Origin: Desulfatitalea sp. BRH_c12
GTDB taxonomy: Bacteria; Desulfobacterota; Desulfobacteria; Desulfobacterales; Desulfosarcinaceae
DNA length: 64,000 bases
Assembly: GCA_000961655.1 (NCBI GenBank)
Contig: LADR01000082.1
Coordinates: 1-64,000, forward strand
Direction of reading: 5' to 3'
The notes beneath the pieces were generated by a model. The model did no database searches. It was not told the origin of the DNA and worked only from the letters and a program-made list of their open reading frames with translations. The translations under genes and the position numbers were made by a program. Shown piece by piece: positions 1 to 64,000 of the stretch (positions are counted from its first letter, which is position 1; each line of letters opens with the position of its first letter).

Positions 1-750
1 CAGTTCAATCATCGCATCCAGTGGCAGGACAAAGTGCTGTGGGACCCCCAGCGCCAGGCCGTGACGGCCCTGCGCCAAGCCATGCTGGGCGCGCTCACCC
101 TGCACAGCGAACCGCTGAGCGCCCCCGACCCACAAGCGCTCACCGCCGCCATGATAGCGGGCATCCGGGCCAGCGGCATCGCCGTGCTGCCCTGGACCCC
201 ATCCCTGCACATCTGGCACGCCCGCGTGATGCTGCTGCGCAGGCACATGAGCGGTGAAGAAGTGTGGCCGGATCTTTCGGATGCCGCCCTGAGCGCGGAT
301 TTGGAAGCCTGGCTGGCGCCTTACCTGGAAGGCATCACCAGTATCAAGGCCCTGGCGCGCCTGGACCTGCACAACGCCCTGCGCAACCAACTCAGCTATC
401 GCCAGCAGCAATTGCTCGACACCCTGGCCCCCACCCACATCGTGGTGCCCAGCGGCAGCCGCCGGCCCATCGATTACAGCGCCGACACACCGGTGCTGGC
501 AGTACGGTTGCAAGAGATGTTCGGCGCCATCGACACCCCCGCCATCGTCAATGGCCGCCTACCCCTGCAACTGCACCTGCTCTCCCCCGCCGGCCGGCCG
601 GCCCAGATCACCCAGGACCTGGCCGGCTTCTGGCGCAACAGTTATCCAGCCGTCAAAAAAGACCTCAAAGGACGCTACCCCAAACACCACTGGCCCGACG
701 ATCCCCTCAGCGCCCAACCCACCGCCCGCGCAAAGCCCCGCCGGCAATGA
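1..750 (+). CDS. hrpB: ATP-dependent helicase HrpB, C-terminal part
   Basis: Open from the first base of the window (frame 1), so the start lies upstream. The visible ~249 residues match the HrpB C-terminal domain, which follows the DEAH helicase core. Recognisable stretches are the QFNHRIQW-type start, the SYRQQQLLDTLAPTHIVVPSG block, and the ending LLSPAGRPAQITQDLAGFW...YPKHHWPDDP that is typical of the family. HrpB is a cytoplasmic DExH-box helicase-like protein of poorly defined role in RNA metabolism. Past the conserved WPDDP the protein has a short basic Pro/Ala tail. The DNA for that tail (from 691) is the beginning of a tandem duplication that continues downstream. Family assignment is strong; the helicase motifs themselves are outside the window. 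Confidence 0.9.
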   Translation, partial: QFNHRIQWQDKVLWDPQRQAVTALRQAMLGALTLHSEPLSAPDPQALTAAMIAGIRASGIAVLPWTPSLHIWHARVMLLRRHMSGEEVWPDLSDAALSADLEAWLAPYLEGITSIKALARLDLHNALRNQLSYRQQQLLDTLAPTHIVVPSGSRRPIDYSADTPVLAVRLQEMFGAIDTPAIVNGRLPLQLHLLSPAGRPAQITQDLAGFWRNSYPAVKKDLKGRYPKHHWPDDPLSAQPTARAKPRRQ

Positions 751-1230
751 CTGGTGGATAACACGCAGGGGGCAAGCACAAGGGTACGCCCCTGAAAGTG
801 AAAGCCATCCGCACCACAGATCATGTATGGCATTTTGGAAATTCAAATGGTGGGCATTGCCCACCCTACCTTGGCTGGCCCGACGATCCCCTCAGCGCCC
901 AACCCACCGCCCGCGCAAAGCCCCGCCGGCAATGACTGGTGGATAGCACGCAGGGGGCGAGCACAAGGGTACGCCCCTGAAAGTGAAAGCCATCCGCACC
1001 ACAGATCATGTATGGCCATTTTGGAAATTCAAATGGTGGGCAATGCCCACCCTACCTTGGCTGGCCCGACGATCCCCTCAGCGCCCAACCCACCGCCCAC
1101 CTTGGCTGGCCCGACGATCCCCTCAGCGCCCAACCCACCGCCCGCGCAAAGCCCCGCCGGCAATGACTGGTGGATAGCACGCAGGGGGCAAGCACAAGTT
1201 GTAGGGTGGGCATTGCCCACCACCTGCCGG
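691..1230 (+). repeat. Tandem ~185 bp repeats: hrpB 3' end plus REP/BIME palindrome
   Basis: The sequence starting TGGCCCGACGATCCCC at 691, inside hrpB, recurs at 876, 1062 and 1107. The spacing is 185, 186 and then 45 bp, the third unit being truncated. Each full unit holds the last ~60 bp of hrpB, a spacer, and then the BIME seen elsewhere in the window in opposite orientation: GCCATCCGCACCACAGATCATG, a small hairpin, and TGGTGGGCA(A/T)TGCCCACCCTAC. The last unit ends in a converging REP at about 1,201-1,222. Proline-rich open frames through this stretch come from the repeats and are not supported as genes. Confidence 0.85.
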
Positions 1231-1417
1231 TGAAACGATGCCCGGCGCTGGCAGAAGGCAGGTGTGGCTTAGTTTAGGGTATTCTGGTACCACAAAAAGG
1301 AAAGGTAGTACTATTTACCATACTTTTTATGTAGATAACTTCTCATATTCAGCCCGGCAAACCATCCACTTCCTCTACGCCATTGAAATAAAAGCATAAA
1401 TCATGCAGACACCCGTC

Positions 1418-1432
1418 GGGCACAGTTTCTGC
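1418..1432 (+). promoter_or_regulatory. Possible sigma-54 promoter upstream of PEP-CTERM gene 1521
   Basis: GGGCAC-N5-CTGC has the exact spacing of a -24/-12 element (consensus TGGCAC-N5-TTGC), with one mismatch in each half. It lies ~89 nt upstream of the GTG start at 1521. It is the weakest of the PEP-CTERM promoter matches in this window and is called mainly because the other four PEP-CTERM genes carry better ones. Confidence 0.4.
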
Positions 1433-1520
1433 ATTGCAAAGTAACGAAAAGCTATAACGGCAATTATTGTTACTGTGCGCCATCTGAATTGGATTTTTGT
1501 TACGCTGGGAGGGAACGCCT

Positions 1521-2186
1521 GTGAAATCGCCGCTGCGCTTCATCACGATAAATGGTATCGTCATTATGCTCTTGCTGTCCTGTGGCGCCTCAGCCATCAG
1601 TGTTTACGAAACAGACAGCCCCGCTAACGGCCCTTCAAACGATGACATCTTAATGGCTGCAGCAAATACAAACGCCTACAGCAAGAAAGCCGCAGAACGC
1701 CTGGATGAAATGCTCTCGCGTGAAAACGACGGACCCGGGAAACCCGCCGTAGCGGATATCGACCATCATCTTAATGTCTATATCGATAACGAACTACAGG
1801 AACATGACGCCAAACTGCTCGCCAAATTGAACGGCGCCACGCCCCCTGGCCAAACGGCTTTTCGGGATGAGACAGATGACCCGATGGAAACACTCGCGGC
1901 AGCATCGTCGCTGGGAGGCCCCCAAGACAATCAAGACAGTTCCGCAACACCCCCGAATGGATTCTTTCCTGGATTTAACACCTTACCGGATGCACATGCT
2001 TATCCACGCAATAACCAGACGCCGCCAGATAGCCCGCCTCCAATAACGCCAGATAGCTGGCCTCCAATAATAGAAGAAAAACCCATGGAGCCAGTCGCAT
2101 CCCCCGTCCCGGAACCTTCAACCATCATTCTTCTTGGACTGGGTCTCATTGCACTCGCCGGTATGAAAATGCGTGTCAAACCGTAA
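1521..2186 (+). CDS. PEP-CTERM sorting-domain protein, acidic/Pro-rich
   Basis: A secreted ~221-residue protein with an N-terminal signal segment (FITINGIVIMLLLSCGASA). The C-terminal sorting signal is VPEPST, then the hydrophobic stretch IILLGLGLIALAG, then a short basic tail (KMRVKP). That is the tripartite PEP-CTERM signal recognised by exosortases. The region between is rich in Asp, Glu, Asn and Pro, ends in a PPDSPPPITPDSWPP-type linker, and shows no recognised folded domain. GTG at 1521 is chosen because GGGAGG sits just upstream; an in-frame TTG at 1497 lacks such a site. The product is expected to be exported, cut by the exosortase encoded at 30,176-31,027 and tied to the envelope or exopolysaccharide. 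The specific role is unknown. Confidence 0.85.
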   Translation: MKSPLRFITINGIVIMLLLSCGASAISVYETDSPANGPSNDDILMAAANTNAYSKKAAERLDEMLSRENDGPGKPAVADIDHHLNVYIDNELQEHDAKLLAKLNGATPPGQTAFRDETDDPMETLAAASSLGGPQDNQDSSATPPNGFFPGFNTLPDAHAYPRNNQTPPDSPPPITPDSWPPIIEEKPMEPVASPVPEPSTIILLGLGLIALAGMKMRVKP

Positions 2187-2255
2187 CACCAACGGCGCAG
2201 ATCATCATCGGTGACCTGGCCCAGGGATAAAGCAAGATTTCCGCGCGTGCACCCG

Positions 2256-2279
2256 TAGGGCGAAAAATCTTTCGCCCTA
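2256..2279 (+). terminator. Hairpin downstream of PEP-CTERM gene 1521
   Basis: TAGGGCGAAA (2256-2265) pairs with TTTCGCCCTA (2270-2279) across a 4-nt loop, ~70 nt past the stop codon. No T-run follows, so it may be a terminator or an mRNA 3' end stabiliser. Confidence 0.5.
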
Positions 2280-2301
2280 TCCGCACCCCCCCCAATACCG
2301 C

Positions 2302-2736
2302 CTAACGGCAAACCGGTTTGTTCTTCATGGCCTGCATTACGAACTCCCACCATTTACGACCTTTAAACATGGACCGGCGCACCATCTCGACCACTTTTTG
2401 ATGCCCCAGCGCTGCCTGGTCCCAGGTTTCGTATCGCCACATCAGGTGGTCCAACTCCGATTTGACGTGATCGATCAATTTTACATTGTCATCGATCAGC
2501 AGACAGGTGCTTTCGGTCCGCTCACAGATTATTGTTTGAAACAAGCGCGGCGGGTAGTCACGGTCACGTCCAAGGAAATAGGTGCTGACACTAAATGACC
2601 CCACAACGTCCTCAGCAACCCTGAGCCTGTTATAGTCCTGCATCCACCGTATCCATTCTAACAGATTTTCTTCGGTATCAGTGTTAAGGGCAACAGGTAT
2701 ATGATCAACCAGTATGTAATGTATTATTCGTTCCAT
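2302..2736 (-). CDS. Small conserved hypothetical protein (phage/proteobacterial type)
   Basis: Encodes ~144 residues when started at the ATG at 2736 (MERIIHYILVDHIPV). The longer frame upstream is Cys/Phe-rich and not convincing. The pattern resembles a widespread family of short uncharacterised proteins found in phages and proteobacteria: an N-terminal 'DHIPVAL' strand, an internal 'VGSFSVSTYFLGRDRD...PRLFQTIICE' segment, and a late 'YETWDQAALGHQKVVEMVR' helix. That resemblance is from memory of the pattern and no function is known. A C-terminal basic/aromatic extension (KGRKWWEFVMQAM) follows. It lies on the opposite strand between two PEP-CTERM genes, with no operon partner. Confidence 0.55.
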   Translation of the reverse strand: MERIIHYILVDHIPVALNTDTEENLLEWIRWMQDYNRLRVAEDVVGSFSVSTYFLGRDRDYPPRLFQTIICERTESTCLLIDDNVKLIDHVKSELDHLMWRYETWDQAALGHQKVVEMVRRSMFKGRKWWEFVMQAMKNKPVCR

Positions 2737-2825
2737 GGGGGAAACCCATATCAAGTGTTGCGCCCAGTTCAAACAAAAAAATGGTGGCGGACAAAAGTAT
2801 GTGAACTCGGCAACGCAGGTCACAG

Positions 2826-2849
2826 GGGCCAACCTTGTGTTCGCCCGTG
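2826..2849 (+). repeat. Second-family REP-like palindrome (GGGGCnAACC..GTTCGCCC)
   Basis: GGGGCCAACCTTGTGTTCGCCC resembles the element at 22,025 and, more loosely, those at 17,473 and 22,110. It is an imperfect palindrome in intergenic DNA and forms a second interspersed class distinct from the GGTGGGC/GCCCACC class. Confidence 0.5.
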
Positions 2850-3110
2850 TTCCACGCAGGTGATGCCATGCGAACGGCGCAACGACATCCCCATGTACAT
2901 GGCCGCCCGCAGATTACCACCTATTGCCGGCATGGCCTCCAATCCTGATACAATTTTGTGTTGCGGATTCATCGCCACAGCCGGATTAAATTTTCTCCAA
3001 AGGGAAATAGATGTGTCGCCTGTGTAAAAATTTACATAAAATTTGAGCAATGCTTTCCCCTGCCAAAAAAATAAGCTTTAAAATTCACTACAAATTCAGC
3101 CTATGGCATG

Positions 3111-3125
3111 TGGATCGGTTGTTGC
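3111..3125 (+). promoter_or_regulatory. Sigma-54 (-24/-12) promoter for PEP-CTERM gene 3199
   Basis: TGG (3111-3113), 8 nt, TTGC (3122-3125) followed by A. This has the invariant GG/GC pair and correct spacing. It lies ~74 nt upstream of the ATG at 3199. Confidence 0.6.
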
Positions 3126-3198
3126 ATATTTCATCAACAGATGTGTGGGTTGTGGTTACATAGTCTTAAATCAATTAATGGAACGAGTGGTGAGGGCG

Positions 3199-3786
3199 AT
3201 GAAAAAATCCAAATTGAAAATTTTTCTTGTTTTAATGTTGAGTGCAGGTTTGGCTGGAAACGTTTTTGCAATGCCAGTGGCCAACACAGCTAACGATGGT
3301 TTTGAGGATTTTGCTGATGGCAGTGTGTTCGGTTATTATCAAAACAGCGGGGACCTTCTTTTTGTTCAGTCAGGAAATAACCTGGGTGGGCCGCATGCCG
3401 CGGCTTTGTCATCTTATTTCTTAGATAAATACGAAGTGGTTCTAACCGAAACCGAAAATGTTAATTACAATGCATATGATAATAACTCTGGAACATGGTC
3501 GGTTATTGCACCTGTAGAGGCCATCCTATATTATGCAGTGAAAGCAGGGAACTATTTTGCCATGTATGGAGTCGATCCCGCGGCTGCCACTGGTTCTTGG
3601 AGCACCTTTGACATCTGGGCGCATGGGGGACCAGGTACCGGCGGGAACGATGGACTGCAAATTTCACATTTCACGGGCTACAATCCCAGTACCGCTCCGC
3701 CGGTTCCCGAGCCAGCCACTATAGTTCTGGTGGGGGCTGGTTTGCTTGGATTGGCCGGATTAAGTAAGAAAAAGTTCAGAAAGTAA
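3199..3786 (+). CDS. PEP-CTERM sorting-domain protein
   Basis: A ~195-residue exported protein. Signal peptide: MKKSKLKIFLVLMLSAGLAGNVFA. C-terminal sorting signal: VPEPAT, IVLVGAGLLGLAG, then the basic SKKKFRK. The middle domain has the pattern 'GTWS...YYAVKAG..FAMYGVDPA...GSWST', later 'ISHFTGYN', shared with the PEP-CTERM proteins at 22,416 and, more weakly, 19,525. The three are probably paralogous cargo of one system. ATG 3199 is preferred because the signal peptide begins there and GGTGAGGG lies just upstream; a longer frame from 3103 would bury the signal peptide. A sigma-54-like promoter and a classical terminator frame it as a single-gene transcript. The substrate is unknown; processing would be by the exosortase at 30,176. 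Confidence 0.88.
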   Translation: MKKSKLKIFLVLMLSAGLAGNVFAMPVANTANDGFEDFADGSVFGYYQNSGDLLFVQSGNNLGGPHAAALSSYFLDKYEVVLTETENVNYNAYDNNSGTWSVIAPVEAILYYAVKAGNYFAMYGVDPAAATGSWSTFDIWAHGGPGTGGNDGLQISHFTGYNPSTAPPVPEPATIVLVGAGLLGLAGLSKKKFRK

Positions 3787-3810
3787 TCAGGCTGATTTTC
3801 ACCAGATCAA

Positions 3811-3844
3811 AGGCAGAGTTAAATTTCACTCTGCCTTTTTTTTG
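3811..3844 (+). terminator. Rho-independent terminator after PEP-CTERM gene 3199
   Basis: AGGCAGAG (3811-3818) pairs with CTCTGCCT (3829-3836) across a 10-nt loop, followed by an eight- to nine-T run. Confidence 0.85.
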
Positions 3845-4221
3845 AGTTCCCTAACACGCTTCACCCACATCCGGCCTCACTGCCTGTTTCTGTTCGTGCT
3901 GTCGTGTCTTTGCTACGCCCTTCTTTCAGCTACGCCTCGCGGCTTACGCCTTGGGTTTCGCTACGCTTGTCGTCACTGCTCGCGGTTACCTCCTTTCAGG
4001 TAACAAGCACATGCCCATGTCTGGCACACTAGGCTGGGCTTGCCCACCATTTTGAACGTCCAAAATGGCCATACATGATTACCCTGTCCAATTATCGCTG
4101 CGCTAATCGCCTGAACAAATCCGCGAACGGTCTCTTGCGCCCCTTGAGATCGCCTATCTTTAAAAAGCGCTTTGCGGTCGGCGGAATGGACGCAGAGAGT
4201 CTTCTGTTTAGTCAATTATTG
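3845..4221. other. Intergenic stretch with degenerate BIME
   Basis: No gene is supported. At 4,031-4,100 there is a decayed copy of the BIME, CTTGCCCACCATTTTGAA, followed by the CCAAAATGGCCATACATGAT segment typical of the repeats elsewhere. The left part is a Ser/Arg-codon-like run of GCTACGC/TTTCAGC words with no identifiable feature. Confidence 0.5.
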
Positions 4222-4260
4222 TTGACAAGACTGGGCCATGATATATACTGATATATACTA
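4222..4260 (+). promoter_or_regulatory. Sigma-70 promoter and putative VapB operator
   Basis: TTGACA (4222-4227), a 16-nt spacer and TATACT (4244-4249) give a near-consensus promoter. The -10 lies inside a tandem direct repeat, ATATATACT at 4241 and again at 4251. That is a plausible autoregulatory site for the VapB/VapBC complex, as is usual for such operons. Confidence 0.65.
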
Positions 4261-4279
4261 TTCGCTAGGGATGACCATT

Positions 4280-4510
4280 ATGGAAACTACGGCCAAAATA
4301 TTTATGAATGGACGCTCACAAGCCGTGAGGCTTCCGAAGGAGTTTCGCTTGAAAGGCACCGAGGTAAAAATACGCAAAGAAGGCCAAAAGGTGATATTGG
4401 AACCTTTAGTAAAAACGAAATGGCCGTCTGGGTTTTGGGACATGTTTACACCTGATCCTGACTTTGATGTTCCTAAGCCGATGCCGTCAAAAGAATTCAC
4501 TTTGGATTAG
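4280..4510 (+). CDS. vapB: VapB-type antitoxin (AbrB/MazE fold)
   Basis: Encodes ~76 residues: METTAKIFMNGRSQAVRLPKEF is the classic VapB/SpoVT-AbrB DNA-binding start, followed by the swapped-hairpin core (TEVKIRKEGQKVILEP) and a C-terminal toxin-binding tail rich in Trp, Phe, Asp and Pro. ATG 4280 is chosen because homologues start at 'TAKIF' and TAGGG lies ~9 nt upstream; in-frame ATG 4271 is an alternative. The vapC gene begins 12 nt downstream, so the two are co-transcribed from the promoter at 4222. The role is to neutralise VapC and repress the operon; this is known for the family, not tested here. Confidence 0.9.
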   Translation: METTAKIFMNGRSQAVRLPKEFRLKGTEVKIRKEGQKVILEPLVKTKWPSGFWDMFTPDPDFDVPKPMPSKEFTLD

Positions 4511-4522
4511 ACTGAAAAGCTT

Positions 4523-4933
4523 ATGTACCTGCTGGATACCAACATCATCAGTTATTGGATGCGCAGCGACCAACGGCTAATAGAGCGAATTAAAAGTATA
4601 AGCCCTGGTGATTTGTCGCTTTCGGCCATCACAATGGCCGAAATCTACTACGGAATTGAAAAATCACCAGTAAAAAAAATGGCGCGACGTGCAAAAATCG
4701 ATATGATTTGCTCGCAGCTTGAAATTTATCCGTTCGATGAGCCGGCTGCTGCCAAATACGGACCAATCAGGGCTACGCTTGAGAAACAGGGAACTAATAT
4801 AAGCGAGCGAGATCTTCAAATCGCTGCCATTGCCATGGCAAACCGTCTATGTGTTGTCACGCACAACACAAAAGAATTCAGCCGAATCGATAGACTGCAG
4901 TTAGAGGATTGGGCTGAAGGTAATTACCGATAG
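4523..4933 (+). CDS. vapC: VapC-type PIN-domain ribonuclease toxin
   Basis: A 136-residue PIN domain. MYLLDTNIISYW carries the first metal-binding Asp (D5), LSAITMAEIYYGIE the conserved Glu (E40), and SERDLQIAAIAMAN the third acid (D97). The closing strand VVTHNTKEFSRI has Asn/Thr where many members have Asp, a common VapC variant. Length and partner are those of a type II toxin: an Mg-dependent endoribonuclease that typically cuts tRNA or rRNA. No frameshift or missing catalytic residue is seen, so the module looks intact. REP palindromes begin ~40 bp downstream. Confidence 0.9.
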   Translation: MYLLDTNIISYWMRSDQRLIERIKSISPGDLSLSAITMAEIYYGIEKSPVKKMARRAKIDMICSQLEIYPFDEPAAAKYGPIRATLEKQGTNISERDLQIAAIAMANRLCVVTHNTKEFSRIDRLQLEDWAEGNYR

Positions 4934-4969
4934 GCCCTTTTTGCGCCTGGCAAAATCTAACGCCCGCCC

Positions 4970-5125
4970 GCGTGGTGGGCAATGCCCACCCTACAACTTG
5001 CCTGCCTGGCTACAATAGAAACAGATCGGCTATAACCAGTAGGGTGGGCACCGCCCACCATTTATTGTCCTGGTGCGGATGGCTTTGAATGTCACGGTGG
5101 TGGGCAATGCCCACCCTACAAATCC
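4970..5125 (+). repeat. REP cluster: three GGTGGGC/GCCCACC palindromes
   Basis: Palindromes lie at ~4,974-4,996 (GTGGTGGGCAATGCCCACCCTAC), ~5,040-5,060 (GTAGGGTGGGCACCGCCCACC) and ~5,097-5,119. The second and third face each other across a GGTGCGGATGGCTTTGAATG spacer, forming a BIME. The tetranucleotide GTAG at the stem foot is the signature of RAYT-mobilised REPs. Confidence 0.8.
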
Positions 5126-5157
5126 CTGTGCCAGGCGCTGGTCGACGAGTGCTTGAA

Positions 5158-6609
5158 TTAAGGTGCTGCCCTGCCAATGTGGTGCATGGCCCCTTTTTTG
5201 ACCTCATACATGGCCAGATCCGCACTCCTGATCAGATCCTGTGCTGTTTGGCCGTCCTCCGGGAAAAGCGCCTGGCCCATGCTGGCGAAAACAAAATCAA
5301 CGATGTGGTCGTCTAAACGGAAGGGCCTGCTTAAGTGGGCGACCATGCGAGCGGCTATTTGGGCTCGAAAAATATCATCCGGATTTTTCAGCAAAACCGT
5401 AAATTCGTCCCCTCCAATCCGAGCCACCAAATCGGATGCGCGCACCGCCGCCTTCAGTCGTCCCGCAACTGCCACGAGCAGTTTGTCGCCCATCTCATGT
5501 CCATAGGTGTCATTGACATGCTTGAACTTGTCTAAATCGAAAAAGAAAAGCGCAAGCGGGTACCCTTGCCGCCCAGCCTTTTCGATTTCTACTTCCAAGC
5601 TTTCGATGAACGCTTTGCGGTTGAGTAAGCCTGTCAGCGAATCGTGATTGGCCATATAAAGCAGTTTCTGATCTGCCTTTTTCCTCTCGGTAATATCCCG
5701 GGTGACGCCGAGAATTCCAATGATGGTGCGATGGGAATCCGCAATGAAGCGCGTGTGGACTTCAGACCATACGGTTGTCCCATCCTTGCGGCGCAATTCT
5801 ACCTGAGCGGCAAGGCTCTTGGGTTGGTTGCCATCGCCTTGTATGATCCGATTGAACTCTTCCGAAATGATTTTTTTAGCCATTGCAAGCGATACCTCGG
5901 TTAAAATGTCATCAATGCGCATGAGCATCACTTCTTGTCGAGAATATCCCAGCAGGTGAGTGACCGAAGGACTGACAAAGGTAAAACGCCCAAGCAGATC
6001 GCTGGTCCAGATCATATCGGTTGCGTTGTCGGTGATGAGACGGTAAGTTTCCTCACTCTCACGCAAGGCTTTCTCGATGCGTATGCGGTTTTCGATCTCA
6101 CGCGTTAGTTCGTGATTGCTGATTTCGACTTTGATGGCCAGCGCATTGGCCTGGATCACCGCTTCTTCCAGTCCCCGGTTGGACGCCTGCAGTTCGTCTT
6201 GCAAATCGATTAATTTCGCTTCAGAAAGCTTTCGATCGGCGATCTCCTGCGAAAGCATGTGGGTTTGATACTGCGATTCATGCAGTGCTTCCCGGAAATA
6301 GGCGATTGTTTTGTTTGTTTCCCTCTCGCGTTTGAGGAAGAAGACAACGAGCGCGAAAGGCATAAACACTAAAACAGTGAGCAGTTCATCTATCTTGAGG
6401 CCTTCATGCGAATTCGAAAATAAAACCAGGCTGTTCATTATATCGAAAATGCCGGCACATAGATAAACAGCCAAACTGAACAGGAAAAGGCCACCGACAT
6501 CCCGTGCTGTCTTGGATTTGAGAATGAAAAACGGAAATTTCTTTTTACGCAGGTCTTTGTCATTATCCATTGCATCTGCCTCTGATTCACACGCTACATC
6601 ATCTGACAA
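5158..6609 (-). CDS. Membrane PAS-GGDEF diguanylate cyclase
   Basis: A 483-residue protein with two transmembrane helices (~residues 38-60 and 72-92), a coiled-coil linker, a PAS sensor domain (~190-310, with a following 'GVTRDITERKKA' PAC motif) and a C-terminal GGDEF domain (~325-480). The active-site motif is intact (ARIGGDEF). An inhibitory I-site (RASD) lies five residues upstream of GGDEF, so product inhibition by c-di-GMP is expected. It would make c-di-GMP from two GTP at the inner membrane. The first 16 nt overlap the end of the hybrid kinase gene at 6,594, so the two are probably translationally coupled and may act in one pathway. No EAL domain is present. Confidence 0.92.
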   Translation of the reverse strand: MSDDVACESEADAMDNDKDLRKKKFPFFILKSKTARDVGGLFLFSLAVYLCAGIFDIMNSLVLFSNSHEGLKIDELLTVLVFMPFALVVFFLKRERETNKTIAYFREALHESQYQTHMLSQEIADRKLSEAKLIDLQDELQASNRGLEEAVIQANALAIKVEISNHELTREIENRIRIEKALRESEETYRLITDNATDMIWTSDLLGRFTFVSPSVTHLLGYSRQEVMLMRIDDILTEVSLAMAKKIISEEFNRIIQGDGNQPKSLAAQVELRRKDGTTVWSEVHTRFIADSHRTIIGILGVTRDITERKKADQKLLYMANHDSLTGLLNRKAFIESLEVEIEKAGRQGYPLALFFFDLDKFKHVNDTYGHEMGDKLLVAVAGRLKAAVRASDLVARIGGDEFTVLLKNPDDIFRAQIAARMVAHLSRPFRLDDHIVDFVFASMGQALFPEDGQTAQDLIRSADLAMYEVKKGAMHHIGRAAP

Positions 6610-8726
6610 TTGGAAATTTGTTTATCCACGACATCGCGGATCAATTTGAGCAAATCTACCTTTAACAGCGGCTTTAAGGCCACTGCGCGTATGCCGACCG
6701 CCGACAGATCTTGTTCAGAGAGTTGATCGCTGAAACCTGTGACCAGAATAATCGGTACCTCGGGGCGTATTTCAGAAATCTGTTTGGCCAAGAAGTAACC
6801 CGACAGTGGCGACATATTCAGGTCCGTCATCACCAGATCGAAACCATGCGGATTTTGCTTGAACAGTTCCAAAGCTTCCAAGGCGTTGGCACGCGTGGTC
6901 ACCTGGTATCCGTACGGGGTGAGCATAGCCTGAGAGATTTTTACCAGTGCCGGTTCGTCGTCGACATAGAGGATTCGCTCGCGCCCTCGAAGACTCAAAA
7001 CATCATCCTGCACCACCGGTCCGCGGGCTCTGCCTTCAAGCATGGGCAGATAAACCGAAAAAGAGGTCCCCTTGGCGGGCTCACTTTTCACACCGATAGT
7101 GCCCTTGTGGCTTTTTACAATTCCATAGACAACCGATAGCCCAAGACCGGTGCCCTCCCCCTTCTCTTTTGTTGTGAAAAAAGGCTCAAATGCCCGCTGC
7201 ATCGTGGTTTGATCCATTCCGACACCAGTGTCGGAAATCTGCAGTTCCAAATAGGGTCCGGTCGTCAGATCATCATTGGCGGCAGGATTATCCAGGAAAG
7301 TCTCCTTTAATGTAATGCGTAAGCAGCCGCCGGATGTCTTCATGGCATGAAAGGCATTGGTGCACAGGTTCATGACGACTTGTTGAATTTGGTTGGCGTC
7401 TGCCATCACCAAGCCTTCAGAGGCTATATCGGTTTCTATGCGAACGGCGGCAGGTGATGTGACCCGCAGCATTTTGACGGTCTCTTTGATGATCAAGCGA
7501 ATTTGAACCGGCCCGAATTCCGATTTTGCCTGGCGGCTGAAGGCCAGAATCTGGGCCACTAAACTTTTCGCCCGATAGGAGGCTTGCAATACCTCTTGCA
7601 GCAGCGTACGCAATGTCTTTGAGCCGGCCTTCTCGAGTGCGGCCAATTCGGTGTATCCCATGATGGCCGACAATATATTGTTGAAGTCATGGGCGATGCC
7701 CCCTGCGAGGGTTCCGAGAGATTCCATTTTTTGAGCATGCCGCAACTGTGCTTCCAGTTCGTCTTTTTGTCGTTCCGCCGCGATGCGCTCGGTGATGTCG
7801 CGGATTGCGGCAATGTGAACGCCGCGGCCCTGCCATAAAAAATGACGGGCCGTGATTTCAACCGGAAAAACAGTGCCATCTTTTTTGCGATGGTAACGCA
7901 CGGGTACTTTGTCCAGGGCGCTGACGGTGGCTTTGCGGGTTTGGTCAGGCTCGGCCGAAAGGTCCGTGTTCTTCATCTGGTGTAATTGGTCCCGACTGTA
8001 TCCGTAAAGCGATTCGCACGCGGCATTGACTTCCAGAAGTTTTCCAGTCTCGTTGTCAATCAGGAAAATTGAATCGGACTCCATTTCGAACAACTGGCGG
8101 TATTTTTGCTCGCTATCCACCAAATCGCGTTCGGCCTTTTGGCGGTCCGTGCATTCGATATTCCGGGACCTTTTTCGTTCCATCACGCCAGCCATGATGC
8201 GCGTGCTGGCCAGCAACAAATTGAGATCTCCATGCCAGCTGCGATATCGCCGGCATTCGTCAAACCCAACGAATCCGTAGTACTTTCCTGCAACATTCAA
8301 CGGCAACAAAAGATGCGACTTGACCTGGTGCTCTTGCATCAGCACCTTTTCTTTGCCTGAAGGCATGTCTTCTATACTTTCAAAAGAGATGGTTTCATTG
8401 TGTTTCATCTGATCGGTCCACCATGGGACGTCGTCCGCGGCAATGTTCTGAAAAGTCTGCTGCAAGGGTTCAATGCCGCTATTCACCCATTCACAGATAT
8501 TGCGCATAGTGTCGTTTTGATGAAGGTGCTCGAAAGCATAAACGCGGCTAACGTCTAATGTGGTCCCCATGATTTTCAGACACGCTTGCTGAAATTCGGA
8601 TTCACAGAGGGGCGCCATGGCCTTGTCAGAAATCTCCATGAGCATGCCTTCAAGCCGTAATCGATAGGAAAGCGCTTCTGATATCTTATCGTCGAAGAGG
8701 CTTATCGGGGAGGTGGTGTGCCGCAT
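6594..8726 (-). CDS. Hybrid sensor histidine kinase (GAF-PAS-HisKA-HATPase-REC)
   Basis: About 710 residues, soluble (no transmembrane helix seen). The N-terminus is GAF-like (~30-200, SHLLLPLNVAGKYYGFVGFDE), followed by a PAS domain (~210-330, ending in 'AAIRDITERIAAE'). The HisKA phosphoacceptor is in LAGGIAHDFNNILS. The HATPase has N- and G-boxes (QVVMNLCTNAFHAM, DTGVGMD, GTGLGLSVVYG). A C-terminal receiver carries its phosphoacceptor Asp in LVMTDLNM and ends with the conserved Lys (ALKPL). The start codon is GTG 8729 or ATG 8726, with AAGGA upstream. It overlaps the downstream cyclase gene, and a ~280 bp divergent region separates it from the HDOD gene. The signal sensed is unknown. Confidence 0.92.
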   Translation of the reverse strand: MRHTTSPISLFDDKISEALSYRLRLEGMLMEISDKAMAPLCESEFQQACLKIMGTTLDVSRVYAFEHLHQNDTMRNICEWVNSGIEPLQQTFQNIAADDVPWWTDQMKHNETISFESIEDMPSGKEKVLMQEHQVKSHLLLPLNVAGKYYGFVGFDECRRYRSWHGDLNLLLASTRIMAGVMERKRSRNIECTDRQKAERDLVDSEQKYRQLFEMESDSIFLIDNETGKLLEVNAACESLYGYSRDQLHQMKNTDLSAEPDQTRKATVSALDKVPVRYHRKKDGTVFPVEITARHFLWQGRGVHIAAIRDITERIAAERQKDELEAQLRHAQKMESLGTLAGGIAHDFNNILSAIMGYTELAALEKAGSKTLRTLLQEVLQASYRAKSLVAQILAFSRQAKSEFGPVQIRLIIKETVKMLRVTSPAAVRIETDIASEGLVMADANQIQQVVMNLCTNAFHAMKTSGGCLRITLKETFLDNPAANDDLTTGPYLELQISDTGVGMDQTTMQRAFEPFFTTKEKGEGTGLGLSVVYGIVKSHKGTIGVKSEPAKGTSFSVYLPMLEGRARGPVVQDDVLSLRGRERILYVDDEPALVKISQAMLTPYGYQVTTRANALEALELFKQNPHGFDLVMTDLNMSPLSGYFLAKQISEIRPEVPIILVTGFSDQLSEQDLSAVGIRAVALKPLLKVDLLKLIRDVVDKQISNCQMM

Positions 8727-9007
8727 CACGTTCGGAGTCCTTCCAGGGTTTTTTTATTGGGCTTGATAGGAAGTAAGCGTCCTTCAAGGTGCAGGTTTCG
8801 AGCCATCTTATTAAGGGCGAAAGCTTTTTACAACGATGAATATCATATATCTGAGAGGCAGAAAATAATACGGTGGCGGTGGGTTAATCTTACCGGTCGC
8901 GGGGAATTTCGCCCATTTAGAAACGGAATTCCTGAAAAATCCTAAAGTTATAGAACTGGCAGTCGAAAATGACACTAAGACTTTATCGATTTTCCGGAGG
9001 TTGGAAA

Positions 9008-10237
9008 TTGCGCGTTGTGGCATTGCAAAATTTGAAAGAAGGCGCAGTCCTGAGCAGGGACGTCCGGGATATCAACGGCCGTTTGATGCTGTCGAAAGGA
9101 CAAAAAGTCGATGCCAACCACATCAGAATATTCAAAATATGGGGAATTCCAGAGGTCTATACGCAGGCCGAAGAAAACGCCGACGGTTTTATTACCAGCG
9201 ATAAGGATGTCGAAAAATTGGCCAAAACCGAGCATACGGTCAAAATGCTCTTGCAGAACGTCGATACCCACCATCCTGGGATCGAGGTCATCTATCAAAC
9301 GGCTGTAGAGCACCGATACAAAAATCATTTATGGGGCAACTACGGCGCAAGCCAACCATTACCGAAAAATTTCAAACTCGATCTGTCCAGCGCCATAAAG
9401 TCACAGATCGATTTTTCAAGTATGCCGCTGCCCGAAGTGCCCCAGATCATAACCGCCTTCACCAAGGTCGCTAATGACCCCACGTCTTCGAGCAATGATA
9501 TCGCCGATGTGGTGAGCAGGAGCGCAAGCCTGTCACTTCTGTTGCTTAATTTGGTCAACTCTTCATATTACGGGTCTGTCTCGCGAATCGATACCATCGC
9601 ACGAGCCGTCACCATGGTCGGCATCAAGGAGGTCAGCGATCTGGTCATGGGCATCGAGATCATGCGTTTTTTCCATAAGATCCCCGGGGACCTTATCGAT
9701 GTTAACACCTTCAGAAGACACAGCCTGGCATGCGGCCTAATGTGCAGAATTCTGGCAGCCCATAAGGGGCTGCAACATACGGAGCGACTTTTTTTATCAG
9801 GGCTGCTGCACGACGCAGGGCGTCTGGTCTGGTACCGGTATTTCGCGGAACAGGCCAAAATGGTGTTGTACATGGCCCAAAAAACCGGTCTTGCGCTATA
9901 CGAGGTAGAAAAAGAGTGCCTCGGGATAAGCCATGAACAGATAGCCGGATACCTTTTCAGGAAATGGCGCCTGCCCTTTGGTCTCGAAAACAATGTCGTC
10001 TATCATCATGACCCCATCAGCGCTCCCAACCCGATCGAGGCGGGGATTGTTCATATGGCGGACATTGCGGTGAACGCTTTGGGTCTGGGCCATAGCGGAG
10101 AACACATTATTCCGCATTTTGATTCGAAGGCGTGGGATCTGGCCGCGATTGCGCCAGGCACCCTGTTTACTGCAATACTGCAGACCAATGAGCAGTTGGA
10201 CGCCATGGAGGCTTTATTAGCCGAGGAGTGGCATTGA
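9008..10237 (+). CDS. HDOD-domain signalling protein
   Basis: About 409 residues. The N-terminal ~60 residues form a short beta/alpha module (VVALQNLKEGAVLSRDV...GRLMLSKGQKV) common at the front of desulfobacterial HDOD/HD-GYP regulators. The HDOD domain follows (~130-330) with LSRSASLSLLLLNLVNSSYYG, VGIKEVSDLVM and the HD-like FLSGLLHDAGRL. HDOD proteins are related to HD phosphohydrolases but usually act as non-catalytic regulators. TTG 9008 is preferred because GGAGG lies 7 nt upstream; an in-frame ATG at 8969 lacks a ribosome binding site. The stop codon overlaps the ATG of the histidine kinase that follows, so the two are coupled. Function in this c-di-GMP/kinase neighbourhood is inferred. 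Confidence 0.85.
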   Translation: MRVVALQNLKEGAVLSRDVRDINGRLMLSKGQKVDANHIRIFKIWGIPEVYTQAEENADGFITSDKDVEKLAKTEHTVKMLLQNVDTHHPGIEVIYQTAVEHRYKNHLWGNYGASQPLPKNFKLDLSSAIKSQIDFSSMPLPEVPQIITAFTKVANDPTSSSNDIADVVSRSASLSLLLLNLVNSSYYGSVSRIDTIARAVTMVGIKEVSDLVMGIEIMRFFHKIPGDLIDVNTFRRHSLACGLMCRILAAHKGLQHTERLFLSGLLHDAGRLVWYRYFAEQAKMVLYMAQKTGLALYEVEKECLGISHEQIAGYLFRKWRLPFGLENNVVYHHDPISAPNPIEAGIVHMADIAVNALGLGHSGEHIIPHFDSKAWDLAAIAPGTLFTAILQTNEQLDAMEALLAEEWH

Positions 10238-11595
10238 TGCAACCGCTCACGCAAGGCAATCATGATTCCCGGCTTAGGGCAACAGAAGAAAAATACCGCG
10301 TTGTTTTGAGAGTTTTGGAACAGGTGCTTTCGTTAGGCGATTTTCAAAAGCAGGTCGATACGACGATCGATCCCGTACATTTTATCCATTTAACAGGCCA
10401 ACGGATCGATGACATCATAAACCCCGAGTTGAAGGCCATCTACACGGTAGACCAAGCGACCTCCGATATCAGCTCCGCCTGGTTTGCTCCGGTTGAATCG
10501 CAAAAGGAAATTGAGAACCAGGTAGAGTCCTTGATTCAGGGGGGCTACATTGCTTGGGCGTTGCGGGAGCGACGCGAAATTTTGGTCTATTCCGTTGACC
10601 GGCGCTATCGTGTACTGCTGCACGCAATCGCGACGTATTCGCGCATCCGCGGCATATTCATAGGTTTTTTTCCAGCCGAAAAAGACAAATTGTCTGACGG
10701 ATCGCTGCAAGCGCTTTCCCTTTTACTGCGCAATGCCGCAAATGCCATGGAAAGCTTGGAATACATCGCGATGTTTAAACATCAGAATACGCAATTACAA
10801 GCAAAGGTGGACGAGAAGGTGGGGGAGTTGCGGCGGCGTGACCAACAGTTGTTAAACGCACAAAAAATGGATGCGATCGCAACCTTGGCGGGCGGGGTGG
10901 CCCACCAGTACAACAACGCGCTTTCCATATTGATGGGAAACATTGATTTGATCAAACTCGGCATTGTGGGTGTTAAGGAACCTGGAAAATACATAGAGCG
11001 AATCGAAGAGGTTGCCCATAGAATGCAGGATTTGACCGCCAAGTTGCTTGCATATGCGCGTGGCGGCAAATATCTGCCCCAAAAAATTACCATCAAAGCG
11101 ATAGTAGAAAGCGTTATCGCCGACGTTAAAAAAACCATGCCGGATCACATCCAAATAAAGGTGACAGTACCTGTCGATGCCTGTTCTGTGCAAGTGGATG
11201 TAATACAAATGCAGATGGCCTTATCGGCTATTGTGACCAACGCCACCGAAGCACTCCCGACTGGAGGGCGTATCCACATCCATGGAGAGATAGTGCCGAG
11301 TCAGCAATTGCCGCAGGATACCAAGCTCGAACTCGTGCCCGGCGAGTATATCGTCTTGCAAATTTCCGACAACGGTCAGGGTATGGATGAACGCGCCCTG
11401 CAGCACATATTCGAACCCTTTTTCACAACGAAGTTCGAAGGGCGTGGCTTGAGCATGGCAGCGGCCTATGGCATTGTCAAAAACCACAGCGGGGCAATAT
11501 GCGTCGAATCCGCAATGGGCCGGGGCACCACCGTACAAGTGTATCTGCCCTTGGCAAGCTCATCAAAAAGGGAGGCGGCAAATATGAGTCGATAA
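10237..11595 (+). CDS. Sensor histidine kinase (HisKA-HATPase), soluble
   Basis: About 452 residues. The N-terminal ~170 residues resemble a GAF-like sensor (YSVDRRYRVLLHAIATYSRIRGIFIGFF), followed by a coiled coil. The HisKA H-box has the variant GGVAHQYNNALSI. The HATPase has an N-box (IVTNATEALPTGG), a G1 box (DNGQGMDE) and FEPFFTTKFEGRGLSMAAAYG, in which the usual GTGLGL is replaced by GRGLSMAA. That variant occurs in other desulfobacterial kinases, so it is probably active. No receiver is attached. ATG 10237 overlaps the HDOD stop by one base (TGATG), with GAGGAG upstream. The 3' end abuts the duplicated receiver-gene fragment at 11,596. Confidence 0.88.
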   Translation: MQPLTQGNHDSRLRATEEKYRVVLRVLEQVLSLGDFQKQVDTTIDPVHFIHLTGQRIDDIINPELKAIYTVDQATSDISSAWFAPVESQKEIENQVESLIQGGYIAWALRERREILVYSVDRRYRVLLHAIATYSRIRGIFIGFFPAEKDKLSDGSLQALSLLLRNAANAMESLEYIAMFKHQNTQLQAKVDEKVGELRRRDQQLLNAQKMDAIATLAGGVAHQYNNALSILMGNIDLIKLGIVGVKEPGKYIERIEEVAHRMQDLTAKLLAYARGGKYLPQKITIKAIVESVIADVKKTMPDHIQIKVTVPVDACSVQVDVIQMQMALSAIVTNATEALPTGGRIHIHGEIVPSQQLPQDTKLELVPGEYIVLQISDNGQGMDERALQHIFEPFFTTKFEGRGLSMAAAYGIVKNHSGAICVESAMGRGTTVQVYLPLASSSKREAANMSR

Positions 11596-11656
11596 GATCA
11601 CCCTCGACCCAATATGCCTTTTACTTTTTTGGCCAGTTCATCTATCGAAAATGGTT
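11596..11656 (-). pseudogene. Receiver-domain 3'-end fragment (duplicate of 13,562-13,622)
   Basis: The 61 bp differ at about five positions from the end of the hybrid kinase gene at 13,564. On the minus strand they encode PFSIDELAKKVKGILGR and a stop, matching that kinase's last ~18 residues. They are in direct orientation with the intact copy and bracket the whole RAYT/REP array. The fragment has no promoter or start and is a remnant. Confidence 0.85.
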
Positions 11657-11817
11657 AACGGTTGAATAGCACGGTGGTGGGCAATGCCCACCCTACACTC
11701 TATCGAAGCGCTATCCAGGTAGGGTGGGCACCGCCCACCATTTGACTTCTAAAATGGCCATACATGATCTAGGTGCGGATGACTTTGAATGACACGGTAA
11801 CGGGCAACGCCCGCCCT

Positions 11818-11924
11818 ACCCATAAATGTTGATATAAAAAACGTATTGAATTATCGCCGCCCCAATGCCACAAGCTTGCGCTGGATCAGTGCCAGAAACC
11901 GATGATGTTGTTTACTGCGAATAG
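11818..11924 (+). pseudogene. Internally deleted RAYT copy A
   Basis: The left ~55 bp (CCCATAAATGTTGAT..GAATTATCGCCGC.CCAATGCC) match the 5' end of the transposase gene at 12,374-12,425. The right ~55 bp (AACCGATGATG.TGTTTA..GAATAG) match its 3' end at ~12,900-12,944. About 460 bp of the middle are missing, so it is a MITE-like non-autonomous derivative. Confidence 0.8.
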
Positions 11925-12082
11925 TTTGCGCTAAAGCTGGTGGGCAATGCCCACCCTACGCTCTATCGAAGCGCTATCCAGGTAGGGTGGGCCCCGCCCA
12001 CCATTTGACTTCCCAAATGGCCATACATGATCTATGGTGCGGATGGCTTTGAATGACACGGTAACGGGCAACGCCCGCCCTA

Positions 12083-12188
12083 CCCATAAATGTTGATATA
12101 AAAAACGTATTGAATTATCGCCGCCCCAATGCCACAAGCTTGCGCTGGATCAGTGCCAGAAACCGATGATGTTGTTTACTGCGAATAG
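12083..12188 (+). pseudogene. Internally deleted RAYT copy B
   Basis: Same structure and same deletion joint as copy A, 265 bp further on. It was therefore probably produced by tandem duplication of the whole unit rather than by a second independent deletion. Confidence 0.8.
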
Positions 12189-12395
12189 TTTGCGCTAAAG
12201 CTGGTGGGCAATGCCCACCCTACAACTTGGCCGCCCCAAAAACCCCGATCGAAGCGCTATCCAGGTAGGGTGGGCACCGCCCACCATTTGACTTCCCAAA
12301 TGGCCATACATGATCTATGGTGCGGATGGCTTTGAATGACACGGTAACGGGCAACGCCCGCCCTATCCACTACCCATAAATGTTGATGAAAAAAC

Positions 12396-12944
12396 ATGTC
12401 GAATTATCGCCGCGCCAATGCCAAAGGTGCGACTTACTTTTTTACCGTGGTAACTTACCGGCGCCAGAAATTCCTTACACTGCCGGAAAACCGGCATGCC
12501 TTGCGAAACGCCATTGCAGCAGCAAAGCAACGCCATGCCTTTGTCATCGAGGCTTGGGTACTGCTGCCCGATCACATGCATTGCATCTGGACGCTGCCGG
12601 AAAATGATTTCGATTTTTCCAAACGATGGGGTTTGGTCAAAGCCAAATTTACCAAACAAAACAAAGCGCGGTTGTACAATAAGAAATGGATGAATCAATC
12701 GAAACACAACCATCGCGAATCAACAATCTGGCAGCGCCGTTTCTGGGAACATCAGATTCGTGATGACTACGATTTTGAGAAACATATGGATTATATCCAC
12801 TTTAATCCGGTCAAGCATGGCTATGTTGATCGCGTCTGTGATTGGCCGTATTCAACGTTTCATCGCTATGTCCGCTCCGGTGTCTACCCAATCGCTTGGG
12901 CGGGAACAGGGTCGAAAACCGATGATGCTGTTTATGGGGAATAG
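12396..12944 (+). CDS. REP-associated tyrosine transposase (RAYT, Y1_Tnp family)
   Basis: A 182-residue single-domain HUH transposase of the IS200-like Y1 family. FFTVVTYRRQKFL starts the fold. The HUH metal-binding pair is in LLPDHMHCIWTLP (H60, H62). Later come [34 protein letters not shown], with Tyr residues including Y133 as candidates for the nucleophile, and the [13 protein letters not shown]-terminal block typical of RAYTs. These enzymes nick and rejoin single-stranded REP sequences at a GTAG foot. The flanking palindromes carry exactly that tetranucleotide, so this protein is the likely mobiliser of the REPs across the window. It lacks terminal inverted repeats of its own and has only a weak ribosome binding site. 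Confidence 0.93.
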   Translation: MSNYRRANAKGATYFFTVVTYRRQKFLTLPENRHALRNAIAAAKQRHAFVIEAWVLLPDHMHCIWTLPENDFDFSKRWGLVKAKFTKQNKARLYNKKWMNQSKHNHRESTIWQRRFWEHQIRDDYDFEKHMDYIHFNPVKHGYVDRVCDWPYSTFHRYVRSGVYPIAWAGTGSKTDDAVYGE

Positions 12945-12949
12945 TTTTC

Positions 12950-13540
12950 GGTAACGCTGGTGGGCAGTGCCCACCCTACTACTTTCGAAGCGCTATCCAG
13001 GTAGGGTGGGCACCGCCCACCATTTACATTCCCACATGGCCTTCGAATCGCTTGGGCAGGAACAGGGTCGGAAACCGATGATGCTGTTTATGGGGAATAG
13101 TAATGCTGGTGGGCAGTGCCCACCCTACAACTTTAATCCGGTCAAGCATGGCTATGTTGATTGCGTCTGTGATTGGCCGTATTCAACGTTTCATCGCTAT
13201 GTCCGCTCCGGTGTCTACCCAATCGCTTGGGCAGGAACAGGGTCGGAAACCGATGATGCTGTTTATGGGGAATAGTTTGCGGTAATGCTGGTGGGCAGTG
13301 CCCACCCTACTACTTTCGAAGCGCTATCCAGGTAGGGTGGGCACCGCCCACCATTTACATTCCCACATGGCCTTCGAATCGCTTGGGCAGGAACAGGGTC
13401 GGAAACCGATGATGCTGTTTATGGGGAATAGTTTTCGGTAATGCTGGTGTGCAGTGCCCACCCTACAACTATCGAAGCGCTATCCAGGTAGGGTGGGCAC
13501 CGCCCACCATTTACATTCCCACATGGCCACACACTGTAGT
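12950..13540 (+). repeat. REP array with three 5'-truncated RAYT copies
   Basis: REP palindromes alternate as GGTGGGCAGTGCCCACCCTAC and GTAGGGTGGGCACCGCCCACC, followed by CATTTACATTCCCACATGG. Between them lie 3'-end fragments of the transposase gene at 13,045-13,100, 13,131-13,275 and 13,375-13,431. Units repeat at about 310 bp. The open frame through the middle fragment begins and ends in repeats and is not an independent gene. Confidence 0.85.
13131..13275 (+). pseudogene. RAYT 3'-end fragment (largest)
   Basis: Encodes [24 protein letters not shown] through to the RAYT stop codon, with only a few differences from the intact gene, and lacks the whole HUH region. The two shorter fragments (13,045-13,100; 13,375-13,431) keep only the last ~18 codons. 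All share the GGAACAGGGTCGGAAACCG variant, which differs from the intact gene, so they arose from each other. Confidence 0.85.
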
Positions 13541-13563
13541 ACAAAAATGTGAGTCGCTATCGA

Positions 13564-15933
13564 TCACGCGCGACCCAATATGCCTTTTACTTTTTTGCCC
13601 AATTCATCTATCGAGAATGGTTTTTGGATAAAATACATGCCTTTTCCTAAAACACCGTGCTGAACGACAACGTTGGCCGTGTAGCCGGACATGAACAATA
13701 TCTTCAGGCCTGGATGCATCTTTCTGATGAGATTCGACAACGCACGCCCATCCATTTCAGGCATGATCACATCCGTGACCAGAAGATCGATGTCGCCGGG
13801 GAGATCTTTGGCGATATCCAAGGCGTGGCTTGGCGTACCTGCGGCGATGACAGTATAACCCAATTCCTGCAACATGGTTTGAGCCAACCTCAATATCATG
13901 GGTTCGTCCTCAACTAAAAGCACCGTTTCACGGTTTCCTAATGAGGTCTTTACTGTGCTTGTGGTCTTTTTCTGCACCGATTTGGCTGTATGGCGTGGCA
14001 GGAAAACCCTGATCGTCGAGCCTTCCCCGATCTTGCTGTCTACCTTGATAAACCCTTTGTTTTGTCTGACAATGCCATAAACAGTGGCCAGACCCAATCC
14101 GGTGCCTTGCCCTATTTCTTTCGTGGTAAAAAACGGTTCAAAAAGATTGCTGAGCTCTTCTTCGTTCATGCCGCAGCCGTCATCACAGACAGACAGAAAG
14201 ACAAAATCGCCGGCAGAAAAATCCTCGTGAAAAGTATCACTTGTCTCAGCGAAAGTGATATTACCCGTTGCGATGCTGATTTTACCCGACCCGGAAACCG
14301 CATCGCGCGCATTGACGCACAGATTGGCCAAAATTTGATTCACTTGGGTCAAATCGAGTAAAACAGGCCACAATTTATTCCCCGGATGCCATCGCAGATC
14401 GATGTCTTCGCCAATCAATCGCCGCAGCATTTTGAGCATGTTCTCAATGGCTTCATTCAAGTCGAGCACTTTGGGCGCAATACTCTGTTTGCGGGCAAAG
14501 GCGAGCAGTTGTTGGGTGATCTCGGTTGACCGCTTGGCAGCTTTAAGAATTTCCGAAAGATCAGAATGAAGGGGATCATGGATCGGCACCTTTGCCATTG
14601 CCAATTCGGAATACCCAGTAATGATCGTCAACATATTGTTGTAGTCGTGCGCCACACCGCCAGCCAGACGCCCCACGGTTTCCAATTTTTGAGCCTGGAG
14701 CAGCTGCTTTTGAAGCTTGGCCTGCTCCTTTTCGTATTTTTTCCGTTCTGTTTCGTCATACAGGAGCGATAGCATCACCTGACGGCCGCCCAGCGAAATA
14801 GATTCAGCGGACCAGAGGGCAAAAATGCTTTGGCCGGATTTGTTTATGTACTTGACCGGTTCATCTTTGAAATGTCCGTGATCCAGAAGCTTTTGGACAA
14901 TCCGGTCACGGTCTTTGGGCTCTGCCCAAATGTTTAATTCATTAGAGGTTCGGCCGATCTGTTCTTCTCTGGTATAGCCAAGCATCCGCTCCCATTGTTC
15001 GTTGACATCGATAAAGCGGCCGGTTGCAATCTCAGAGATGACAAAGGGCGCCGGACTCGTCATGAACGCTTTGTGAAAACGTTCCTCGCTTTCCCGCAAG
15101 GCCTCTTCCATTTTCTTGCGCTTTGTGATGTCAATAATAGATCCGATATAGCATTTCTGCCCGCCAAAATCCATATAAACGGCCGATATTAAGACGGTTC
15201 GAAGATCGCCCGTTTTTGATCTGACGGCAACCTCTGCATTGTCAACGCGCCCCTTCGCAGCCGTGAGCCTCGCCAGGCGGTTTCTGTCCCCCCTGTTCGC
15301 CCAGACCCCTATCTCCTCGGCAGTCTTTCCGATGACCTCCTGTCGGGTGTACCCCGACAACTGCACAAAAGCATTGTTGACATCGACATACCGCCCTTCA
15401 AGAACAGTACTGATGGTCAGTGGAATGGCGTTCGCACGAAAGATACGCCGGAAACTATCCTCTATTTCTTTAAGCGCCTGCACGGCCCGATGGCCCTCGG
15501 TTATGTCATCAAACGCCATGACAACGATGTCGCAGCCCGCCATCACGATCTTGCTGGTTTTGTATCGAACCCAGAGCTCCGGCATGCCAGGTTCTCGCGT
15601 CACCAAGGTTTCCCCCTCGATTAAAGCGGCATCTGGTGTTCCCTCCAAGATACTTTGAAGTCCTAAAAAAAATGGACAAGTCGGACAATTTCGGGTGTAA
15701 CCGCACCCCTGCGGATCAGAATGGCGATTTGCACAAGCGATAAAATCACCCAATCGCAAACCTTGCATCCCATCTGAAGATACGCCAAAAAGGCCCTCCG
15801 CAAGCGTATTGGCAAAAATGATCCCGGCATCACTGTCGAGCACGACAATACCAACAGGTGAAGCATTTATGATCAGTTCAAGCGTCAAATCGGTTTCTGA
15901 CAAACGTTGCCGGCCTATCTTATGCTTGATCAT
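13564..15933 (-). CDS. Hybrid sensor histidine kinase (3 PAS-HisKA-HATPase-REC)
   Basis: A 789-residue soluble kinase. PAS 1 (~15-150) contains a Cys-rich insert (C-x-N-R-H...GCGYTRNCPTCPF). PAS 2 (~165-275) and PAS 3 (~285-405) end in 'IDITKRKKMEEALRESEE' and 'DETERKKYE'. HisKA: GRLAGGVAHDYNNML. HATPase: ILANLCVNARDAV, DDGCGMNEEE, GTGLGLATVYG. The receiver (~665-785) has VEDEP, phosphoacceptor Asp in LLVTDVIMPEMDG, and the conserved Lys in FIQKPFSIDEL. GGGGAG precedes ATG 15933. The last 61 bp are duplicated at 11,596 on the far side of the RAYT array. No genes lie close by in the same direction. Confidence 0.93.
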   Translation of the reverse strand: MIKHKIGRQRLSETDLTLELIINASPVGIVVLDSDAGIIFANTLAEGLFGVSSDGMQGLRLGDFIACANRHSDPQGCGYTRNCPTCPFFLGLQSILEGTPDAALIEGETLVTREPGMPELWVRYKTSKIVMAGCDIVVMAFDDITEGHRAVQALKEIEDSFRRIFRANAIPLTISTVLEGRYVDVNNAFVQLSGYTRQEVIGKTAEEIGVWANRGDRNRLARLTAAKGRVDNAEVAVRSKTGDLRTVLISAVYMDFGGQKCYIGSIIDITKRKKMEEALRESEERFHKAFMTSPAPFVISEIATGRFIDVNEQWERMLGYTREEQIGRTSNELNIWAEPKDRDRIVQKLLDHGHFKDEPVKYINKSGQSIFALWSAESISLGGRQVMLSLLYDETERKKYEKEQAKLQKQLLQAQKLETVGRLAGGVAHDYNNMLTIITGYSELAMAKVPIHDPLHSDLSEILKAAKRSTEITQQLLAFARKQSIAPKVLDLNEAIENMLKMLRRLIGEDIDLRWHPGNKLWPVLLDLTQVNQILANLCVNARDAVSGSGKISIATGNITFAETSDTFHEDFSAGDFVFLSVCDDGCGMNEEELSNLFEPFFTTKEIGQGTGLGLATVYGIVRQNKGFIKVDSKIGEGSTIRVFLPRHTAKSVQKKTTSTVKTSLGNRETVLLVEDEPMILRLAQTMLQELGYTVIAAGTPSHALDIAKDLPGDIDLLVTDVIMPEMDGRALSNLIRKMHPGLKILFMSGYTANVVVQHGVLGKGMYFIQKPFSIDELGKKVKGILGRA

Positions 15934-16435
15934 GGCTCCCCTTTATACGACCGCCTGTTTCAGGTAAATAGGTGAGTTCCTTCCAGGACACATTCAGGAG
16001 CAAGACGGTTTTCAACGACATTTTGGGAAAGGACAGGCGGATCTTTGAAATCCAGGGAGAGCGAAAGTTTCAGGAGGGTCTTTGAGGAGAGGCTATCGGG
16101 CACACGCTTCAGGTTCTGCATCTGGCAATTCCCGCTTCATTGTAGTTGCGTGTTCAGTGACAATGATAGCATACCCGCAGGTACCCTGGAAGGTCAAGAA
16201 AAGATGCCGCTTGCACCAGATCCGGGACCGCGTTCAAGGTTCTCCCTTTTCCCGGCGGCATTTTTTCCGGATCAAATGCAACCCGTGGATAAAGGTGCGG
16301 GGAAAACGACCCTGAATGATTCAAAAACAAGGGTGATCGCGGATTTTGAGACGTTCAAGGAACGGCCAGAAATCGTTCAATGTGCGGGACCATTGGCAGA
16401 TTGGCGGCCAAATCTGCCAATGGCGAAAAGGCTAG
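15934..16435. other. Intergenic region, no supported gene
   Basis: About 500 bp between the kinase start and the YkgJ-family gene. An open frame at 16,045-16,449 (+) has no ribosome binding site, unusual composition (Arg/Ser/Pro), and runs into the 3' end of the opposing gene. It is not called. No REP palindrome of the main class is seen here. Confidence 0.4.
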
Positions 16436-16777
16436 TCAAAAACTCCTAAATGGCACCATACCGTAAATCGCACGGGCTCTGTCGCACAATGGGTTGTCAC
16501 CGTTGGCGATCTCCCAGCCGGCTAAAAAATCACGGCAAGCCACTGGTCGTTGACCATACAAGAGGCAGGTAACGTTGTCGCCAATGTTTCCTGACAATGC
16601 GATGCAACGTTTTTTTCGGAACCGTTCGGTCCCCTTCATCACCCGGCTGTGCACGCCGCAATGAACGGTCAGTTCCAACGGTACGGTGCCCCCCGGTTGA
16701 TCGCTGGTTTCCGAACACTGAAGTGTTACCTTGTAAAGCGCACAGCAGGCCCCACATCTCTGGCACGCATTCGGCAT
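16436..16777 (-). CDS. YkgJ-family cysteine cluster protein
   Basis: A 113-residue protein starting MPNACQRCGACCALYKV, the CxxCxxCC signature of the YkgJ/CxxCxxCC family (putative Zn- or Fe-S-binding). The third and fourth cysteine regions follow (RCIALSG..VTCLLYGQRPVACRDF, NPLCDRAR), in the family's usual order. Proteins of this family often lie alone in sulfate-reducer genomes and their reaction is unknown. AAGGA lies upstream of the ATG. It faces away from the Cys4 protein gene at 17,122. Confidence 0.85.
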   Translation of the reverse strand: MPNACQRCGACCALYKVTLQCSETSDQPGGTVPLELTVHCGVHSRVMKGTERFRKKRCIALSGNIGDNVTCLLYGQRPVACRDFLAGWEIANGDNPLCDRARAIYGMVPFRSF

Positions 16778-17121
16778 CGATTGGTTCCTTTGGTTTCAGG
16801 TTCGACCCATCAAAGACGTAAACCGCTGTAATCACAAGAGTTTAGAAGGAGTTTATTTGTCTTTAGTAGAGTATCACCGAAACATTACAGGAACCTTTCA
16901 GCAGTATTAAATTTTTGAAAGGTTACTTCGGGTTTGAAGCGAACCAGGTCAAAGCAGAAAAAGGAGAGATAATGATAGGAATGACAGGTGAAATGTTTGA
17001 CATTTCAGACATTATACTTTATTTTCTCCTGACCTGAACAGGGTAGCTGATGCAAACCGATTAATGGAATTCGCGAGCTGCAGCCGGCGTTTGATGGAAG
17101 CTTCAGAAAGGCAGGTGTTCA
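16778..17121. other. Intergenic region, no clear feature
   Basis: About 340 bp, AT-rich in the middle. It contains AGAAGGAG at ~16,844 but no open frame follows it that resembles a protein. No hairpin or repeat of the main classes is visible. Confidence 0.3.
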
Positions 17122-17295
17122 ATGATTAAAAATTGTACTGTTTGCAAAAAAGTACTTTTCAAAACAAAATCGGGAGACTTGGCCTGCCCCAACGGATGTG
17201 AGGCCAAGATGGAAAGAACAAACGCGATGATAGAAGACTACCGTGAAAGTGCGAAGCTGGGCCGCACCACATGGGGCTATAACTTCTGCAAATAA
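17122..17295 (+). CDS. Small Cys4 (zinc-ribbon-like) protein
   Basis: A 57-codon frame: MIKNCTVCKKVLF...LACPNGCEAKM...WGYNFCK and a stop. CxxC (C5, C8) and CxxxC (C22, C26) form a four-cysteine set of the kind that binds zinc in small ribbon or treble-clef domains. A further Cys is near the end. Codon use and amino-acid composition (Lys, Thr, Asn, Glu) look protein-like. AAAGGCAGG lies ~11 nt upstream of the ATG. No family is recognised. It stands alone between the YkgJ-type gene and a repeat tract. Confidence 0.55.
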   Translation: MIKNCTVCKKVLFKTKSGDLACPNGCEAKMERTNAMIEDYRESAKLGRTTWGYNFCK

Positions 17296-17304
17296 GATAA
17301 ATGA

Positions 17305-17500
17305 AAGCGCGTACCTGCAAACCGCAAGATACCCACTGCCCCAGCACAATGCCAACTGACGGGTCGCGCACCTGCGAAACGCAAAAACGCCCGCCATCTC
17401 TTGCGCAATGCCGCTTGATGGGCTCGCGCAACTGCGAACCACAAAGACGCATCCCCGAACAATGCCCCACCTGTAGGGGCGACCGGCGGTCGCCCGCGTT
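17305..17500 (+). repeat. Degenerate ~60 bp tandem repeats ending in a GTAG REP
   Basis: Three imperfect units carry GCGC(A/G)ACCTGCGAA.CGCAA.ACGC....CAATGCC at ~17,310, ~17,369 and ~17,427. They are followed at 17,473 by GTAGGGGCGACCGGCGGTCGCCCGCG, a perfect palindrome core (GGGCGACC/GGTCGCCC) with a GTAG foot. This is the second REP class of the window. Confidence 0.6.
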
Positions 17501-17569
17501 TCATTGCACGCCATCCATGCCATAGGCGCAATCCCATCACACGCACCGGGCAAAAATAATGTTCGACCC

Positions 17570-18670
17570 TTACGCCTTAGCCGTCCAGGCCCCCACAGCC
17601 GCCCCTATCGTATTTAAAATCAAATCCAAACCAGATGAGTCCCGCGATGGAATCCAGGCCTGCGTGACTTCCAATGACAGGCTGAAGACAAAAGCCAATC
17701 CGACCGTTACAAGCCAGGCGTTCTTGCGAATGCCCCCCTTAAAGCGCACCAATATGGCACAAAGCATGAACCCCAACGGGATAAATCCAACCAGGTTGAC
17801 GACCATGTCCTGCACCAGGGCCCAGCGCGGGCCGTCGGGTAAGCGGTGCCATTGCAAGAATTCTTTTTGCAATATCTTCATGTATCCCGGCACCTGAAGA
17901 TGATAGTCGTTGCCAGCCTGGTTGATAATGCGGCCGTCCACCTTGCGGTCGAAGCGGTATAAAATTTCCGGCGCCGACGCCTCATCCAGCCAATCACCGT
18001 CGCCGGTTGCAACCCACTGCGCATAATGCGACTGCACAGATAGTTCACTCAGCACGTGATCATACATCGCCAATCCAGAGACCAGGCCGTGCCACCCATG
18101 CCGGCCATGCACACTGTTGCCGATCACCAAGCGGGCATCTCCGGTGCGGTTCGGGTAGTACAGATGCAGTTTTGGATTGGATTTCACCAACTCCCCATCG
18201 ATGTACACATGCGTGCCATCCGTGCCCGAACGGATGGACAGCCATATGGCTTCCCCCAGATCCGGCCCAATATCGACATAGAGTTTTCGGACCCCTTTTT
18301 TGCCGTCGTAATCATCCCCATTCATGATCACCAGCGAATCGCGCCATTGCCCGATGACCAACTGGCGCGCATCATCCCCACCATGCACCGACAGAATTAA
18401 CGCAAAGGTCGGCCGGACCATCTTTTCAGTGCGCAAGCCCATTTCAATGGCCAGACCATCACCGCTATCCTGACCACCGCCCGCAAAAAAATCGTGCGTA
18501 TAGGCAATCCCGAATTTTTGGAAGTTAAGCCCGCCCAATGTGGGCAGCAGTTCGGCATTGTTGACCGGGCGATAGCCTTTGAACCGAATCCCGAAATAGA
18601 CCATGCCTATCCCAATGACCAGGGTGATGACGATAAGAACCGCCAGCGGCGCCTTACGAAAATATCCCAC
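17570..18670 (-). CDS. VanZ-like membrane protein with LamG/ConA-like domain
   Basis: A 366-residue protein. It has an N-terminal signal-anchor (PLAVLIVITLVIGIGMVYFGI) and a central beta-rich LamG/concanavalin-like region (~45-250) with 'HVYIDGELVKSNP' and 'LVIGNSVHGRHGWHGLVSGLAMYDHVLS'. The C-terminal VanZ-like module (~280-366) has NLVGFIPLGFMLCAIL, SLSLEVTQAWIPSRDSSGLDLILNTIGAAVGAW. In Gram-negatives VanZ-like proteins of this architecture are often found near exosortase genes; their role is unknown. A GTG start is used. Upstream on the same strand lies a decayed metallo-beta-lactamase fragment (18,897-19,190), the mirror image of the 20,183-21,739 module. Confidence 0.85.
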   Translation of the reverse strand: MGYFRKAPLAVLIVITLVIGIGMVYFGIRFKGYRPVNNAELLPTLGGLNFQKFGIAYTHDFFAGGGQDSGDGLAIEMGLRTEKMVRPTFALILSVHGGDDARQLVIGQWRDSLVIMNGDDYDGKKGVRKLYVDIGPDLGEAIWLSIRSGTDGTHVYIDGELVKSNPKLHLYYPNRTGDARLVIGNSVHGRHGWHGLVSGLAMYDHVLSELSVQSHYAQWVATGDGDWLDEASAPEILYRFDRKVDGRIINQAGNDYHLQVPGYMKILQKEFLQWHRLPDGPRWALVQDMVVNLVGFIPLGFMLCAILVRFKGGIRKNAWLVTVGLAFVFSLSLEVTQAWIPSRDSSGLDLILNTIGAAVGAWTAKA

Positions 18671-18896
18671 CGGACCGAACCTCTACTTTCACATAGATAT
18701 CACTGACTCAACTGGACATCGAACCCCATCGTCGCCATTCAGAAGATCGCCTCCACATAGGTCTCGAACCCCTTTGCCCAGGCCCACCTTTAAAGCCACC
18801 CGACCCGGATAAAGTCCCCCCATGCCCAGCAAGGTCACCCACCGTCTTAACCTTGCCATAAAAAACGAGCGCCACCAACCGTAATCTTTTTCGTCA

Positions 18897-19190
18897 TGGT
18901 GCCGCCACAGCCCTCACACCACCGCATACCCTCTTTCCAGCAGATTTGCGGCCAAAGCCGCCCGGGCACCCTGCGCGCCATGCACCAACTTGATCTTCCC
19001 GGGCGCGTGCGCCATGGCGCCACCCAATCCAGCAAGCCTTGTCGATCGGCATGCGCGGAATAGCCGCTCAACACGTGCACGCCGGCACGAACCGCATGCC
19101 CGGCGCCGTCCAGAAGCACCCTGCCCCCCTTTGCGGCCGCATCCTGGATCTGCCGCCCCGGCGCGAGCCTTCCGCCATATAGTATGTCAT
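18897..19190 (-). pseudogene. Metallo-beta-lactamase C-terminal fragment
   Basis: About 290 bp closely match the last ~95 codons of the intact gene at 20,399-21,739, with indels. GRQIQDAAAKGGRVLLDGAGHAVRAG and VHVLSGYSAHAD are readable, then the frame breaks around 'LLDWVAPWRTRPGRSS'. The HxHxDH region is absent. It sits just upstream of the intact VanZ-like gene. Confidence 0.85.
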
Positions 19191-19355
19191 CACCGGTAAC
19201 ACGTCTCCCGGCCATCTCAGCACCACCTGCCTATGTAGATAATGATCTATTATTTGGGAACTTAAGTACCCAGAGCTACATGAAACTTTTCCTGGTCGAT
19301 GGTTAAAAAACAACGCAAACAGGTAGTTAAAAAAAAGCCCCGCAACCTTGTCCAT

Positions 19356-19370
19356 TGGCATTCTTATTGC
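19356..19370 (+). promoter_or_regulatory. Sigma-54 promoter for PEP-CTERM gene 19525
   Basis: TGGCAT-N5-TTGC (TGG 19356-19358, TTGC 19367-19370) is a strong -24/-12 match, ~155 nt upstream of the ATG. Confidence 0.6.
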
Positions 19371-19524
19371 CTTATAAATGCCGGCATCTTCAAAAATTCC
19401 AACCACACATTTCACAGATATACCGATGATCGATGGTAAAGGAATTTTTATTTAATTGTAGAAAGGGGGGCGAAACGATCGCGGCAAGTTGCAGGTAATG
19501 GAACTTATACTAAGGAGGAAACGG

Positions 19525-20085
19525 ATGAAATCGTTAAAACATTTTTTAGTATTTAAATTGGCTTTGTTAGGTATTTTAGTGCTTTTTTCAGGCCAGGCGT
19601 TTGCCTTGGCGATCACCCCGGGTGATAATATTTTATGGGGGAACGAGACAGGCCAGTCCCAAATCGACGTTGCAATCTCCGGCACCATTGGTGATGCTAC
19701 TGAGCTCTACAAGAGCAACGTTGGCGGCGTTGAGGAAGGTCCTCTGGCAGGCAGCTACAACACCGAATATTTTAATACTCCAACTGATCCATCTGCGGCT
19801 ACGATCACTTGGACGGGCACCTATCCTATCGTCGGACCGGAAGCGTTTTTGCTCGTCAAAGACGGCAACCAGGAGCCCGCCTGGTATTTGTTCAACTTGA
19901 CCGACATGTTTTGGAACGGAACCGATGATCTTGTGTTGACCGGTTTTTGGCCCAACCAAGGCGCCATTTCCCATGTATCCCTTTACGGCAATTCCCAGCC
20001 GATTCCCGAACCGGCAACAATCCTTTTGTTTGGATTGGGATTGGTCGGCCTTGCAGGCGCAAGAAAGATATACAGCAAAAAGTAA
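19525..20085 (+). CDS. PEP-CTERM sorting-domain protein
   Basis: About 186 residues. Signal peptide: MKSLKHFLVFKLALLGILVLFSGQAFA. A beta-rich body contains 'TGTYPIVGPEAFLLVKDGNQEPAWYLF' and 'GFWPNQGAISHVSLYG'. The sorting signal is IPEPAT, ILLFGLGLVGLAG, then ARKIYSKK. The 'KDG..PAWY....W.G....L.GFWP..GAISHVS.YG' pattern is a recurring PEP-CTERM cargo type and echoes the proteins at 3,199 and 22,416. A perfect AGGAGG six bases before ATG 19525 fixes the start. The gene sits between the two decayed copies of the MBL-VanZ module, on the opposite strand. Confidence 0.9.
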   Translation: MKSLKHFLVFKLALLGILVLFSGQAFALAITPGDNILWGNETGQSQIDVAISGTIGDATELYKSNVGGVEEGPLAGSYNTEYFNTPTDPSAATITWTGTYPIVGPEAFLLVKDGNQEPAWYLFNLTDMFWNGTDDLVLTGFWPNQGAISHVSLYGNSQPIPEPATILLFGLGLVGLAGARKIYSKK

Positions 20086-20133
20086 TTTTATCATCTTGTT
20101 TGCTCGGGACCTAACAAGCAAAAAGCAATGCTT

Positions 20134-20179
20134 AAGAATCGTACAAGCCATAAGCCTGACAGCTTATGGCTTGATTCTT
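20134..20179 (+). terminator. Two-tier hairpin after PEP-CTERM gene 19525
   Basis: AAGAATC (20134) pairs with GATTCTT (20173-20179), and inside it AAGCCATAAGC (20145-20155) pairs with GCTTATGGCTT (20162-20172), loop CTGACA. It is a strong stem without a long T-run. Confidence 0.65.
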
Positions 20180-20182
20180 CCA

Positions 20183-20385
20183 CCTACGCCTTAGCAGTCA
20201 AGCCCCACCGCCGCCCCAAGCGTATTCAAAATCAAATCCAAACCAGATGAGTCCCGCTATGGAATCCAGACTTGCGTCACTTCCAATGACAGGCTGACGG
20301 CAAAGGCTAATCCGGCCCTTACCAGCCAGTAATTTCTCCTGAACAATCCTTTGAACCGCAGCACTATCGCGGAAAGCATCATTGT
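20183..20385 (-). pseudogene. VanZ-like gene, C-terminal remnant
   Basis: The minus strand reads IVLRFKGLFRRNYWLVRAGLAFAVSLSLEVTQVWIP, then a TAG stop where the intact copy has Ser, then RDSSGLDLILNTLGAAVG. It corresponds to the last ~65 codons of the gene at 17,570. The N-terminal LamG-like part is missing and the remnant is joined directly to the 3' end of the intact MBL gene. Confidence 0.85.
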
Positions 20386-20398
20386 GCCCGCCACAGCC

Positions 20399-21739
20399 TC
20401 ACACCACCGCACACCCTCTTTCTGCAAGCTTTGCGGCCAAAGCCGCCCGGGCACCCTGCGCGCCATGCACCAACTTGATCCTCCCTGGCGCTTGCGCCAT
20501 GGCCCCCACCCAATCCAGCAAGCCTTGTTGATCGGCATGCGCGGAATATCCGCTCAACACGTGCACGCCGGCACGAACCGCATGCCAGGCGCCATCCAGA
20601 AGCACCCTGCCCCCTTTTTCGGCTGCATCCTGGATCTGCCGGCCCGGCGTGCCTTCCGCCATATAGCCGACCAGCACTATATCGTTTTTGGGATCCGCTA
20701 TCCCGGCCGCCAAATGATCGACAATGCGGCCGCCCGTGCACATCCCGCTACCGGCGATGATGATGGCCGGCCCCTTGACGTCCAGCAACTGGTCGTGCTG
20801 ATAATGCTTTTCAACAGCAAACAACCTGCCAAAATCCAGCGGGTGATCTCCCGTGACCAGCAAATCCCTGGCCTCCTGGTCCCAATATTCCGCCAGACTG
20901 CTGTAAATGGCCGTAATCTCCAGACCCAGCGGCGTATCGACAAACACCGGCGGATGGTCGGCACCATTCAGGTTCGGATAGTGCTTTTTATACTCGGGAA
21001 GCGTGAAGATGCGATCCAGGTCGTATAGAATCTCCTGGGTACGGCCGAGCGCAAACGCAGGAATAAACACCTTGCCGCCATCAGCCAGGCTGCGATCAAG
21101 AATCAAAGCCAGTTGTCCGAGCCGCTGCGAGCGATCCGCATGCCGGCGATCACCATAGGTGGACTCCAGGATCAACAAATCCGCCGGCTCCGCCCGATCT
21201 GGGTCCGGCAAAACAGGGGTATCCCGATTACCCAAATCGCCTGAAAAAATCACCGAAAACCCCTCGCGCCGGCATTCGAACCGGATAAAACAAGACCCCA
21301 AAATATGCCCGGCCCGTCCAAGCGTAAAGGCAACGCCTTTTTTCAAATCGAACGTTTGGCCATATTCAAAGCCCCAAGACTGCTCATCGATCCTGCGCTG
21401 GATCCCCTCCCTGCTCCCTTGCGGAACATCACTGAACCGCATGGCATCGTTCAACATCGGCGCGATGATCGCCTTGGTAGGATGAGAACAGATAATCTCG
21501 CCCGCGAAGCCATCCTTTATCAAACTGGGCAACATTCCGATATGATCCACATGGGCATGTGTCAGAAAAATAAAATCGATCTCAGAGGCCTTCACCGGCC
21601 AATCGGACCGAGCGCGACAACGATCATTGCCTTGCGTTATCCCGCAATCCACAAGAATGTTCAGGCCCTGCACCTGCAATAAATGGCAAGAGCCCGTCAC
21701 GCATGTCTCGCCTCCCAAATGGATAATTGGATAATTCAT
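20399..21739 (-). CDS. MBL-fold beta-CASP ribonuclease-type hydrolase
   Basis: A 446-residue metallo-beta-lactamase/beta-CASP protein. The metal motif is FLTHAHVDHIGMLP (H61, H63, D65, H66), followed by AGHILGSC and IFSGDLGNRDTP. The beta-CASP insert is ESTYGDRRH..., and the C-terminal motifs are IIIAGSGMCTGGRIVDHL and VLSGYSAHADQQGLLDW. This is the CPSF-like/YsdC class of RNA-processing nucleases, probably a cytoplasmic zinc RNase, though a DNA or other phosphodiester substrate is possible. ATG 21739 has GGAGG just upstream; a longer frame starting at 21847 is less likely. It precedes the decayed VanZ fragment, and a decayed copy of its own 3' end lies next to the intact VanZ gene. Confidence 0.88.
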   Translation of the reverse strand: MNYPIIHLGGETCVTGSCHLLQVQGLNILVDCGITQGNDRCRARSDWPVKASEIDFIFLTHAHVDHIGMLPSLIKDGFAGEIICSHPTKAIIAPMLNDAMRFSDVPQGSREGIQRRIDEQSWGFEYGQTFDLKKGVAFTLGRAGHILGSCFIRFECRREGFSVIFSGDLGNRDTPVLPDPDRAEPADLLILESTYGDRRHADRSQRLGQLALILDRSLADGGKVFIPAFALGRTQEILYDLDRIFTLPEYKKHYPNLNGADHPPVFVDTPLGLEITAIYSSLAEYWDQEARDLLVTGDHPLDFGRLFAVEKHYQHDQLLDVKGPAIIIAGSGMCTGGRIVDHLAAGIADPKNDIVLVGYMAEGTPGRQIQDAAEKGGRVLLDGAWHAVRAGVHVLSGYSAHADQQGLLDWVGAMAQAPGRIKLVHGAQGARAALAAKLAERGCAVV

Positions 21740-21847
21740 ATTGCCTCCAATATGTTTAACTACTTCACAATTCGGGCCACTGGACCCATAGAGCCATCGC
21801 ACCCATTGCATGGATGACGCTATCGTTTCGAACTTGCCGGGCAGCAT

Positions 21848-22342
21848 TCAGTGCGGACACATTGAAAGAAGGGAAACATTGCGGCACTTTTCAGAAGCAG
21901 AACACCTTCATCCCGGCGTGTCTAACAGAAGCGAAAATAGGTGTCAACCGCCAGAGCCAATTCAACCAGGGTAACCGCATTTGCGGATTGGCCGCATTTC
22001 AGAAGTGGCGCATCGTTCTTCCTCAGGGGCGAACCTTGTGTTCGCCCGGTGCGTTAATGTCGGTTAATCCCTGGGGCGGATGGACATCTTGATGGTCACG
22101 ATGCCCGCTGTAGGGGCGACCGGCGGTAGCCCACGCGACCCACTGACGGAACATCGTTCTACTCGTAGGGGCGAACGACGTTGCTGAAATTGGTCATCGT
22201 ATTTCGGAAGGCATGCAAAAAGTTTACTCTACATGTATAATTCTCCCTAAACCTATGTAGAAATTTATCTAATTCCACCTACCCAGCGGGCCCCCTCAGA
22301 TACAAGCAGTTGACATGATAGAAATTTATACCAATCAACCGA
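21848..22342. other. Intergenic region with second-class REP elements
   Basis: Palindromes lie at ~22,025-22,048 (GGGGCGAACCTTGTGTTCGCCC) and ~22,110-22,134 (GTAGGGGCGACCGGCGGTAGCCC), with a half-element at ~22,164 (GTAGGGGCGAACGACG). Two carry the GTAG foot. No coding region is supported. Confidence 0.6.
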
Positions 22343-22357
22343 TGGTATTGGTTTTGC
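22343..22357 (+). promoter_or_regulatory. Sigma-54 promoter for PEP-CTERM gene 22416
   Basis: TGG (22343-22345), N8, TTGC (22354-22357) followed by T; exact -24/-12 spacing, ~59 nt upstream of the ATG. Confidence 0.65.
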
Positions 22358-22415
22358 TTTAGTTTAATATAAAAAATAGAATGTGATGAACAACCGGTCC
22401 GAAAAGGGGAACTAT

Positions 22416-23051
22416 ATGAAAAAGAAAGCGCTTCTCATTGTCTTGATCATCGTAGGATTGGTAACAAGTGCACATGCCATCCCAATATTTGGTAACCTAT
22501 ACGAAGAGTTCACGGTGGTCGATCGCTCATCCGGAGCAGATGCACCTTATGGGATGGACGGATACACCGCCGGCGATTACACCGGAATTTACATTGGCAC
22601 ACTAACCGGCGGCAACAATGATAACCTGGCGAGTACCACCTGGGAAACTATTTTTTCAGATTTTTTGGGATCGCCTTACGACGTAACCGCCATTACGAAA
22701 GTCGACGAACCGGACCTATCAACCGGTGATTTGACCATCACCTATGATCCCGGTCTTTTGACAGGCACATGGTCGACCACTGGATCAGATCCCGCTGTCG
22801 GTGTAAGCTTTTACTCAATAAAAGGGGCGCAGGAATTTGCGCTTTACTATGTGGACCCCGCGCTGCAATCGGGCACTTGGACCACGCGGCACTTATTAAA
22901 TGGAGGCGGTAATATACCTGAACTTTCTCACTTCACTGCCGACTTGGTCCCGACATCTCCTGCCCCGGTTCCCGAACCGGCCACAATAATTCTTATGGGC
23001 ATCGGCCTACTTGGCATAGCGGGTTTTGGACGAAGAAAATTCAAGAAGTAG
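22416..23051 (+). CDS. PEP-CTERM sorting-domain protein
   Basis: About 211 residues. Signal peptide: MKKKALLIVLIIVGLVTSAHA. The body is Gly/Asp/Thr-rich with 'LLTGTWSTTGSDPAVGVSFYSIKGAQEFALYYVDPALQSGTWTT' and 'PELSHFT'. The sorting signal is VPEPAT, IILMGIGLLGIAG, then GRRKFKK. The GTW/VDPA/SHFT pattern makes it a paralogue of the protein at 3,199. AGGGGA precedes ATG 22416; the upstream in-frame ATGs would spoil the signal peptide. It is likely secreted and processed by the exosortase. Confidence 0.88.
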   Translation: MKKKALLIVLIIVGLVTSAHAIPIFGNLYEEFTVVDRSSGADAPYGMDGYTAGDYTGIYIGTLTGGNNDNLASTTWETIFSDFLGSPYDVTAITKVDEPDLSTGDLTITYDPGLLTGTWSTTGSDPAVGVSFYSIKGAQEFALYYVDPALQSGTWTTRHLLNGGGNIPELSHFTADLVPTSPAPVPEPATIILMGIGLLGIAGFGRRKFKK

Positions 23052-23058
23052 CATCTTG

Positions 23059-23106
23059 AAGGGGGCGACGTTGATCGGGATAAGTTTATCCCTTCAACCG
23101 CCCCCT
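23059..23106 (+). terminator. Long hairpin after PEP-CTERM gene 22416
   Basis: GGGGGCG (23061-23067) pairs with CGCCCCC (23099-23105), and an inner stem GGGATAA/TTATCCC (23077-23092) sits in its loop. There is no T-run; a C/A low-complexity tract (CCACCACCACC...) follows at ~23,139. Confidence 0.55.
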
Positions 23107-23477
23107 GCCGCATAGCGCATCTCAACAGAAAAATCGACCCCACCACCACCACCACCCCCCACCCCCCTTATTTTATATTTCTCAGCCACGATGGCCTTGC
23201 CAACGCCAGGTGTGCCCATAATATTAGAAGGTACGTACCAGGGCCTCAGCCACAAGGGAAGCGGGCGGCGACACCTACGATCAGACACCCATGCCCCTGT
23301 TGAATATTGAAATCACCTTGCAGCCTTTCGTATCCCCATTTTACATGGGCAAGCTTTCCAGCCTTCTTTCATCAGCCAGCAAATAGACCATAGAGCCATG
23401 CAACATGCAGTGCGGGAGGAGCGCCCTCCAATGAAGAAAGCTTGCCCCCAATTGAGTCCAGGCTGCAGCGGCGCAAT
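23107..23477. other. Intergenic region with C-rich simple tract
   Basis: It contains a (CCA)n/C-run at ~23,139-23,165 and no convincing gene. Gly/Pro-rich frames on the minus strand come from this tract. Confidence 0.4.
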
Positions 23478-23510
23478 AAAAAAACGCCCGGAAGTCTGAA
23501 CTTCCGGGCG
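23478..23510 (-). terminator. Rho-independent terminator of PEP-CTERM gene 23542
   Basis: CGCCCGGAAG (23485-23494) pairs with CTTCCGGGCG (23501-23510) across a 6-nt loop. Read on the minus strand, it is followed by a seven-T run (23478-23484), so it terminates the minus-strand gene. Confidence 0.85.
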
Positions 23511-23541
23511 CCGATTACTTAAACTAAAACCTGCCGATCAA

Positions 23542-24270
23542 TTACTTTTTAAACTTTCTGCGGCAGACACCGACCAAACCAACCAGCCCAAGGCCCATCA
23601 GCATCATGCTGGCGGGTTCGGGAACTGGCTGCATATCTTCAATGTAGAAAACCGCATCATTGAAATCGCGATCGCCACCGAGGGTATCCTCGAATGCAAG
23701 TATCCAGTCATTGTTACCGCTTGCCTTGTGTGTCTTGTTATCGAAAATGGCTGCCATCCCTTCTTCGACCAGATAAGCCAGTGCCAAAGCCTCGCCACCA
23801 TTTTTGCTGTCTTCAGTGTATGACTTGGAACCGTCAACGTCGTCGAGCCAGAAAAACCCAAAGACGTCTCCGAAACCAGCATAAGATATTACACCATTGG
23901 CGTCATCGATTTCCAGCAATCCGCTATTATCAATACTGAATGTAGCGGTATCATTACTTTTCAAAGCGAAAACATATTCGGCGCTTGTTAAAGCTGAGTA
24001 TATTCCCAACTGCCCCGCGTGTCCGGCATAAGCAGTAATAAAATATGCATCGGTATCGCTTTCCGCCTGTTCCCACAAAGCCGCCGAATTTTGATCATTA
24101 GCGGCATCAAGGCCTGTTAAATTGATTGAATCGAAAATTTGTTGCAAGCTTGGCTCGGCTGATGCGCCCAAAGCAACAGGTCTGTCATTGAACGGCAACG
24201 CTACGGCATTACCACCCATTAACACAATCGAAAAAACTAAAAACAATAAAATACCCAGAATTTTTCTCAT
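23542..24270 (-). CDS. PEP-CTERM protein with DUF4114-like domain
   Basis: A 242-residue exported protein. Signal peptide: MRKILGILLFLVFSIVLMGGNAVA. The C-terminal half contains the DUF4114-type signature: 'GVFGFFWLDD'-like strands, then 'NNDWILAFEDTLGGDRDFNDAVFYIEDM', a calcium-binding-like acidic motif. The sorting signal is VPEPAS, MMLMGLGLVGLVG, then CRRKFKK. GAAGAAGAAA precedes the ATG. It is the only minus-strand PEP-CTERM gene here, has a sigma-54 promoter 230 nt upstream and its own terminator. It is expected to be a surface or matrix protein. Confidence 0.9.
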   Translation of the reverse strand: MRKILGILLFLVFSIVLMGGNAVALPFNDRPVALGASAEPSLQQIFDSINLTGLDAANDQNSAALWEQAESDTDAYFITAYAGHAGQLGIYSALTSAEYVFALKSNDTATFSIDNSGLLEIDDANGVISYAGFGDVFGFFWLDDVDGSKSYTEDSKNGGEALALAYLVEEGMAAIFDNKTHKASGNNDWILAFEDTLGGDRDFNDAVFYIEDMQPVPEPASMMLMGLGLVGLVGVCRRKFKK

Positions 24271-24484
24271 TTCTTCTTCCTTTTTTTGATGATTAATCAG
24301 TCAGTTCCCTCTCAAACAAACTTCCCAAACTCCTTTTTCTTGTCTCCATCACCTCCGTATTAATATTTTGATAATTACGTAAGAAACTTACAGTCGACAG
24401 CCAAGCCTTCAGGGTCATGTTCTCCTCACGTTATGAAAGGATTAAAAGGCAATTGGCTGTAGTGAAGGAACTTACTTGAGCAAA

Positions 24485-24499
24485 GCAAGATAGATGCCA
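24485..24499 (-). promoter_or_regulatory. Sigma-54 promoter for PEP-CTERM gene 23542
   Basis: The plus strand GCAA-N8-CCA reads TGGCAT-N5-TTGC on the minus strand, a strong -24/-12 element pointing at the gene that starts at 24,270. Confidence 0.65.
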
Positions 24500-24786
24500 T
24501 CTTTTCCTAAATTGACTAATTATATTTTTGGCTTTATAATCGGGTACATGCATTCACTTCCAACAAAACATCCGGTAATTGTCCATCAGATCATTTTGAA
24601 ATAGGTAGTTGGCTACATAAGGAAATAACATTAAATACATACCAAAATGAACATACGTAAGAGTTTCACCTACCACCTTTTTCTTATGACTAAATTAAAT
24701 ACTTCCTTCGAATTTGGGGTTGCAGATTTTATGATAGATGACCTAAATACAGGCATTGACAATCACTTCATTGTAGTTGGTTTTTT
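24500..24786. other. AT-rich intergenic region
   Basis: AT-rich DNA between a divergent sigma-54 site and the TIGR03790-type gene. TTGACA occurs at 24,758 but too close to the ATG to be that gene's -35 with a proper -10. No repeat is recognised. Confidence 0.35.
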
Positions 24787-26040
24787 ATGAACCCAATAAT
24801 GACGGTAATCTATTGTTTTTACTTTTGGGCCGTGCTCATGTTTTGCGCTACTTCAGGCTGGGCACTCTCTTCTAATGAAGTTCTGGTGATCGCCAACCAA
24901 AATGCGGCCGACAGCGTCGAATTGGCACGCTACTACATGGCCAGACGCAATATACCTGAAGACAATTTGTTGGTTCTGAAGACAATGAATATAGAATCGT
25001 GCCCGCGCCAAGCATACAATGACCAAATTGCCCGAAAAGTGCTTGGTTTTTTGAAAAAAAAAGACCCGCTGCAAAAAATCCGCTGTCTGACAACCATCTA
25101 CGGCATCCCGCTAAAAATCCAGCCTCCCTATCTGAGTGCTCATGAACAAGACGCAGTTGCGGGCCTGCGCGGCGAAATGAAGGCCCTGCAAGAACAACTC
25201 GCCTCCATTGGTAAAGTCGATCCTGCCCCTTCAGAAAAACTCGAGAAAATCGAGAAAACGCTGGCTGGTGCCCAACAGCGACTTACCGTTTTAACGAAAG
25301 AAAATCAGCGCGCTGCTCTGGATTCTGAATTGGCTTTGGTGAAGCTTGCGTCGTATCCGCTATCGGGATGGGTACCCAACCCCCTTTTCATCGGCTTCAA
25401 GGATCGATTGTCGGTCGAAAGAGATCAAATTTTACTGGTGTGCCGACTGGACGGACCCAGCCCCGAAATTGTCAGGCGGATCATCGATGACAGTGTGGCA
25501 GTCGAGGAAACCGGATTGGCGGGGATAGCCTACTTCGACGCGCGCTGGCCGAAACCGGCCGACGAGAATAAAGTCGAGGGCTATACGCTTTATGACAGGT
25601 CGATTCATATGGCAGCCGACCGGGTGCGCGACATGGGGCGCATGAAGGTGGTGCTCGATGCGCAAGCCCCCGTGTTCCAGCCGGGTCAATGTCCTGATGC
25701 GGCACTTTATTGCGGCTGGTACAGCCTCGCCAACTATGTGGATGCCTTTAAATGGACGCGCGGCGCCGTCGGTTACCATATTGCCAGCGCCGAATGCAGG
25801 ACCCTGAAAAGCCCAGAAAGCCAGGTATGGTGCAAACGCATGCTGGAAGATGGCGTCGCCGCAACTATAGGACCCACAGATGAACCCTACGTGCAGGCTT
25901 TCCCGGTGCCGGAGATTTTTTTCGGACTGCTGGTGGAAGGGCGCTTAAGTCTGGCGGAATGCTATGCGCTTTCGACGCCTTTTTGGTCGTGGCAAATGGT
26001 GTTGATTGGGGACCCTTTGTACAGGCCCTTCGGGAAATAA
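24787..26040 (+). CDS. TIGR03790-family exported protein
   Basis: A 417-residue protein with a signal peptide (MTVIYCFYFWAVLMFCATSGWA). It then begins NEVLVIANQNAADSVELARYYMARRNIP, the hallmark start of the TIGR03790 family. The family is sporadic in environmental bacteria and has no known activity. A Lys/Glu-rich helical insert (~115-180, ALQEQLASIGKV...LEKIEKTLAGAQQRL) interrupts the fold. Later blocks include 'ILLVCRLDGPSPEIVRRIIDD', 'GLAGIAYFDARW' and 'AATIGPTDEPYVQAFP'. It converges with the sorting locus, with only 22 bp between the two stop codons. Location and export suggest an envelope or matrix function; this is inferred. Confidence 0.8.
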   Translation: MNPIMTVIYCFYFWAVLMFCATSGWALSSNEVLVIANQNAADSVELARYYMARRNIPEDNLLVLKTMNIESCPRQAYNDQIARKVLGFLKKKDPLQKIRCLTTIYGIPLKIQPPYLSAHEQDAVAGLRGEMKALQEQLASIGKVDPAPSEKLEKIEKTLAGAQQRLTVLTKENQRAALDSELALVKLASYPLSGWVPNPLFIGFKDRLSVERDQILLVCRLDGPSPEIVRRIIDDSVAVEETGLAGIAYFDARWPKPADENKVEGYTLYDRSIHMAADRVRDMGRMKVVLDAQAPVFQPGQCPDAALYCGWYSLANYVDAFKWTRGAVGYHIASAECRTLKSPESQVWCKRMLEDGVAATIGPTDEPYVQAFPVPEIFFGLLVEGRLSLAECYALSTPFWSWQMVLIGDPLYRPFGK

Positions 26041-26062
26041 TGGTGGAAGGCAGGATTAAAGA

Positions 26063-27214
26063 TTAGAGGCGGTTGAGGTACTCCAGATCTTGCTGCTGGC
26101 TGTTCTTGGTGCCGACAGCCAGAAGTGCGTATTTTTTGTTCTCTCTAGGCAGATAATAAAGGCGGCCCCGGTAGCCGAAGGCCACCTCAAAGACAGTTTC
26201 CCTGTTCTTCTTGCCGAACACCTTACGTTTTATAGGCAACTTAGAGGAATCAACATCGAGCTGACGGATAATCTCCTCGCACTTGATTTTCATATCTTCA
26301 GTCAGGTCCAGGTAGCCATCCATCGCCTTTTCAGTGATTTCAAGATTCTTATATAGCGCCGCGAATCGTTTCTGCACGCCATTGGACGATTTGCTTTTGC
26401 GAAGTTGTTCTTTCTGCAGTTGGGATTCCAACTGACCGAGTTTGTGCTGAAGTTCGTCCATGCTGGCTTGCTGCTGATTTTGCAGCGCCACTTTCACTGC
26501 GATCTCTTCCTCCAGGGCAATGATCTCTTCTATCATTTTTTCCTGGCTGGTTTCGGCTTGATGCTTTGTAAACGTTAACTTTTGATGCGCCTGACGCATT
26601 TCCTGATCCAATCGGGCGCGATCTTTCTGCAGTGCTATAAGCTGTTGTTCATAGCCTTCCCCCTTCTGGATCAACTGGCGACGCGCATGGCTGTTGCTTT
26701 CCATCTCACGCTGATAGTAACTCTTCCAGTGCCTGTAATAGAGATAAAGCAGACCGATCCCGATGAAGGTGTAGAAGGCAAGAACGGTATTGGTGATCGG
26801 GCAATTATGGGGCAGCCGCCATTCCAGGATGACTGTTGGCTTCTCATTCAGCAAACGGTAGTTTTCGACCGCGACTTCCATCGGCTGGGCGCGCACTGCG
26901 GACAAAACCGCACCGTGCGGATCGCTCAAGGGATAAAGCAAGGTGTTGTCGGCAGTCCGGACGCTGACAATGGCTTTGGCGCCCCAGGCGATCCAGCGGT
27001 TGCGCTTTAAAAAAGCGTCCACGTTTTCGTTGATGGCGACCTGGATGCGCCTGGAGCCATCCAAGAGGGGCTGAATATCCCCTAAATATACCTCCTCAAG
27101 ACCAGCTTGGATGCGGCGGGCAGAATGGCTCTCGAGCAGTTGCACCGTAAAAACGTAAAAAAGAGGCGGCAGCAGGACGCACAGCAGTATGATGCTGAAA
27201 CGAAATTTGACCAT
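26063..27214 (-). CDS. Membrane coiled-coil protein with RelE-like C-terminal region
   Basis: 383 residues: an N-terminal transmembrane helix (FRFSIILLCVLLPPLFYVFTV), a ~110-residue extracytoplasmic segment, a second transmembrane helix (~143-162, FYTFIGIGLLYLYYRHW), then a long coiled coil (~170-300, Gln/Glu/Lys-rich). The compact C-terminal ~50 residues are KNRETVFEVAFGYRGRLYYLP...YALLAVGTKNSQQQDLEYL. That strand pattern and the ending 'vGTKxxQxxDLeyL' resemble the RelE/ParE fold, without a recognised catalytic set. It is the last gene of the exosortase-EpsI-PrsT cluster, 26 nt after prsT. No named family is recognised. It may be a scaffold linking the inner membrane to the TPR lipoprotein. 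Confidence 0.6.
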   Translation of the reverse strand: MVKFRFSIILLCVLLPPLFYVFTVQLLESHSARRIQAGLEEVYLGDIQPLLDGSRRIQVAINENVDAFLKRNRWIAWGAKAIVSVRTADNTLLYPLSDPHGAVLSAVRAQPMEVAVENYRLLNEKPTVILEWRLPHNCPITNTVLAFYTFIGIGLLYLYYRHWKSYYQREMESNSHARRQLIQKGEGYEQQLIALQKDRARLDQEMRQAHQKLTFTKHQAETSQEKMIEEIIALEEEIAVKVALQNQQQASMDELQHKLGQLESQLQKEQLRKSKSSNGVQKRFAALYKNLEITEKAMDGYLDLTEDMKIKCEEIIRQLDVDSSKLPIKRKVFGKKNRETVFEVAFGYRGRLYYLPRENKKYALLAVGTKNSQQQDLEYLNRL

Positions 27215-27240
27215 AGAAAAAACGCATATCCAGTTTCTGT

Positions 27241-29520
27241 TTACAATTTCTTTAAAGCGGCCCTGGCTTCATTGGCACCATTAAAGGCACCATCCAGTTC
27301 CAGGGCCCTGTTCAGATATTGCCGGGCCATCTCGTTTTGTTCCAACGCTAAAAAAGCCATGCCCAAATGGTAGTTGACCACCGCGTGATCCGGCAACTGT
27401 TCGATGCTTCCCAAAAGCTCCACCCGCGCAGATTCGAACAACTTCTTTTTATAATAAATCCATCCCAAAGTGTCCATCACACCCGGATTGTCCGGAAAGG
27501 CCTCCTTGGCTTTCTGAGCCAAGACAAGCGCCTCGTTCAGATCCCCATCCGGTCGATCGACGATCAAATAGGCCAGGTTGTTGGCTGCCGGTGAGAACTC
27601 AGGATTTATTTCCAACGCTTTACGGTAATGTCCCTCGGCCTGGTCATAATCCGATTTGATCTCATAAATTGTGCCCAGCGCCATATGGACCGCCGGCTGA
27701 TTGGGATTGGCCTCAAGGGCGCTATTATACTGTGAAATGGCAGCACCTTCATTGCCCTGCGCCATTTGAATCCTGGCCAGTGCGAGATAACTCTTGACCA
27801 TCTTTGGATTGCTCTCGATGGCCGTTTTATAGGCCGCCTCGGCCGCGGCAATATCCTTTTTGGCCTGATAAAGCTCGCCCTTGAAATGATACATCAGACC
27901 CTGCAGCTCCGGCGCATCCTTTGCCTGACGGATTTTTTCATCGCACATCGCCAAAGCCGTATCGAACTCCTTGCGGACCGTATGGACGAGAATCACATTG
28001 GCAAACACATCCAGCAAGTTTGGATTGATGGCCAGTGCCTTGTTGTAATTGGCAAGGGCATCGTCAAACTTTTTACCAGCAAAGTCAATCTGCCCCAGTT
28101 TCAAATAGCCTGCCGGGTCATTCGGAACAGCGGCCACATACTGCGTAAAAACCTTTCTTGCTTCGGCATACTTGTTCGCCAACATAAAGGCCCGGCCAGA
28201 CAAGTTGAGCGCGGGCGGGTAATTCGGGTGAACCTTGAAAACCCGTTCGCATTGCGCTTGCACCTCTTCGATATTGCGCGCGGAAAAATGCAGTTCGCCC
28301 AACAGCAAGTTGGCCTTGATCATCCTTGGGTCCAATTCCGATGCTTTATAGAGCGACTCCCTGGCTATCTGGGTCTGCCCCTTTTGAGCGTATGCCAGGC
28401 CTTTGAAATAATGGGCGCTTGCATTATTGGGTTCGTCCTTGACCAACTGCTCGAAAAGCCGGGCGGCATCATCCGTTTTCTTTTGGGCCAACTCGATCTG
28501 CCCCCTGACAATCAACGCCGGGGCATACTTGGGCCTTATTTTCAGCGCGCCGCCGTTGTACTGCTCGGCCAAATTCATCTGGTTGTGGTTGAGATAATAT
28601 TCGGCGGCTTCGGTCAGAACGCGGACATCCTCAGGAAAAAGCTTCAACAATTTCACATAAACAGCTTCGGCCTCATCCTTGCGCCCAGTGCCCTCATAAA
28701 ATTTGGCCAGAACCATATTGGGTTTCTGAGTATCGGGCGCTTTTTGCAGCGCGCGCTTGAAAGCCGCTTCGGCTTGATCCCTGTGATTTTGCTGAAGCAT
28801 GAATTGCCCCAGAACGATTTCCAGATCAGCGCTTTGCGGGTCGGCGGCAATACCCGCGCGCAGCGCTTGTTCGGCACTATCGGGCCGCCCTGTATTCAAA
28901 TAGAAAACAAACAGGGCCATGCGGTTCTTATCGTCTTTCGGCGCGATGGCAACGGCCCGTTTGAGGGACCCTTCCGCAGGCTCAAGTTGCCGTTGAGCCG
29001 CCTGTATTCCGGCAAGTCCCACATAAGCACGCGACTGGTTCCCATCCAGGTTGATGATCTTTAGAAAGATTTCCGCAGCAGAGCGCTGATCGTTTTCCAA
29101 TTTATAAATCCCGGCGAGTGAATAAAGCGCATCGATATTGTCTGGCTCTTTGGCAAGCACATTGTCGACGCGCTTGCGCGCCTCATCTTTCTTCCTGGCC
29201 AGCAAATAAAAGGTGGCCAGTTTGACTTGCGCATCGAGATCTTCAGGGTCAAGCTGCTCAATGATGGTGTAGGCCTGAAGGGCTTCCCTGGTATTGCCGG
29301 CCTTCATCTCGGCTTCGGCCAGAAGTTTATAGGCCTCAAGGTAGCGAGAATCTTTCTGAATAGCGCCTTTGAGTTCTATGATGGCACTTTTGACATCGCC
29401 TTTTTCATAATAGGCCTTAGCCCTCTCGAAATGCTTGACCTTTTTGTCCTCGTCCGATGTACAACCCAATATCGACAGGATGGCAAATACGGCCAACACA
29501 GTTTTCATCATTCTAATCAT
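27241..29520 (-). CDS. prsT: PEP-CTERM system TPR-repeat lipoprotein PrsT
   Basis: 759 residues. A lipoprotein signal (AVFAILSILGC) is followed by about 20 tetratricopeptide repeats to the end (A..Y...G....A......A....P patterns every ~34 residues). This matches the TIGR02917/PrsT type found beside exosortase A systems. As an outer-membrane or periplasmic lipoprotein scaffold it probably organises polysaccharide export or PEP-CTERM protein assembly, like other TPR export proteins. The gene lies 11 nt after epsI and 26 nt before the coiled-coil gene. The start is the ATG at 29,520, or the ATG 9 nt further in. Confidence 0.88.
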   Translation of the reverse strand: MIRMMKTVLAVFAILSILGCTSDEDKKVKHFERAKAYYEKGDVKSAIIELKGAIQKDSRYLEAYKLLAEAEMKAGNTREALQAYTIIEQLDPEDLDAQVKLATFYLLARKKDEARKRVDNVLAKEPDNIDALYSLAGIYKLENDQRSAAEIFLKIINLDGNQSRAYVGLAGIQAAQRQLEPAEGSLKRAVAIAPKDDKNRMALFVFYLNTGRPDSAEQALRAGIAADPQSADLEIVLGQFMLQQNHRDQAEAAFKRALQKAPDTQKPNMVLAKFYEGTGRKDEAEAVYVKLLKLFPEDVRVLTEAAEYYLNHNQMNLAEQYNGGALKIRPKYAPALIVRGQIELAQKKTDDAARLFEQLVKDEPNNASAHYFKGLAYAQKGQTQIARESLYKASELDPRMIKANLLLGELHFSARNIEEVQAQCERVFKVHPNYPPALNLSGRAFMLANKYAEARKVFTQYVAAVPNDPAGYLKLGQIDFAGKKFDDALANYNKALAINPNLLDVFANVILVHTVRKEFDTALAMCDEKIRQAKDAPELQGLMYHFKGELYQAKKDIAAAEAAYKTAIESNPKMVKSYLALARIQMAQGNEGAAISQYNSALEANPNQPAVHMALGTIYEIKSDYDQAEGHYRKALEINPEFSPAANNLAYLIVDRPDGDLNEALVLAQKAKEAFPDNPGVMDTLGWIYYKKKLFESARVELLGSIEQLPDHAVVNYHLGMAFLALEQNEMARQYLNRALELDGAFNGANEARAALKKL

Positions 29521-29531
29521 TTTTTCTCACC

Positions 29532-30197
29532 TCAATTATTTAAAACGATCTCATCTCCGGTTATAAATTTTACAAGACTTGGATAGAAATCCTGAATAAA
29601 CTTTGTGGCAGCTTGTTTGGCCCTCACGCCAGAATCATTTCCAAAAGGTACCGAAACCCGAACAAACCCATGCTGTTCATCATTTTTTACCAGTTTATTG
29701 TAGCCCATATCAATTTTATTGCGGTAAACTTGTGTGTTCGTAAAATGACCCGTCTGATACCAATACAATACTAATTCTTTCTCCTCGCCGTGCGACGTAA
29801 CAATTTCTTCAAAATAGATTTTATGATGCCCAAATGTGAGCGTGGACTTGACCGGCCGGGTGTCTATCTTCCATCCCTGACTCGGATAACAAACAAGAGG
29901 AGAATGTGCGGAATAGGCCTTATCAGCCGTGTAGTAGTAGCCAATATACAAATTAATAACCCCTTGTTCCCCCTTGTAATCTGCAAATACATAATCGTCC
30001 AACGCAAGCATTGCGACGCTGCTTTCCTTCAAAGGGATGTGCCGCAACGTGGCATATCCGTCTATGCTATCGAAGTAATTCATCAACGCCGGTTTTTTCA
30101 CAATTTCGGATGGCTTATTGAAGCCGTATACGAATATGCAGGTAGAAAAAAACACCACCATAAGCACCAACATCTTCATTTTAAGCGTGTTTCGCAT
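29532..30197 (-). CDS. epsI: Exosortase-associated protein EpsI
   Basis: About 221 residues with an N-terminal membrane anchor (MLVLMVVFFSTCIFVYGF) and a periplasmic domain. 'NLYIGYYYTADKAYSAHSPLVCYPSQGWKI' is the DUF3485/EpsI signature including the conserved 'H.P..CYP..GW', and 'ELVLYWYQTGHF' follows. EpsI is fused to, or follows, exosortase in most such loci. ATG 30197 lies inside the exosortase 3' end (22-nt overlap). The much longer open frame upstream is the exosortase read in another frame. It is thought to assist the exosortase or connect it to polysaccharide assembly. Confidence 0.9.
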   Translation of the reverse strand: MRNTLKMKMLVLMVVFFSTCIFVYGFNKPSEIVKKPALMNYFDSIDGYATLRHIPLKESSVAMLALDDYVFADYKGEQGVINLYIGYYYTADKAYSAHSPLVCYPSQGWKIDTRPVKSTLTFGHHKIYFEEIVTSHGEEKELVLYWYQTGHFTNTQVYRNKIDMGYNKLVKNDEQHGFVRVSVPFGNDSGVRAKQAATKFIQDFYPSLVKFITGDEIVLNN

Positions 30198-31027
30198 AAC
30201 TCCAACACCCTGTGTATCCCATATAAAGTTATCAGTGCGATGCCGAAAGTAGTCATTCCCAGCAGAGTGTGAAAAGCCCCATCGGTCAGATCCAATGTGA
30301 AAAAATGATATAACAGAATCATCGATACAACACGAACGATATTGACGAAAATCGCGGTGGGCACACTGGCGGCGGCCAGTACCAATTTTGAAGCATTCTT
30401 GGACAATAAAAAATACCCCATGACAATGCTCAATGTTAACAACGTCATCATGGAACGCATACCGCTGCAAGCCTCCACCACCTCGAAACTTTTTAAAGGA
30501 GTGGCCATTATATTGCCTTCCCGGTAAATTGGCACCCCCACAGCTTGAACCACCACCTCGCTGATGTGAGAGACTTTAAGTTGAAGCGGTGAGGTGATTT
30601 GAATATATAACTGTTCGGGGATTGGAATCAAAAATGCAAACAATATAATCGGCGTCAATAAAAGTTGAACCGCCCTGACGCCACCCACATAGGCTATTGC
30701 CCCAATCACAGCCATCAACATGGCTAATAGAATGATGGTATGAACCTGCGTCAACAAGGCAAAAATGTAAAAAAGCGTTGCCACCGCAAGCATTGCCAGC
30801 CCTAAAAAGGAATATTTGACCTGACACGCTGCCAAGGCAGCCCTTTTGGTCCAGACAATATAAAAAATGATGGGCAGCGTTATAAATGCATGCGAATAGT
30901 CCTCAGATCCCATCCACTTTTTGACAAGAATCTGCAAAGCAGGATAATAAGCGGCAATAAACAGAGCAGATGCCACGAGCGGTAAAAAAATCAATCTGTT
31001 TTTCATAGTTGCAGTCAGAGTTGGCAT
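30176..31027 (-). CDS. xrt: Exosortase (EpsH/Xrt family)
   Basis: About 283 residues with ~8 transmembrane helices. The catalytic triad is visible: Cys187 in FEVVEACSGMRSMM, Arg232 in FVNIVRVVSM, and His253 in GAFHTLLGM. EDYSHAFITLPI near the N-terminus and FLIPIPEQLYIQI are the other family signatures. It is an inner-membrane transpeptidase-like enzyme that cleaves PEP-CTERM tails after export, coupled to exopolysaccharide. The start at 31,027 (MPTLTATMKN) leaves a 29-nt gap to the glycosyltransferase stop; 31,006 is an alternative. The five PEP-CTERM proteins of this window are its obvious substrates. Whether it is subtype A is not certain from sequence alone. Confidence 0.93.
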   Translation of the reverse strand: MPTLTATMKNRLIFLPLVASALFIAAYYPALQILVKKWMGSEDYSHAFITLPIIFYIVWTKRAALAACQVKYSFLGLAMLAVATLFYIFALLTQVHTIILLAMLMAVIGAIAYVGGVRAVQLLLTPIILFAFLIPIPEQLYIQITSPLQLKVSHISEVVVQAVGVPIYREGNIMATPLKSFEVVEACSGMRSMMTLLTLSIVMGYFLLSKNASKLVLAAASVPTAIFVNIVRVVSMILLYHFFTLDLTDGAFHTLLGMTTFGIALITLYGIHRVLELCETRLK

Positions 31028-31056
31028 AGGAGTGTCCGATGCGTGATGGCGGTTAA

Positions 31057-32268
31057 TTAAGATTTTAAGTACTTGCACATGATCTCAGACAGGCGGGCGG
31101 TTTCCATCCCAAGATCGAACTCTTTTTCAACCGCTCGCCGGCCTTGCACAGCAAAGCGCTCCCGCAAGTCAGCATCCTGGACCAACGCCTCAATGCGTTT
31201 CACCAAGCTCTCGACGTCGCCCGGCGTCGTCAGATATCCGTTAACGCAGTCCCTTATCAACTCCGGAATACCGGTAATTCGTGGCGCGACCACCGGCACA
31301 CCGCAGGCCATGGCCTCCATCAGCACCACCGGAATACCTTCCGCGAAACTCGTCAACACGAAAACATCGGCTTCAGCGTAATGCGCTTGCAACTGCGCCT
31401 GCGAACGATAGCCGTAAAAGGTGACCCGCCCGCTCAAGCCCTTGTCCCTGGCAAGTGTTTCAAGCTCTATACGCTGTGGACCGTCCCCGACCATGTGCAG
31501 ATGAAGCATCCGGTCCCGCCCGGCAAGATCCGCAAACGCTTGCAGCAATACCGGCAGCCCTTTAACATGTTCGAACCGACCCACGAACAGCAGATTGCGG
31601 CCGCGACCGCTGTGGCGACGCACTTGCGCCGCCTGCGGGTCTATGCCGCAATGCACCACGTGAAGGCGCTCCCAGTATTTGCGATCCGACCACAACATGG
31701 CTTGGCTGCGTGCATGGTGACTCACACAAATCGTAAACAGCGCGTGCTCGATCTTTTCTTGCAGCCGCCACCGGCGCGGCTCTGAAAAAATACCGAACCC
31801 GTGCAATGTCATGCTGTAGGACAGCCCACCAATCGCTCCGGCAAGCATGGCCACATAGCCGCTGGCATCGGGCGCATGATTGTGCACGTGGGTCAATCCC
31901 CGGCGCTTCATCCATGATGCCACGAGCCCTGCCTCGGCAAAATAGAAACATTGATAGAACAGCGAACGCAAACCCGGCGACCGTACCGTCAGCGCAAGCC
32001 GCGCACCACGACAATAGCGCCCCGGAGAAAAGATCAAAAGGCGCCAATGCGCAGCGATCAATCGCCAGGGAGAACAAGGGAGCAGATAGTGCGTGTGATG
32101 CCGCTCCTCGGCCTGTTCTTGAGTGCCCTGTTCCTGTGCAGCCGGCCGGCGGACCGATATCGTCTCCACATGCAAACCCGCCCTGCGCAAGCTGGCGACC
32201 TCACGCTGGATGAACGTATCCGTGGCACGCGGGTATTCGCCGCACAAATATGCCAGGCGTGCGCTCAT
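31057..32268 (-). CDS. Family 4 glycosyltransferase
   Basis: 403 residues, GT-B fold. The N-terminal donor is YLCGEYPRATDTFIQREV; HVHNHAPDASGYVAMLAG and SMTLHGFGIF lie in the acceptor half. The C-terminal nucleotide-sugar site is LLFVGRFEHVKGLPVLLQAF with 'SFAEGIPVVLMEAMACGVPVVA', the E(x7)E motif of GT4. It overlaps the upstream epimerase gene by 4 nt and precedes the exosortase, so it belongs to the same transcript. It should add a sugar to the lipid-linked repeat unit on the cytoplasmic face; donor and linkage are unknown. Confidence 0.9.
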   Translation of the reverse strand: MSARLAYLCGEYPRATDTFIQREVASLRRAGLHVETISVRRPAAQEQGTQEQAEERHHTHYLLPCSPWRLIAAHWRLLIFSPGRYCRGARLALTVRSPGLRSLFYQCFYFAEAGLVASWMKRRGLTHVHNHAPDASGYVAMLAGAIGGLSYSMTLHGFGIFSEPRRWRLQEKIEHALFTICVSHHARSQAMLWSDRKYWERLHVVHCGIDPQAAQVRRHSGRGRNLLFVGRFEHVKGLPVLLQAFADLAGRDRMLHLHMVGDGPQRIELETLARDKGLSGRVTFYGYRSQAQLQAHYAEADVFVLTSFAEGIPVVLMEAMACGVPVVAPRITGIPELIRDCVNGYLTTPGDVESLVKRIEALVQDADLRERFAVQGRRAVEKEFDLGMETARLSEIMCKYLKS

Positions 32269-33335
32269 TGCACTTGCTCAACCAACAGGGCTTGCGCACC
32301 AGGTTGTGCCTGGTCCGCCAAAGGAAAATCCGCGGCATCCAATGGCGACAGCGACCGCTGAATGCCTTCCTGCCAGGAATAGCGTGGTTGCCACCCCAGC
32401 AGGGACACAATCTTCTGGTTGGTATAGCGCAACGGCTTGCACCGCGCGTGCAGACGCGACGGCACGAACAAGCCCGGCACCTTCGCCGTCCCCTTGAAAC
32501 AGACCCAATTGGTCAACCACGCCAAGCGGGCCAGCACCCGCATCACGCCCCATGCCACCGGCACGATCCGCGGCCGGGGCGTCACCTGATTGCGCAAGGC
32601 ATTCAGATACTCGCGCTGCGTGGGGGTTTCATTATCGACCACATTGAGCACCAAGCGGCGCTGAGGCCCTTCATATTCCGTCGCCAAAACGATCGCTTCG
32701 GCACAATTCTCCACATACGTTAAAGGCAGGGGCGCAGACGCACCCGTGCGAATCCACCAGCGATCATTGACCTGCATGCCCAGTCGCGCCGTCCAAAGGT
32801 TGTCCCGGCCATAGATCACGCCCGGGCGCAACACCACACAGCGCCAATCGTGGGCGTCAGCGCACTCCAGGACGATCCGCTCCTGCACCAGTTTGGTCTG
32901 ACAGTATTCATCGCGCACCAGCGGGTCGGCCGCTAATGACGTCGACTCATCGAGCACACTCCATTGCGGCAGTGCAAGATATTCGTACACCGAAAACGAA
33001 CTGGTGACCACGATGCGGCTAAGAGCGGCATCAACCATGGCACTCAAGAGGTTCTCCGTGGCAATGACCGTCCCGCCGAACTGCTCGTACAAATCACCCG
33101 ACTTTGAGGCCGCCAGGTGAATCACGCCATCCACCCCTTCGAGCAGCGCCGCCACTCCCTTGGCATCCCGCAGATCGCCACACACCACCTGGACCCGGGG
33201 GTTGCCTTCCCAGGCCGGGGGGAAAGTCCGCGCTGCTGGCCGCAACAACGCGCGCACCCGATGGCCGTGTGCCACTGCCTCCGCCACCACATAACGCCCC
33301 AGAAAACCGCCAGCACCGGTGATCAATAGTCTCAT
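32265..33335 (-). CDS. NAD-dependent epimerase/dehydratase (extended SDR)
   Basis: 356 residues. The Rossmann motif GAGGFLG is at the N-terminus, followed by GVDGVIHLAA, the Ser-containing VVTSSFSVYEY, and YxxxK (YCQTK), then VLRPGVIYG. It is an extended short-chain dehydrogenase that probably makes or modifies a nucleotide sugar. The C-terminal ~80 residues (TNWVCFKGTAKVP..., RYTNQKIVSLLGWQPRYSWQEGIQRS) resemble the sugar-binding end of such enzymes. Four-base overlaps link it to both neighbours. The substrate cannot be told from sequence. Confidence 0.88.
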   Translation of the reverse strand: MRLLITGAGGFLGRYVVAEAVAHGHRVRALLRPAARTFPPAWEGNPRVQVVCGDLRDAKGVAALLEGVDGVIHLAASKSGDLYEQFGGTVIATENLLSAMVDAALSRIVVTSSFSVYEYLALPQWSVLDESTSLAADPLVRDEYCQTKLVQERIVLECADAHDWRCVVLRPGVIYGRDNLWTARLGMQVNDRWWIRTGASAPLPLTYVENCAEAIVLATEYEGPQRRLVLNVVDNETPTQREYLNALRNQVTPRPRIVPVAWGVMRVLARLAWLTNWVCFKGTAKVPGLFVPSRLHARCKPLRYTNQKIVSLLGWQPRYSWQEGIQRSLSPLDAADFPLADQAQPGAQALLVEQVQ

Positions 33336-34450
33336 ATGCGGTTCTCCTCGGCCAACAGCGCATCCACCAGCCGGCTGGTCTCGTCCATCTGTCGGAAGCT
33401 CACCGGCGGTTCGCCTCCCGTGCGAAGTGCTTCATAGGTCAACTCCAGAAAGCGCGACAATCCCTCATAGGCCGTGCGGTTGCGGATCTTGCGCCAAATG
33501 CTGCCAAAGCCGGACGACGCTATGGTCCGTGCACCGGCAAGGGCATTGACCAATGGCGTCAGGTGCTGGCCCACCGGTCGGCGCGTGGTCAACTGGCAGG
33601 TGGGATGGAACAACTCCGCCCGCGCAACGCCATCCGACCCTCTAACCACCACCTCGAAGCAATCGGGCCACTGCCTGCAAGAAAACCGGATCCGCCCGTG
33701 AACCGCACCGGCCATGACCAGGGCGTCAAGATCGTCATAGGTAAAGAGCGTCCCCCCGCCGTGATTGCGCCAAGCCGCCTGGACCGGGCCGATATCCCTG
33801 AAATCATCGTGGGGCATAAAATGCAGCAGCAAGTAGGCCAAGTGGGAGATGAATTCGTGTATGATACCAGCCGGTAACCGGTGGCTAGGGTGCGGCAGGT
33901 TTTCATCGGCATAGCGCCCGCCGCCACGGATGTTCAGGACCATGCGCACGTCGACTTCAGCGACTGTGCCGATTCGCCAGGAATCAACAATCTGCTCCAA
34001 TTGTCGAACGGGGTCGTTAAAACGGTAATTGTGGTTTTCGATCAGCCGCAAGTTGCGTGCAGCCGCGTAGTCCCATAACTCTTGAAAACCGGAATGGGAT
34101 AGGCTGACCGGCTTCTCCACAATCACGTGCCGCCCGCTGGTGAGACAATCGCGCACAATGCGATCATGGGTCGCCGGCGGTGTGAGAACATGCACCACAT
34201 CGGCTTCGCACTTTTCCAGCATTGCACGGTAATCGGTAAACCAGCCAGGTACATTGAAGCGTTCCGCGGTGAAGCGGGCAAGGGATGGGGATAGGTCAGA
34301 AACGCCAACTACATTGATAAAGCCTAAGTTCTTCATAGTATGAAGATGATGTTCTGAGATTTTGCCGCCGCCTACGGCAACAACGGATAATTTGTTTTTT
34401 TCAATTGGATACAATGAGGTGGCTGGTTGTATCATGGATGAATCCGCCAA
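33332..34450 (-). CDS. Gfo/Idh/MocA family oxidoreductase
   Basis: 372 residues. The Rossmann start is SVVAVGGGKISEHHLHTM, with 'DVVHVLTPPATHDRIVRDCL' and the active-site EKP (HVIVEKPVSLS) typical of the family. The later HNYRFNDPVRQLEQ and GIIHEFISHLAYLL provide the putative catalytic His. It acts on a sugar or nucleotide sugar with NAD(P); paired with the epimerase next to it, it could prepare an unusual sugar for the polysaccharide. The ATG at 34,450 directly abuts the upstream ATP-grasp stop. Confidence 0.9.
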   Translation of the reverse strand: MADSSMIQPATSLYPIEKNKLSVVAVGGGKISEHHLHTMKNLGFINVVGVSDLSPSLARFTAERFNVPGWFTDYRAMLEKCEADVVHVLTPPATHDRIVRDCLTSGRHVIVEKPVSLSHSGFQELWDYAAARNLRLIENHNYRFNDPVRQLEQIVDSWRIGTVAEVDVRMVLNIRGGGRYADENLPHPSHRLPAGIIHEFISHLAYLLLHFMPHDDFRDIGPVQAAWRNHGGGTLFTYDDLDALVMAGAVHGRIRFSCRQWPDCFEVVVRGSDGVARAELFHPTCQLTTRRPVGQHLTPLVNALAGARTIASSGFGSIWRKIRNRTAYEGLSRFLELTYEALRTGGEPPVSFRQMDETSRLVDALLAEENRI

Positions 34451-35716
34451 TTAGGAAGTCATGTTCAGATTCTCTGTGTAACAGAGATGTTCATTAGCCC
34501 ATTGTCTAAATGCTGTATCGCCGATAGGAAGACCGCCAGCCCCTTGTGCCGTTTCGATTCCCGGATTGTTATTGGCTTCCAATATTACCGGACCGTCAGG
34601 TGTGATAGCGATATCCCATCCAATAATTGAAATATTGGGGAATACTTTATGAGCGGTTGAACATAGTGCACAAGCTTCCTTGTAAAAAGGGAGCTGAGCA
34701 CCTTGGATCGTCGCACCTGTATTCGGATGGAGGTTGAACAATCCTAAATTTATATTCATGGCCGCCGCTAAACATAGCCTACCGTTTTTATCTATCAAAG
34801 CTGCTATGCCCCCGGCATTGAAATTGTCGACCTCCATAGAACCCACCGGCATACGGAGCACACTGAAAATTGTGACAACAGATTTGCCTGGTGTATAGCA
34901 GGTGACAACCCTTAGTGTAGCTAACGCACCTGAGGTAAATTGCATTATGTCTGGGTGATTATACAGTCGGGGCATCAGTATGTAGTTGTATTCGATCGCA
35001 AGGCCCTGGAGATGTTTCAGTAATATATCTTCCGTATAATACACACCATTTCGTGACCATCCTTTTCCATTGTATGCCCAGGATTCCGCACCATCTCCAA
35101 ATGATCGATCTATGGGTTTGGTAAACAAGTCTATATGGGGTAAACATTTTTTTTCACTTAACCAAGATATACCGTTGTTGATATGAATAACAGCCAGAAT
35201 TGGCGCCACTGGTAGATGCACACTTTTACATTTGATAAAAAATTTGAACTTATCTCTTAGATAGCTTACGTCTGCATCTTTTCTTAGAAGCTCAAGCAAA
35301 CCATCGAATTGCGGAGAGAGAAAATATTTAGAGGATCGATAATAATTTGCGTCCTTCCATAGGTAGTAACCGAAATAAGCGTCTGGCCTTATATTAAAGC
35401 GATTGGCTAAAACGAGTTGTTGAAAAAATTGGCGGAACCTGCCTGGACCGTTCTCTTGCCTTGCGACAAACCCTGCTTCATCTCGGAATACATTTCGAAA
35501 AGCTTGCACAAATGTTAGCAGGGGCCAGAGTATTGTCTGAAGCATTATGCCCCAGGCATTACCGTTTTCTCGGTTAAATTCCCGGCCCCGTTGTAAAGAT
35601 AGCTGATGCAATTTTTTGATATCTGTTTCTGCGGAAAACCAAGGCATCCAATACGGGCAATATTTTGCATGAAGTAGGAGAATGAATAAATTTTTAAAAA
35701 AGGCTTTACTTGCCAT
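34451..35716 (-). CDS. Sugar-transfer-associated ATP-grasp protein
   Basis: 421 residues, ATP-grasp fold of the 'sugar-transfer associated' type (ATPgrasp_ST). Recognisable parts are 'YYLWKDANYYRSSKYFLSPQF', 'LRVVTCYTPGKSVVTIFSVLRMPVGSMEVDNFNAGGIAALID', and the metal site 'IGWDIAITPDGPVILEANNNPG'. A homologue lies at 38,357. ATP-grasp enzymes join a carboxylate to an amine or thiol via an acylphosphate, so this one may amidate a uronic acid or add an amino acid to the glycan. The N-terminal ~60 residues are amphipathic. It belongs to the minus-strand transcript. Confidence 0.82.
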   Translation of the reverse strand: MASKAFFKNLFILLLHAKYCPYWMPWFSAETDIKKLHQLSLQRGREFNRENGNAWGIMLQTILWPLLTFVQAFRNVFRDEAGFVARQENGPGRFRQFFQQLVLANRFNIRPDAYFGYYLWKDANYYRSSKYFLSPQFDGLLELLRKDADVSYLRDKFKFFIKCKSVHLPVAPILAVIHINNGISWLSEKKCLPHIDLFTKPIDRSFGDGAESWAYNGKGWSRNGVYYTEDILLKHLQGLAIEYNYILMPRLYNHPDIMQFTSGALATLRVVTCYTPGKSVVTIFSVLRMPVGSMEVDNFNAGGIAALIDKNGRLCLAAAMNINLGLFNLHPNTGATIQGAQLPFYKEACALCSTAHKVFPNISIIGWDIAITPDGPVILEANNNPGIETAQGAGGLPIGDTAFRQWANEHLCYTENLNMTS

Positions 35717-35948
35717 AAAGATTTCAGCCCCCCGTTGAAGGTCAAAAAATATTTACTTTAACTTCTCCCCTATTGTTTCCAAGGCTGCTTGAATTTAGAA
35801 GTAATAGCATTTTTATGCTGGCTCGTGTGGGGAGGATGATGGACCCCCCGGATACACGCCCTCACCATGAGGAAACATTACCCACAAACAAGACGATTTA
35901 GAGCTTAACTGGAAATGCCGTTGAACATACGACGGGGCATAGCCTCTT

Positions 35949-37211
35949 TCAGGATGACAATTTTCGCAGACGCCTGCTGATTCTATCTGTCACCATGTTT
36001 ATAAACGGCCAAGGATCGGATCTGTTCCAAAGCGCGAAAGACTCCGCCTTCATCACTGAACCGGACCACTCAAAGAAACCGAGTTCCTTTGCTTTATATC
36101 GCAGGAGAAAAGTCATGAAATCGCGTTCTTCGTTCACATGGGCGACCCCCACCCGATATCCTGCGGGGGCTTTGGGTGCTGCCATCTTTTCAGGAAATGC
36201 GCTATGCACCGCCATCTGATAAGCCAGCCAGGGAAAATCGATCCCTGCCGTAACGGCCAGTTGGTTCGTAGATACAGTGCGTGGATTGATCTCGATCAAA
36301 CCGAAATTCTCCGTGCCGGGTTCTCTTTTAAACTCCACCCCCACCAACCCGCGGTAATTCAATGCAGTCAATAGTTTTCTGGCAGCTTTGGTCAACGCCG
36401 CATCCGGACAAGTCACATCGTAGGAGCCATCCCCGAAAATCGGCGGGTACTGGCGCAGTTTCCGTTTGACCATGGAGGTGAATTCCCGGCCGTCCGTATC
36501 ATAGCAGGCAAGATATGAATAGAGGCAGCGGTCGGTGCCGGCGAGCACTTTTTGTATCAGGTAATCTTCTGCCCGCGCGCCCCCCTGGAGCTCTCTGAGC
36601 TTTGCCTGCAGCGAGGTCAAAGAGTCCACCGAGATTGCTTTGCCGCCGATTGCCTTGCGGCCGAGGTGCGCCCAGCGAGGTTTAATGACAGCCGGGAAGG
36701 CGGACCAGGTTACCTTGCCGGTTAGCACGTCGCCCGCATTGGCAAACTCCGGGACAGGAATGCCGGCGCCCAATGCAGCTTCATATTGGGCCTGCTTGTC
36801 GACAATGGCTTCCATAACCTTGCTTCCGGGTGAAAGGGTGATGAAATCCGGGGTCGGGGCATCGCTGCGCCTGGCAATATAGACCTGCCATTCATCCGCG
36901 GATCCAAAGGCCACTGGGGTGATCCCATGCTTGCGAAAACAGGCAAAGACCCGATCGGCATCGCCTTCTCCCGGTATATCTTCGGCCGCGTCAGTCGCAA
37001 GCAGTATAAATGTACCCAATCGGCTTTTAGAAGCGTAGCCCCGATTGTGATCGAGGCACAATACCGGGATGTTCTTTTTGCTGAGACTTCTGAGATAGCT
37101 CAACCCATTCACGGATGATCCCAACACCACGGCCGGGATCATGCCACTATTCCGGCACCTGGTTATGAATGTCGAAAGATGCTTCAACAAGGATTGATCC
37201 CTCGGTTCCAT
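35949..37211 (-). CDS. ATP-grasp carboxylate-amine ligase-like protein
   Basis: 420 residues: IPAVVLGSSVNGLSYLRSL (N-terminal pre-ATP-grasp), VFACFRKHGITPVAFGSADEWQVY, then the ATP-grasp with FPAVIKPRWAHLGRKA, 'LIQKVLAGTDRCLYSYLACYD', and metal motif 'GLVGVEFKR...LIEINPRTVSTNQLA'. Organisation follows the carbamoyl-phosphate/D-Ala ligase-like group and differs from the sugar-transfer type on either side. It may form an amide on the glycan or on a precursor. It has its own 232-bp upstream gap, but no promoter is recognised. Confidence 0.8.
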   Translation of the reverse strand: MEPRDQSLLKHLSTFITRCRNSGMIPAVVLGSSVNGLSYLRSLSKKNIPVLCLDHNRGYASKSRLGTFILLATDAAEDIPGEGDADRVFACFRKHGITPVAFGSADEWQVYIARRSDAPTPDFITLSPGSKVMEAIVDKQAQYEAALGAGIPVPEFANAGDVLTGKVTWSAFPAVIKPRWAHLGRKAIGGKAISVDSLTSLQAKLRELQGGARAEDYLIQKVLAGTDRCLYSYLACYDTDGREFTSMVKRKLRQYPPIFGDGSYDVTCPDAALTKAARKLLTALNYRGLVGVEFKREPGTENFGLIEINPRTVSTNQLAVTAGIDFPWLAYQMAVHSAFPEKMAAPKAPAGYRVGVAHVNEERDFMTFLLRYKAKELGFFEWSGSVMKAESFALWNRSDPWPFINMVTDRISRRLRKLSS

Positions 37212-37259
37212 ACTGTCAACTCCATTTAAAAAGTTGTCCCCACTGTGCGGTGATTTTGC

Positions 37260-38294
37260 CTATGCCGCATGCGGATCCGGTCTTTTCAAATCCCTCCGCT
37301 TTTGCAAAAAATAACGTATAAAACCGGAGGCCGCACCAAACTTGCGCAAGATGATAAAAAAGGCGTAAAGCATGGCATCACGTGGCGTGTTCCCAATACG
37401 CAGGCGACCCATAGCAATCTTTGCAAACAGGAGCCCATAAGCCGTAAGGCATGCCAACGGCACCAAGGCCGCCCAGCTTGTCCAGGTCACCCCTATCAGC
37501 CCGGCCAGGGCCAAAAACGGGACACCTATAGGCCAGGTGAGATAGCGGCGCACCCTGTGCCAATGTTCCCGGCTCAGCTTCTCTTTCCGGGTATTGATTT
37601 GAAGCGCGTCCCCATAACCGCCCCAAACCGCACGCTGCCACCAATGAACAAACGTGAGCAAATCCGCGCTGTGCCGGGCCATTTGCTTGTCAACTCGGAC
37701 AATCCGGTGGCCAGCCATGCGGATGCGGTCACACAACTCCTTCTCTTCGCGCGTCAGCAATATTCTACTGAAACCACCCGCGGACAGGTAGGCATCCTTA
37801 CGAACCATAAAAATGCCACCGCAATTGGCAATCTCACCGGCAGGGGTATGCCACTGGAGTGAGCTGAGCCAGTTGTATATCGAACGGTCAGGCTCGCGTT
37901 CCGAGAGCCTGCCGCAAACAATGGCGACGTCCGGGTGCGTTTCAAGGTACACGATGCCTGCTTCAATCCATCCAAGTTCCAGTTCGCAGTCGCCGTCAAC
38001 GAACTGGATGAACGCTAATTGGGGATGCGCCGCAAGAAGCTTGTCAACGCCTTCGCTGCGGGCGCGCCCTGCTGAGAATGGCCGGGAAGGATCAAGGGCG
38101 TGCACGTCAATTTCCTTTGCACGCGCCAACTCAATGCTGCCGTCCGTCGATCCAGAATCCACATACAGTGCAACAACGCGATCATCGATAGGCATTGAGT
38201 TGAGAGACCGTCTCAAATTCTCGCCCTCGTTGCGGCCAATCACAACAATGCCGATTTGGGAGATGGACGTCGTGTCTGCTGATCGGTTATTCAT
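37260..38294 (-). CDS. Family 2 glycosyltransferase with C-terminal membrane helices
   Basis: 344 residues. The GT-A core is IVVIGRNEGENLRRSLNS, YVDSGSTDGS, FVDGDCELE (DxD-like metal site), then GGIFMVRKDAYLSAGGF and 'LLTREEKELCDRIRMAGHRI'. The C-terminal ~100 residues carry two hydrophobic helices (PFLALAGLIGVTWTSWAALVPLACLTAYGLLF), placing it at the inner membrane. It likely transfers one sugar of the repeat unit. Confidence 0.9.
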   Translation of the reverse strand: MNNRSADTTSISQIGIVVIGRNEGENLRRSLNSMPIDDRVVALYVDSGSTDGSIELARAKEIDVHALDPSRPFSAGRARSEGVDKLLAAHPQLAFIQFVDGDCELELGWIEAGIVYLETHPDVAIVCGRLSEREPDRSIYNWLSSLQWHTPAGEIANCGGIFMVRKDAYLSAGGFSRILLTREEKELCDRIRMAGHRIVRVDKQMARHSADLLTFVHWWQRAVWGGYGDALQINTRKEKLSREHWHRVRRYLTWPIGVPFLALAGLIGVTWTSWAALVPLACLTAYGLLFAKIAMGRLRIGNTPRDAMLYAFFIILRKFGAASGFIRYFLQKRRDLKRPDPHAA

Positions 38295-38356
38295 CCGGTT
38301 TATTGTCCGATATGGTCAGCAAAATGCTTGATGGGTGGGCCACCTATGGGCGGCAC

Positions 38357-39481
38357 TCATTTGGCAAGCACTTTTTGCGATGCAGGGGCCGGTGTTTTAC
38401 CGCGGACATAGCCATAATGGGCAAAACAGCGTCGCACCCTTGCATCGCGCAGCAAGGGCCGATGCACTTGCAATGTTTCGATGCCGGATACCGTATCCGC
38501 TTCGATCACGGCGATGCCGTCGTCCATCACCACCACATCCCAAGAAAGAAACTTGTAATAGGCCAGACAGGCCGCGGTTTCCAGAATTTTCTGCTGGGCG
38601 ACCTCCCACTGAGGCACCTTCATCCCCTTAATAGGCATGCCGGTATCCGGGTGGACATCATGCCACGCGAGACGTCGTTGGGCGGTTTCCCTGGCAGCCG
38701 CGCGGCTCAGTGTGCCGGTTTCCAGATCCACCGCAGCACAAAGGCCACCCCGATTCCAGTTATCCACAGGCTGTGACGCCGCTCTTCCGATCCGCTGAAT
38801 AGCCGTCGCCAGAAAGGGTTTATGGGTGGCTGGATCGATAATCGTCACCATCCGTATGGTATTCGTCGCTTCGGGATAGAGGCTTGCGGCATATTGCCCC
38901 TGGTGCAGAAATTCGACGATGATATACTCGTTGAGGGTTTTGATTTTCCGGTCGATCTCCTGCTCGGTCACCCGGACACCATCCAGCACGAGTTCCCCAT
39001 CGCGATCCGCAAGTACGAAAACGCCTCTGCCCCGGCCCTCAGCACTCGGTTTTACCACAAGGGTGCCCCCGGCAACTCGGCAGGCGCCCATCCAGGAGCC
39101 CTTGAACATCTCACTGCCGGTAGGATGCAGCCGTACCAAGGAGCCATGCTCGACAATCGCATAGATCGCAGGCACGCGCAAATAGTGTCCGAGAATTGCA
39201 GTTGAGAAAATTTTGTTGTTCAATCCATACTGATACCCAGCACGCACATTACGACCGTCGTACATCATGGACATGCGTGCTTTGGCCCAATCGGAAAAAT
39301 AGTCTATCAAAGGATAATGGGTTAGATCGTACAACTCCCATGCCTGTCCATGATATCCCCGCCGCAGTAGCGAAAGCCTTTTGTTCAATGGCACCGGTGT
39401 GGGGGACTTCAACTCTTCGTGGACGAGAAACTTCCATGCCAGACGGCTCACGCGATAGTGGTGTTTTAACGATGACAGCAC
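38357..39481 (-). CDS. Sugar-transfer-associated ATP-grasp protein (second copy)
   Basis: About 374 residues. 'GTLVVKPSAEGRGRGVFVLA' (ATP-binding), 'IIVEFLHQG', 'TIRMVTIIDPATHKPFLATAIQRIG', 'NWNRGGLCAAVD' and 'FLSWDVVVMDDGIAVIEADTVSG' follow the same order as the protein at 34,451, so the two are paralogues. GTG 39481 is preferred because AAGGAG lies 7 nt upstream; the longer frame starting further up is not protein-like. It flanks, with the other copy, a glycosyltransferase and a third ATP-grasp enzyme. The reaction is unknown. Confidence 0.78.
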   Translation of the reverse strand: MLSSLKHHYRVSRLAWKFLVHEELKSPTPVPLNKRLSLLRRGYHGQAWELYDLTHYPLIDYFSDWAKARMSMMYDGRNVRAGYQYGLNNKIFSTAILGHYLRVPAIYAIVEHGSLVRLHPTGSEMFKGSWMGACRVAGGTLVVKPSAEGRGRGVFVLADRDGELVLDGVRVTEQEIDRKIKTLNEYIIVEFLHQGQYAASLYPEATNTIRMVTIIDPATHKPFLATAIQRIGRAASQPVDNWNRGGLCAAVDLETGTLSRAAARETAQRRLAWHDVHPDTGMPIKGMKVPQWEVAQQKILETAACLAYYKFLSWDVVVMDDGIAVIEADTVSGIETLQVHRPLLRDARVRRCFAHYGYVRGKTPAPASQKVLAK

Positions 39482-39873
39482 GGTCGTGCTCCTTTTGGGC
39501 CATGATAGCCCCCTGTTTGTTAGCCCAAATGCTCCGGCAAAGCCCGCCGAATGGCTGAAAAGCAGCTGTATAATATGTGGATATATCTTTTCTCCGGAAA
39601 ACACTCAATATGTTGGTGCAATCGACCAAACGACGCCATTAGGTGCCCAGACGTATCCTCCAACTTGCATTGAAGATCATCGGCATGGGCGACCAGTTGC
39701 CGCCGCAATGAACGTGGGGAGAGTTTCAGCGCGCGATAAATGCCATACACAGGGGATTGGCCCTATCCCAATCGATTAAGACGAAGAGATAGCGGGGCCG
39801 GGTGTGATGGTTGATTCAGGCGGGCAGCATCATATTGCTCAACCAGAAATCATTGTGTCCGTTTACACATGCT
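39482..39873. other. Intergenic, no supported gene
   Basis: About 390 bp between the second ATP-grasp gene and the kinase-like gene. Short frames on both strands lack ribosome binding sites and recognisable patterns. No REP is seen. Confidence 0.35.
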
Positions 39874-40650
39874 TCAAACCGGCAGTACCACTGTTGTTGC
39901 TACCCCTTTGCGGTCGCGTTGCTTCTCAAGTTTTGCATTCACACTGGCGCTCACAAGGGCCCTGATGGGTCGGTCGACGCCCAATCTTTGGAATAGACCC
40001 TCTGCGAACCGTACAGAGCGGTATACTTCCGGTTGTGCCGCATAGACATGGCTTGCGATCAGTCTGGCAAGCATTTCGCCTAATTCATTTTTTGACATTC
40101 GAAAGGCGTGATGTTGGGCACATTCAAAATCGATTCGCATCAATCGGCCGCGTACATCCAATACAAAATTGTTGAGTTGGTGATCCACATCCAGGACATG
40201 GACTTTGATGAATGCCGCCGTGATTTCAATCAAGCGATCTTCAAGACCGGCAATTCCAGCGGTATCGCCGAGATTGATCAACTGTTTCAGGTATGGCAGC
40301 GCTTTTTGGGTCTCGCCAAGGTCTTCCATTGTCATGATCTCATATGCCTGCCCGGACTGCATAGTCAGCCGTTGGAATGCGAGAGGTTCCGGCACTTCAA
40401 TGCCAGCCTTGAAAATCAACTGGTGCATGCGCCACTCCTTGCGCCCGTTACTGAGATGCAGGATGGATTTTAGTCGTTCCTTCGAATTGCGAACTTTCCA
40501 TATCTTGACGACGGCAGTGCCAGCCCCCATTGGTAGGCGAAGCAGCCCTCCCCGATCATCGCTTCTAGTGTGTAATCTATCAGCGGCGCTTCGATTACCT
40601 TCGAGAAACGAGTGCACCGTTGATTCAAGGTCTGCGGGTGAACCCGTCAT
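39874..40650 (-). CDS. Lipopolysaccharide/sugar kinase-like protein
   Basis: 258 residues with a degenerate protein-kinase-like fold: 'GTAVVKIWK' (putative ATP-anchoring Lys), 'EIMTMEDLGE', a catalytic-loop-like 'LDVDHQLNNFVLD' and 'LMRIDFECAQ' in the DFG position. This is the WaaP/KdkA/RIO-like arrangement, so it probably phosphorylates a sugar of the glycan or core. It overlaps the flippase gene by 4 nt and is cotranscribed with it. No transmembrane helix is seen. Confidence 0.75.
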   Translation of the reverse strand: MTGSPADLESTVHSFLEGNRSAADRLHTRSDDRGGLLRLPMGAGTAVVKIWKVRNSKERLKSILHLSNGRKEWRMHQLIFKAGIEVPEPLAFQRLTMQSGQAYEIMTMEDLGETQKALPYLKQLINLGDTAGIAGLEDRLIEITAAFIKVHVLDVDHQLNNFVLDVRGRLMRIDFECAQHHAFRMSKNELGEMLARLIASHVYAAQPEVYRSVRFAEGLFQRLGVDRPIRALVSASVNAKLEKQRDRKGVATTVVLPV

Positions 40651-42128
40651 GGCATTTCAACCTTAGGTCGCATTGTTTTGGGGGTGATTTTCCGATGATC
40701 ATCGCCCCATGTCCGTCGATAAACCATGATTGCGCACACAATCAAAGGAACTGCTGCGCACACAATAACTGCAGTCATCCAAAGTGAAGGCTTTGCCACG
40801 GTTCGCAACCACGACGTATAGACCACCGCCGCTGCACCAGTGCAGCCGGTGAGGGCGGTGAACCGAACCGTTTGCCAGACCATTTGTTTGCGACGCAGCG
40901 GCAGGTAGAGCACCAGGAAAAGGTGGGTCGCCACGGGGCCTACAGCCAGGCCAACGATAAATCCCGGAAGGCCATAAGCATAATAACCGCCCCCGGCCGT
41001 AAATATCCCGCACGTTTGGATGATATTGGCGAAGAAAAGGGACCTGGAGTCCCCCAGGGCCAGTGGAATGCGCCCCATGGTATAAAGAAGAATGCGTGCC
41101 CAGATGTAAATGGCGGTCCATTGGGCAAGTATGCCCGCTGCATGGTAGCGTGGATCCCACAAAATGTCGAAAAACAGCGGCGCGCCCACGGCGAAACAGA
41201 TGCACACCGCGGCCCCGACCCAGAGAACGGCCTCGCGGGCGCGCAGCGCCACTGCCATGAGGCGTTCTGGCTCGTCCTGTAATTTTGAATATATCGGAAA
41301 CATCACGGCGCTGCCCAACCGCGATGCAACATCCAGCGCGGCCTTGGCAAAGACCAGCGCAATCGAGTAAAGCCCAAGCTCTTTAAGTGTCAGCACCTTG
41401 CCCAGCACAAGCTTGTCGAGGTTCAGGGCAAGAAAGGTGAAAGCGGTGCTTAAAAAGATCCATTTGCCAAACCTGAACAACTCGCGGCTGCACTCTCGAT
41501 CCCATTGGGGGCGCACGCGATACCCCGGCACAAGAAAGTGGCTGAGCACCATTTTACAGAATGCCCCAGTCAACCCACCGGCGACCATGGCCCACACGTT
41601 GGGGCGCAATAGCGCCCAGCCAATCATTACCGCCAGGGAAACTACTTGTTCCACCAGGGCGATCATTGTCACCCTGCCCAGCCGCAAATCCTTGTTCAAT
41701 GTTTTCAAGGCGGTTGAGTTGAAACCGTGGAAGATTGTTGTTATGGCCGCAACCGGCAGCAAATAAGCGAGCTGCAGGGCGGTGGGATCGTTGTTTGCGT
41801 ACCACCAGGCAAAAGGGGTGGCCAGCATGCAAGTGACAATCCACAGAGCGAAACCACGCAGGATCTGAATCGTCCAGGCGGTGTTCAGGAAGGTGGGGTC
41901 ATAGCCCCGCTTGTTCTGCACGATGCTCGGGCCGATGCCGACGTCGGAAAACATCTCCAGCCCATGCATGAAAACTTTCACCAGCGCCATCAAGCCGAAA
42001 ATTTCCGGGGTCAGCAACCAAGCGAGAATCAGGTGACTCGTAAGGCGCAAGCATCGACTGGCCCCGAAACCACCCATAGTCCATATTGATCCTCGTAGGG
42101 CAAGTCCCTTGAGGGATGACTTTTTCAT
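40647..42128 (-). CDS. wzx: Wzx-type polysaccharide flippase
   Basis: About 493 residues with ~12-14 transmembrane helices in the MOP/Wzx pattern: start MKKSSLKGLALRGSIWTM, 'DVGIGPSIVQNKRGYDPTFLNTAW' (the loop between helices typical of Wzx), then 'FGKWIFLSTAFTFLALNLDKLVLGKVLTLKELGLYSIAL'. It would translocate the undecaprenyl-linked repeat unit across the inner membrane. ATG 42128 is chosen over an upstream frame extension of 15 residues. It sits centrally in the polysaccharide locus. Confidence 0.9.
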   Translation of the reverse strand: MKKSSLKGLALRGSIWTMGGFGASRCLRLTSHLILAWLLTPEIFGLMALVKVFMHGLEMFSDVGIGPSIVQNKRGYDPTFLNTAWTIQILRGFALWIVTCMLATPFAWWYANNDPTALQLAYLLPVAAITTIFHGFNSTALKTLNKDLRLGRVTMIALVEQVVSLAVMIGWALLRPNVWAMVAGGLTGAFCKMVLSHFLVPGYRVRPQWDRECSRELFRFGKWIFLSTAFTFLALNLDKLVLGKVLTLKELGLYSIALVFAKAALDVASRLGSAVMFPIYSKLQDEPERLMAVALRAREAVLWVGAAVCICFAVGAPLFFDILWDPRYHAAGILAQWTAIYIWARILLYTMGRIPLALGDSRSLFFANIIQTCGIFTAGGGYYAYGLPGFIVGLAVGPVATHLFLVLYLPLRRKQMVWQTVRFTALTGCTGAAAVVYTSWLRTVAKPSLWMTAVIVCAAVPLIVCAIMVYRRTWGDDHRKITPKTMRPKVEMP

Positions 42129-42339
42129 CTCAGGGTTCGTTTTTTTAGTATGCGACCAAATCAATGTTCTCACCCTGCTAAAGTGGCTTGATAATAAATA
42201 TAGATGATTTTATCGATTTTGGATTCCCAATCGAACAAATTTTTAATTCTTTCTCGCCCTGTCGGATATAGCTTGTGCCCATCCATAACACTACAAGGAT
42301 ACCTATCACTTTTTTTTGGTTTACAAGTAGTTACAACCG

Positions 42340-42375
42340 CGGATGGGCACTATGTGAGATAGCCCACCCTACAAG
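42340..42375 (+). repeat. Decayed REP palindrome
   Basis: ATGGGCAC..GAGATAGCCCACCCTAC retains the GCCCACCCTAC half of the main REP class but a damaged left arm. Confidence 0.5.
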
Positions 42376-42414
42376 GGCGGGATGGGGACCCTACTGTGCT
42401 AAAACATGTTCGTC

Positions 42415-43575
42415 CTATTTTGAGTGTGGCTGGTATAGTTCATTAATCCAAGCTCGCTGTTCTTTAGTAAAATCTCCAAGCCATATAGAATCTAAAGGCG
42501 ATTGTATTTTTTTATAAAGAGCAATTCCATATTCTATCAGATCGTGGTATGGTTTCATTTTAAGCAGGAAGCTTGCCTGTATCATATTTTTTAGCATCCA
42601 ATCAACCTGTTCTATTGTTAGCATTTCGAGATTGAATTTCGTGTTATCCCCAATGAGATCAACCACCAATCCAACACTGTTGGTCAAATTTTCGGCTGCA
42701 TATAAAAGTGCATCTTCTTTTCCTCCAAGATAATTATAAAAAGGGAGTATAATTATAGCGTAACAGGGCAGTTTACGTGATGGGTATCGGCGAAACATCG
42801 TATATTGATGAATCATTTGTGTCGGATGAACCAGATCATGTGAATCCATATGTTCAACAGCAATACTACCTTTAATAGGCAACCTGCTTTGGGCGTATAG
42901 AAATGTATCGAAATCTACATATCTACCCTTAATTTTTCCAACTTTATTAAAAATATCAATAGGCTTTAATGATAAGCACCATTTGAGATCTATAAACGCT
43001 TCGAATGTTGTAGCAATCCTATCTTCTAAAACGATTCCGTTATTGTTATAAAAAGCTATACCTTGAAAAATAGATCTATTTTCCTTGAATCGATCATATC
43101 TTATACTAATACTTTTACCAAAAACCAAAGCATCGTAGTCATGCAAGAAAATACAATTTGTTCTTGCATTGTTGATTCCAATGCACCAAGAAAGCCATGA
43201 AAATATATATGGCAACTTGAATTTTTCTGACAAGAAGGCTTGCAAAAAATTATAATAAAAGAAGTCAATATTAAGAGATGGGAATTTATTTTTTACATGT
43301 TCTTCGAATTTTTTAGGCAAAGCACCTTTTGTAGTATCTACTGCAATATTTACTTTCTTAAGCTCAGTCCAGTCTATGGAGGATAAACAAATTAAATTAG
43401 CTATGAGAACATAAGGCAATCTACTTGCCATTCCTATAATTACAGTGCATCCTACTTCGTCCACATTATTCAATGGTTTCTTCCATTTAAATATCATACT
43501 CAATAGCAATCTTAAAATTTCCCGAAAAGACTTGAAATAGCAATATGATAGCTTAGAGTATTTGCCATATTTCAT
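42415..43575 (-). CDS. AT-rich hypothetical, probable glycosyltransferase
   Basis: 386 residues of distinctly lower GC than its neighbours, rich in Ile, Asn, Lys and Tyr. The first ~30 residues are hydrophobic/basic (FREILRLLLSMIFKWKKP). A GT-A-like DxD motif occurs in NCIFLHDYDALVFG, followed by YDRFKENRSIF. No family is recognised with certainty. Position between the flippase and an IS66 remnant, plus base composition, suggest a recently acquired serotype-like gene. It may transfer a sugar. Confidence 0.55.
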   Translation of the reverse strand: MKYGKYSKLSYCYFKSFREILRLLLSMIFKWKKPLNNVDEVGCTVIIGMASRLPYVLIANLICLSSIDWTELKKVNIAVDTTKGALPKKFEEHVKNKFPSLNIDFFYYNFLQAFLSEKFKLPYIFSWLSWCIGINNARTNCIFLHDYDALVFGKSISIRYDRFKENRSIFQGIAFYNNNGIVLEDRIATTFEAFIDLKWCLSLKPIDIFNKVGKIKGRYVDFDTFLYAQSRLPIKGSIAVEHMDSHDLVHPTQMIHQYTMFRRYPSRKLPCYAIIILPFYNYLGGKEDALLYAAENLTNSVGLVVDLIGDNTKFNLEMLTIEQVDWMLKNMIQASFLLKMKPYHDLIEYGIALYKKIQSPLDSIWLGDFTKEQRAWINELYQPHSK

Positions 43576-44034
43576 AGACTTTCATCCTTCCCGAGTGCGA
43601 TATTTCTCTTTTCCGTAGGCGAAGCCTTGTGGCTTCTGTATAAACTCTTGTCAATCTAATTTGATTACTATTGTTTTTAGTGGCCGCTCGTAATTTGTTC
43701 ATGATTGCAATTACTACGGTTACTAAGAATGCATTTATCCATTTAACAAGCCAGCCAGATAGACCCATAACCAAAGGAGAAGGTCTGATGCCACCCTTCA
43801 GATGGCGCTCGCCCGCGACGGCGGGCGCTTTATGTCTTTTGTGAAGAGCTTCAGCCACCATTTCCGCTCCCATCGGCACGATGTAACGGGCAAACTTCCG
43901 GTTTCACTCTTGTCCAAAAACGGTTTTAAAATGAAGTATTCGATACTTGAAAAAAAGTCCCCTTGAGAGGCATGGTTTTGTTGAACGGACAAACCCTTAG
44001 CCAGCAGCAAGGAGGCATCCCGATGGTACTGCGG
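43576..44034. other. Intergenic region before IS66 remnant
   Basis: About 460 bp with no convincing gene. A plus-strand GCGCTCGCCCGCGACGGCGGGCGC palindrome occurs at ~43,804, and GCAAGGAGG at ~44,007 is followed by a broken frame. Confidence 0.35.
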
Positions 44035-44808
44035 TGGTCCCCAAAAACTGGACAATGTGCACAGCGCATCCAATGAATTTTGGACGCTTTTCCGACCCCA
44101 CGCTAAAAGAGGAACCGATGCCATGGACGAAATTGGCGTGCTGCCACGATTCACTGGAACATTGTGTCACGATCATTGGAAGCCATACTACAGATACGGT
44201 TGCACGCATGCGCTGTGCAATGCGCATCATCTGAGGGAATTGACCAGGGCATGGGAGCAGGATGGCCAAAAGTGGGCACAACAGATGAAAAAGTTGCTCG
44301 AAACAATCAACGATAAGGTTCAGGAAGCCGGCGGCATTTTGGACGCCGGGACTTCGGAGAAATATCGACGAAAATACAGAAAAGTACTTGAAACAGCCGA
44401 AATAGAGTGCCCGCCACCGGATAGACCGAAAAAAAGGGAAAACGAGGTCGAATAAAAAAGACGAAATCCCGAAATCTCTTGGAACGATTGAGGGACTATG
44501 AAAATGATGTGCTGCGATTCATGGATGATGAGCGCGTCCCTTTTACCAACAATATGGGCGAAAACGACATTCGTATGACAAAAGTTCAACAGAAGATATC
44601 CGGATGCTTTCGTTCAATGGAAGGTGCTTTGATTTTTTGTCGAATACGAAGCTTTTTGTCTACTTGCCGAAAACAGGGTATCAAGGCCAGTCAATCTCTG
44701 GATAATCTGTTCAGAGGCCAATTGCCGGACTTCCCACATGCGAACACAGGGAATCTGGCGACAGACGCTAGTTACTTAAAATTTTTATTCGATGCCCAGA
44801 TTCGATAA
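44035..44808 (+). pseudogene. IS66-family transposase, C-terminal remnant, frameshifted
   Basis: Frame one (from ~44,045) encodes HSASNEFWTLFRPHAKRGTDAMDEIG...HDHWKPYYRYGCTHALCNAHHLREL, the IS66 core. At the A7 run near 44,430 the frame shifts, and KKGKRGRIKKTKSRNLLERLRDYENDVLRFM...TNNMGENDIRMTKVQQKISGCFRS continues in another frame to 44,808. The first ~250 residues (including the Zn-binding N-terminus) and the IS66 accessory genes are missing. It is the only plus-strand element inside the polysaccharide locus. Confidence 0.9.
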
Positions 44809-44930
44809 AGATCACTGAAAAAGAAGATCGTTTCTTAAGGCACGGCGATCTTGCGAGGACGGCCAAACAAAGCTGTCATGAGGGAAGTGCCGGATCGCGG
44901 ATGGCCAACAATGAAAATAGGGCGCTGCTA

Positions 44931-45869
44931 TTATTTATGAATAGCGCAAGGATTCCATGAGGAGTGCTGCCTTTCATCGAGAAGGATGGTTGCTTTTTTC
45001 TTTCCAAGAAGCAAACAACACCATTGATAACGGCGCAGAAATGCACGAAAGGCTGGATCTTCCAACCGCTCCTTGCGGTTGAGTATGCTTTGCACATACC
45101 CCCACCACATGGCCGCGCCACCGACAATATAAGGCGGGCGGGTCATGCGGTACAGGGCAGAGGCTGTCATATAGGCCAATCCGGTGCCCATGAAATACTG
45201 TCCAAAACCATGGCGCATGCGACCGGTGCGCATTCCTTGCTGGCTGGACCCCATGGGGCGCAGGTGAATAAAACGCAAATCAGGTTCATCCCAACTGCAG
45301 GCGAGCCAGCCGAGCATCCGGCAGCGGTGGCCGTCAATGGCATCCCACATCACCTGTTGGACAAAACCACCGATCTGGTCGAAACATTTTTTACGGAACA
45401 GTTTGGTCATACCCACTGAATTTTCATCGCCGCACTTTTCGCTGATCAGCTTGCCGGTCTTTTGCTCAATGAAATAGGGTTTGCCGCTGCAGGTCCCGAT
45501 GCGCGGATTTTCTCGCATCCGTCGGAGCAAAATTTCAAAGTAGCGCGGGGGCAGATCGAGGTCCAGATCCAGCTTGCAGATATAAGGGAATGCGTCGGCC
45601 GGCACGGAATGATAGCCGTCGTAGAATGCTTCGATAACCCCCGGCCCGACACTGCGATGGCCCCGATTTTTGCGGCGCACGATTTTGATAAAATTGTGCT
45701 TGCCGGCATATTCCGCCAATATCTCCGGTGTCTTGTCCGTTGAACCGTCATCGACGATCACCCACAAGGCAGGCTTTATCGATTGAGCGACCATGCTGTC
45801 CAGCGTGCGGCGCATGAACCCGGCCTCATTGCGGCAGGGGGATATGACCAGGTATTTTTCATCAGACAT
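44931..45869 (-). CDS. Family 2 glycosyltransferase
   Basis: About 312 residues: YLVISPCRNEAGFMRRTLDSM, IVDDGSTDKTPEIL, YICKLDLDLDLPPRYFEILL (DxD), then KLFRKKCFDQIGGF and 'MWDAIDGHRCRMLGW' (acceptor and catalytic segment). The C-terminus lacks a long membrane tail. ATG 45869 is chosen because the conserved 'YLVISPCRNE' begins there, leaving a 43-nt gap to the upstream deacetylase. Confidence 0.88.
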   Translation of the reverse strand: MSDEKYLVISPCRNEAGFMRRTLDSMVAQSIKPALWVIVDDGSTDKTPEILAEYAGKHNFIKIVRRKNRGHRSVGPGVIEAFYDGYHSVPADAFPYICKLDLDLDLPPRYFEILLRRMRENPRIGTCSGKPYFIEQKTGKLISEKCGDENSVGMTKLFRKKCFDQIGGFVQQVMWDAIDGHRCRMLGWLACSWDEPDLRFIHLRPMGSSQQGMRTGRMRHGFGQYFMGTGLAYMTASALYRMTRPPYIVGGAAMWWGYVQSILNRKERLEDPAFRAFLRRYQWCCLLLGKKKATILLDERQHSSWNPCAIHK

Positions 45870-45912
45870 TGTATTTTTGTCCAGCCTCGATATAGCGCTC
45901 GTTGCAATCACC

Positions 45913-46947
45913 TTACCGGATCCAATCCCGGAAACGGCACAATTCAGCGCGAAAACCCAGGGCATCGTGGGTGCATCCTCCCCTTACTGTCCGTTGCATC
46001 GTGATGGGGAGGCGGGCCAGCCGTGTCAAAACAGCCCGGCGATTGAAACCAGAATGCATGGCACAGGCATATTGATACCCTGCATCCAAGACAGCGCGTT
46101 CAACCCGCTCATCCAAATCCCCGTTTGGATAGCAGAAACCAATTACATCAGTGCCCGTCCATTCACTCAGATGTTGTGCCGAACGCTCCAATTCGTCTTT
46201 CAGTAAGGCATCGTCCAACTGCGGCAGAATGGGGTGGGTAACCGTGTGCGAGCCTATCTCGTGGCCGCGCTTAGAAAGCGCCGTCACCTGTTTGATCGAC
46301 ATGGGACGATACAATCCTCTCGAAATGGAGCCGCCTGCAAGCGATTCCGCTTTCTCCACCAGATTTATTCGTACATCCGGCGCAGCTTGCTTGAGCCAGG
46401 CCATCCATGTTCGAATGTCAGTGGATGGCATTGAATTCAGTCTCGCCAACCCCTTTCGAGCCGCATGCGACATCCGCTGCCACGCATCCGCCGCGCGGTC
46501 ATACCACAGTGGCGCGCCATCTGCCACAAAACCGCTGGTAATGAAAAATGTGCCACGCAGGCCTTGCGTTTCAAGGATGGGTGCGGCCACCTCGAAGTTG
46601 TCCGCATACCCGTCATCAAAGGTTACCGCCACCAGAGGCTTTTTGAATGGTCTGCCGGTAGCCAGTGCTTCTATCGCCTCGCGTGCCGGCATCACGTTGC
46701 AGTGCCCGGCAAGCCATTGCATTTGCTTTTGGAAAACGTCTGATGGAATAACCAGCGATTCAAGGGGATATTCAATGCATTGCTCTGACGGCAGAATGCG
46801 ATGATACATCAATATGGTCAGCCCCCGCCGCATTCGACGTTCGTGCAATTGCAACAAACCTGTAGAAACGGCGAATAAATCGAAAAATGCCCGGATACGG
46901 TGTTTTATTAGCGCTTTTCTGGGGCTAAAGGATGGACGAGGTGTCAT
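45913..46947 (-). CDS. Polysaccharide deacetylase (NodB homology domain)
   Basis: 344 residues. Motif 1: VAVTFDDGYADNFEVAAPIL (catalytic Asp and metal Asp). Motif 2: EIGSHTVTHPILPQL (H-x3-H metal ligands). 'VIGFCYPNGDLDERV' is motif 3. A basic N-terminus without a clear signal peptide suggests a cytoplasmic or membrane-surface protein. It removes N-acetyl groups from sugars of the polymer or precursor. The start overlaps the GNAT gene by 4 nt. A second deacetylase is at 50,754. Confidence 0.9.
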   Translation of the reverse strand: MTPRPSFSPRKALIKHRIRAFFDLFAVSTGLLQLHERRMRRGLTILMYHRILPSEQCIEYPLESLVIPSDVFQKQMQWLAGHCNVMPAREAIEALATGRPFKKPLVAVTFDDGYADNFEVAAPILETQGLRGTFFITSGFVADGAPLWYDRAADAWQRMSHAARKGLARLNSMPSTDIRTWMAWLKQAAPDVRINLVEKAESLAGGSISRGLYRPMSIKQVTALSKRGHEIGSHTVTHPILPQLDDALLKDELERSAQHLSEWTGTDVIGFCYPNGDLDERVERAVLDAGYQYACAMHSGFNRRAVLTRLARLPITMQRTVRGGCTHDALGFRAELCRFRDWIR

Positions 46948-47597
46948 GCGCTGTCTACACCGAGCGCCTGTTTCCGGGTAATAGGCTTCATTGTAGCAAT
47001 TCTCATAAAGCCATTCTTCTGAAGAGCGCGTATTGATGACATATTGTGAATGTTACAGTCGGAGTATGCTTTACCGCCCTCGCGCAGCAGTGCATTCATT
47101 AAATAGCGAGATACAGCAGGGCCAATTCCGCGACCACGATAGCCAGGGTAGGTCTGTTCACGAAATAGGACAATGTCATCCTCATTTAGGTCCACGAACC
47201 AGCGTTTGAAATCGTGCCCACGACGGACAAATTTACGGTGAGATATTTGCCCATCAACAAGCCCAACCCACATGGAAGCGCCATACTTCATTTCAAATTT
47301 AGCTTGTTTCAGCCCTTTTTCCCCTTCATGGCGCAACATCACGTCCCTTACAGAATACGGGATTTCTTCGAAATGATTATATCTGGCGAACCCGCAGGGG
47401 GGAGTGACGACAGGTTCAAATGGGCCATTATGCACAAAAATGTAGCTTAGATTTTGGAATCGACGCCGATAGTATTGTCTTATTTTTCGAAATACTTTTA
47501 TGCCAAAACCTTTTATACCCGGGGGCACAGGGACCCAATACGCATCTATAGGATTAACATTTGGGTGGTGATTGTGGGGGGATCCCGATTTATTCAT
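46944..47597 (-). CDS. GNAT-family N-acetyltransferase
   Basis: About 217 residues. The C-terminal half has a GNAT acetyl-CoA motif A-like segment 'TYPGYRGRGIGPAVSRYLMNALLREGGKAYSDCNIHNMSSIRALQKNGF'. The N-terminal part resembles FemAB-associated sugar-acyl modifiers. ATG 47597 overlaps the end of the FemAB-like gene by 8 nt; a longer upstream frame is that gene read out of frame. It may acylate an amino sugar freed by the deacetylases. Confidence 0.8.
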   Translation of the reverse strand: MNKSGSPHNHHPNVNPIDAYWVPVPPGIKGFGIKVFRKIRQYYRRRFQNLSYIFVHNGPFEPVVTPPCGFARYNHFEEIPYSVRDVMLRHEGEKGLKQAKFEMKYGASMWVGLVDGQISHRKFVRRGHDFKRWFVDLNEDDIVLFREQTYPGYRGRGIGPAVSRYLMNALLREGGKAYSDCNIHNMSSIRALQKNGFMRIATMKPITRKQALGVDSA

Positions 47598-48675
47598 ATC
47601 TACTCTTCCGTTCAAAATCCTTAATGATACGGCCGGGGATACGGAGCACCGTTTTAAATGCAGACTGTCTGCTCCATTTTTCAACACGTTGTCCCAAATG
47701 GTAAAGATGGTTTCGAATGGAAGGTAATTCGGCACAGCCTTCCGCAATCGGTATGCCGCCTGTCATGACACGCTTCTTGTAAAGTGACATGCCTTTTCCA
47801 AGATCGATGTAATGAATGCCGCTAACCGCCGCTGATTTTATCATTTCATACAAGAGAATCAACCCGGGCGAATACTCTTGCAGGTCGTCGTTGTATGCGG
47901 GGAACCAGGAGTGCCATACATTGCGCGAGTACATGGCAAAATGAACGGCGGCTAATTTCTCACCTGCATAGAGGCAGGACAACATTCCTCCGAAATCTTC
48001 ATCTCGGGTTGCGTGAATACGTTCGATAAGCCTTGTGCACCATGGTAGTGCAAAATAATCGACCGTACCCGTTTGCCTGCATTGCAGCGACTTCCATTGA
48101 ATCATCTGGCGCAATACCTCCTGATCCTGCGAGTATTGAATATACTTGACTGGCCCTATGGCGGCTTCGAGCTTATCGCGCTTTCTTTCAACCTCACGGA
48201 ACTGTTTCCTTGCGGATTTATTGATGGAAGCTTTATAGTTATTATAACCTTGAGATATATCAATAATCGGTGATTGAAATGTAGCAGTGACAAACTTCCC
48301 AAACCGATCCTGGGAAATAGGCAGATGATCAAATTCCCAGCGGACGAGATTGAACCCGCGTAAAAGCGCTTCGGCTGTCCACTGTGCGTTCAATTCGGCT
48401 ATGGGTCCGTGGTGATCCGAAAGACCAAGTCCGGTCGGTCGGCCTACCCCACCACGGCTCTTATGAAATGGAAAGAAGCCGACAATTTTTGAATTGTCTT
48501 TGATAATCCCTACATGCACATCATCGCGCACAGCAGCCACTGCTTGGGTGAAGGCGGGGCTAAAATAGGGGTTTGCCAGGGCAGGGTTCGATCTTTGGAT
48601 CGCTTTCCATCGATCGATCATTTCGCTTGTAAGCCGCTTGGCATTAAGGACTTCATACTTCATTAAGTCACACAT
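47590..48675 (-). CDS. FemAB/BcsL-like GNAT protein
   Basis: 361 residues of the 'GNAT family, FemAB-like' exopolysaccharide type: 'IIKDNSKIVGFFPFHKS', 'GLSDHHGPIAE', 'NKSARKQFREVERKRDKLEAAIGPVKYIQYS', 'GTVDYFALPWCTRLIERI', 'LYAGEKLAAVHFAMYSRNVWHSWFPAYNDDLQEYSPGLILLYEMIKSA', ending 'YIDLGKGMSLYKKRVMTGG'. Such proteins transfer an acyl or aminoacyl group and are commonly encoded with exosortase loci. It is coupled to the next GNAT gene. Confidence 0.85.
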   Translation of the reverse strand: MCDLMKYEVLNAKRLTSEMIDRWKAIQRSNPALANPYFSPAFTQAVAAVRDDVHVGIIKDNSKIVGFFPFHKSRGGVGRPTGLGLSDHHGPIAELNAQWTAEALLRGFNLVRWEFDHLPISQDRFGKFVTATFQSPIIDISQGYNNYKASINKSARKQFREVERKRDKLEAAIGPVKYIQYSQDQEVLRQMIQWKSLQCRQTGTVDYFALPWCTRLIERIHATRDEDFGGMLSCLYAGEKLAAVHFAMYSRNVWHSWFPAYNDDLQEYSPGLILLYEMIKSAAVSGIHYIDLGKGMSLYKKRVMTGGIPIAEGCAELPSIRNHLYHLGQRVEKWSRQSAFKTVLRIPGRIIKDFERKSRYE

Positions 48676-48694
48676 AGTTGTTAAAAGGGACGGT

Positions 48695-49822
48695 TCACAG
48701 AATCGCTAATCGTCGTTCCAACAATTGGACATCCATTTCCTGATGTATGGGAAAACATACCAAGCGTTCCCAGAGACGCATTGCGCCGTTATTTCCTTCG
48801 ACAATGGCATGCGGCAAGGTAGGCCATGAGTGGATATCGACACCAGCGCGATGGCCACGTTCATACCATTGGCGGCTTATGGTCGCAGATTCTGCAAATG
48901 TTGGAAAAACCAGAGGTATAGCACCTGGCGAGAGATTCGGAAAAACGGGCATCAGCCCTTGTCGGCTTGTCCATTGTTGCCATAAATAATAGATCGTCTG
49001 CCGATTTTCCCTTACGCGATCAATATTTTCCTGATGCAGAAATGAATCGGTACTCTCGTCCATTCCGAAGTCTTTTAGAATCGGTGGATCCCTGAAAGCA
49101 TTTTGCGATCCATACGGTACGGGCGCTCCCAAACGCTTGCGGTGTTCTGTTACGCGTTGGCGGTGTTTCATCACATAATCAATAACTGGCAACTGTTTAA
49201 TCCGGTTTTTAAGGCGATGCTTGATAGACAAAGAAGCACGTGGTTGTAGTATTAGTGTTGATAAATCGGGATTCGTGCCATGATATATATATAAGTAAGC
49301 GCCATTAATTATTGGAAAGCTCTTCCGTGGTGCGCTCACCCCCATATCACCAAATGTACCGAGTAATTGTCCGGAAAATGTCCCACCGAAGCCATGCGCA
49401 TTGTCTTCGATAAGTAGTAGCGAATGATCCTGACAGAATTTAACACAGGTTTTCATCTGTTGAGGCTGCCCAAAGTAGTGCACAATCAGGAGCGCTTTAG
49501 TGGCCATGCTAATTCTTTGCTCTACCCAGGTCCATTCCGGTTCCAGAGTTGGTCCGACCGGATAATATTTTGGTTTAATACCCAATTCTTGTAGTGGTTC
49601 AAGTGCTGATTCACATATAAACTCAGGAACAAGCAAATCATCCCCTTGCTCTAATCCGATTGAGTTGAGGCCGTATTTGAGCGCTGTCCGTGCAAAAGCG
49701 AATTTATAGGGCGAAGTATTGTTGCTCGCCAGTCTTCTGGGGAAAATATTCACGGGTATTTTTTCAGGTCGCCGGCCGAAAGTTATACCTCCCTCCCCCG
49801 CAACACTTAATGCTTTATACAT
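48695..49822 (-). CDS. DegT/DnrJ/EryC1-like aminotransferase
   Basis: 375 residues. 'LLIVHYFGQPQQMKTCVKFCQDHSLLLIEDNAHGFGG' contains the PLP-contacting Asp/His (EDNAH). 'GVSAPRKSFPIINGAYLYI' carries the Schiff-base Lys (RKSFPI). The N-terminal part ('TALKYGLNSIGLEQGDDLLVPEFICESALEPL') is the large-domain start. It forms 3- or 4-amino sugars from keto sugars using PLP. The start overlaps the upstream glycosyltransferase by 16 nt. Confidence 0.87.
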   Translation of the reverse strand: MYKALSVAGEGGITFGRRPEKIPVNIFPRRLASNNTSPYKFAFARTALKYGLNSIGLEQGDDLLVPEFICESALEPLQELGIKPKYYPVGPTLEPEWTWVEQRISMATKALLIVHYFGQPQQMKTCVKFCQDHSLLLIEDNAHGFGGTFSGQLLGTFGDMGVSAPRKSFPIINGAYLYIYHGTNPDLSTLILQPRASLSIKHRLKNRIKQLPVIDYVMKHRQRVTEHRKRLGAPVPYGSQNAFRDPPILKDFGMDESTDSFLHQENIDRVRENRQTIYYLWQQWTSRQGLMPVFPNLSPGAIPLVFPTFAESATISRQWYERGHRAGVDIHSWPTLPHAIVEGNNGAMRLWERLVCFPIHQEMDVQLLERRLAIL

Positions 49823-50757
49823 GGTATATTCTTTTCAGCATCATTAACTCGGGCTGGAAGTTTCAGTATTGGTGATCGGAGACGCGGTTTCAGGTTTTTG
49901 CTATTGCTTCCCCTCAATAAATCTACCGTCGCCCGAAAAAACATAAACGATAACTCTCCAATTTCTGCAATTATGGCCCATGGCCGCCCAAAATGTTTAG
50001 TCAAATAATAGAAACGGCTTTTAAAATAGTGTTCGGAGATGGTACCCCACATCATGTGCTCTTTTGTTGTCTTGGCTGACGCGGCGTTGACATGCGTACA
50101 AACTGATTCACCTACCGTCCATAGCTCCCAACCTGCCTGCCTCGTCCGATAGCACAGGTCCGTATCTTCAAAATAAAGGAAAAACCGCGGATCAAATCCG
50201 CCGATTTCATCGATCACACGCTTACGCAGAAGCATAATGGAACCGCAAATCCAGTCCGTTTCGACTGGCGGCTCTCCAGGGGCAACGTGTCGTTGCCCTC
50301 TTGAAGCCCATCCAGGCAATAGCGGTTTCAGCATGATCTTCCAAGGGTTTGGTATCCCTCCTGACGGTTGGAGGCCACCGGAGGCCTCTATAACTGCGGG
50401 ACCACACATTCCAGCAGAAGGGTGCGATTCCATGAAGTTGGTGAGTGAGGTTAATGCACTAAGATCTATCCTCGCGTCTGGATTAAGAAAAAGTAAATAG
50501 CGCGTTATGACATGCTCGAAGCTGCGGTTGCAACCGCGGCCGTAACCCAGGTTTCGAGAACAGCGGATTAGGATAACCCAAGGATAACGATCAGCTATGA
50601 AATCCGCGGTGCCATCATTGCTTGCATTATCAACCACGATACACGCAATGCAACCAGATTGGAATGCGTCATACAAGGCATCAAGTGTTTCGCCGATGGT
50701 GACTCGTGAATTATAAGTGACAATGACCACGGTGGTGGCAGGTGCACAGGTTATCAT
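49807..50757 (-). CDS. Family 2 glycosyltransferase (rhamnosyltransferase-like)
   Basis: 316 residues: VVIVTYNSRVTIGETL, VVDNASNDGTADFI, LFLNPDARID (DxD), 'GSIMLLRKRVIDEIGGFDPRFFLYFEDTDLCYRTRQAGW', typical of the WcaA/rhamnosyltransferase-type GT2. A C-terminal amphipathic segment follows. The 5' end overlaps the deacetylase gene by 4 nt. Donor unknown. Confidence 0.88.
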   Translation of the reverse strand: MITCAPATTVVIVTYNSRVTIGETLDALYDAFQSGCIACIVVDNASNDGTADFIADRYPWVILIRCSRNLGYGRGCNRSFEHVITRYLLFLNPDARIDLSALTSLTNFMESHPSAGMCGPAVIEASGGLQPSGGIPNPWKIMLKPLLPGWASRGQRHVAPGEPPVETDWICGSIMLLRKRVIDEIGGFDPRFFLYFEDTDLCYRTRQAGWELWTVGESVCTHVNAASAKTTKEHMMWGTISEHYFKSRFYYLTKHFGRPWAIIAEIGELSFMFFRATVDLLRGSNSKNLKPRLRSPILKLPARVNDAEKNIPCIKH

Positions 50758-51791
50758 CGGCCCAGGCGCCTCCAGATTCCGGTGTTGGCCGCACTGGTGG
50801 CCAGCTCGAATCTCCGCAGCCCGACTGGTGCTGCAACCCGTGGCAACGCAAATGGGTCCGTCAATTTATCAACTATCGGCCCTGCACCGGTTCCGCCAAA
50901 AGACGCCTCAAAGCCGACTTTTGCGACAAGTCGGCGCAAGTGCACTGAAGTTCTTCCATATGGAAAAGAAAAAAAACGTGGAGTTTGTGCCATCACCGCT
51001 TCAATGCGTTTTAAACAACCCAGCAATTCACAGCTTGCATCATGTTCGGAAAGAGTTGTCATAGAAGTGTGTTCCTGGGAATGAGCACCGATTTCGAAGC
51101 ATTTATATTGGTTCGTCAGGATGAGCACGTCATCCCAGGTCATGGTCAACCGCGGCGGCTGGGCGATAGGCATAAGCTGATTGCACAGATCATCTAACAG
51201 CATGCGTCTTTTAGCTGGTGATGAGATCAGTAATGATAGGCATACAGCCTGATAGCAGGTGTCGTGATGTATTGGCTCATCAAGATTATATCTGGTTGCC
51301 GGCTTTTCGCCCCAGACCAGATTACTGTTTTTGCGAAACTTGAATGCGGTGTATGCCTGGTCCACCCATTGTGTTTCACCCCGATCAATATAACCGGTTG
51401 GCAGAAATATTGTTGCGGTGAGACCATAGTATTCTAGGATAGGGGCTGCAATCGTGAGATTATCGAGATAGCCGTCATCGAATGTGAGAACAATTGTTTC
51501 ATTGGCAGGAGTTTTTCCTAGTCGAAGCTGTGTTACAAGTTCTGTTAATGAAATGACCTTTTTTCGTCGAGCAAGGAATTGCATCTGCTTTTCAAATATT
51601 GGATGAGGCACATGGTTGCGCGGATCTATCCATTGTGCCTGTGAGTCATTGGCAACACTGTGATACATGACTACAATTGCGCCACTTTTGTGTTGAAGTT
51701 GGGCCATAAATTGCATGACGCCGATGCGATAGGCAAAGAGTTGCAAAAAAGGACCTATTTGTTTTCGGATCTTTGTCTTAAGAATGCGCAT
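50754..51791 (-). CDS. Polysaccharide deacetylase (second copy)
   Basis: 345 residues with the same architecture as 45,913: IVLTFDDGYLDNLTIAAPIL, 'FEIGAHSQEHTSMTTLSEHDA', 'RFFSFPYGRTSVH' (motifs 1-3 of NodB). The His ligands are in H-x3-H form. The start has no strong ribosome binding site. Paired with the first copy it implies deacetylation of two sugars or two stages of one. Confidence 0.9.
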   Translation of the reverse strand: MRILKTKIRKQIGPFLQLFAYRIGVMQFMAQLQHKSGAIVVMYHSVANDSQAQWIDPRNHVPHPIFEKQMQFLARRKKVISLTELVTQLRLGKTPANETIVLTFDDGYLDNLTIAAPILEYYGLTATIFLPTGYIDRGETQWVDQAYTAFKFRKNSNLVWGEKPATRYNLDEPIHHDTCYQAVCLSLLISSPAKRRMLLDDLCNQLMPIAQPPRLTMTWDDVLILTNQYKCFEIGAHSQEHTSMTTLSEHDASCELLGCLKRIEAVMAQTPRFFSFPYGRTSVHLRRLVAKVGFEASFGGTGAGPIVDKLTDPFALPRVAAPVGLRRFELATSAANTGIWRRLGR

Positions 51792-52005
51792 GCAGATAGC
51801 GTTATAAATTGATTGGTTTTGAACTGATAGAAGGTTTTATAATAATGGGTTCCTGAAGAAGTTGCCCAGGAACCCACATATCGTGGCTATAGTCCCATAG
51901 TATCGCAGGCAAAACCTATACTATTGGTGGTTTTCTTTACATCGAATCGGCGCCAGTTTTCGTATGTAACTTTCTTGGTGAAAGCAGCCTCGACCAACAT
52001 CTGCA

Positions 52006-53748
52006 TCAGTGAGAGGTGCATTGAACCGGTGCTTTGCCAAAGCCGGATCGAATATAGTTATTTACTTTGCAAGCGGAATATTCGGACCTCCAATAATACC
52101 TTGACTGTTTAAGGACTTCAGCCATAAACGCCTCGGTCGAAGCCCCCCCCCCAAGCATGGCATTATATGTTTTAATATTTCTTGAAGCATCGGGGTAATT
52201 ATTTTTTATTGCCTTTGCTCCGGTTTCTCCACTCATTTTAATCCAGCCTGCCATAGTGCCGCCGGGTATGAACCAGTTAGCTGCACCTGTGGTACTAAAA
52301 TATTTATTACCACTATAAGTAAAACCTTTGAAACGCTCAGTAGACCATGCTCTGTGAAGGATTATTTCCGATGAGGTGGTTGTATATTGTAATTCATTAT
52401 TGCGAATTATAATATCTTCCACTTCTTGGAGAGAAGATGATATAGCTATAGCCCTACCTCCACTGATGGAAAAATTGTAAATTATATTATCGGATACTGT
52501 AAGGTTTTTGGCAATATTGACATTTTTAGACCCTACGATATTTATTGTATTGGCACTACCACCAAGATTCGTCCCGTCAGTCCAGATGTTTCCTGAGATG
52601 ACCCCACCGTCAATGTTCGCCATTATCAAGTTGTTCGGGCCATTGATATTTGGGGGGCCTTCGAGAAAAACATTGTTAATGATTTTTGCCGAATGGATCG
52701 AGTCTTCGCTTCCTCCTCTACCCCCTACATATGTAGAATCGTTTTGAATAATGAGATTGTTGTCTATAATGCCGCCCGATCGAATATCTACACCTTCTCT
52801 TTCACCTCTGTAAAAAATATTACCGTGGAGAATAACATTTTTCAAAGTTTCCACACCATCTCCAGCTTCTGAGGCACAAAGATATAGGTGACGACCATGC
52901 CTACTTTCATCAGGGCTGCCTTTCTGCCAGGGTTCTGAGAAAATATTTTCTTCAAGCATAAGTCCTGTCACATTAGCTGCATATATGAACCCGTCATGCC
53001 CCTGGTAGTTAGTAAAAGTACATCTTCTAAGTGCTACGTTGTTTATTGTGCCACCCTGAATTTTATCTTTACTATGTTGGTGAAGTCTAAGGTCTTCGTA
53101 TAGCTGATGGGTCACTATTCCAGTAACGTCGATGGCTCTGCCTGCAGTCCTCCAATCATTAGCATAAAAACGAAGACCGGAGACAATAAGGTAGGAGGAA
53201 TTTCTAGCATTCAGCATTACTTCGAACAGTTGTGGTCTATCACCGGTACCGTATGATGCGATAATATGTCTTTCTCGCACACTGCGTCCAGACCTCGCAT
53301 AGCTTCCTAATCCAGCAGCCCACTCGTCCCCACGCTTAAGTAGCAGAATGTCCGGATACCCATTGCGAACCTTCGCGTACCCTTCGGAAATCGTTTTATA
53401 AGCATTTATTTGACCGATGGGCTGGAACATGCCGTTTTCATCGAAAGCCAAATCACTGACCGAATACACTTTGCCCGTGCTGTCATTACCTTTTGAGCTG
53501 GAAACAAATATTACTCTGCTATCTTTATACCCATCCCGCAACAACGCCTTAAAATCAGTCCAGCCGTTTGTGGTTAACGGCAGCCCTGTGAAGGTGTGAA
53601 TGATGGGTGATTGCTGGTCTGGGTGAATTCGTAAGTTTTGAACCGCAACAAGTGGCACGCTTTGGCCATAAGAATTAAGGACTGTTGCCATTATTACAAT
53701 TGCCGTTGAAAGAATGCTCAGAAAAGAAGTAGAACGTCGAACCATCAT
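52006..53748 (-). CDS. Secreted right-handed beta-helix protein
   Basis: 580 residues. A signal peptide (SILSTAIVIMATVLNSYG) is followed by a long region of parallel-beta-helix coils: repeated 'x-I-I-x-N-N-x-F/I' turns such as 'NVILHGNIFYRG', 'GIIDNNLIIQND', 'AKIINNVFLEGP', 'GGVISGNIWTDG', 'DIIIRNNELQY'. Pectate-lyase/AlgG-like helices of this kind often act as polysaccharide lyases or C5-epimerases in export loci. No catalytic residues could be assigned. The C-terminal ~90 residues (KSRYYWRSEYSACKVNNYIR) are a separate cap. It is likely periplasmic or secreted. Confidence 0.85.
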   Translation of the reverse strand: MMVRRSTSFLSILSTAIVIMATVLNSYGQSVPLVAVQNLRIHPDQQSPIIHTFTGLPLTTNGWTDFKALLRDGYKDSRVIFVSSSKGNDSTGKVYSVSDLAFDENGMFQPIGQINAYKTISEGYAKVRNGYPDILLLKRGDEWAAGLGSYARSGRSVRERHIIASYGTGDRPQLFEVMLNARNSSYLIVSGLRFYANDWRTAGRAIDVTGIVTHQLYEDLRLHQHSKDKIQGGTINNVALRRCTFTNYQGHDGFIYAANVTGLMLEENIFSEPWQKGSPDESRHGRHLYLCASEAGDGVETLKNVILHGNIFYRGEREGVDIRSGGIIDNNLIIQNDSTYVGGRGGSEDSIHSAKIINNVFLEGPPNINGPNNLIMANIDGGVISGNIWTDGTNLGGSANTINIVGSKNVNIAKNLTVSDNIIYNFSISGGRAIAISSSLQEVEDIIIRNNELQYTTTSSEIILHRAWSTERFKGFTYSGNKYFSTTGAANWFIPGGTMAGWIKMSGETGAKAIKNNYPDASRNIKTYNAMLGGGASTEAFMAEVLKQSRYYWRSEYSACKVNNYIRSGFGKAPVQCTSH

Positions 53749-53973
53749 TAGCCATCCCCTTAATTGTCATTGGACTGCAATTATACATTTAGTGGATGAG
53801 CATGCAAAATATACACCAAAACTATATAGCTTTTATTTCTAATACCTTGTCGATCGCAGCATTGCACTTTTGTTTTTTTCAGGGGGATATTTAGACTTGC
53901 GTGTACACCATGTGTGCAAAAAATTGACGTATTGTTTCATCCTACGGTTCAGGTTAGGCGGCAACCCACCAAG

Positions 53974-55320
53974 TTATTTCTGGCACCTGACCCTTTCAGG
54001 GATTACGTCCCTGTTAGCAGTAGCAATGGTACTGACCAGCGCCCCTGAGCACATGATATAAACCGGGTTTATCATAGCGTTAAATAGCGAATCGATCATA
54101 AACATGACTACAATCAAACTTACGACAATCGGTATATCATTATCATGAACTTCTGAAACCTTCTGTTTGGTTGATCTAAAAACGCGCCAAGGCCCTATCA
54201 ACATTGCGATCACGAAGGTGATAAGTCCGAAAGCCCCTCTGAAGCTGAAGTTAATCAGCCATAAGGCGTCGATCATCTTTATCAGGAGCCGACCGGTCAC
54301 AGGGTTCACAGGCCATGCCAAGGAAGCCCTCCCCGCCCCAAAGAGGGGGTTTTCCAAAGCCTGGCGGATGAAAAGATCCTCCTGAAACAACCGGACCCCG
54401 AGAGAGTCAACCCTTTCCGCATCGAATATAAAGGAAGCTGCCATTTCGACATCGTATCCTGTCACGACCCCCTTCACGCGCAGGAAAATGTAGAGGGGAA
54501 TGGCAAGGAGCAGTAGCAGGAAAGGTCTGTTGGTGCTGAAGCGACGGTTAATGGAATATACGGCGCAGCCAAGCCCGAGGGTGAACCAGCCATTGCCTGA
54601 CATGCACAGCACGGCAGTGGCAATCAATGCCGTCACGATATATGGCATGGGTATTCCCATGAGGTATTTGACCACACGATCCCGCCATAACCAGTAGGCT
54701 GCGGTAGCGGAGGTGGCCATCCACAAAGCGACCATCAAACCGTGCTGCATGAAAACGATAGGGCGCCAATAGCCATATCGACGATGCTGGCGCCATTCGT
54801 GAGGGAAAAAGCCATAAAGATTGATGCTCAGACGTGGGCTCATTCTGAATTCCCAAAGGCACAGCGGCACGTACACTAGGCCACCGATCACGATACCCAG
54901 GCACAAGTCTTTCAGCTTTTCCTGAGTATCAAAATACATCCGCCCGGCCATGTAGGGCACACCCCACGTGATGAATTGCTCGAAAGCACCTGAAAGGCCG
55001 TTGTACCAACCTAACTGATTGCTTAGCGACGATGGGATCGGGCAGAGGCACCACAGGATCATGGGCAGATCGTATATTCGCCATTGAAAAGTGGCCGCCT
55101 GGCGTTTTCCCGAGAGCCGGCCGCCCAGAATCAGGCCTAAGGAAATGGCGGTACCTTTGGAATATTCCGGGAAGCCTGGCAGATCGTAGCCGGCCATGGG
55201 CAGGAGCAGCCAACCTCCGATGACTGTTGCGAGCACCGCGCGATGTGGCTGCAGACGGACAAAAAACAGGACGGCCAGCGGAACCCAGCCGAAGAGCATC
55301 ACTGGAACGAGAAAAGTCAT
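53974..55320 (-). CDS. Wzy/O-antigen-polymerase-like membrane protein
   Basis: 448 residues with ~10-12 transmembrane helices and a large extracytoplasmic loop ('DAERVDSLGVRLFQEDLFIRQALENPLFGAGRASLAWPVNPVTG') that follows the O-antigen ligase/polymerase topology; 'ENPLFGAGRAS' is the typical 'nPlfGxG' block. It probably polymerises the repeat units in the periplasm after flipping. It overlaps the TagA-like gene by 4 nt. Confidence 0.8.
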   Translation of the reverse strand: MTFLVPVMLFGWVPLAVLFFVRLQPHRAVLATVIGGWLLLPMAGYDLPGFPEYSKGTAISLGLILGGRLSGKRQAATFQWRIYDLPMILWCLCPIPSSLSNQLGWYNGLSGAFEQFITWGVPYMAGRMYFDTQEKLKDLCLGIVIGGLVYVPLCLWEFRMSPRLSINLYGFFPHEWRQHRRYGYWRPIVFMQHGLMVALWMATSATAAYWLWRDRVVKYLMGIPMPYIVTALIATAVLCMSGNGWFTLGLGCAVYSINRRFSTNRPFLLLLLAIPLYIFLRVKGVVTGYDVEMAASFIFDAERVDSLGVRLFQEDLFIRQALENPLFGAGRASLAWPVNPVTGRLLIKMIDALWLINFSFRGAFGLITFVIAMLIGPWRVFRSTKQKVSEVHDNDIPIVVSLIVVMFMIDSLFNAMINPVYIMCSGALVSTIATANRDVIPERVRCQK

Positions 55321-56102
55321 AATTCCTTCTGAAGGTCACCACTCAACAGGTGCAATGGGTAAAGGAGGAAGAGGGTCAGGCCGTCCCTGGCATATCGGGA
55401 GATGAGCTTGGGTTCCTGGTAGATCCGCCAAAGCCACTCCAAACCCAGCCGCCGCATGAACTGTGGGGCCCGCTGTACAGTTCCCGCCAAAAAGTTGATT
55501 GTTGCGCCGAGGTGACTGATGATTCGGGCGTCGAGTTGATGACGGTTGCGGGCGATCCACTGGACACCCTTTTTGGCCCCCAGGGCGACGAGCAGGATAT
55601 CCGGCCGGGCGCGATTGATGGCCTCGATGATATCCGGTGTGCTCAATTCTTCGACGCTGCCGAAGCCGGGGTTCAGCGCGCCCACCGCTTTGAGGCCCCC
55701 GGGAGTGGCGTTGATCCGCTGCATGGCGAGTTGGGCCACACTCTTTTCGCCTCCGAAAAGGAAGATGGTCAGGGGGGGCTCGCCTGTTTGCTCGTGGTGC
55801 AGCTCCTGGATCAGCGTCGATCCTGGCACCACCTCTTGCATGGGGAAGCCGTGAAGCTTGGATAACCAGAGGAGCGGTTTGCCGTCCAGCACCACGATCT
55901 CGCTGTTCACGATCGCCGCCCTGAAAGGGGGGTTGCGAAAGGATTCGACCACCCAGTTCACGTTGAGGGTGGACAGCACGACGCTCTTTCCATTCCGGGC
56001 GGTTTTGCGCAGCAGCGCTTTGGTCTGGGCCATGGTGAGATTGTTCACAGGCAGGTTGAATAACCGGTGCCGTCCGGCAAAATTTTTTTTGTGTTTATCC
56101 AT
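55317..56102 (-). CDS. WecG/TagA/CpsF-family glycosyltransferase
   Basis: 261 residues of the GT26 family: 'STLNVNWVVESFRNPPFRAAIVNSEIVVLDGKPLLWLSK', 'VPGSTLIQEL', 'IFLFGGEKSVAQLAMQRI', 'PDILLVALGAKKGVQWIARN', 'GATINFLAGTVQRAPQFMRRLGLEWLWRIYQEP', all family blocks in order. It adds the second sugar to the polyprenyl-pyrophosphate-linked one. The D of the 'VLDGKP' block is the proposed catalytic acid. Second gene of the operon. Confidence 0.92.
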   Translation of the reverse strand: MDKHKKNFAGRHRLFNLPVNNLTMAQTKALLRKTARNGKSVVLSTLNVNWVVESFRNPPFRAAIVNSEIVVLDGKPLLWLSKLHGFPMQEVVPGSTLIQELHHEQTGEPPLTIFLFGGEKSVAQLAMQRINATPGGLKAVGALNPGFGSVEELSTPDIIEAINRARPDILLVALGAKKGVQWIARNRHQLDARIISHLGATINFLAGTVQRAPQFMRRLGLEWLWRIYQEPKLISRYARDGLTLFLLYPLHLLSGDLQKEL

Positions 56103-56144
56103 AGATGGTCACGATTCCTGCGCGGCGAAATTTGCACACCGTTT

Positions 56145-57557
56145 TTATACGGCTCCTTTGGACATCACCACCACCGGTATGGTTTTCAGCAGAATGATGA
56201 AATCCAGCCAGAGACACCAGTTATCGATGTATCTAAGATCAAGCTCCAGCCATTTAGAAAAAGGCAGATCGCTTCTGCCGGATATTTGCCAAAGGCAGGT
56301 TATGCCGGGTTTGACGCTGAAGCGTTTGCGCTGGATGCCTCTGTCGAACAGGTCGACATCCCGGGTGGACATGGGCCGCGGGCCGACCAGGCTCATTTCG
56401 CCGCGCAGGACGTTGATCAACTGCGGCAGTTCGTCGAGGCTGGTTCTGCGCAGAAATCTGCCGACCCGGGTGACGCGCGGGTCGTCCTTCATCTTGAAAA
56501 TGGGGCCTTCGGCTTCGTTGAGGTGCTCGATCTCTTTGAGCCGTTCTTCGGCATCCAGGTACATCGAGCGGAACTTGAGCATCGGGAACAGTCTTTTTTT
56601 TAGCCCGACACGATGCTGGATGAAAAAAGCCGGACCGGGCGAATCCAACTTGATGGCGGTGGCGATCACGGCCATCAACGGCAGCACGATGGGCAGGGAA
56701 ATGACGGTCAGCGTAAAATCGACGGCCCGTTTGATCATCAGTTTCAGTTCGTCTTGCGCGACGGGCTCCAGCGACAGGATGGGCAGCGTGCCGAGTTTGA
56801 TGAGTTTGGTGCGGGCCACTTCGAGGTTGAAGACGTCGGCCATGAACCTGAGTTTGATGCCTTCTTCTTCGCAGGCCTGGGCCATGGGTTCGGCGTCGGT
56901 CAGCATGGAGCGTGGGATGGCGATGATGACTTCGTCCACGACGTTGGATTTGAGGATTTTTTCGATGTCGGCCACGGTGCCGATGACCGGGGCGCCTGAA
57001 ACGGTGTTGCCGATGCGGCTGGGGTCGGGGTCCAGGTGGCCGATGACCTCGATACCCCATTCGGATTGTTTACGCAGGCTTTCGGACAACTCCCGGGCGC
57101 GCTCGCCGGTGCCGATGATCAGCACGCGCGATGAATACTTGCCGCTGGTGACACAGGCGGTGTGATAGCGTTTAAAAGCGGCCCGGATGCTGATGATGCT
57201 GATCGTTTCAAGGATGGCGAAGCTGATGATGACGATGCGGCTGATGTAGTCGATTTTCATGATGAACAGCAGGGTTAACAGTGCACCGATGCTCAGGGCG
57301 ACGGCGCGGAAGACAATCCAGCCGTATTCCAGCAGGGTGATGTGGCAGGGGCCGTCATAGGCGCCGAAATAGGATAGAAAACCGATAACGAAAAGCAGCA
57401 TCAACGGGAGCAAGGCCATGTGCGCGAAGAAATCGGCATCCGCGGTGGGTTCATAAAAGTTTTTCAGCCAAATGGAAAACGCGAAGGCCAGAGAGGTGAC
57501 AAGCACGTCCAGTAAAAAAGTGAGACGTCCGACTTCGATCGATTTTTCATCGTACAT
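56145..57557 (-). CDS. Polyprenyl glycosylphosphotransferase (initiating sugar transferase)
   Basis: 470 residues. About four N-terminal transmembrane helices precede a Rossmann-like CoA-binding-type region (RVLIIGTGERARELSESL). The C-terminal catalytic domain has a membrane re-entrant helix, 'SPGPAFFIQHRVGLKKRLFPMLKFRSM', 'RRTSLDELPQLINVLRGEMSLVGPRP' and 'KPGITCLWQISGRS', the TIGR03025-type signature. It starts the glycan by transferring sugar-1-phosphate to undecaprenyl phosphate. It is the first gene of the minus-strand locus, with a sigma-54-like site ~213 nt upstream. Confidence 0.93.
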   Translation of the reverse strand: MYDEKSIEVGRLTFLLDVLVTSLAFAFSIWLKNFYEPTADADFFAHMALLPLMLLFVIGFLSYFGAYDGPCHITLLEYGWIVFRAVALSIGALLTLLFIMKIDYISRIVIISFAILETISIISIRAAFKRYHTACVTSGKYSSRVLIIGTGERARELSESLRKQSEWGIEVIGHLDPDPSRIGNTVSGAPVIGTVADIEKILKSNVVDEVIIAIPRSMLTDAEPMAQACEEEGIKLRFMADVFNLEVARTKLIKLGTLPILSLEPVAQDELKLMIKRAVDFTLTVISLPIVLPLMAVIATAIKLDSPGPAFFIQHRVGLKKRLFPMLKFRSMYLDAEERLKEIEHLNEAEGPIFKMKDDPRVTRVGRFLRRTSLDELPQLINVLRGEMSLVGPRPMSTRDVDLFDRGIQRKRFSVKPGITCLWQISGRSDLPFSKWLELDLRYIDNWCLWLDFIILLKTIPVVVMSKGAV

Positions 57558-58018
57558 GCTGATAACCTGATTTTTTGATCGTTTTCATGACACTGGATCA
57601 GGAACAATTCCTATAGCTCCGCACGGTCGATTACATTGGTATCGATCCGCGTAAGAGTTTTCTTGAGATGCTCGCTGGCGCGAATTTACTTTGCTTAGAT
57701 CAATGGCGTTCAACGGTAAGCGTTATTTGGTACTGGAACTTTGAATCTGTACGAAACACCGCTATGAAAGCAATTTACATGCCGTACGATCCTATAGCTA
57801 ATATCCAATAATTAGTTGTTTTTGACAGAAAGGGGATTCCAAGTTGGGTAAGTTGATGCCATCAATGTGGAAACTTATTCTATAGTCAGGTTTGAATTGG
57901 GTGAAAAACCGGCGGTGGCGATTTCAGTCTTCATAAGTAGGAAAAAAGGGTCGATATTACCGGTGTGGGATGGTAGAGACGGCGCGATTGTTTGAATGTT
58001 TTTGCAGGAGTTTCGCCC
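57558..58018. other. Divergent intergenic region of the EPS operon and a kinase
   Basis: About 460 bp between divergent genes. Apart from the sigma-54-like site, no motif, REP or open frame is convincing. Confidence 0.4.
57770..57784 (-). promoter_or_regulatory. Possible sigma-54 promoter of the EPS operon
   Basis: The minus strand reads CGGCAT-N5-TTGCT: correct -24/-12 spacing with the first base of TGG changed. It points at the sugar transferase gene (start 57,557). Confidence is limited because one site in ~460 bp of divergent DNA could occur by chance. Confidence 0.45.
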
Positions 58019-60157
58019 TTGTTTCAAACTATTTCGGCATGGCGGCAGAGGGTTGCGCAGATGCTTTTCGGCATCTCCGATCGCGTGCCCGCGCGCTATC
58101 GCCGCTATGTCATTGCCAGCAACTTCATGTTTGTGTTCGCCCTGGCGGGGCATACGCTGTTCGTGCCGGTCTACTGGATTTTGGACGGCCCGCAGTCGCC
58201 GTCGTTCATTGTGAACCTGCTGTTCGTGCCCATAGATGCGCTGTGCCTGTACCTGAACTATCACCGGCGCTACCGGGCGGCTTTCGGGATCTGGGTGGGT
58301 GTGGTGGTCGTGCATACCGGTATGAGTACGGTGATCTACGGTTGGGATGCCGGGTTTCACTACTACTTTTTGAGTCTGGCCGTTTTCGTAGGTATCGCCC
58401 CTTGGAGAAAGATTTTCAATTCACTGCTGATCGCCGGGCTGGCGGGCATCTACATCTGGCTTAACCGGCATGATGCGGGGACGCCGCCGCCGGTGGCCCT
58501 TTCGGCGGGGATGAACGGCGCAATCTGGACGATCAACATTGTGATGAATTTCATCATCTTAGGATACCTGGCCAACTACTACGCCCTGGCCGCGGCGAAG
58601 ATCCAGGAGGCCCTGGAAGAGAGTGAAAAGATGCTGAAGACGACCTTGTCCGTGTCGCCGGTCGGCATCGCGCTGATACAGCATCGCAAAATTGCGTGGG
58701 CCAATGAGACGATGAAAGCGATCCTGGGGTACGACACCATCCAGCCGCTTGATTTTGATGTTCTGCGCTTTTTCCCCAATATACGCGAGGTGGATACGAT
58801 TCGGCATCAGGCTTACGATATGGGCCAAGCGGAGGTTACCTTTGCCGATAGTCAGCTTGTCCGGCGCGACGGCTCGGTTTTGCCCTGCCTGATCAAGATC
58901 CGCCCGATGGTCCCCCGGGATGAAAGCAAGGGCAGTCTTGTGGCGGTGATGGATATCACGGCGCAGAAGATGGCCGAACAGGAGAATGCGGCGCTGCTGG
59001 CCAAGGTGCAGCGTTCCGAGAAGATGGAGGTTGTAGGAAGGTTGGCCGGCGGGGTGGCCCACGATCTGAACAACATTTTAACGGGTATTCTGAGTTACCC
59101 GGAGTTGCTGCTGATGAACATGGCGGCGGACAACCCGATGCGCAAACCGCTGGTGACGATCCAGCGCTGCGGCGAAAAGGCGGCCACGATCGTGCAGGAT
59201 CTGCTCACCCTGGCGCGGCGCGGCGTCCACAACAAGCAGGTCGTCGATTGGAATGCCGTAGTGACCGAGTATCTGGGCAGCCCCGAGCATGACAAACTCA
59301 GAACGCTTTATCCCAAGGTACGCTTCACGGTTGACCTGTGTGCGGGTCCGGCAACGGTGGTCGGTTCACCGGTGCATTTGTCGAAAACGCTGATGAATCT
59401 GGTTTCGAATGCGTGCGAAGCCATGTCGCAGGTCGGCAGGGTGCGGGTCGGAACTGAAATACGCCGGTTGGATGACAGTCACTGCGGGTTTGAAAGCGTG
59501 CCGCCGGGCACGTATGTGGTCGTGTCGGTGGTTGACGATGGCGACGGGATTTCGGCGGAAAACCTGGAGCGGATTTTCGAGCCGTTTTATACGAAAAAAG
59601 TTATGGGCCGCAGCGGCACGGGCCTGGGCCTGGCGGTGGTGTGGGGCACGGTGAAGGACAGCGACGGCTTTGTGGATGTGGTCAGCCGCCCGGGCCGGGA
59701 GACGCGCTTTGAACTGTTTTTTCCGGCGGCGGGCGTGGCGCCGGCGATGGCTGTGCCCCTGCCCTGCCTGGACGATTACCACGGGGCCGGCGAGCATGTG
59801 CTGGTGGTCGACGATATGGCCGAACAGCGGCTTGTGGCGGCCAATATGCTGGCCAAGCTGGGATACCGGGTGGATGTGGCCGAGAGCGGCGAAGCGGCAG
59901 TGTCCTGGCTGCAGGTCAACCAGAGCGATCTGCTGTTGCTGGACATGATCATGGACCCGGGCATCGACGGATACGAGACGTACCGGCGCATTCTTGAGTA
60001 CCGTCCGGGGCAGAAAGCGCTGATCGCCAGCGGGTATTCCGAGACCAGGCAGGTCAGCAAAACGATGGATTTGGGGGCTTCGGGGTATATGCGAAAGCCG
60101 TATACGCTGCTGACCTTGGCCAAGGCGATCAGAACGGCACTGTCAGAGGCGGCATAA
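58019..60157 (+). CDS. Membrane hybrid histidine kinase (5TM-PAS-HisKA-HATPase-REC)
   Basis: About 712 residues. Five to six N-terminal helices (~35-185: FMFVFALAGHTLFVPVYWIL, FHYYFLSLAVFVGIAPW, GAIWTINIVMNFIILGYL) form a 7TM/MASE-like sensor. Then come PAS (~205-325, 'VAVMDITAQKMA'), HisKA (GRLAGGVAHDLNNILTG), HATPase (MNLVSNACEAM, DDGDGISAEN, GTGLGLAVVWG) and a receiver (VVDDMAEQRL, LLLLDMIMDPG with the phosphoacceptor Asp). TTG 58019 is preferred because AGGAG lies ~10 nt upstream; TTG 57992 is in frame but lacks one. Its last ~290 bp are partly repeated at 61,754. Confidence 0.9.
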   Translation: MFQTISAWRQRVAQMLFGISDRVPARYRRYVIASNFMFVFALAGHTLFVPVYWILDGPQSPSFIVNLLFVPIDALCLYLNYHRRYRAAFGIWVGVVVVHTGMSTVIYGWDAGFHYYFLSLAVFVGIAPWRKIFNSLLIAGLAGIYIWLNRHDAGTPPPVALSAGMNGAIWTINIVMNFIILGYLANYYALAAAKIQEALEESEKMLKTTLSVSPVGIALIQHRKIAWANETMKAILGYDTIQPLDFDVLRFFPNIREVDTIRHQAYDMGQAEVTFADSQLVRRDGSVLPCLIKIRPMVPRDESKGSLVAVMDITAQKMAEQENAALLAKVQRSEKMEVVGRLAGGVAHDLNNILTGILSYPELLLMNMAADNPMRKPLVTIQRCGEKAATIVQDLLTLARRGVHNKQVVDWNAVVTEYLGSPEHDKLRTLYPKVRFTVDLCAGPATVVGSPVHLSKTLMNLVSNACEAMSQVGRVRVGTEIRRLDDSHCGFESVPPGTYVVVSVVDDGDGISAENLERIFEPFYTKKVMGRSGTGLGLAVVWGTVKDSDGFVDVVSRPGRETRFELFFPAAGVAPAMAVPLPCLDDYHGAGEHVLVVDDMAEQRLVAANMLAKLGYRVDVAESGEAAVSWLQVNQSDLLLLDMIMDPGIDGYETYRRILEYRPGQKALIASGYSETRQVSKTMDLGASGYMRKPYTLLTLAKAIRTALSEAA

Positions 60158-60226
60158 GAACCGCGAGTGCATTTCGGGATCATCCACTTGTCAACAGTGA
60201 AAAAAAGTCCATTTTGTCTTCTTTGT

Positions 60227-60740
60227 TTACAGATGGATTTCCAATTCTTCTACGGTAATTCTAACCCAACGCAGAAGACGCTCTCGTAACTGTTCTTCGA
60301 TATTCAAGGAGCCAACTCTTTCGAAAAGACCTTTCACATCAATCATTTTCTCGATCAGGAGCAAGCGAACAAATTCTTTATCCTTTTCCCTGTAAGCCGC
60401 AAGCTTGCTGGCGGCAAGATCGTGCACCTCTACGCATAAACCTGTATTGCCGCGGGTTGCTATGGGGTCGCTGAATCGGGATCGTTCTTTGTTTCCAGCC
60501 ATCCGGCAGCATGGCCGATTCAATCGAAAACATCGACAATTCACCCAGTGCACCGTCGATTGCATCAACGGTTTCGGGTCGATTCTTCGGCTGGATATCG
60601 ACCTCTATGGATGCGCGAAGGATCTCCGTCGCATCAGGGAACTCTCCTAATAGCGCCTGAGAGCCGAAGATCCACAATTCAGTGTCGTTTGAGACATCAC
60701 AAGCTGCGCGAATTGCGTGTTCAAGCTGATCGCGTGTCAT
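60227..60740 (-). pseudogene. Nucleotidyltransferase (AbiEii/DUF6036-like), frameshifted
   Basis: Starting at 60,740, MTRDQLEHAIRAACDVSNDTELWIFGSQALLGEFP is the NTase-like start ('GSQALLG' is the GS motif of the nucleotidyltransferase fold), with 'SIEVDIQPKN' and 'MLPDGWKQR'. At ~60,465 the frame shifts by one base; 'TRGNTGLCVEVHDLAASKLAAYREKDKEFVRLLLIEKMID' then continues to 60,227, as in intact DUF6036 proteins. It overlaps the HTH gene by 20 nt, as a two-gene AbiE-like operon. The toxin half may be inactive or a sequencing error may be present. Confidence 0.8.
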
Positions 60741-61680
60741 TCTTGTTCTCCAGGCTGTCGATCATCTGCGCCCGTTCAGCGGCATTGAGGATCGCAAAAA
60801 AGGGATTGCTCTGCCGCAAGCGATTGGCGCGTTCGCTTGTGGACGTGAGAAAGCGCGCCAATCGTTGAATGGAAAAGTGATCGAGAATATCCCGCCATTC
60901 TATTAAATCTCGGGTCGCCGTTCCCTGGTCTTCTTTAAGTAAGCGATCGATATGATATTTTGCGCGTCGCACCAAGGACGCATCCTTTTCAAGGATTTCA
61001 GCCAATTTTTGGGACAACACTTTCAATTGATGATCCTTTTCCTGGTGTGTCAGTGGTTCTTGTGCCCGCTGCCGGGAAGTGTCATACGATGTTGTAGGCA
61101 GAACGCCGAATAGAGCTGTAACGCCGACTGGGTCAAGGTCCGGAATGTCCGCCTTTGTATAACCCTCGAGTTCGATGGTCAGATCAAAGTCTTTTTCAAT
61201 CTGATGAAGTCCGTCACGCAGTTGGCGGACGCATTTTGTCAGATAAAGGGATTCGTGGAGCAATCCCAACATTAAAGGCTCACCGATTTTCCTTGGAGCC
61301 GCTTGAATCCATACCGCCTGTGGCGGCGGGGTCAGGTTGTTGATTTCCTTTTTTATGACGGCAAGCAGCTGTTCATGCCGGTTCTTTTCGGCCTGAAACA
61401 GTCCTACAGTGATTTGCATGAGCCGGTCCGTGCGCCGGATTTCATACTGATGCTTTCGACCGCCGCCCACCCGGGAAATAAACCCAGACCGCAAGAGTTT
61501 TTCCAAGGCTTTTTGAGCGCCGGGTACCGTCAACCCCGCACGTTTGGCCACGTCCGAAGCCGTGAGGGGTCCTTCGACCTCATTCGACATAACCCTGAGC
61601 AACCTTACATGGGCTTGGGTGCCGAGAAGCTCGTTTAACGGGTACTGAATAGGGTCCTGTTCGGAAGCAATCGGTCGCAT
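60721..61680 (-). CDS. Winged-HTH regulator paired with NTase (AbiEi-like antitoxin)
   Basis: 319 residues. The N-terminal ~90 residues have a winged-helix pattern (TQAHVRLLRVMSNEVEGPLTASDVAKRAGLTVPGAQKALEKLLRSGFISRVGGGRKHQYEI). The middle resembles a nucleotidyltransferase-like sensing region, and the C-terminal ~100 residues are helical ('LSQKLAEILEKDASLVRRAKYHIDRLLKE'). In type IV toxin-antitoxin pairs the HTH partner neutralises and represses. AGGAGG precedes the ATG; a direct-repeat operator lies just upstream. It overlaps the downstream NTase gene. Confidence 0.82.
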   Translation of the reverse strand: MRPIASEQDPIQYPLNELLGTQAHVRLLRVMSNEVEGPLTASDVAKRAGLTVPGAQKALEKLLRSGFISRVGGGRKHQYEIRRTDRLMQITVGLFQAEKNRHEQLLAVIKKEINNLTPPPQAVWIQAAPRKIGEPLMLGLLHESLYLTKCVRQLRDGLHQIEKDFDLTIELEGYTKADIPDLDPVGVTALFGVLPTTSYDTSRQRAQEPLTHQEKDHQLKVLSQKLAEILEKDASLVRRAKYHIDRLLKEDQGTATRDLIEWRDILDHFSIQRLARFLTSTSERANRLRQSNPFFAILNAAERAQMIDSLENKNDTRSA

Positions 61681-61710
61681 GGGTGCTCCTCCTTCTATAT
61701 TACTTGAACA

Positions 61711-61748
61711 AAAATAATACTATAGTTTCGTATTGTCAACTATAGTTT
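61711..61748 (-). promoter_or_regulatory. Promoter and direct-repeat operator of the HTH/NTase operon
   Basis: On the minus strand TTGACA (complement of 61,734-61,739), a 17-nt spacer and TATTTT give a promoter. AAACTATAG occurs twice, exactly 20 bp apart (plus-strand CTATAGTTT at 61,720 and 61,740), two helical turns that straddle the -35. Likely an autoregulatory site. Confidence 0.6.
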
Positions 61749-61753
61749 AATAA

Positions 61754-62120
61754 AATGGATGTGGACGAGAACGAAGCGTCAGTGGCCTGGCTGAAGGTCA
61801 ATCAGAGCGATCTGCTTTTGCTGGACATGATCATGGACCCGGGCATCGACGGATACGAGACCTACGGCGCATTCTTGAGTACCGTCCGGGGCAAAAAGCG
61901 CTGATCCCCAGCCAGGTAGGGTGGGCATCGCCCACCATTTGATTTGCAAATGGCCATAGGTGATCTGTGGTGCGGATGACTTTAAATGACACGATGGCAG
62001 GCAACGCCCGCTCCTATCCGGGCGATCGACATAAGACAATGGTGGGCGGTGCCCACCCTACCTGGCTGGCTGCTGACCTTGGCCAAGGCGGTCAGAACGG
62101 CACTGTCAGAGGCGGCATAA
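61754..62120 (+). pseudogene. Duplicated receiver-domain fragment, interrupted by REPs
   Basis: 61,754-61,910 matches the receiver of the kinase at 58,019 (NQSDLLLLDMIMDPGIDGYETY is readable). It breaks off just after AAAGCGCTGAT, and the matching 3' end resumes at 62,071 (CTGCTGACCTTGGCCAAGGC...GCGGCATAAG). About 90 bp of the domain are replaced by a REP pair. It is a remnant in direct orientation with the intact copy (59,871-60,157), bracketing the HTH/NTase module. Confidence 0.85.
61914..62063 (+). repeat. BIME inserted in the receiver-domain remnant
   Basis: GTAGGGTGGGCATCGCCCACC (from ~61,916), the CATTTG..CAAATGGCCATAGG hairpin and GATCTGTGGTGCGGATG spacer, a GGCAACGCCCGC arm, and at ~62,040 the converging GGTGGGCGGTGCCCACCCTACC. 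The architecture is that of the RAYT-array BIMEs at 11,665-12,373. Confidence 0.85.
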
Positions 62121-62348
62121 GACTGATTTGAGGTGAAGGCTGTAAAATGTTTTGACGTAACAATGTTATTGGTTTATCTATTAAAAATCGGCAGTTGGAA
62201 ACCATAGTATAGAATTCACGTTAGCCTTTTTTCAAATGCTTTCCGCAGTACATTTCTCCCCGGCCGAGTGCCCCGTTTTAGATCTCGTGATACATCCGTT
62301 TATTTTTTGCAGGCGCTCCTTCACCCCCATGAACGGAGATTATTCAAA

Positions 62349-64000
62349 ATGCAGCTTTTCAGCATCCGAGGGTACAGCATCAAGGCTATTTTACTGCTTT
62401 TATTGCTGGTTGTACTGGTTCCGTTCCTGCTGGTTCAGGCGTATAGCTATTACGATCATTACCAAACGGTGCGCAACAGGGAGTTCACGGCCAATATCGA
62501 GATAGCGCGTGCGGCGGGCAGTGCCTTCTATGCTTTCACGCAGGGCATTGTGCACCAGGAGCTGGCCTTGGGCATGGCGGCCACGAGTTTGACACCGCTA
62601 TCGACGACGGAGCTGGCCCGGATTTTGATGCGATGCACGCGGGATTTTCCGGCCGTGCAACACTTCTTCTGGACCGATGCAAACGGGCATGTGCAGGTTG
62701 CCAGCCATCCGGAGGGCATGCAGGAGGATTTCACGAATGCGACCTGTTTTAAGCGGATTGTGGCTGGGCGGGAGTGGGATGTCGGCGACTTGAAGGCAGG
62801 TGCTGATGCCGTGGGCGGCAGCGGCGCGGTGTTTAATGTATGCCGCGCGATCCGCGATGATGGGGGCACATTGCTGGGGGTTATGGTCGCCACGGTGCTT
62901 GCGGACCGGCTGGATGCTGTGCTGCCGGTGGAAAGGATGGGCGACGGCGGCATCAGCCTGGTCGACAGCCAGGGCGTGCAGGTGTACCAGTACCCGCCCG
63001 AGCCGTACACATGGGAACAGCGCAGCTGGCTGAAGAATTATTCGGCGATCGAAAGCGCTTTCATGGATGTGGCGGAAACATCCACCATCGTGCAATCCGT
63101 CACAACCGGCGAGGATTTGCTGCTGGGGCTTACACCTATTGAGCGCATGGGCTGGTTTGCAACAGCCACGCGCGGTCGAAAAGAGGCCAGCGGACCGGTG
63201 GTTGCGTCGATGAGCAAGAACGCGCTGTGGGTTGTAGCGCTTATCGCGGTCGGCGTTGTCCTGTCCTTTGCGCTGGTCCGTCCGATTTACGCTTCGATTG
63301 CCGCTATGCACCGGTATGTGCGCGCGGTTGGCCGTGGCGAACCGAGCCCTGCGCAAACCGCCGAGGGCCCGGTGGAACTGAGGGAATTGACCGTGGCCAT
63401 CGACCGGATGGCGGAACAGGTGCGTTTGCGCGAAAAGGAGCTGCGCGAGAGTGAAGAGCTCTTCCGCAGTATCGTGGACAATCTGACCGAGGGCATGATC
63501 ATGGAATCGCCCACGGGCCGCATTGTTTATATGAATCCGGCTTGCCTGCGCATGCACGGCTTCAGTGAAGAAGATGCACCCGTGACGTTGGATGAAGCGG
63601 TGACTGCTTGGGAAACGTCCGACCCGGAGGGCAAGCCGATTCCTCCCGAGCGCTGGTTGCACAATCGGGTGCTGCACGGGGAGCGGTTCCAGGATGTCAT
63701 GCTGCATATCCGCCGGTTCGATGGGAAATGCGATTTTTACGGCAGCTACAACGGGGTCCCGATTGTGACGCCGGAAGGTGACGTGCGATTTGGATTGATG
63801 ACGGTGCGCGACGAAACGGCCCGCATGCGCGCAGAGCAGGACTTGCGCCGGCTGAATCGCACGCTCGAGCAAACGGTTCGCGAACGCACGGGCATGCTGG
63901 CCGAGACGATCGACGAGCTTAAAAGTGCCAACCAGCAGTTGGATCAGCGGGCGCGCCAGCTGGCGGCGCTGGCTTGCGAGCTGACAATGGCCGAGCAGCG
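62349..64000 (+). CDS. Membrane sensor histidine kinase (Cache-like, PAS), 5' part
   Basis: The frame is open for ~550 residues and leaves the window. Signal-anchor: IKAILLLLLLVVLVPFLLVQAYSYYDHY. A periplasmic dCache-like region (~35-280) follows, with 'FFWTDANGHVQVASHPEGMQ' and 'GGISLVDSQGVQVYQYPP'. A second transmembrane helix (~296-316, NALWVVALIAVGVVLSFALV) leads into HAMP/linker and a PAS domain (ELFRSIVDNLTEGMIMESPTGRIVYMNPACLRMHGFSEED). It ends 'QLDQRARQLAALACELTMAEQR', the linker that leads into a HisKA_3-type kinase domain. GGAG lies upstream of ATG 62349. A minus-strand frame of 424 codons over this gene is a shadow. Confidence 0.85.
   Translation, partial: MQLFSIRGYSIKAILLLLLLVVLVPFLLVQAYSYYDHYQTVRNREFTANIEIARAAGSAFYAFTQGIVHQELALGMAATSLTPLSTTELARILMRCTRDFPAVQHFFWTDANGHVQVASHPEGMQEDFTNATCFKRIVAGREWDVGDLKAGADAVGGSGAVFNVCRAIRDDGGTLLGVMVATVLADRLDAVLPVERMGDGGISLVDSQGVQVYQYPPEPYTWEQRSWLKNYSAIESAFMDVAETSTIVQSVTTGEDLLLGLTPIERMGWFATATRGRKEASGPVVASMSKNALWVVALIAVGVVLSFALVRPIYASIAAMHRYVRAVGRGEPSPAQTAEGPVELRELTVAIDRMAEQVRLREKELRESEELFRSIVDNLTEGMIMESPTGRIVYMNPACLRMHGFSEEDAPVTLDEAVTAWETSDPEGKPIPPERWLHNRVLHGERFQDVMLHIRRFDGKCDFYGSYNGVPIVTPEGDVRFGLMTVRDETARMRAEQDLRRLNRTLEQTVRERTGMLAETIDELKSANQQLDQRARQLAALACELTMAEQ

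Follow-up and report, generated by a model that had tools for sequence, protein, structure and literature searches.

The origin of REP palindromes, and of the REPINs that contain them, is debated. In the passages of Bertels and Rainey (2011, PMC3116915) that define it, a REPIN comprises two inverted REPs acting as a mobile unit with a linked REP-associated tyrosine transposase (RAYT), and passages of PMC3116915 and PMC8049555 describe RAYTs as single-copy, domesticated genes that are apparently not self-mobile. The window analyzed here, a 64,000-nucleotide stretch of the genome of Desulfatitalea sp. BRH_c12, contains one RAYT gene amid partial copies of itself. The locus raises the question of whether a RAYT gene can be pared down by deletion to a short element that disperses while it remains flanked by REPs. 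An earlier note on this DNA had proposed this course and had described the family as caught forming. Here, we describe a computational analysis of the window, of the 6.0-Mb genome to which it belongs (contigs with C numbers), and of other genomes (G numbers). We present evidence that deletion derivatives of a RAYT are dispersed in this genome, and that the parentage of the repeats can be read in their interiors in two genomes.

The RAYT element and its local array

The intact RAYT gene announced by the earlier note is borne out as an open reading frame of 182 amino acids at 12396-12944 (+). It scores 197.6 bits against the NCBIfam model NF047646 (REP_Tyr_transpos; cut-off 80) and 29.4 against PF01797 (cut-off 23), and the TnpArep structure PDB 4er8 matches it with an E value of 5.5e-48. 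No variation is seen at H60, H62, and Y133 in an alignment of 10; we take the two histidines to be those of the HUH motif and Y133 to be the catalytic tyrosine. Together with a leader, the gene is enclosed by two REPs whose hairpins have a perfect 7-bp stem and a 3-nt loop (-8.0 and -7.8 kcal/mol). This 715-bp element is the single full-length match in its own genome among the 60 matches listed, from which the other Y1_Tnp gene of the genome is absent. By eye, the leader contains a degenerate inverted REP at approximately 12343-12366 (sites with four mismatches in the C copies), and element positions 1-101 alone thus resemble a REPIN. The features of the window are:

5039-5119 (+): 81-bp unit between REPs, 71% identical in alignment to element 1-101
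11596-11656 (no strand): left copy of a host-DNA direct repeat flanking the array, 92% identical to 13562-13622
11676-11696 (-): REP without a partner, left edge of the array
11719-11959 (+): derivative type C, copy 1, 241 bp, element 1-159 joined to 630-715 (from BLAST)
11982-12223 (+): derivative type C, copy 2, 242 bp, tandem duplicate of copy 1
12224-12264 (+): spacer before the full element, holding the core TCGAAGCGCTATCCAG
12265-12979 (+): full-length RAYT element, 715 bp, with left REP, leader, RAYT gene, and right REP (from REP coordinates)
12265-12285 (+): left REP, with GTAG foot, 7-bp palindrome, and 3-nt loop
12959-12979 (-): right REP, inverted
13001-13128 (+): derivative type D, copy 1, 128 bp, element 1-41 joined to 626-715 with 4 extra bases (from alignment)
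13130-13460 (+): second copy of a 331-bp-spaced tandem duplication (first copy from 12799), with RAYT 3' end, right REP, spacer, and D
13332-13466 (+): derivative type D, copy 2, 135 bp, inside the second copy of that duplication
13488-13508 (+): unpaired REP at the right edge of the array, with a further 25 bp or so of left-end sequence after it
13562-13622 (no strand): right copy of the flanking direct repeat, 3' end of a histidine-kinase gene at 13564-15933 (-)
61916-62061 (+): REP-bounded 146-bp unit, element 1-104 only (leader type)

Partial copies are indeed present beside the gene, with ungapped identities among array copies of 97-99% over 152-300 bp, far beyond chance. The five that the earlier note had counted as separate derivatives, however, reduce to two local deletion joints (C and D) and two tandem duplications (264- and 331-bp spacing). 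Both C and D units are collinear with the full unit and lack its middle. The two copies said to keep both ends are real and form the interiors of units 11719-11959 and 11982-12223, but they represent one deletion rather than two: the units are 99% identical over 188 bp at a spacing of 264 bp, which points to a single deletion followed by tandem duplication. The segments 13045-13100 and 13375-13431, which had been read as 3' ends only, belong instead to internally deleted units (13001-13128 and 13332-13466) that keep 41 bp of the left end as well as the right end from about position 626. GTAG-footed REPs occur throughout the array, as had been claimed for all copies, with 13131-13275 as the exception. 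This segment does lack its own left REP foot, but it lies in the second copy of a tandem duplication (12799-13098 versus 13130-13429; ungapped, 331-bp spacing, 98% identical, or 97% by another comparison) that also carries the second D unit. Downstream of this ungapped match the two D units differ in length by 7 bp.

The core TCGAAGCGCTATCCAG is found in all six spacers (11697-11718, 11960-11981, 12224-12264, 12980-13000, 13311-13331, and 13467-13487), indicating that the array grew in place. By itself, it would be an ordinary product of tandem duplication and deletion. The direct repeat that flanks the array was also detected, in a comparison of flanks, as 78 bp at 88%. A duplicate of the HDOD/kinase segment 9496-11566 at C78:1490-3561 (91%) was considered as an empty site for the locus and rejected, as C78 has no similarity beyond the kinase gene; in C78, this segment of about 2 kb adjoins a copy of window 5541-5674 (C78:1362-1495). 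Matches of ten congeners to the window locus are at 64-82% and are apparently mostly kinase paralogues; no empty site was found among them, and no relative was sufficiently close for such a comparison.

Dispersed derivatives in the genome

When the array was used as a DNA query, 125 matches were obtained in the 6.0-Mb genome. Units were then compared in a sample drawn from the window together with 10 search loci and a further 60 stretches that were fetched; most of these loci had been picked by RAYT similarity. The sample holds 105 REP-bounded inverted (F..R) units: 1 of full length, 80 with a joint termed B, 8 of type A, and 16 others, two of which are artefacts of the site finder (window rows of 101 and 102 bp, from the degenerate REP inside type C; the true type C units were taken from BLAST of array units). 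Types A and B are the two dominant derivative families genome-wide. Type B, which as a query gave 93 matches in the genome, retains 24-30 bp from the left end and 158 bp from the right (joint at approximately 24-30|558 in element coordinates, with right segments beginning at 556-561). Its 80 units are located on 32 contigs at 47 places, as defined by 2-kb clustering; 74 are distinct when 20-nt flanks are included and 66 by sequence alone, and the 78 units with a full left flank form 51 left-flank clusters. Type A consists of about 243 bp of the left end, from position 1, followed by the right REP, and no RAYT source was traced for the approximately 20 bp that precede this REP.

Further shortening is evident in both families, as secondary deletions nested in A (C18:182083 and C28:55429) and as two B units reduced further (C2:5226 and C32:12453). 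A joint designated D' is dispersed at C30:149377, C24:105832, and C24:104531. The first two of these sites were candidates for the joint of window type D, and were rejected when alignment gave a different joint, GGCC|GCCGCTTGG; no dispersal is therefore claimed for D. Neither of the window joints C and D was seen among the other units of the 105-unit sample. Copies of the leader only are found at C22:7901, C22:12526, and window position 61916, and the window itself contains two leader-only units. The sizes run from that of the full element downward (715, 282, 241, 175, 144, 128, 117, and 107 bp), and the two REPs are the sole sequence common to all types. At many sites type B stands in tandem, with a locus-specific spacer repeated along with it. 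Contigs break inside B arrays, with identical units on two contigs (C5/C25, C14/C51, C39/C43, C48/C73, and C34/C58), and these breaks, together with the repeated units, make copy numbers based on the assembly uncertain. Another palindrome, about GACCGGCGGTC within GGGCGACCGGCGGTCGCCC, recurs in spacers and flanks (L107, L096, and L081) and perhaps represents a second REP-like family. A search of Rfam returned 14 matches, all far below gathering scores and taken as chance.

The ends were analyzed in units of 160-195 bp, nearly all of type B and including one A-derived unit of 189 bp (C28:55429). Left ends read AGCCAG|GTAG, with 75-90% conservation per base over 52 distinct flanks and background from the seventh base; right ends read CTAC|ATTCGG more weakly (49-67%, 51 distinct flanks) before conservation drops. 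Sequence conservation stops sharply 6 nt outside the REP feet, and transposition yields just such ends, sharply defined at many unrelated sites. Eighty units with one joint and sharp ends indicate that a pared RAYT did become a dispersed REP-flanked element, as the earlier note had supposed. The absence of any shared joint, which that note had named as counting against its idea, is not what was found: the C units share a joint and the D units share another, locally and by tandem duplication, and the B joint is common to 80 units genome-wide.

Direct repeats of 20-205 bp (E < 0.01) flank 17 of 70 stretches, two of which overlap, as compared to 12 of 210 mismatched pairs. Among these 17 loci are the window array, C32:12453 (151 bp), C13:136163 (67 bp), and C56:47878 (22 bp). 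Classical IS200/IS605 transposition is not known to duplicate its target, and the repeats count to that extent against such transposition here; either insertion or later tandem duplication may have made them. Joined flanks of 90 sites, compared with 267 kb of sequence from the same genome, revealed no clean empty site; four alignments crossed a joint.

Because most loci had been chosen by RAYT similarity, sampling bias was checked starting from the REPs. The exact pattern GTAGGGTGGGCN3GCCCACC occurs 299 times in 6.0 Mb, and a reversed-pattern control 0 times. We took the first 100 of these REPs in contig order, from a pattern search blind to RAYT; they are not independent, many being unit partners or array neighbors. 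Over a distance of 160 bp, 94 of 99 inner sides contain RAYT-related sequence, as compared to 19 of 98 outer sides; if only the intact RAYT serves as reference, the counts are 91 and 13. The outer matches would fit neighboring units of arrays. For 88 of the 100 REPs, RAYT coding sequence itself is present on the inner side at no more than 260 bp, before another REP core intervenes; the remaining 12 include contig ends, leader-only copies, heavily deleted copies, and some that are unassignable. The REPs of this sample are nearly all ends of RAYT derivatives.

Parentage and proposed mobilization of the derivatives

Copies of type B are on average 88% alike (25 of the 75 compared) and 87% like the intact RAYT over aligned bases, and by BLAST over a longer range most B units are about 74-84% identical to it. 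The A-type copies (n = 9) are 93% alike and 89% like RAYT. In the window, type C is 83% identical to RAYT in its right part and 95-96% in its left part, and the D copies are 95% identical. These identities, which for families A and B amount to approximately 74-89% with the present gene according to the measure used, make both families look older than the D copies of the window (95%). To call the family caught forming is thus too strong for this spot, given the apparent age of A and B and the restriction of joints C and D to the window among the units compared. The consensus of the 75 B copies retains the RAYT frame and stop codon; its codon changes (5 synonymous, 6 non-synonymous) show a weak synonymous excess, and those of type A (2 synonymous, 5 non-synonymous) show none. 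At the right end, B, C, and D' have bases in common that differ from the present RAYT (for example, GGATCAGTG versus GGAACAGGG). Their agreement against the present gene suggests descent from a parent that was probably a close allele of this gene or a form that preceded it.

A second case was found in another family of the order. A search of 291 genomes of the order, with that of the window among them, gave a match at E <= 1e-8 in 71. Many end fragments were seen only in the window's genome (at least 11 scored matches) and in G199 (at least 10); in G201, G044, G238, and others, partial matches number one to three. The RAYT of G199 is 59% identical and is associated with a different GTAG REP (GTAGGATGCGCTT..AAGCGCATC). 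In G199, the joint 247|623 is common to six copies, of which two lie 0.9 kb from each other on one contig; two copies share the joint 229|625, and others keep the 3' end; the main matches are mostly 91-97% identical, with outliers at 76% and 89%. The presence of RAYT derivatives with shared joints in another family, with another REP, indicates that the same process arose independently. Other genomes present a different picture. Window element DNA matched 7 of 59 relatives, in stretches of RAYT genes or short REP pieces, and no derivative family was found among the 59 with this query. In the congener G007, whose RAYT is 57% identical, the RAYT region matches only itself and four REP-like stretches of 23-26 bp. 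In G046, REPIN-like repeats of about 175 bp lie on both sides of the RAYT and give 60 matches, all outside the RAYT gene except for the query's own place; this pattern is the ordinary state. A REP pair with the REP core of the window is present at G025:C38:27812-27885, and a RAYT protein search of G025 gave no match.

We consider it likely that the REPINs of this genome are MITEs of a RAYT and, as we infer, that they were mobilized in trans. Short non-autonomous elements would have arisen repeatedly from the RAYT element, or from a form that preceded it, through internal deletions that spared both REPs, and several such elements would then have multiplied and inserted at many sites. The RAYT would act in trans on DNA between two inverted REPs; by extension from the published TnpA-REP, it would recognize each REP as a single-stranded hairpin and cut near the GTAG foot. 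TnpA-REP recognizes GTAG plus a hairpin in single-stranded DNA and cuts nearby, according to the relevant passages of PMC8266576, and a segment between inverted REPs could therefore be processed in trans. The size of the deletion would hardly matter, since the REPs alone are common to the derivative types. At a given site, units and flank would multiply together by recombination or slippage, and the window array would have been made likewise. In the data, this reading draws on collinear derivation, shared joints, sharp ends, dispersal, tandem growth, and the independent second case.

Three other accounts were weighed against mobilization by the RAYT. Local tandem duplication and deletion could have built an ordinary array of repeats, prone to recombination, around a single RAYT without giving rise to any mobile derivative; this would accord with the 98-99% identical duplications at 264- and 331-bp spacing, the spacer core common to all units, and joints C and D not being seen among other units. 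The A and B copies, which have sharp ends and distinct flanks and are spread over many contigs, have already refuted this account as a complete one and leave it improbable in that role; it stands for the window array itself. Alternatively, REPINs might have come first and gained RAYT ends by recombination or gene conversion with a neighboring RAYT. Leader positions 1-101 are REPIN-like, so that the leader-only copies could be ordinary REPINs, and dispersed REPIN-like repeats flank the RAYT of G046 without RAYT coding sequence. Such an order of events is nevertheless hardly credible: the derivatives are collinear with the whole element and keep both outer REPs, the coding frame is preserved in the B consensus up to and including the stop codon, and the pattern recurs in G199.

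Finally, the derivatives might be moved by another enzyme, such as a lost form of the RAYT or the product of the second Y1-transposase gene of this genome, found with Pfam at C24:118442. The right-end bases in which B, C, and D' depart from the present RAYT favor such an enzyme, but the REP at the ends of the derivatives also bounds the present RAYT, and a DNA search of the genome with the region of the second Y1 gene found no dispersed matches; apart from the region itself, it returned short local inverted repeats and a single 804-bp copy (84%) at a distance of about 1.5 kb. There is also no REP of this class in the 4-kb stretch (L133) that holds this gene, which, as a Y1 transposase gene recognized by Pfam and DNA comparison rather than an established RAYT, is a weak control. 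We regard another enzyme as unlikely. A separate repeat was noted in C24, where a 331-bp stretch starting within the second Y1 gene is repeated about 1.3 kb on at 99% (L001 1594-1924 and 2913-3243).

Beyond this genome, mobilization by the RAYT could extend to a more general scheme, which we put forward tentatively and hold to be somewhat doubtful. REP populations may be renewed from RAYT elements by successive internal deletions, the RAYT still serving as an IS-like master; each deletion that spares the REPs could found a REPIN family, and ordinary REPINs elsewhere would be old families whose RAYT interior has eroded. If so, the present genome and G199, which belong to different families and have unrelated REPs, represent the stage at which the RAYT interior can still be read. 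Deletion joints can be counted and, in principle, dated, and the size series of 715-107 bp provides natural substrates for asking what a RAYT needs to move DNA.

Comparison with known mobile elements

Classical MITEs are short, retain the ends of the autonomous element from which they derive, and are more numerous than that element. The derivatives described here likewise keep parental ends and outnumber their parent; unlike in classical MITEs, the parent is a RAYT. With MITEs they share parental ends and subterminal sequence around an internal deletion, if autonomy of the parent is assumed, and precise ends at many unrelated sites; with REPINs, an inverted REP pair as the repeated unit and a GTAG-footed hairpin. 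The gene itself has the RAYT traits of a single full-length copy and flanking REPs that are abundant in the genome.

A parallel in archaea is provided by the PATEs of Haloquadratum, which, in the passages of PMC3119063 that describe them, are transposase-free and in some cases derived from IS605-type transposons by core deletion; one contains remnants of C-terminal coding sequence, and some have apparently been mobilized. The same passages set PATEs apart by their IS605-type parents, by core deletions ascribed to near-terminal direct repeats, and by their lack of terminal inverted repeats. In the derivatives of the present genome the REPs form terminal inverted repeats and the parent is a RAYT. 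MITEs, PATEs derived from IS605-type transposons, and the proposed descent of REPINs from an IS200-like element are already known, the latter two from passages of PMC3119063 and PMC3116915. We found no report of REPINs with RAYT interiors in the open-licence literature, a scope that leaves most subscription papers and all preprints outside.

As in the RAYT/REPtron accounts (relevant passages of PMC2817692, PMC3733652, and PMC8266576), GTAG-footed REPs bound the RAYT gene and REPs are dispersed; in those passages the dispersed part is the REPs, whereas here it also includes deletion derivatives of the gene. There is also a likeness to REPINs as portrayed in parts of PMC3116915, which share with these units the inverted REP pair, a linked RAYT, and tandem clusters that include flanking sequence, and for which descent from REPs flanking an IS200-like ancestor is given there as one possibility. 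They differ, on the same description, in that the interior of the present units is recognizable RAYT sequence, mostly coding, with shared deletion joints. The paring of a RAYT into dozens of short elements that look mobile suggests an origin for repeats of this kind.
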